From Anaerobacillus sp. (GTDB lineage Bacteria > Bacillota > Bacilli > Bacillales_H > Anaerobacillaceae), in NCBI GenBank assembly GCA_007120055.1, contig SKOL01000456.1:1-12505 (forward strand): a stretch of 12,505 nucleotides of DNA. Direction: 5' to 3'. Shown here piece after piece: positions 1 through 12,505 of the stretch (positions within the stretch are counted from its first letter, which is position 1; every line of letters starts with the position of its first letter). The position numbers were made by a program, and so were the translations under genes. The notes under the pieces are model-generated. The model saw only the letters and a program-made list of their open reading frames with translations. It did no database searches and was not told the DNA's origin.

Positions 1-217
1 ATGAAACGACTAAATTATTATTGTTCTCGTTAAGAAAATCGCATGGATCTGCTAATAATCCTGTCACCCCATTACACTCAAATTGTAGTTGTTCTAATCC
101 GGTTAGACCTGTAAATGAAAGTGGGCCAATATCAACCTGTCGAGTTACCCAGTCATAAATTTTGTCAACTCTAATACAAAGCCTTTCTTGTGCACCCATA
201 ATCGACTTATAGTCCAT
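1..217 (-). CDS. Cys-rich spore-surface family protein, copy 1 (C-terminus cut by window edge)
   Basis: The first 72 residues are visible, starting at ATG 217-215 behind a strong GGAAAGGAG site. The N-terminus (MDYKSIMGAQERLCIRV, then YDWVTRQVD) matches the three complete family members at 1242-1952, 2107-2826 and 2962-3696 residue for residue in spacing. This makes it a fourth paralog and the most diverged one. Two further cysteines are visible, one in a DPCDFL motif that corresponds to DPCAEL or DPCFEL in the others. I do not recognise a named family. A structural spore-surface role is inferred from the sigma-K-like promoters of its paralogs. I found no such promoter in front of this copy. 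It uses ATG where its paralogs use TTG, which helps fix their starts. Confidence 0.85.
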   Translation of the reverse strand, partial: MDYKSIMGAQERLCIRVDKIYDWVTRQVDIGPLSFTGLTGLEQLQFECNGVTGLLADPCDFLNENNNNLVVS

Positions 218-238
218 ATAAATAAACTCCTTTCCTAA

Positions 239-361
239 GAGATACTACATCATATTCCATATAGACAAAAACGCATAGATGAATGTACTGATGAATTAGT
301 GGAAAAATTAGTTATAGGACTAGATGTTATTTCTTTGGATACACAAGAAAGTTTGGAATAA
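239..361 (+). pseudogene. Coding remnant without a start codon
   Basis: A 40-codon open frame follows a stop at 236-238 and ends at TAA 359-361. It has no ATG, GTG or TTG near its beginning and no ribosome binding site. Its C-terminal part has balanced, helix-like composition (IDECTDELVEKLVIGL) and looks like genuine protein sequence. I read it as the tail of a gene whose front was lost, perhaps when the family copy at 1-217 was inserted or rearranged. It lies where a promoter for that copy would be expected. The source protein is not recognised, and chance coding is possible. Confidence 0.35.
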
Positions 362-389
362 AGGAAAAACTCAAGCTTTTCGTTTATTT

Positions 390-875
390 TTAAAAGTTAA
401 TAACAATATTATTTAATGATGAAAAACCTTCTTTTAGTTCTTGAAAATAAACAAATGCTTCGATAATTACAGAATTTGTGTCATCTGGCTTAACGCACCT
501 TAAATCAAAATTTGAGAAAATTAGTTTTTCTTCCGGTAATAGTTTATTTTTGTTACTCGGTCTTAACCAATGTTCACCCGTTTCTTTCACTTTTTCTTTC
601 CAATTTTTATCTACGTACGTCCATTCTTCAGAAGTAGTTCCGTCAATAACTAGATCACCTTTTGGGATAAAATTGATTTTTCCGCCCAAGTTTCCAGCTT
701 CTGAAGGTTTGATGCGAATACAAATAACTGGAGTATTTAACGTTTCAGAACTGAAGTTTTTAATAATGAAATGCCCGAGAATTAGGAGTTCTTTCATTTC
801 TTCATTTAAATCAGGAAGAATAATAGAATAATTAAAAAAAGCATTTACATGACTATTTATGTTCTTATCAACCAC
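390..875 (-). CDS. Hypothetical protein, 161 aa, likely beta-rich
   Basis: It starts at GTG 875-873, with AAGGAGGG placed at good distance upstream, and ends with TAA at 390-392. There is no signal peptide or membrane segment. Alternating hydrophobic and polar residues (VICIRIKP, SVIIEAFVYF) suggest a beta-sandwich fold. The central part is rich in Trp, Lys and Glu (EEWTYV, GEHWLRP). I do not recognise a named family. Its neighbours on both sides are members of the Cys-rich spore-surface family, so a sporulation role is plausible but inferred only. I saw no sigma-K promoter directly upstream. A degenerate copy of a paralog promoter lies about 180 bases further up (1053-1083) and might drive it. 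Confidence 0.75.
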   Translation of the reverse strand: MVDKNINSHVNAFFNYSIILPDLNEEMKELLILGHFIIKNFSSETLNTPVICIRIKPSEAGNLGGKINFIPKGDLVIDGTTSEEWTYVDKNWKEKVKETGEHWLRPSNKNKLLPEEKLIFSNFDLRCVKPDDTNSVIIEAFVYFQELKEGFSSLNNIVINF

Positions 876-942
876 GATGAGCCCTCCTTGTTTTAATATT
901 AATACTTATAAAAAATACATATGCAAAAAGGGCACTTTTTAT

Positions 943-1053
943 ATGAAGTTTAAACGATTGTCCTCAACAAAAATAAAAAATGAACATACAATACTAATAA
1001 GAGATGGGGAGAGAGTTATATCGTTCATTCTTTCAGCTGAGGAAAATTGTTAG
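943..1053 (+). CDS. Possible 36-aa small protein
   Basis: ATG 943 follows an AAAAAGGG stretch by about 11 bases, and the frame ends at TAG 1051-1053. The product is basic at the start and mixed at the end (ILIRDGERVISFILSAEENC), which reads like protein rather than AT-rich noise. It is not recognised. A plus-strand terminator lies about 140 bases downstream, which would suit a short plus-strand transcript. There is no second copy or clear promoter, so this is weak. Confidence 0.25.
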   Translation: MKFKRLSSTKIKNEHTILIRDGERVISFILSAEENC

Positions 1054-1083
1054 GTATAGCTGCCAACTTAACCTATAATTTTC
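1053..1083 (-). promoter_or_regulatory. Degenerate copy of a paralog promoter region
   Basis: This stretch aligns with the promoter region of the paralog at 2962-3696 (positions 3724-3755). Shared blocks are GGTATAGCT, CCAA, CCTAT and AATTTTC, with a few substitutions and one gap. On the minus strand the -10 would read TATAGGTTA, one base off CATAnnnTA, and the AC of the -35 is absent at the correct distance. No family gene follows it, so it looks like the remains of a lost copy. It could still give weak expression of the 390-875 gene. Confidence 0.5.
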
Positions 1084-1189
1084 TTCTATATAATATCGTG
1101 GAGCCCTCCTCCTCATTTTTGAATATATTTTCTGGACAACGACAAGCTCTTTTCTCAATACTTTTATTGGAGGATAACCATTGCTCCGT

Positions 1190-1232
1190 CAGGGGGATAT
1201 TAAGTTTTAATAAAATAACCTCCCTGTTTTTT
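1190..1232 (+). terminator. Hairpin plus T run, plus orientation
   Basis: CAGGGGG pairs with CCTCCCTG with one bulge around an AT-rich loop, followed by TTTTTT. The T run lies on the plus strand, although the adjacent gene (1242-1952) ends here on the minus strand. It would stop plus-strand transcripts from running antisense into that gene. It may act weakly in the other direction. Confidence 0.5.
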
Positions 1233-1241
1233 CTAATTTAG

Positions 1242-1952
1242 TTAACAATCATTCACTGGAAAAATATCAGGGCATTGCGGTGGCACGTATAGTGGCGGAC
1301 AATTAAAGGTAATTTCCCGCCGTGGCTGGCAGAAATCTGCAGCTACTTGTAATTTCACAATTGCTTCCATTTGGACGTTTTGGCAGAGGTTGATCGAAAC
1401 ATCGAGCTGTATAAACTCAGTATCTGAGCAGATAATCGTCGCATCACAATCGAAATCGGTAATTTCACATTGTAAAAATGTTCCTTCAGGAGCACATAAG
1501 AAAAATTTTTCAGTAACTGCAAAAGGTTGTGCGACAGATGTTAAATACTTTCCACGGGCATTAGAAACGCGAACGACAAAGTAACCTTTTTTCAATATTT
1601 TAACTTTTTGCAAAGTGATTTTTTCACCGTTAGGCATGAGAAAAATAATATTCTGGCGACCACCCCTTTGAGGGATTTCCGTACACAAAATTGCACTGGG
1701 AGCTAGTGGATTAACTGGGTTTCCTTTCTCATCAGTGATAATACATTCGATTGTTAACGGGCCATCTTCGTCCAGTTCGGCACAAGGATCGACAATAATA
1801 CCGGTTGGCCCTTCAAAATCTAAAGTTACTAAGCCGTTTACTCCAATAAAGCTTTGAACTGGAACATCAACTTGGCGTGTGACCCAGTCATAAACTTTCG
1901 GTACTTTTATACAAAGAGTATGTTGTGAACCTTTAAGCGCTCTCTGCTGCAA
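1242..1952 (-). CDS. Cys-rich spore-surface family protein, copy 2 (TTG start)
   Basis: The 236-aa product starts at TTG 1952-1950. A GTG three codons upstream (1961) touches the Shine-Dalgarno (GAAAGG) and so is unlikely to be used. The TTG sits about 9 bases from it and gives an N-terminus (MQQRALKGSQ, then LCIKVPKVYDWVTRQVDV) that aligns exactly with the ATG-started copy at the left edge. It has 13 cysteines, including the cluster QCEITDFDCDATIIC and a C-terminal Cys-Pro-rich end (NCPP, QCPD, final NDC). There is no signal peptide or membrane segment, which fits mother-cell assembly onto the spore. The family is not recognised by name. The KVYDWV element recalls SPOCS-type spore proteins, but I cannot confirm this. 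A structural, disulphide-linked surface role is inferred. Confidence 0.85.
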   Translation of the reverse strand: MQQRALKGSQHTLCIKVPKVYDWVTRQVDVPVQSFIGVNGLVTLDFEGPTGIIVDPCAELDEDGPLTIECIITDEKGNPVNPLAPSAILCTEIPQRGGRQNIIFLMPNGEKITLQKVKILKKGYFVVRVSNARGKYLTSVAQPFAVTEKFFLCAPEGTFLQCEITDFDCDATIICSDTEFIQLDVSINLCQNVQMEAIVKLQVAADFCQPRREITFNCPPLYVPPQCPDIFPVNDC

Positions 1953-1989
1953 AGTAATCACCCTTTCCTTTCTAAGTAGTTGTTTGCTT

Positions 1990-2016
1990 TATAGTATGTG
2001 CCCAACATATTTGTGT
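1990..2016 (-). promoter_or_regulatory. Sigma-K-like promoter for 1242-1952
   Basis: On the minus strand the -35 AC (2016-2015, within GCACAC) is followed after exactly 16 bases by CATACTATA (1998-1990), matching the sigma-K pattern CATAnnnTA. The predicted leader is roughly 30 bases. The element is nearly identical to that in front of the next paralog. Confidence 0.75.
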
Positions 2017-2040
2017 GCTAGTCTATAAATTTTTTCTTAA

Positions 2041-2078
2041 AAAACAAAAAAGAAGGAAAATGATCCCTCTTTTTTGTT
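2041..2078 (-). terminator. Terminator of 2107-2826
   Basis: On the minus strand AACAAAAAAGAGGGA pairs with TCCTTCTTTTTTGTT and runs into further T residues, about 30 bases past the stop of the second complete paralog. It separates the two neighbouring paralogs into independent transcripts. Confidence 0.75.
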
Positions 2079-2106
2079 AAGAAGTATTATTTCAAGTTAT
2101 TAATTT

Positions 2107-2826
2107 TTAATTACCAGGAAAAACTTCAGGGCATTGTGGTGGAAAACTTAATGGTGGACAATCAAATGGGATTTCAGGTCGTGGATGACAGAAATCTGCA
2201 GTGATTTCCAATTTCACAATTGCTTCCATTTGGACGTTTTGACACATATTAATGGAAACATCAATTTGACGGAACTCAGGATCTTTGTTTTCGTCTTTTC
2301 CGCAAATAATATTCGCGTCACATTCAAAATCGGTAATTTCACATTGTAAAAATGTTCCTTCAGGAGCACATAAGAAAAACTTTTCAGCCACAGCAAAAGG
2401 TTGTGGTTGAGATGTAAAAGATTCACCACGTGCGTTAGAGACGCGAACGACAAAATGTCCCTTTTTTAACACTTTAACCTTTTGCAGTGTAATTGTCTCA
2501 CCATCTGGTAAAGTGAAATTCGCTTTTTGGCGGCCACCAATTTGCGGAATTTCTGTACACAATATTGACTTAGGAGCTAACGGATCAACAGGATTGCCGT
2601 CTGCATCAGTAATAATACATTCAGCAGTGATTGCTCCGCCACCTGCTAATTCAAAGCAAGGGTCAATGCCGTTAGGAGTAGGACCTTCAAAACCAAGAGT
2701 AGTTAAGCCGGTGTCTCCTGTAAAACTTTGAACGGGAACGTCAACTTGACGTGTTACCCAATCATAAACTTTAGGAACTTTAATACAAAGTGTTTCTTGT
2801 GAACCTCTAATTGATTTGTGTTGCAA
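2107..2826 (-). CDS. Cys-rich spore-surface family protein, copy 3 (TTG start)
   Basis: The 239-aa product starts at TTG 2826-2824, eight bases after GAAAGGA. Two earlier starts are possible on paper. The one at 2883 lies upstream of the promoter -10, and the ATG at 2835 is fused to the Shine-Dalgarno, so both are unlikely. The N-terminus MQHKSIRGSQ aligns without gaps to the ATG-started copy. Twelve cysteines include LCAPEG, QCEITDFECDANIIC and the end FDCPP/QCPE. The C-terminal half is almost identical to that of the 2962-3696 copy (for example IICGKDENKDPEFRQID), which points to recent duplication or gene conversion. The central part (about residues 35-75) differs between copies. A cytosolic, mother-cell-expressed structural spore protein is inferred. 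The family is unnamed to me. Confidence 0.87.
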   Translation of the reverse strand: MQHKSIRGSQETLCIKVPKVYDWVTRQVDVPVQSFTGDTGLTTLGFEGPTPNGIDPCFELAGGGAITAECIITDADGNPVDPLAPKSILCTEIPQIGGRQKANFTLPDGETITLQKVKVLKKGHFVVRVSNARGESFTSQPQPFAVAEKFFLCAPEGTFLQCEITDFECDANIICGKDENKDPEFRQIDVSINMCQNVQMEAIVKLEITADFCHPRPEIPFDCPPLSFPPQCPEVFPGN

Positions 2827-2868
2827 AGTAATCATCCTTTCTAGATAGTTGTTAATAATTATCTGTTT

Positions 2869-2895
2869 TATAGTATGTGACAAACCTTTTTGTGT
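2869..2895 (-). promoter_or_regulatory. Sigma-K-like promoter for 2107-2826
   Basis: On the minus strand AC (2895-2894, within GCACAC), 16 bases, then CATACTATA (2877-2869). The flanking TAGACTAG before the -35 is shared with the promoter at 1990-2016. A start of transcription near 2862 leaves about 36 bases before the TTG start. Confidence 0.78.
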
Positions 2896-2920
2896 GCTAG
2901 TCTAGTTAAATATTGTGAAA

Positions 2921-2956
2921 AAGAAAAGAGAAGGTGGTGATGCCTTCTCTTTTTTT
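2921..2956 (-). terminator. Terminator of 2962-3696
   Basis: On the minus strand AAAAGAGAAGG pairs with CCTTCTCTTTT around an 8-base loop and runs into CTTTTT. It begins only a few bases after the stop codon at 2962. Confidence 0.8.
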
Positions 2957-2961
2957 CGCCT

Positions 2962-3696
2962 TTAACTATTCCCAGGAAAAATTTCTGGACATTGTGGTGG
3001 AAAGCTTAATGGTGGACAATCAAATGGAATTTCAGGTCGTGGATGACAGAAATCCGCAGTGATCTCCAATTTAACAGTTGCTTCCATTTGGACGTTTTGG
3101 CACATATTAATCGAAACATCGATTTGGCGGAATTCAGGATCTTTATTTTCGTCTTTTCCACAAATAATATTTGCATCACATTCAAAATCAGTAATTTCAC
3201 ATTGTAAAAATGTTCCTTCAGGAGCACATAAGAAGAATTTTTCAGCAACAGCAAAAGGCTGTGCTTGAGATGTTACATATTCCCCTAAAGCATTAGAGAC
3301 GCGAACGACAAAATGCCCTTTTTTCAATACTTTCACTTTTTGCAGTGTAATTGTTTCACCATCCGGCAAAGTGAAATTCGCATCTTGACGGCCACCAATT
3401 TGCGGGATTTCTGTGCATAAAATGGAATGAGGGGCTAACGGATCAACGGGATTACCATCTGCATCAGTAATAATACATTCAACAGATAGAGCCCCCCCAC
3501 CAGCTAAAAACTCACAAGGGTCAAGTGGGTCAGTGCCATTGGTACCGTTCGGAGCCTCAAAGTCTAATAGGCCTAAGCCAGTTTCTCCTGTAAAGCTTTG
3601 TACAGGAACGTCCACTTGACGAGTCACCCAGTCGTAAACTTTTGGAACTTTAATACATAAAGTTTCTTGACGACCTTGAATTGAATTTATTTCCAA
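2962..3696 (-). CDS. Cys-rich spore-surface family protein, copy 4 (TTG start)
   Basis: The 244-aa product starts at TTG 3696-3694, eight bases after GAAAGGA. The ATG at 3705 directly abuts the Shine-Dalgarno and is rejected. The N-terminus MEINSIQGRQ keeps the family spacing to LCIKVPKVYDWVTRQVDVPV. It is nearly the twin of the 2107-2826 protein from about residue 90 on. It differs by an insert, NGTNGTDPLDPCEF, in the variable central loop, where copy 3 has PNGIDPCFEL. It has 12 cysteines, all at family positions. Its promoter faces the plus-strand coiled-coil operon across a shared 370-base intergenic region, so both would be switched on in the same compartment. A structural spore-surface protein is inferred. 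Confidence 0.87.
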   Translation of the reverse strand: MEINSIQGRQETLCIKVPKVYDWVTRQVDVPVQSFTGETGLGLLDFEAPNGTNGTDPLDPCEFLAGGGALSVECIITDADGNPVDPLAPHSILCTEIPQIGGRQDANFTLPDGETITLQKVKVLKKGHFVVRVSNALGEYVTSQAQPFAVAEKFFLCAPEGTFLQCEITDFECDANIICGKDENKDPEFRQIDVSINMCQNVQMEATVKLEITADFCHPRPEIPFDCPPLSFPPQCPEIFPGNS

Positions 3697-3739
3697 AATA
3701 ATCATCCTTTCATTTGAAGTTGTGGTATAGCTACCAATG

Positions 3740-3766
3740 TATCCTATGAATTTTCAAAAAAAGTGT
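3740..3766 (-). promoter_or_regulatory. Sigma-K-like promoter for 2962-3696
   Basis: On the minus strand AC (3766-3765) lies at the end of an ACACACAC run and is followed after 16 bases by CATAGGATA (3748-3740), a full match to CATAnnnTA. The sequence around the -10 differs from the other two paralog promoters and matches the fossil element at 1053-1083 instead. Confidence 0.75.
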
Positions 3767-3924
3767 GTGTGTTTATCCTACTTTTGGGCTACTACCTATC
3801 TCTTTGAAATTATTTATTAGCCATGTTGATTAAATGACCGTTATGTAAAGTTATCGTTTAGAAGGATTTTCTTTTGGCGTGAAATTTAGGTGATCCATTA
3901 AAAATAATCGGCTTAATTAGGTAA

Positions 3925-3951
3925 CGAAAGAGTATTTGTTTCATATAGTAG
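3925..3951 (+). promoter_or_regulatory. Sigma-K-like promoter of the coiled-coil/JAMM operon
   Basis: AC (3925-3926), exactly 16 bases, then CATATAGTA (3943-3951), a full match to CATAnnnTA. It faces the coiled-coil gene and is back to back with the paralog promoter at 3740-3766. Transcription would begin near 3958. Confidence 0.7.
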
Positions 3952-4014
3952 TAGATATGGAATGTAAATTAGGCATTAGCGTATATATGTAATAAATAAG
4001 TAATAACGTTTGGA

Positions 4015-4034
4015 GGATATTTACTTAAATATCC
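4015..4034 (+). promoter_or_regulatory. Palindrome in the 5' leader
   Basis: GGATATTTA and TAAATATCC form a near-perfect dyad with a 2-base centre, between the promoter and the AAAAGGAGG site. As RNA it gives an 8-bp stem with an ACTT loop and no T run, so it is not a terminator. It could be a protein-binding site or an RNA-stabilising hairpin. Its function is unknown. Confidence 0.45.
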
Positions 4035-4059
4035 AAATTAGTAAAAGGAGGCTTCTATT

Positions 4060-6384
4060 ATGGGTTCGCAAACTCGAAATGATTTAAGTAATATTCAATT
4101 AAAGCAAAGATTGATTCACTTTAAATCAGAACTCGCACGTTATCAAATTAATGAAGGAAAGTATGATGAACTTGTAGAAAGGTTATCAAAAGAAAAAGCT
4201 GAATTGCAACGATCGTTGGAAGAACAAAGTTTAAAGTTAAATGAGTTGACAGAACAACATCGCGAACTTCTTCATGAAAAGGCTATTTTTCATGAGCACT
4301 TCGAAAAAGTAGCATCGGAAAATTCGGCACTTCAACTAAAGTTAGAAAAGTTTGAGTCTGATAAATTATCAATGAAAGAAAAACTTTTGACCAGTATTGA
4401 AAATAGTGAGCAAATAGCCTCACAATTACGGCAAGAAAATGAACAATTTGAAACAGAGAAAATAGATTTTCAAAAAAAGCTAGCTGACCAATCTCAAATA
4501 ATAAACGAATATAAAGACCAAATGAAAGAAAAAACAAAGGAAACAGATAGAATAATCAATGAAAATAAAGATTTAGTTCAAAAGTTAGCTAGTATTGAAG
4601 AAATTAACAAAGAACTAGAACAACAGCTTATGAGTACCTTGAAAGCTTCAGATCAACTCGAAAAAGAAATAATTGCAATTAAAGAAAATATTAACCAGGA
4701 TCAACTAAAGCTAATTGAAGAGATCGAAAGCTTGAAAGGTGAAAAGGATGAGGTAGCACAAAAGCTAGCTGACCAATCATCACTGTTCAACAACTTTGAA
4801 GGTGAGCTTGAGACTCATAAGCAACAAAACACAATATTAATTGAGCAAATAGAAGCCAAAGAAATGGAATTACGAAACATTGAAGAAAACTTCCAACAAC
4901 ATATCGATGAAAGTGCTGAGTTGAAAACGAAACTGCATCACGATAATGAAAAATATGAGAAAGATCAACTAGCTTTAAAACAGGAACTAGATAAGCTTAA
5001 AAAAATGTACCAAGATTTACAAAAAAGTGTTGATAAGAAAACAGCTGAAATTAATCAATTAGCACTTGAAAAGAAGGAATATGAACAAAAGAATGAAACG
5101 CTTACTGAAGAACTTGAACGTTTAAGTTCGGAAAAAAGTACCTTTAAGCAGCAGTTAGAAACGTATGAAATTGCTAATCAAGAATTGGAACAAGAAATTA
5201 ATGAATTTATTGAAAAAATTGGTGCAGATCAACTAGAAACAATTAGAGAATTAGAGGTTGCGAAAAAAGAAAATGAAAGGTTGCAAGATGTTTTAAAGCA
5301 TGAAAAAATAAAATTAAATGACTTTGAGGAATTAAAGGTAGCCACTCAAAAGGAGAAAGAGGAATTAGTAGTTCAATTAGAGGAACAAAAAATCGCTTTA
5401 GACGAATTGAAAAGTAAAGAAGAGTTATTAAATAAAAAAAGAGAAGAATTGGAAAATAAGTTAAATGAAAAATCTGATGCGAAACTTCAGTTAGAAAAAG
5501 AGCTAGAGCAACTAAAGGCTGACATTTCATCAAAAACTGAGAAAGTTGAAACTGCATCAAAAAGGGAAAGAGATAATTTCCTCAGTCAAATTGAGACTAT
5601 AGAGAAACAAAAAGAAGTGTTACAAAGTAAACTTAATTCTTCTCAGGCTACAAATAAGGAGTTAGAACAACGAATTTCCGCAACTAATCAAGAGTTGAAA
5701 ACAGTTCAATTGAGTTTAAAAGAGAAAACAAAAGAAAATACTAGGTTACAATCTGGGGTAGAAATACAAAATAATAAGGTGAAACAACTAGAAGAAACGA
5801 TCAAGAAGTATAACGCGGAAAAAGAGTTAATAGCAACTGAGAAAAAAGAATTAATGAAACAGGTTAAAGATTTGGACTATAACAATGCTGCATACGAGAG
5901 GACAATTTCTAAGTATGAAACAGTTATAAATCAAAACAATGGAGAAATAAAACAGTTAAAAGAATCTTTAAGTGAACTTAGAAAAAATATTAAAGATATA
6001 AAAAAAGAAAAATATCAATTTGAGCATCAAATAGAAAAAACGAATATAGAATTACAACATTTAAGAGACCAAAAGAAAGAATATTCACAGGATAAAGAGT
6101 TACTCATCAACTTACTAAGAAGTTTGCAAAAAGATGATCAAGTAAACCGTAGTCATCAAGAAACAATAAGAGCTGAACAACAAATTACAAATCCGAAATC
6201 AGATGGAAATAAAGATAATTCTTGGTTTTACAGAAACTTGAAACAGCAAACGAGAGGTAATGTTCAAGAAAAAGGAATACAACCCAATATAAATTTTAAT
6301 CCGTCGTCAGATTCATTTTTTTCGCTAACAAAGCAATTTCCGGAAATATTAAACAAAGCAAAAGAAGATGAAAAAGATCAATAA
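4060..6384 (+). CDS. Giant coiled-coil protein, 774 aa
   Basis: It starts at ATG 4060, eight bases after AAAAGGAGG. Residues of about 10-690 are almost entirely Glu, Lys, Gln, Leu and Asn in heptad-like order with no Pro, predicting one very long coiled coil (roughly 100 nm if continuous). Internal similarity suggests growth by duplication: QKLADQS recurs at about residues 139 and 234 (17 identical bases at 4477 and 4762), and DQLKLIEEIESLK near 214 resembles DQLETIRELEVAK near 390. The last 75 residues are not helical (SWFYRNLKQQ, NINFNPSSDSFFSL) and could be a docking tail. There is no signal peptide, membrane segment or ATPase motif, so SMC and Rad50 are excluded. Its stop overlaps the start of the JAMM gene. 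A fibrous spore-associated scaffold is inferred from the sigma-K-like promoter. Confidence 0.9.
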   Translation: MGSQTRNDLSNIQLKQRLIHFKSELARYQINEGKYDELVERLSKEKAELQRSLEEQSLKLNELTEQHRELLHEKAIFHEHFEKVASENSALQLKLEKFESDKLSMKEKLLTSIENSEQIASQLRQENEQFETEKIDFQKKLADQSQIINEYKDQMKEKTKETDRIINENKDLVQKLASIEEINKELEQQLMSTLKASDQLEKEIIAIKENINQDQLKLIEEIESLKGEKDEVAQKLADQSSLFNNFEGELETHKQQNTILIEQIEAKEMELRNIEENFQQHIDESAELKTKLHHDNEKYEKDQLALKQELDKLKKMYQDLQKSVDKKTAEINQLALEKKEYEQKNETLTEELERLSSEKSTFKQQLETYEIANQELEQEINEFIEKIGADQLETIRELEVAKKENERLQDVLKHEKIKLNDFEELKVATQKEKEELVVQLEEQKIALDELKSKEELLNKKREELENKLNEKSDAKLQLEKELEQLKADISSKTEKVETASKRERDNFLSQIETIEKQKEVLQSKLNSSQATNKELEQRISATNQELKTVQLSLKEKTKENTRLQSGVEIQNNKVKQLEETIKKYNAEKELIATEKKELMKQVKDLDYNNAAYERTISKYETVINQNNGEIKQLKESLSELRKNIKDIKKEKYQFEHQIEKTNIELQHLRDQKKEYSQDKELLINLLRSLQKDDQVNRSHQETIRAEQQITNPKSDGNKDNSWFYRNLKQQTRGNVQEKGIQPNINFNPSSDSFFSLTKQFPEILNKAKEDEKDQ

Positions 6385-6797
6385 TGCAGCTAGAAAACAT
6401 TTATACAATTAAGGAAGAGGTTTATCTTTCAATGATTAACTTCTGTAAACAGGGACTGCCGTTAGAGGTATGTGGTTTAATATCTGGACCTGAAAACTTC
6501 GGTGCAACACTATGGGCGCTGGAAAACCCTACAAATAGTCATTCTCGATTTTCCATTTCAGAACAAACGATAGCTTCGGTAATGGAACAAGTAGAAAAAA
6601 AAGGAGAGAAAATTACCGGTGTTTTTCACTCTCATCCAACAACAGCAGCATACCCTTCAAGATCAGATATAAGGAACAATCCTAACTCGAATTTAGCTTA
6701 TTTAATTGTTTCTTTTAAACGAAGCCAACCGACAGTAGGATGCTTTAAAATTATCAATCGTGAAAAAGTAGTCCAACTAAAGTTAAATATCAAATAA
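6384..6797 (+). CDS. JAMM (MPN+) zinc metallopeptidase, 137 aa
   Basis: The stop of the coiled-coil gene and this ATG share one base (TAATG), implying translational coupling; there is no strong ribosome binding site of its own. The complete JAMM signature is present: Glu28 (PLEVCGLISG), His82 and His84 (GVFHSHP), Ser92 and Asp95, with the canonical seven residues between the HxH and the Ser. The enzyme should bind zinc and cleave an isopeptide or peptide bond. Known family roles include ubiquitin removal in eukaryotes and processing of ubiquitin-like sulfur carriers in bacteria. The single domain spans the whole protein. No ubiquitin-like, ThiF/E1-like or cysteine-synthase gene is visible nearby, so the usual sulfur-carrier context is missing. 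The coiled-coil partner is the obvious candidate substrate or anchor (inference). Confidence 0.9.
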   Translation: MQLENIYTIKEEVYLSMINFCKQGLPLEVCGLISGPENFGATLWALENPTNSHSRFSISEQTIASVMEQVEKKGEKITGVFHSHPTTAAYPSRSDIRNNPNSNLAYLIVSFKRSQPTVGCFKIINREKVVQLKLNIK

Positions 6798-6825
6798 ATG
6801 AATTTCATTGGGTCGTTCGTGCAAG

Positions 6826-6877
6826 CACTCCAAACTTAAGGTCATATAATAAATTGTAAATTAAACTGTTTGGAGTG
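6826..6877 (+). promoter_or_regulatory. Inverted repeat around a -10 element and the ribosome binding site
   Basis: CACTCCAAAC (6826-6835) and GTTTGGAGTG (6868-6877) are a perfect 10-bp inverted repeat. The right arm contains the Shine-Dalgarno (TTTGGAGTG) of the gene starting at ATG 6884. Between the arms lies CATATAATA (6843-6851), a good sigma-K -10 that also contains a perfect TATAAT. I see no -35 at the expected spacing; AC occurs 14 bases upstream. A read-through transcript from the JAMM gene would fold and hide the Shine-Dalgarno, whereas one started at this -10 would lack the left arm. Confidence 0.6.
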
Positions 6878-6883
6878 ATTAAT

Positions 6884-7066
6884 ATGCCATTTCGAAATAA
6901 AAAAATTCATAAAGGTACTAATACTACAAGTCAAAAAACACCAACATACGTAGCTAAGAAAAGTACTCCAATAACAAAAGTGTATGCTTCAACAACAAAA
7001 CCATCTTACCCGCGTCCTACTTATGGTGGGTGTGGTGTTTGCGGCAAGAAGCTGCCAAAGCGTTAA
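6884..7066 (+). CDS. Small basic protein, 60 aa, Cys-Gly C-terminus
   Basis: It starts at ATG 6884 (MPFRNKK), six bases after GGAGTG. The GTG at 6875 overlaps the Shine-Dalgarno and is rejected. The product is Lys/Thr-rich and Pro-containing (about residues 5-48) and probably disordered, ending YGGCGVCGKKLPKR. The two cysteines are three apart (CGVC) and could bind metal as half of a zinc knuckle or cross-link by disulphide. It has no membrane segment and no recognised family. Small basic Tyr/Lys/Cys proteins are common in spore coats, and the upstream operon has a sigma-K-like promoter, so a coat role is plausible but inferred. Its stop codon is already inside the left arm of the hairpin at 7065-7154. 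Confidence 0.7.
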   Translation: MPFRNKKIHKGTNTTSQKTPTYVAKKSTPITKVYASTTKPSYPRPTYGGCGVCGKKLPKR

Positions 7067-7154
7067 AAAAGAGGTTGTTCCAGAAGGCGTGTCTTCAACG
7101 GTATTGTATATATTGTTGAGAGAGCATGACACGTACTTTTGGTACAGCCTTTTT
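7065..7154 (+). terminator. Long imperfect hairpin terminator
   Basis: The sequence from 7065 to 7093 (AAAAAGAGGTTGTTCCAG through GTGTC) pairs with 7128-7154 (GACACGTAC through CAGCCTTTTT) as an imperfect stem of about 26 bp. The loop contains a smaller TCAAC/GTTGA stem. It ends in TTTTTA on the plus strand and starts with AAAAAA, so it can act in both directions. The size and layout resemble dispersed terminator-like repeats of Bacillaceae, but I cannot count its copies elsewhere. Confidence 0.7.
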
Positions 7155-7173
7155 ATTTGCGTATGCTGAATAA

Positions 7174-7293
7174 AATGCATGTTGGGTTCAAGGTGAAAAA
7201 ACGTTTAGAAAATTAAGAGAAAAAATGGTTGTTTATTTAGCTTTCAAAATTTTACAAACACAGCAAGTAAATATTCCTGGAAATAACGGGTAA
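7174..7293 (+). pseudogene. Fragment homologous to the neighbouring SPOCS-like gene
   Basis: A 39-codon frame ends at TAA 7291-7293 and encodes EKTFRKLREKM, then VVYLAFKILQTQQV. This matches EKVFRTLKEKM, then VILISLKVLQNQQV in the minus-strand protein at 7457-8566 (about residues 238-264), with 15 of 27 positions identical. It is preceded by a stop and lacks the rest of the protein and any ribosome binding site. It lies tail to tail with its relative. I read it as the decayed end of a second gene copy on the opposite strand. Confidence 0.65.
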
Positions 7294-7311
7294 TTAAAGT
7301 TAAATTAAATA

Positions 7312-7350
7312 GAAAAAGAGGTCCTTAGAAAAATATAAGACCTCTTTTTC
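7312..7350. terminator. Bidirectional terminator, perfect 12-bp stem
   Basis: GAAAAAGAGGTC (7312-7323) and GACCTCTTTTTC (7339-7350) pair perfectly around a 15-base loop, with T runs on either strand. It serves the minus-strand gene ending at 7457 and would also end the plus-strand gene of which only the fragment at 7174-7293 remains. Confidence 0.8.
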
Positions 7351-7456
7351 CTATGAAAGTATTAAAATTAGGTTATTCAAAATAATTTTGAAAAAAATAA
7401 TGTTTGAAGTATTTTGAGAGGATATACATATCTGTTACATTATTTATGAGGCAACC

Positions 7457-8566
7457 TTATTCTGTCTCTTTAACCGCCTTATCAATAATTTCTTTTAAGT
7501 TAAACTTTTTTTTAGGTTTATCCTTATCATCGTCTCTTTCTTTATCTATTTCTCTATCTCTATCTCTATCTTTATCTTTGCGTTTGTCTTTTTTTCTATC
7601 TCTATCTTTTTTCTTATCTTTCTCCTTTTTCTTTCTTTTTTTCTTATCTTTCTCCTTATCCTTATCTTCAACTTTAACTTTAACTTTAACTTTGTGCTTG
7701 TGTTTATGCTTGTGCTTGCACTTATCTTTCTTTTTGTCTTTATCCATATCTTTCTCCTTCTTCTCTTTTAACATCGAGACTTGTTGGTTTTGTAAAACCT
7801 TTAAAGAAATTAGTATGACCATTTTTTCTTTTAATGTGCGGAAGACCTTTTCCGTTTGGCAGCCTTTTTTTAATGGACGTTCGTCTAAAATAATATCCAG
7901 TTCAATGACAGAAGATTTTACTAATTCACAGAAAATTTTTTCATTTAGGAATTCGGCGTTAATGTTACCGAATTCTCGTTGATCACGACTTAATTTTTTA
8001 TCAGGGTCTAAAAATTCCAGTTCAGCTTTAGGATTAGGATTTTGGAATTCTATAGATGGGGTAATCTCCTTTGCTAGTTCAACTTCTGTTATACAGTTAA
8101 ATGGAACTTTTACAGTTGTATGGCGAATATTTCCATTGATTTTTTGTGGATTTCCATAATCCGCCGTTGCATATTCAATATTTTTTCGAACGAAACCTGC
8201 TAAAAAAAGCTTAATGGTAGGCTTTTTACAGTGCGAAAATGAAGGCAAAACATCACATTGTGTTAGTTCTACATTTTTACGTATGCGTTTAATTTCAATT
8301 GCGGGCTCCTCAAGTTTTACAAATGATTCGAGATTGATTTCGATCTTTGGTTCAGCAAGTACAACAGGTACTTTCACTGTTAACGATTGGTGTTTCTCTT
8401 CTTTAAATAATTTCGTACTTAAACAATCTGATACACTCACGGATTCCATTATCGATTGTTTTTTACAAATATCCTTTCTAGCTTTTGGATCAACAACTAC
8501 TCGCTGAATCGTTTTGGGCGGAGGGTTTAAAAGATCTCTTCCGTCCCAAGGGTGCTGTGTATTCAA
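7457..8566 (-). CDS. SPOCS-like spore-surface protein with Lys/Asp/His tail, 369 aa
   Basis: It starts at TTG 8566-8564, nine bases after AGGAGG; no ATG or GTG fits better. Residues of about 45-160 (TVKVPVVLAEPKIEI, IKRIRKNVELTQCDV, LFLAGFVRKNIEYAT, TTVKVPFNCITEVEL) resemble the SPOCS/DUF3794-type domain of spore coat and exosporium proteins (CsxC-like proteins); this rests on remembered motif similarity. Residues 160-265 form a second, less clear region that is also represented in the fragment at 7174-7293. Residues 265-355 are low complexity: Lys-Asp and Lys-Arg stretches, then CKHKHKHKHK and VKVKVKV dipeptide repeats (about 282-299), then more KD/RD. The last part (KFNLKEIIDKAVKETE) may be helical. 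There is no signal peptide. The His-Lys run could bind metal. Confidence 0.85.
   Translation of the reverse strand: MNTQHPWDGRDLLNPPPKTIQRVVVDPKARKDICKKQSIMESVSVSDCLSTKLFKEEKHQSLTVKVPVVLAEPKIEINLESFVKLEEPAIEIKRIRKNVELTQCDVLPSFSHCKKPTIKLFLAGFVRKNIEYATADYGNPQKINGNIRHTTVKVPFNCITEVELAKEITPSIEFQNPNPKAELEFLDPDKKLSRDQREFGNINAEFLNEKIFCELVKSSVIELDIILDERPLKKGCQTEKVFRTLKEKMVILISLKVLQNQQVSMLKEKKEKDMDKDKKKDKCKHKHKHKHKVKVKVKVEDKDKEKDKKKRKKKEKDKKKDRDRKKDKRKDKDRDRDREIDKERDDDKDKPKKKFNLKEIIDKAVKETE
7538..7740 (-). repeat. Coding microsatellites in the tail of 7457-8566
   Basis: Four perfect AACTTT units (7670-7693, plus-strand view) encode Val-Lys repeats. The adjacent GTGCTT-like units (7694-7720) encode His-Lys repeats. 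A long TCTATC/TCTTTATC pyrimidine tract (7538-7650) encodes Lys-Asp and Arg-Asp. Units of 3 or 6 keep the frame when copy number changes, so tail length may vary between strains. Confidence 0.8.
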
Positions 8567-8670
8567 ATAAAAAACCTCCTGGATGACTATAGAGTGTTAG
8601 ACGAAGCATAAGCATATTGGTATTAAAACTTTTTAGGCCTATATGCTACTGGTTATCTTACTAACAGTTT

Positions 8671-8697
8671 CAATATATGATGAATTCACCCAAGTGT
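8671..8697 (-). promoter_or_regulatory. Sigma-K-like promoter of 7457-8566
   Basis: On the minus strand AC (8697-8696, within AACACAC) is followed after 16 bases by CATATATTG (8679-8671), one base off CATAnnnTA. The spacing and the CACAC context match the paralog promoters. The leader would be about 100 bases. Confidence 0.6.
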
Positions 8698-8729
8698 GTT
8701 TGTTTTCCTTAATATTTTTAGAAAAGAAA

Positions 8730-8770
8730 AATAATGGTTCACCCCATAATTGTAGGGGCGAACCATTATT
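8730..8770 (-). terminator. Terminator downstream of the YusW-like gene
   Basis: ATAATGGTTC pairs with GAACCATTAT, and CCCC pairs with GGGG inside, with one mismatch between the two blocks. On the minus strand it runs into TTTTTCTTTTC, so it ends transcripts from 8892-9278 before they reach the next promoter. Confidence 0.8.
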
Positions 8771-8891
8771 CGTATACGCTGATAACCTTTAAGTTGATAT
8801 CATCCCAATTGATAATTACTACTTGAAAATACTTTTAAAGATAATTTATTTTTTCTTTTTTTCGTAAAAGGTAAGAAAACTAGTAAATATA

Positions 8892-9278
8892 TTAGTTTTC
8901 GACATCATCGTCTTCGACATCGTCATCATCATCTTCTACATCATCATCATCATCATCATCGTCGTCTTCCTTAGTTTCTATCTTAAATTCAACTTCAGTG
9001 CCATCAGAAAACACGACTTCAATATCTGCTTCAATAAACGAATCATTTCCTAATACTGCAAGTACGTTTTCAGAGATCTCTTCCTCACTCATATCAGAAG
9101 TGATCGTTAACTTATCGATAAAGCTAGAATTAAATACTTTCCCATCATTGTTAACCTCTTCTTCTCCGTCTGCTGTCTTCTTATAAATTTTTACCTCTTC
9201 TTCATCATAATGAAGTTCGAATGCTAAATCATCAGCTAATTCGAGTTCGATCGTAAGCTCTTGAATTTCTTTGCTCAT
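8892..9278 (-). CDS. YusW-like domain protein with poly-Asp tail, 128 aa
   Basis: It starts at ATG 9278-9276 with AAGGAGG upstream. Residues of about 8-103 resemble the YusW-like domain: a beta-rich opening (LAFELHYDEEEVKIYKK), a helix-type centre (FIDKLTITSDMSEEEISENVLAVLG) and the closing strand pattern IEVVFSDGTEVEFKIE. Family members are often lipoproteins, but no signal peptide or lipobox is present here, so this one is cytosolic. Residues 104-128 are a tail of Asp with a few Val and Glu, encoded by GAT/GAC triplet repeats. The protein is strongly acidic. It lies next to the Lys-rich tailed protein and shares its direction, but a terminator separates the two. The domain's function is not established. 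Confidence 0.8.
   Translation of the reverse strand: MSKEIQELTIELELADDLAFELHYDEEEVKIYKKTADGEEEVNNDGKVFNSSFIDKLTITSDMSEEEISENVLAVLGNDSFIEADIEVVFSDGTEVEFKIETKEDDDDDDDDDVEDDDDDVEDDDVEN
8899..8967 (-). repeat. GAT/GAC triplet repeat encoding poly-Asp
   Basis: Runs of ATC and GTC triplets on the plus strand (with TCATCATCATC as the longest pure part) encode the Asp-rich end of the YusW-like protein. Slippage would alter tail length without breaking the frame. Confidence 0.75.
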
Positions 9279-9435
9279 TTTTTTCCTCCTTAAAAATTTT
9301 ATAGGTTTTCGTTACCTTGTATATAGATATGCGATAAACTTAAAAATAGTTTTGGACGTTTAGGAAAATTTTTAAATTTATTTGCAAAAAAATAATCTGA
9401 ATTATCGTTAAATAATATCCTATTGAGTAAAAATC

Positions 9436-9447
9436 AGGAATATTCCT
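9436..9447. promoter_or_regulatory. 12-base perfect palindrome upstream of the CotS-like gene
   Basis: AGGAATATTCCT is followed by TTTTT, about 80 bases before ATG 9528. It could be a dimeric regulator site or a minimal stem. The rest of 9279-9527 is AT-rich with no gene. I found no sigma-K promoter on the plus strand; GATATTC at 9455 followed by CTTATGTT is only a weak sigma-E-like arrangement. Confidence 0.3.
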
Positions 9448-9527
9448 TTTTTCGTGATATTCATCCATCCACGTTTGCTTATGTTGAATATATTAATTAT
9501 TAGATTAGTAACCAGGAGGGGAAAAAA

Positions 9528-10631
9528 ATGAGTGAGGAACAAGTAATTACTCCTTGGGATTTAGATGGAACACTTGGAGACATATATGTCCCAGCATATA
9601 TTGAGGAAATGGCACACAAAGTTGTTACCTATTATGATATTAACGTTAGTCATATGGAAGTAATCACTACGAAAGCTGATAAGGGAGGCCTAATTTGGAA
9701 AATTGACACTGATAAAGGGCCAATGAGTCTTAAAATATTACACCGTAGGCCGACGAGAAGTTTGTTTAGTTTAGGAGCACAAGAGTATTTAGTTGTAGAA
9801 AAAAACGCAAAAGTCCCGCCGATTATTAAGACAAAAACAGGAGAAAATTTTGTGGAAATGGGAGGGAAGCTTTGGTTTGTTGCAGAATGGATTGAGCCAT
9901 TAGAACAAGTGGGAAAAGATTTAGAAGGTGCAAAACTACTATGCGCGGCAATTGGTGAATTCCACCGACTTTCTAAAGGTTATATACCTCCAAAAGGAGC
10001 TGAAAATGCTTCACGGCTATACCGTTGGCCAAAGACGTACAAAAAAATTGTCAAAAAAATGGATTGGTTTAGAGATATTGCAAATGCCTATCCTGAAATG
10101 CCTGCAAGTTCGACAGTTTTATCAGTTGTTGACATGTTTGAAGAGCAAGCTAAAAATTCAGTACAACTTTTAGAACAATCAGCTTACCACGAATTGACAG
10201 CAAGAGGAAATAAAGAATGGGGTCTTGTCCACCAAGATTATGGTTGGTCAAATGGACAAAGAGGCGCTGATGGAATGTGGATTATCGATCTCGATGGTGT
10301 TGCTTATGATCTTCCAATCAGAGATTTACGAAAATTAATTACCGGTACGATGGATGATCTTGGAGCTTGGGATTTCACATGGGCCAAAGGGATGATTGAC
10401 GCTTATCACGAGGTAAACCCTATCGAAGATGACCTTTTTGAAATTCTCCTCATTGATATGTCACTACCAAATTTATTTTATAAAAATGTGAAGGAAATGT
10501 TGTATGAGCCGACAATATTTATGGACGGCGAACTAGAAGCCTTAGTGAACAGAATCGTTGAAATAGATAGAACAAAATGGGCAGTCATCGAGCAACTAAG
10601 GGAAGCATGGAAAGGGGGTAATTCGAAATGA
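9528..10631 (+). CDS. cotS: CotS-family spore coat kinase-like protein, 367 aa
   Basis: It starts at ATG 9528, behind CCAGGAGGGG. The fold is the choline-kinase/aminoglycoside-phosphotransferase type, as in CotS, CotI and YutH. The nucleotide-site Lys lies in SLKILHRR (about residue 74). The Brenner-type catalytic motif HQDYGWSN is followed by the metal-binding IDLDGVAYDLPIRDL. Both catalytic Asp positions are intact, so activity is possible. Length is close to that of B. subtilis CotS. CotS is a known coat component in B. subtilis, and CotS-family kinases modify coat proteins or surface glycans; the substrate here is unknown. The stop overlaps the next start by four bases (ATGA), giving an operon with the CotSA-like glycosyltransferase. 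The exact orthologue within the CotS family is not certain. Confidence 0.85.
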   Translation: MSEEQVITPWDLDGTLGDIYVPAYIEEMAHKVVTYYDINVSHMEVITTKADKGGLIWKIDTDKGPMSLKILHRRPTRSLFSLGAQEYLVVEKNAKVPPIIKTKTGENFVEMGGKLWFVAEWIEPLEQVGKDLEGAKLLCAAIGEFHRLSKGYIPPKGAENASRLYRWPKTYKKIVKKMDWFRDIANAYPEMPASSTVLSVVDMFEEQAKNSVQLLEQSAYHELTARGNKEWGLVHQDYGWSNGQRGADGMWIIDLDGVAYDLPIRDLRKLITGTMDDLGAWDFTWAKGMIDAYHEVNPIEDDLFEILLIDMSLPNLFYKNVKEMLYEPTIFMDGELEALVNRIVEIDRTKWAVIEQLREAWKGGNSK

Positions 10632-12211
10632 AAGTACTGATTATTTGTACTGAAAAGTTACCAGTTCCACCAATACGGGGCGGTGCAATTCAAACTTACA
10701 TTGCTGGATCGGTACCGAGTTTAAGTGAAAATCATCAGATTACAATTTTAGGAATTGATGATCCTGACTTGCCAGACAGGGAGACAGTTGACGGAGTTGA
10801 TTATGTACGTGTTCCAGGTAAACTTTTAGAAATTTATCGTGAGGGTGTTGTAAAGTATTTAAAGGATCAATCATTTGATTTGATCCATATTTTTAATCGG
10901 CCACGCTTAGTTAATCCAGTCCGTGAAGCGGCGCCAAATACACGAATTGTCCTAAGTATGCACAATGATATGTTTAAGCGAGAAAAAATAGAGCCAGAAG
11001 AAGCTAAAACAGCCATTGCACAGTTAGATAAAATTATTACAATTAGTGATTATATCGGCAAGGCAATTAGTGAACTATATCCAGAAGCTACGTCGAAATT
11101 ACAGACGATTTATTCAGGTGTTGACTTAGAACGTTTCGTACCTGTATATTCACAAAAAGGGAAAAAAATTAGTGAAGTTGTTCGAAGAGATCATAACCTT
11201 GAAGGTAAGAAAGTAATTTTGTTTGCAGGTAGACTTTCAGCTAATAAAGGAGCGGACGTTCTCGTCCGGGCAATTCCTGAATTAGAAAAGAAACATGACA
11301 ATTTAGCCTTAGTAATCGTTGGTAGTAAATGGTTTAGTCAAAACGATATTACCGATTATGTAGCTTATGTGCGTGCCCTTGCAGAGCGAATGAATGTGCC
11401 AGTGATTACGACAGGATTTGTGGCACCCGATGAAATTCAAAACTGGTTTTGTGCCGCTGATATTTTTGTGTGTCCTTCTCAATGGCAAGAACCATTAGCA
11501 AGGGTTCACTATGAAGCAATGGCTGCAGGTTTACCAATTATTACAACTGCTAGAGGTGGAAATCCTGAGGTTATCGAAGTTGATAAAAATGGGTATGTGA
11601 TTGAAAACCCTGATGATCCTCATGAGTTTGCATTCTATTTATCAAAACTGTTATCAAGTTCTTCTTTACGTCAAAATATGGGGGAATATGGTAGAAAGCA
11701 AGCAGAAGAAAAATACACTTGGGATCGCGTTGTAGGTGATATTGAGGGCGTATGGCAAGAAATTGAAGATAGAATTAAAAATAATATTGCGATCGGCACT
11801 TCTGATGAAGAAATCGAAATTGAAAAGATTGATAATGAAGTAGATTTATTGGAGGATATAATTGAAGTAAATGAGGAAGTTGAATCAGAGAATGAGGAAT
11901 TTGATAATGATGGAAATATAGATCATGATGTAGATGGTGAAATAAAAGAAATAGAAGATGGAGAAGCAGAGTCAAATGATAAAATTGAAGAAAACGAGAC
12001 AAAAGATGAAAACGAATCAAATGAGGCAGAAGATGAAAACGAATCAAATGAGACAGAAGATGTAAGTGAAGGAGAAGTCACGACTGAACCTGAGCAAGAA
12101 GAAGAAGTAATTGAACCATCACCTAAGAAAAACGTATTCGTAAGCGAAGACAACCCACCTGAAAAACCTTGGTTCTCAATTAAAAAGAGCAAAAGAAAGC
12201 GTAGACGATAA
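10628..12211 (+). CDS. cotSA: CotSA-like GT4 glycosyltransferase with acidic C-terminal extension, 527 aa
   Basis: It starts at ATG 10628, overlapping the CotS-like stop, with GGGGG upstream. Residues 1-385 form a GT4 (GT-B) glycosyltransferase: GGAIQTYIAG near the N-terminus for the acceptor domain, FAGRLSANKG near 200, and the EX7E donor-sugar motif EPLARVHYE (288-296) followed by EAMAAGLPIITTARGGNPEVI. B. subtilis CotSA has about 377 residues and is a spore coat protein, so residues of about 390-527 are additional. That tail is Glu/Asp/Asn-rich, contains a 9-residue tandem repeat (DENESNEAE, DENESNETE) and ends with the basic KKSKRKRRR. The enzyme probably transfers a sugar to a coat glycan or protein; donor and acceptor are unknown. 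Confidence 0.87.
   Translation: MKVLIICTEKLPVPPIRGGAIQTYIAGSVPSLSENHQITILGIDDPDLPDRETVDGVDYVRVPGKLLEIYREGVVKYLKDQSFDLIHIFNRPRLVNPVREAAPNTRIVLSMHNDMFKREKIEPEEAKTAIAQLDKIITISDYIGKAISELYPEATSKLQTIYSGVDLERFVPVYSQKGKKISEVVRRDHNLEGKKVILFAGRLSANKGADVLVRAIPELEKKHDNLALVIVGSKWFSQNDITDYVAYVRALAERMNVPVITTGFVAPDEIQNWFCAADIFVCPSQWQEPLARVHYEAMAAGLPIITTARGGNPEVIEVDKNGYVIENPDDPHEFAFYLSKLLSSSSLRQNMGEYGRKQAEEKYTWDRVVGDIEGVWQEIEDRIKNNIAIGTSDEEIEIEKIDNEVDLLEDIIEVNEEVESENEEFDNDGNIDHDVDGEIKEIEDGEAESNDKIEENETKDENESNEAEDENESNETEDVSEGEVTTEPEQEEEVIEPSPKKNVFVSEDNPPEKPWFSIKKSKRKRRR
12005..12058 (+). repeat. 27-base tandem repeat, two copies
   Basis: Two units (12005-12031 and 12032-12058), each starting GATGAAAACGAATC, differ at one base and encode DENESNEAE and DENESNETE in the acidic tail of the glycosyltransferase. 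The length is a multiple of three, so copy number can change without frameshift. Confidence 0.85.
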
Positions 12212-12257
12212 AATAAAAGAGGGCTTACGGACAGTTTTCCGTAAGCCCTCTTTTATT
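12212..12257. terminator. Bidirectional terminator, perfect 19-bp stem
   Basis: AATAAAAGAGGGCTTACGG (12212-12230) and its exact complement (12239-12257) flank an 8-base loop, with T runs on both strands. It ends the CotS-like/CotSA-like operon and the convergent glycosyltransferase gene. Confidence 0.93.
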
Positions 12258-12278
12258 TTTAATAAACTTAATGATTTG

Positions 12279-12505
12279 TTATTTTGCTTCAAGGACTTTT
12301 TCGTATACTGCTTCAAGTCTTCTTGCTACATGTTGAAATTGAAAATTTGCTTCTACAAAGGATCTACCGTTTTTTGCCATCCATGAAGCAAATTGTTTAT
12401 TTTCTAAAATGTAGTGAATCGCTTTAACATAGGACATGATTTTATGATAGTCCTCAATAATGTACCCATTAAACTTATGGGTAATGACTTCAGCATTCCC
12501 TCCCC
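12279..12505 (-). CDS. GT4 glycosyltransferase, C-terminal 75 residues only
   Basis: The frame enters from the right edge and ends at TAA 12281-12279. The visible part opens with GGNAEVITHKFNGYIIED, the stretch that follows the donor-sugar site in GT4 enzymes. It ends with the helical tail typical of the family (ASWMAKNGRSFVEANF, then RRLEAVYEKVLEAK). The same region of the 10628-12211 enzyme reads GGNPEVIEVDKNGYVIEN, so both belong to GT4, but this protein lacks the acidic extension and stops soon after the domain. It converges on the CotSA-like gene across a shared terminator. It may be another spore-surface sugar enzyme. Confidence 0.88.
   Translation of the reverse strand, partial: GGNAEVITHKFNGYIIEDYHKIMSYVKAIHYILENKQFASWMAKNGRSFVEANFQFQHVARRLEAVYEKVLEAK

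Follow-up and report, generated by a model that had tools for sequence, protein, structure and literature searches.

The giant coiled-coil protein and the JAMM metallopeptidase encoded side by side in the window (the whole stretch of 12,505 nucleotides analysed) are best explained as part of a gene cassette that is conserved in many spore-forming bacteria, has sigma-K-type promoter sequences and likely belongs to the outer spore coat. The predicted task of the JAMM protein is to trim coat proteins encoded by the cassette itself, a small cysteine-tailed protein or the tail of the coil being the likeliest targets, during assembly of the outermost layer. This explanation is held with moderate confidence. 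Within this larger cassette the coil counts as one structural component. Judged from sequence, the cassette is probably expressed late in the mother cell and its products probably reside in the outer coat; the JAMM protein is presumably active there on another cassette member.

The window is a spore-coat cluster with BMQ_0737-family genes, CsxC and CotS. The features discussed here are:

390..875, minus strand: F2, an uncharacterised cassette protein with a predicted Ig-like beta sandwich (no Pfam or NCBIfam match; AF2 pLDDT 86)
1242..1961, minus strand: BMQ_0737-family morphogenetic spore coat protein (NF052457, 235.7 bits)
2107..2883, minus strand: BMQ_0737-family morphogenetic spore coat protein (NF052457, 247 bits, cut-off 71)
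2962..3705, minus strand: spore coat gene of the BMQ_0737 family, oriented divergently to the coil gene (clusters by sequence with the genes at 2107..2883 and 1242..1961)
3924..3950, plus strand: sigma-K-like promoter, AC-N16-CATATAGTA (no mismatches; same box in locus L002)
4060..6384, plus strand: 774-aa giant coiled-coil protein of cassette type A (heptad z 10.1)
4093..4140, plus strand: conserved head of the coil, IQLKQRLIHFKSELAR region (head profile match)
6214..6339, plus strand: conserved non-coil tail, SWFYRNLKQQ ... SFFSLTKQF (tails compared side by side)
6384..6797, plus strand: JAMM/M67 metallopeptidase, single domain, 137 aa (PF14464, 8.5e-17; AF2 pLDDT 88.3; Foldseek to 2kks and 5lda)
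6465..6668, plus strand: JAMM catalytic residues Glu28 (6465-6467), His82 (6627-6629), His84 (6633-6635), Ser92 (6657-6659) and Asp95 (6666-6668), from the alignment
6884..7066, plus strand: small basic protein of 60 aa from the ATG at 6884, with GGAG upstream and the C-terminus GGCGVCGKKLPKR (relatives aligned)

The coiled coil, its promoter and the JAMM peptidase

The original prediction described the 774-aa protein as a nearly pure coiled coil, and this is borne out by a mean best heptad contrast of 0.419, above that of all 200 shuffles of the same composition (0.266 ± 0.017, maximum 0.310), and by the complete lack of Pro, Trp and Cys in residues 1-690; about the last 80 residues form a non-coil tail. 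The contrast score was used for this call because a cruder coil score (0.90 for the coil vs 0.62 ± 0.09 for shuffles) proved unspecific. Protein searches returned no coil homologue at E<=1e-3 among 7,996 scored candidates, and the coil matched nothing in the plasmid collection. In loci L002-L020 a coil of 622-1286 aa occupies the same position, with the exceptions of L013 (316 aa) and L006 (split by a sequence gap).

The proposed sigma-K-like promoter is likewise present, with AC at 3924-3925 and CATATAGTA at 3942-3950 separated by 16 bases. An equally good site occurs in one of 300 dinucleotide shuffles of the region upstream of the coil gene, and the Anaerobacillus alkalilacustris locus L002 carries an identical box with AC 16 bases ahead. 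The coil genes have a perfect sigma-K site in eight of 19 cases and one with a single mismatch in three, while the other eight have no site that beats shuffles. Perfect sites (AC-N16-CATANNNTA) are found at 55 of 77 BMQ_0737 genes, where 1.28 would be expected, and at one of 50 F2 genes.

The coil and JAMM reading frames differ and overlap, as originally described, by a single base (6384, in TAATG). The JAMM protein, a predicted zinc-dependent protein-cutting enzyme, matches the Prok-JAB family PF14464 and contains the motif Glu ... His-x-His-x7-Ser-x2-Asp. The claim of a complete active site holds well beyond this genome, since all 62 aligned sequences share Glu28, His82, His84 and Asp95 and at least 90% of them retain Ser92, with identity to the window protein as low as 23%. 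The AF2 model is predicted to adopt the MPN/JAB fold and retrieves 2kks (E 5.8e-12) and 5lda in Foldseek, with TM 0.83-0.85 by query length. It is very improbable that the protein is a structural or zinc-binding coat component devoid of peptidase work: its small size, its coat setting and the relative in genome G057, whose JAMM frame is broken mid-domain, would suit such a role, but the invariance of the Glu, both His and the Asp despite identity down to 23% speaks against it.

Internal stops also occur in the JAMM matches of G494/L217 (one TAG) and G236 (one TAA). The plasmid collection yielded three JAMM matches at 31-33% identity and viral contigs yielded 86 relatives, 80 of which were kept, that are 26-48% identical across part of the domain. 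Phage tail JAMM proteins carry a fused NlpC/P60 domain; an origin of this kind was rejected for the 137-aa protein, which matches JAB families only.

Conservation of the cassette and its candidate substrates

Sixty-one loci with this JAMM were compared. From 36 contig-search loci, L002-L020 (19 loci of Bacillaceae and Aneurinibacillus) were taken and L021-L037 (17 loci of other groups, 27-38%) left out. JAMM was present in 33 of 193 genomes of a first sample and 38 of 299 of a second, and the 61 loci take in 28 and 29 of these, respectively, seven being matched to named loci by identical sequence; the wide-context reading excluded G045, G046, G054, G056 and G057 (the last read separately) from the first set and G236, G275, G282, G350, G363, G375, G442, G472 and G483 from the second. 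All JAMM-positive genomes of both samples (33/33 and 38/38, about 70 genomes) contain the BMQ_0737 family, compared to 3/160 and 108/261 of the JAMM-negative genomes. As BMQ_0737 without JAMM is common (108/261), JAMM is not needed for the family in general. Two further family searches found JAMM in 3/4 and 3/24 genomes.

At the level of individual loci, BMQ_0737 genes lie near JAMM in 57 of 61, all within 5.3 kb, and F2 is found in 50 of 61 at a distance of up to 7.4 kb. NF052457 scores above its cut-off for two window proteins and for one apiece in L001 and L004. A search of JAMM neighbourhoods for conserved coiled-coil partners, as originally suggested, shows that the pairing extends far beyond one genome: a protein with coil-like heptads sits directly upstream of JAMM in 45 of 61 loci at z>=3 and in 37 at z>=4, a level reached by one of 75 control proteins. 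In the other 16 loci the upstream position holds BMQ_0737 or nothing of at least 150 aa (11 loci) or a protein below z 3 (five loci). The coil head profile is found in 43 of 61 loci at E<=0.05, with its 15 seeds counted in, and its matches in the other cassette type are mostly separate coils of 240-540 aa.

A basic protein of 29-112 aa with a C-terminal cysteine pair adjoins JAMM in 55 of 61 loci, upstream in 29 and downstream in 26. The small-protein pattern was met 47 times on the JAMM strand and twice on the opposite strand. In the six remaining loci, no such gene was found at L195, L200, L202, L204 and L214, and L013 has one about 4 kb off. Because the tails of the small proteins vary (GGCGCG, KGCCGR, KRCCGR, SDCCK) and are not uniformly Gly-Gly, a Gly-Gly cleavage rule fails to fit them all. 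The window copy at 6884-7066 lies outside the span of the original prediction.

The original prediction raised the possibility of a spore fibre that its own peptidase trims or uncouples. The conserved pairing, the sporulation setting and the sigma-K-like promoter are in line with this idea; the coil as the key partner is not, given that 16 of 61 loci lack it directly upstream, while JAMM adjoins a cysteine-tailed gene in 55 of 61 and no JAMM-positive genome sampled is without BMQ_0737. That the coil itself is the substrate, cut by JAMM in its conserved tail, is regarded as unlikely. Such a role would agree with the frequency of coil-like proteins directly upstream (45/61), with the tail motifs kept among relatives (WFxR..FFxL or FNPFKY) and with the direct coupling of coil and JAMM in the window, but it has to contend with the loci devoid of an upstream coil, with tails that differ between the two coil types, and with L013, where a coil copy beside the small gene retains its tail and JAMM is not adjacent.

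Under the favoured explanation, in which JAMM trims members of its own cassette, ribosomes fresh from the structural gene (the coil in the window type, the small protein in the other) would produce a small amount of JAMM, which in the window would take no more than stop-start coupling at TAATG. This scarce JAMM would go on to cleave the Lys- and Cys-bearing small protein or the coil tail at peptide or isopeptide bonds, and the cleavage may determine at what point they become locked into the BMQ_0737 layer.

Sulfur-carrier and ubiquitin-like JAMM hydrolases include the Mec, QbsD and desampylase kinds, and the window protein could be an ordinary enzyme of this type whose gene merely happens to lie in a coat operon and whose target is a carrier encoded elsewhere. 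The nearest curated model is indeed a desampylase, though far under its cut-off (52.5 of 130 bits), PfJAMM1 with SAMP2 is a close structural match, and ThiS-like carriers are present in all 14 genomes tested (33 PF02597 matches, 30 with a locus). However, 29 of these 30 end exactly in GG and thus have no tail needing removal; the pattern looked for GG no further than 16 residues from the C-terminus, and a carrier with a longer tail would be left unassigned, as the thirtieth match was. Moreover, JAMM is confined to BMQ_0737-positive genomes in the two samples, whereas the carriers occur in all 14 tested, and JAMM is linked to coat genes. A carrier encoded elsewhere, a substrate that the original prediction had itself raised, is thus improbable. 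Its statement that no ubiquitin-like or E1-like gene is nearby stands for the window proteins scanned, in which Pfam and NCBIfam detected no ubiquitin-like, E1, E2 or beta-grasp family. F2 was rejected as a ubiquitin-like protein because its model predicts an Ig-like beta sandwich.

Several observations count against the cassette explanation, namely the non-uniform Gly-Gly, the six of 61 loci (L013, L195, L200, L202, L204 and L214) without an adjoining small gene, the frequent occurrence of BMQ_0737 without JAMM, the interrupted frame in G057, the 8 of 19 coil genes whose sigma-K site is no better than shuffles and the 49 of 50 F2 genes without a perfect one.

Start codons and reading frame of the JAMM genes

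The window JAMM has its own ATG. In 13 of the 61 genes, however, no ATG, GTG or TTG is found before or within the first strand, and the start-less, frame-kept pattern belongs to relatives with the small gene upstream. Of the 29 loci arranged in this way, 26 have JAMM in the +1 frame, three have it in-frame behind one TGA and none has it at +2, and the +1 phase spans eight different spacings. These facts point to frame-linked expression in the relatives, which is not required in the window itself.

A tentative explanation, somewhat short of probable, is that JAMM is a recoded passenger: start-less relatives would make it only when a ribosome finishing a structural coat gene shifts to +1 or reads through a TGA. 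A minor fraction of the cysteine-tailed protein (or of the giant coil) would then be extended at its C-terminus by the peptidase and would bring it into the outermost spore layer. No shared codon before the stop that could mark a conserved slip site was found, CCC TGA being present in L004, L005, L008 and L010 only, and RF2-like stop slippage was rejected as a common cause since the codons ahead of the stop differ. Transcript slippage at an A-run was also rejected as the common cause, as no shared run appeared among 13 loci inspected for such runs, where the longest are 2-8.

Plain termination-reinitiation, in which the start-less genes begin at a near-cognate AUA or AUU where the first beta strand ends and recoding plays no part, is a slightly stronger contender. 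Among the 35 Ile codons found at position -19 from the catalytic Glu, 18 are ATA, vs 188 of 699 elsewhere in the domain (Fisher p 0.003, ignoring kinship), and the start-less L006 and L195, which have a coil upstream, sit at +2 and not +1. Yet reinitiation is indifferent to frame, which is at odds with the 26, three and zero loci above; a start at -19 would leave little of beta strand 1 (model residues 6-9), and L185, L196, L203, L207 and L209 have no start-like codon around this position. Should the frame-linked expression prove to be genuine recoding, it would be a further, widespread case within a structural gene cluster, and in the recoded-passenger version recoding would fix how much built-in peptidase the spore coat receives per building block.

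Comparison with known systems

In B. megaterium spores, GFP fusions and antisera place BMQ_0737 among the outermost proteins (PMC4656864). The cassette resembles this outermost layer of Bacillus (Priestia) megaterium in its coat gene, which belongs to the NF052457 family (up to 247 bits), and differs from it in the JAMM, coil, F2 and cysteine-tailed proteins, which are absent from the available part of that account (PMC4656864). In the literature searched, which held few of the subscription papers and some of the rest in part, no description of a JAMM/M67/JAB peptidase with a spore coat or exosporium and no relevant account of frameshifting in the spore coat was found; nor, in keeping with the original prediction, was any system of this kind.

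The single-domain bacterial and archaeal JAMM proteins 2kks (DSY2949) and PfJAMM1 (5ld9/5lda) are similar to the predicted model in fold, motif and size. 2kks is listed as uncharacterised, and PfJAMM1 was solved with the ubiquitin-like SAMP2, whereas no ubiquitin-like partner of the cassette JAMM was found in the window, where its gene sits within a coat cluster. JAMM enzymes are best known for cutting ubiquitin-like tags; here one is tied to an outermost-spore-layer protein family over dozens of genomes with no such tag in sight, and activity on coat proteins, if it has any, would offer an enzymatic handle on assembly of the outermost layer or exosporium. Bacterial ubiquitin-like conjugation operons hold E1, E2 and JAMM and, like the cassette, combine JAMM with small partner proteins, but the window proteins scanned include no E1, E2 or beta-grasp protein and F2 is predicted to be an Ig-like sandwich. 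The Mec/CysO and QbsD JAMM peptidases cut at Gly-Gly-Cys or trim tails. Although the small cassette protein appears from its sequence to be unlike a beta-grasp carrier and many of its tails lack Gly-Gly, many small proteins of type A carry a Gly-Gly-Cys close to the C-terminus that resembles such a site.

Gene content of the window and conservation of the coil-JAMM pairing

The window carries a cluster of spore-coat genes from a bacterium near Anaerobacillus, and its predicted M67-type metallopeptidase (JAMM) shares 61% identity with that of A. alkalilacustris and 62% with that of A. alkalidiazotrophicus. Neither a tRNA nor an Rfam family above the cut-off was found in the window, whose listed genes are, from left to right:

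390-875, minus strand: F2, a cassette family with a predicted Ig-like beta sandwich; no Pfam or NCBIfam match
between F2 and the coil, minus strand: three genes of the BMQ_0737 family of spore-coat proteins (NF052457)
4060-6384, plus strand: giant coiled-coil protein (coil), divergent from the BMQ_0737-family genes
6384-6797, plus strand: JAMM, after the coil
6884-7066, plus strand: small basic gene, after JAMM
7457-8566, minus strand: CsxC-family gene (NF045794, 220 bits), whose product has a long tail of Lys/Asp repeats
8892-9278, minus strand: YusW-like acidic protein with an Asp-rich tail (weak YusW match just under the cut-off)
right of the YusW-like gene, plus strand: CotS-family kinase
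right part of the window, with the CotS-family kinase, plus strand: GT4-like glycosyltransferase

An ORF running off the window edge (2-217, minus strand) appears by eye to be another BMQ_0737-family gene (CIRVDKIYDWVTRQVD).

The original prediction of a coiled-coil protein overlapping a JAMM peptidase by one base holds: both ORFs and the overlap are present, the heptad contrast of the coil lies about 9 SD above shuffles (z = 10.1 in a scan of proteins directly upstream of JAMM), and the JAMM residues match the description, with Glu28, His82, His84 and Asp95 unvarying in 62 aligned sequences. An alignment of relatives picked up 36 genome-contig loci, of which 19 belong to Bacillaceae and Aneurinibacillus, and at E<=1e-10 JAMM was detected in 33/193 and 38/299 genomes of two samples (70 distinct genomes, G037 being common to both), nearly all with a single match. 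Besides the window, the 61 loci studied comprise L001, which is a plasmid record of Cytobacillus spongiae, the series L002-L020, of which L014 has its contig end close to JAMM, and 40 genome regions, two of which come from one genome; counts over these loci are not independent because some are close kin. Single-linkage clustering of all ORFs places the BMQ_0737 family in 57/61 loci, never more than 5.3 kb from JAMM, and F2 in 50/61, within 7.4 kb. The BMQ_0737 label is borne out by NCBIfam in L001 (79 bits, cut-off 71) and in L004. The sequence cluster of the window CsxC-family protein is present in 15/61 loci.

A conserved coiled-coil partner was recovered as well. A non-BMQ protein of at least 150 aa lies directly upstream of JAMM in 50/61 loci and reaches a heptad z of at least 3 in 45 and at least 4 in 37, compared with z>=4 in 1/75 control proteins from five other families; L006, where the coil is split by a sequence gap, was for that reason scored as a miss. 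The coils fall into two types. Type A, to which the window belongs, is mostly 622-1286 aa long with the head (h)QLQQKhIHxxSEL and the tail WFxR..FFxL, and type B is mostly 300-500 aa long and ends in (V/M)FNPFKY or similar. The head profile matched in 43/61 loci, and many type B loci carry this motif on a separate coil nearby. The coil-JAMM pairing is thus conserved, and the cassette is real and conserved. In L013 a second coil followed by a small gene, without JAMM (3481-6147), precedes the coil-JAMM pair by about 4 kb, so the cassette can occur split and in duplicate. The JAMM frame is broken mid-domain in L252 (genome G057), of which intact relatives exist, and L217 (genome G494) carries one TAG within the matched stretch. 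Many JAMM-like matches of only partial similarity occur in viral contigs (L038-L117).

Promoters and a probable outer-coat setting

The sigma-K-like promoter described before the coil is exact in the window. Among 19 coil genes tested, a perfect AC-N16 site was found in eight (window, L002, L009, L011, L013, L016, L019 and L020) and one with a single mismatch in three; the remaining eight have two or three mismatches, which does not exceed what shuffles give. Sites of the Cytobacillus-like group are found 48-52 bases upstream of the coil start. A perfect AC-N15/17-CATANNNTA precedes 55/77 BMQ_0737 genes, where shuffles predict 1.28, compared with 14/294 other ORFs of at least 220 aa and 1/50 F2 genes. 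From these sigma-K-type sites we infer that the cassette would be expressed late in the mother cell.

BMQ_0737 is present in every JAMM-positive genome (33/33 and 38/38) and in 3/160 and 108/261 of the JAMM-negative genomes of the same two samples, so that the dependence is one-way, of JAMM on BMQ_0737. No BMQ_0737 match was found among 14 well-known control genomes; controls of this kind include B. subtilis. An excerpt of PMC4656864 locates BMQ_0737-GFP in the outermost spore layers of B. megaterium, and the 2014 BMQ_0737 paper is cited in an excerpt of PMC4674009. The cassette promoters and the BMQ_0737 member together point to an outer-coat, late-sporulation cassette.

The small cysteine-tailed protein and the JAMM reading frame

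A small gene neighbours JAMM on the same strand in 55/61 loci, directly upstream in 29 and up to 376 bases downstream in 26, including the window. A strict pattern detected it in 36/61 loci and a relaxed one in 45/61, ten more being added by eye or by looser rules; of the relaxed-pattern matches near JAMM, 47 share its strand and two lie on the opposite one. The product is basic, 29-112 aa long by longest-start reading, and terminates near a cysteine pair (GGCGCG, GCCGR, RCCGR and variants); two cysteines are invariant among 13 small proteins of type A (alignment A7). Genome G013, which has BMQ_0737 and no JAMM match, carries such a gene with an RRRTCCGR end (L251, 19685-19891), either a relic or a case of JAMM-free use.

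JAMM starts (ATG, GTG or TTG) were sought in the open frame no later than codon -22, counted from the catalytic Glu, a limit chosen because a start there keeps beta strand 1 (model residues 6-9). A start with a Shine-Dalgarno-like stretch is present in 8/61 loci, in four of which (L177, L210, L212, L215) it falls within the small gene, and 28/61 have a start within 45 codons lacking such a stretch. The only start lies inside strand 1 in 5/61 and far upstream in 7/61, and 13/61 have none up to codon -19. By a similar pattern, 28/29 small genes upstream of JAMM have both a start and a Shine-Dalgarno-like stretch. ATA is over-represented at first-strand Ile (18/35 versus 188/699), which would fit initiation of start-less JAMM genes at near-cognate codons; however, the frame behind the small gene is conserved, a trace expected instead from recoding, by which JAMM would be made through a +1 shift or TGA readthrough at the end of the preceding structural gene. 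The distance from the last small-gene Cys codon to the catalytic Glu is 79, 85, 88, 91, 94, 97, 100 or 103 in 26 loci, all eight values being 1 modulo 3. In the other three, L189, L190 and L198, it is 87 or 96, and one TGA alone separates the small gene from JAMM within a common frame. None of these 29 loci is in the +2 frame. Recoding would fit this conservation, but a single slip site common to the loci was not found.

Behind the 25 directly upstream coils with a readable tail motif, JAMM lies at +1 in 17, at +2 in five and in frame in three, and the eight non-+1 genes all have their own start, among them the +2 gene of the window and the in-frame one of L002. Recoding is unnecessary for the window JAMM. 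In L004, L005, L008 and L010 the coil ends CCC TGA, JAMM is at +1 and a near start is absent. L006, whose JAMM junction adjoins an A-run, and L195 have a start-less JAMM behind a coil yet in the +2 frame, which counts against a single rule.

The enzyme and its candidate substrates

JAMM may trim proteins of its own cassette. F2, a domain of about 160 aa standing alone or preceded by a variable N-terminal region of roughly 240 aa, was considered as a hidden ubiquitin and rejected because its predicted structure is a beta sandwich, with weak structure matches (query TM <0.5). ThiS/MoaD-like sulfur carriers gave 33 matches in 14 genomes, 30 of them with loci; of these, 29 were resolved and all 29 terminate in GG. 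The predicted JAMM structure (pLDDT 88) matches JAMM structures, and the best structural match of the window model is 2kks, followed by PfJAMM1 alone and with SAMP2.
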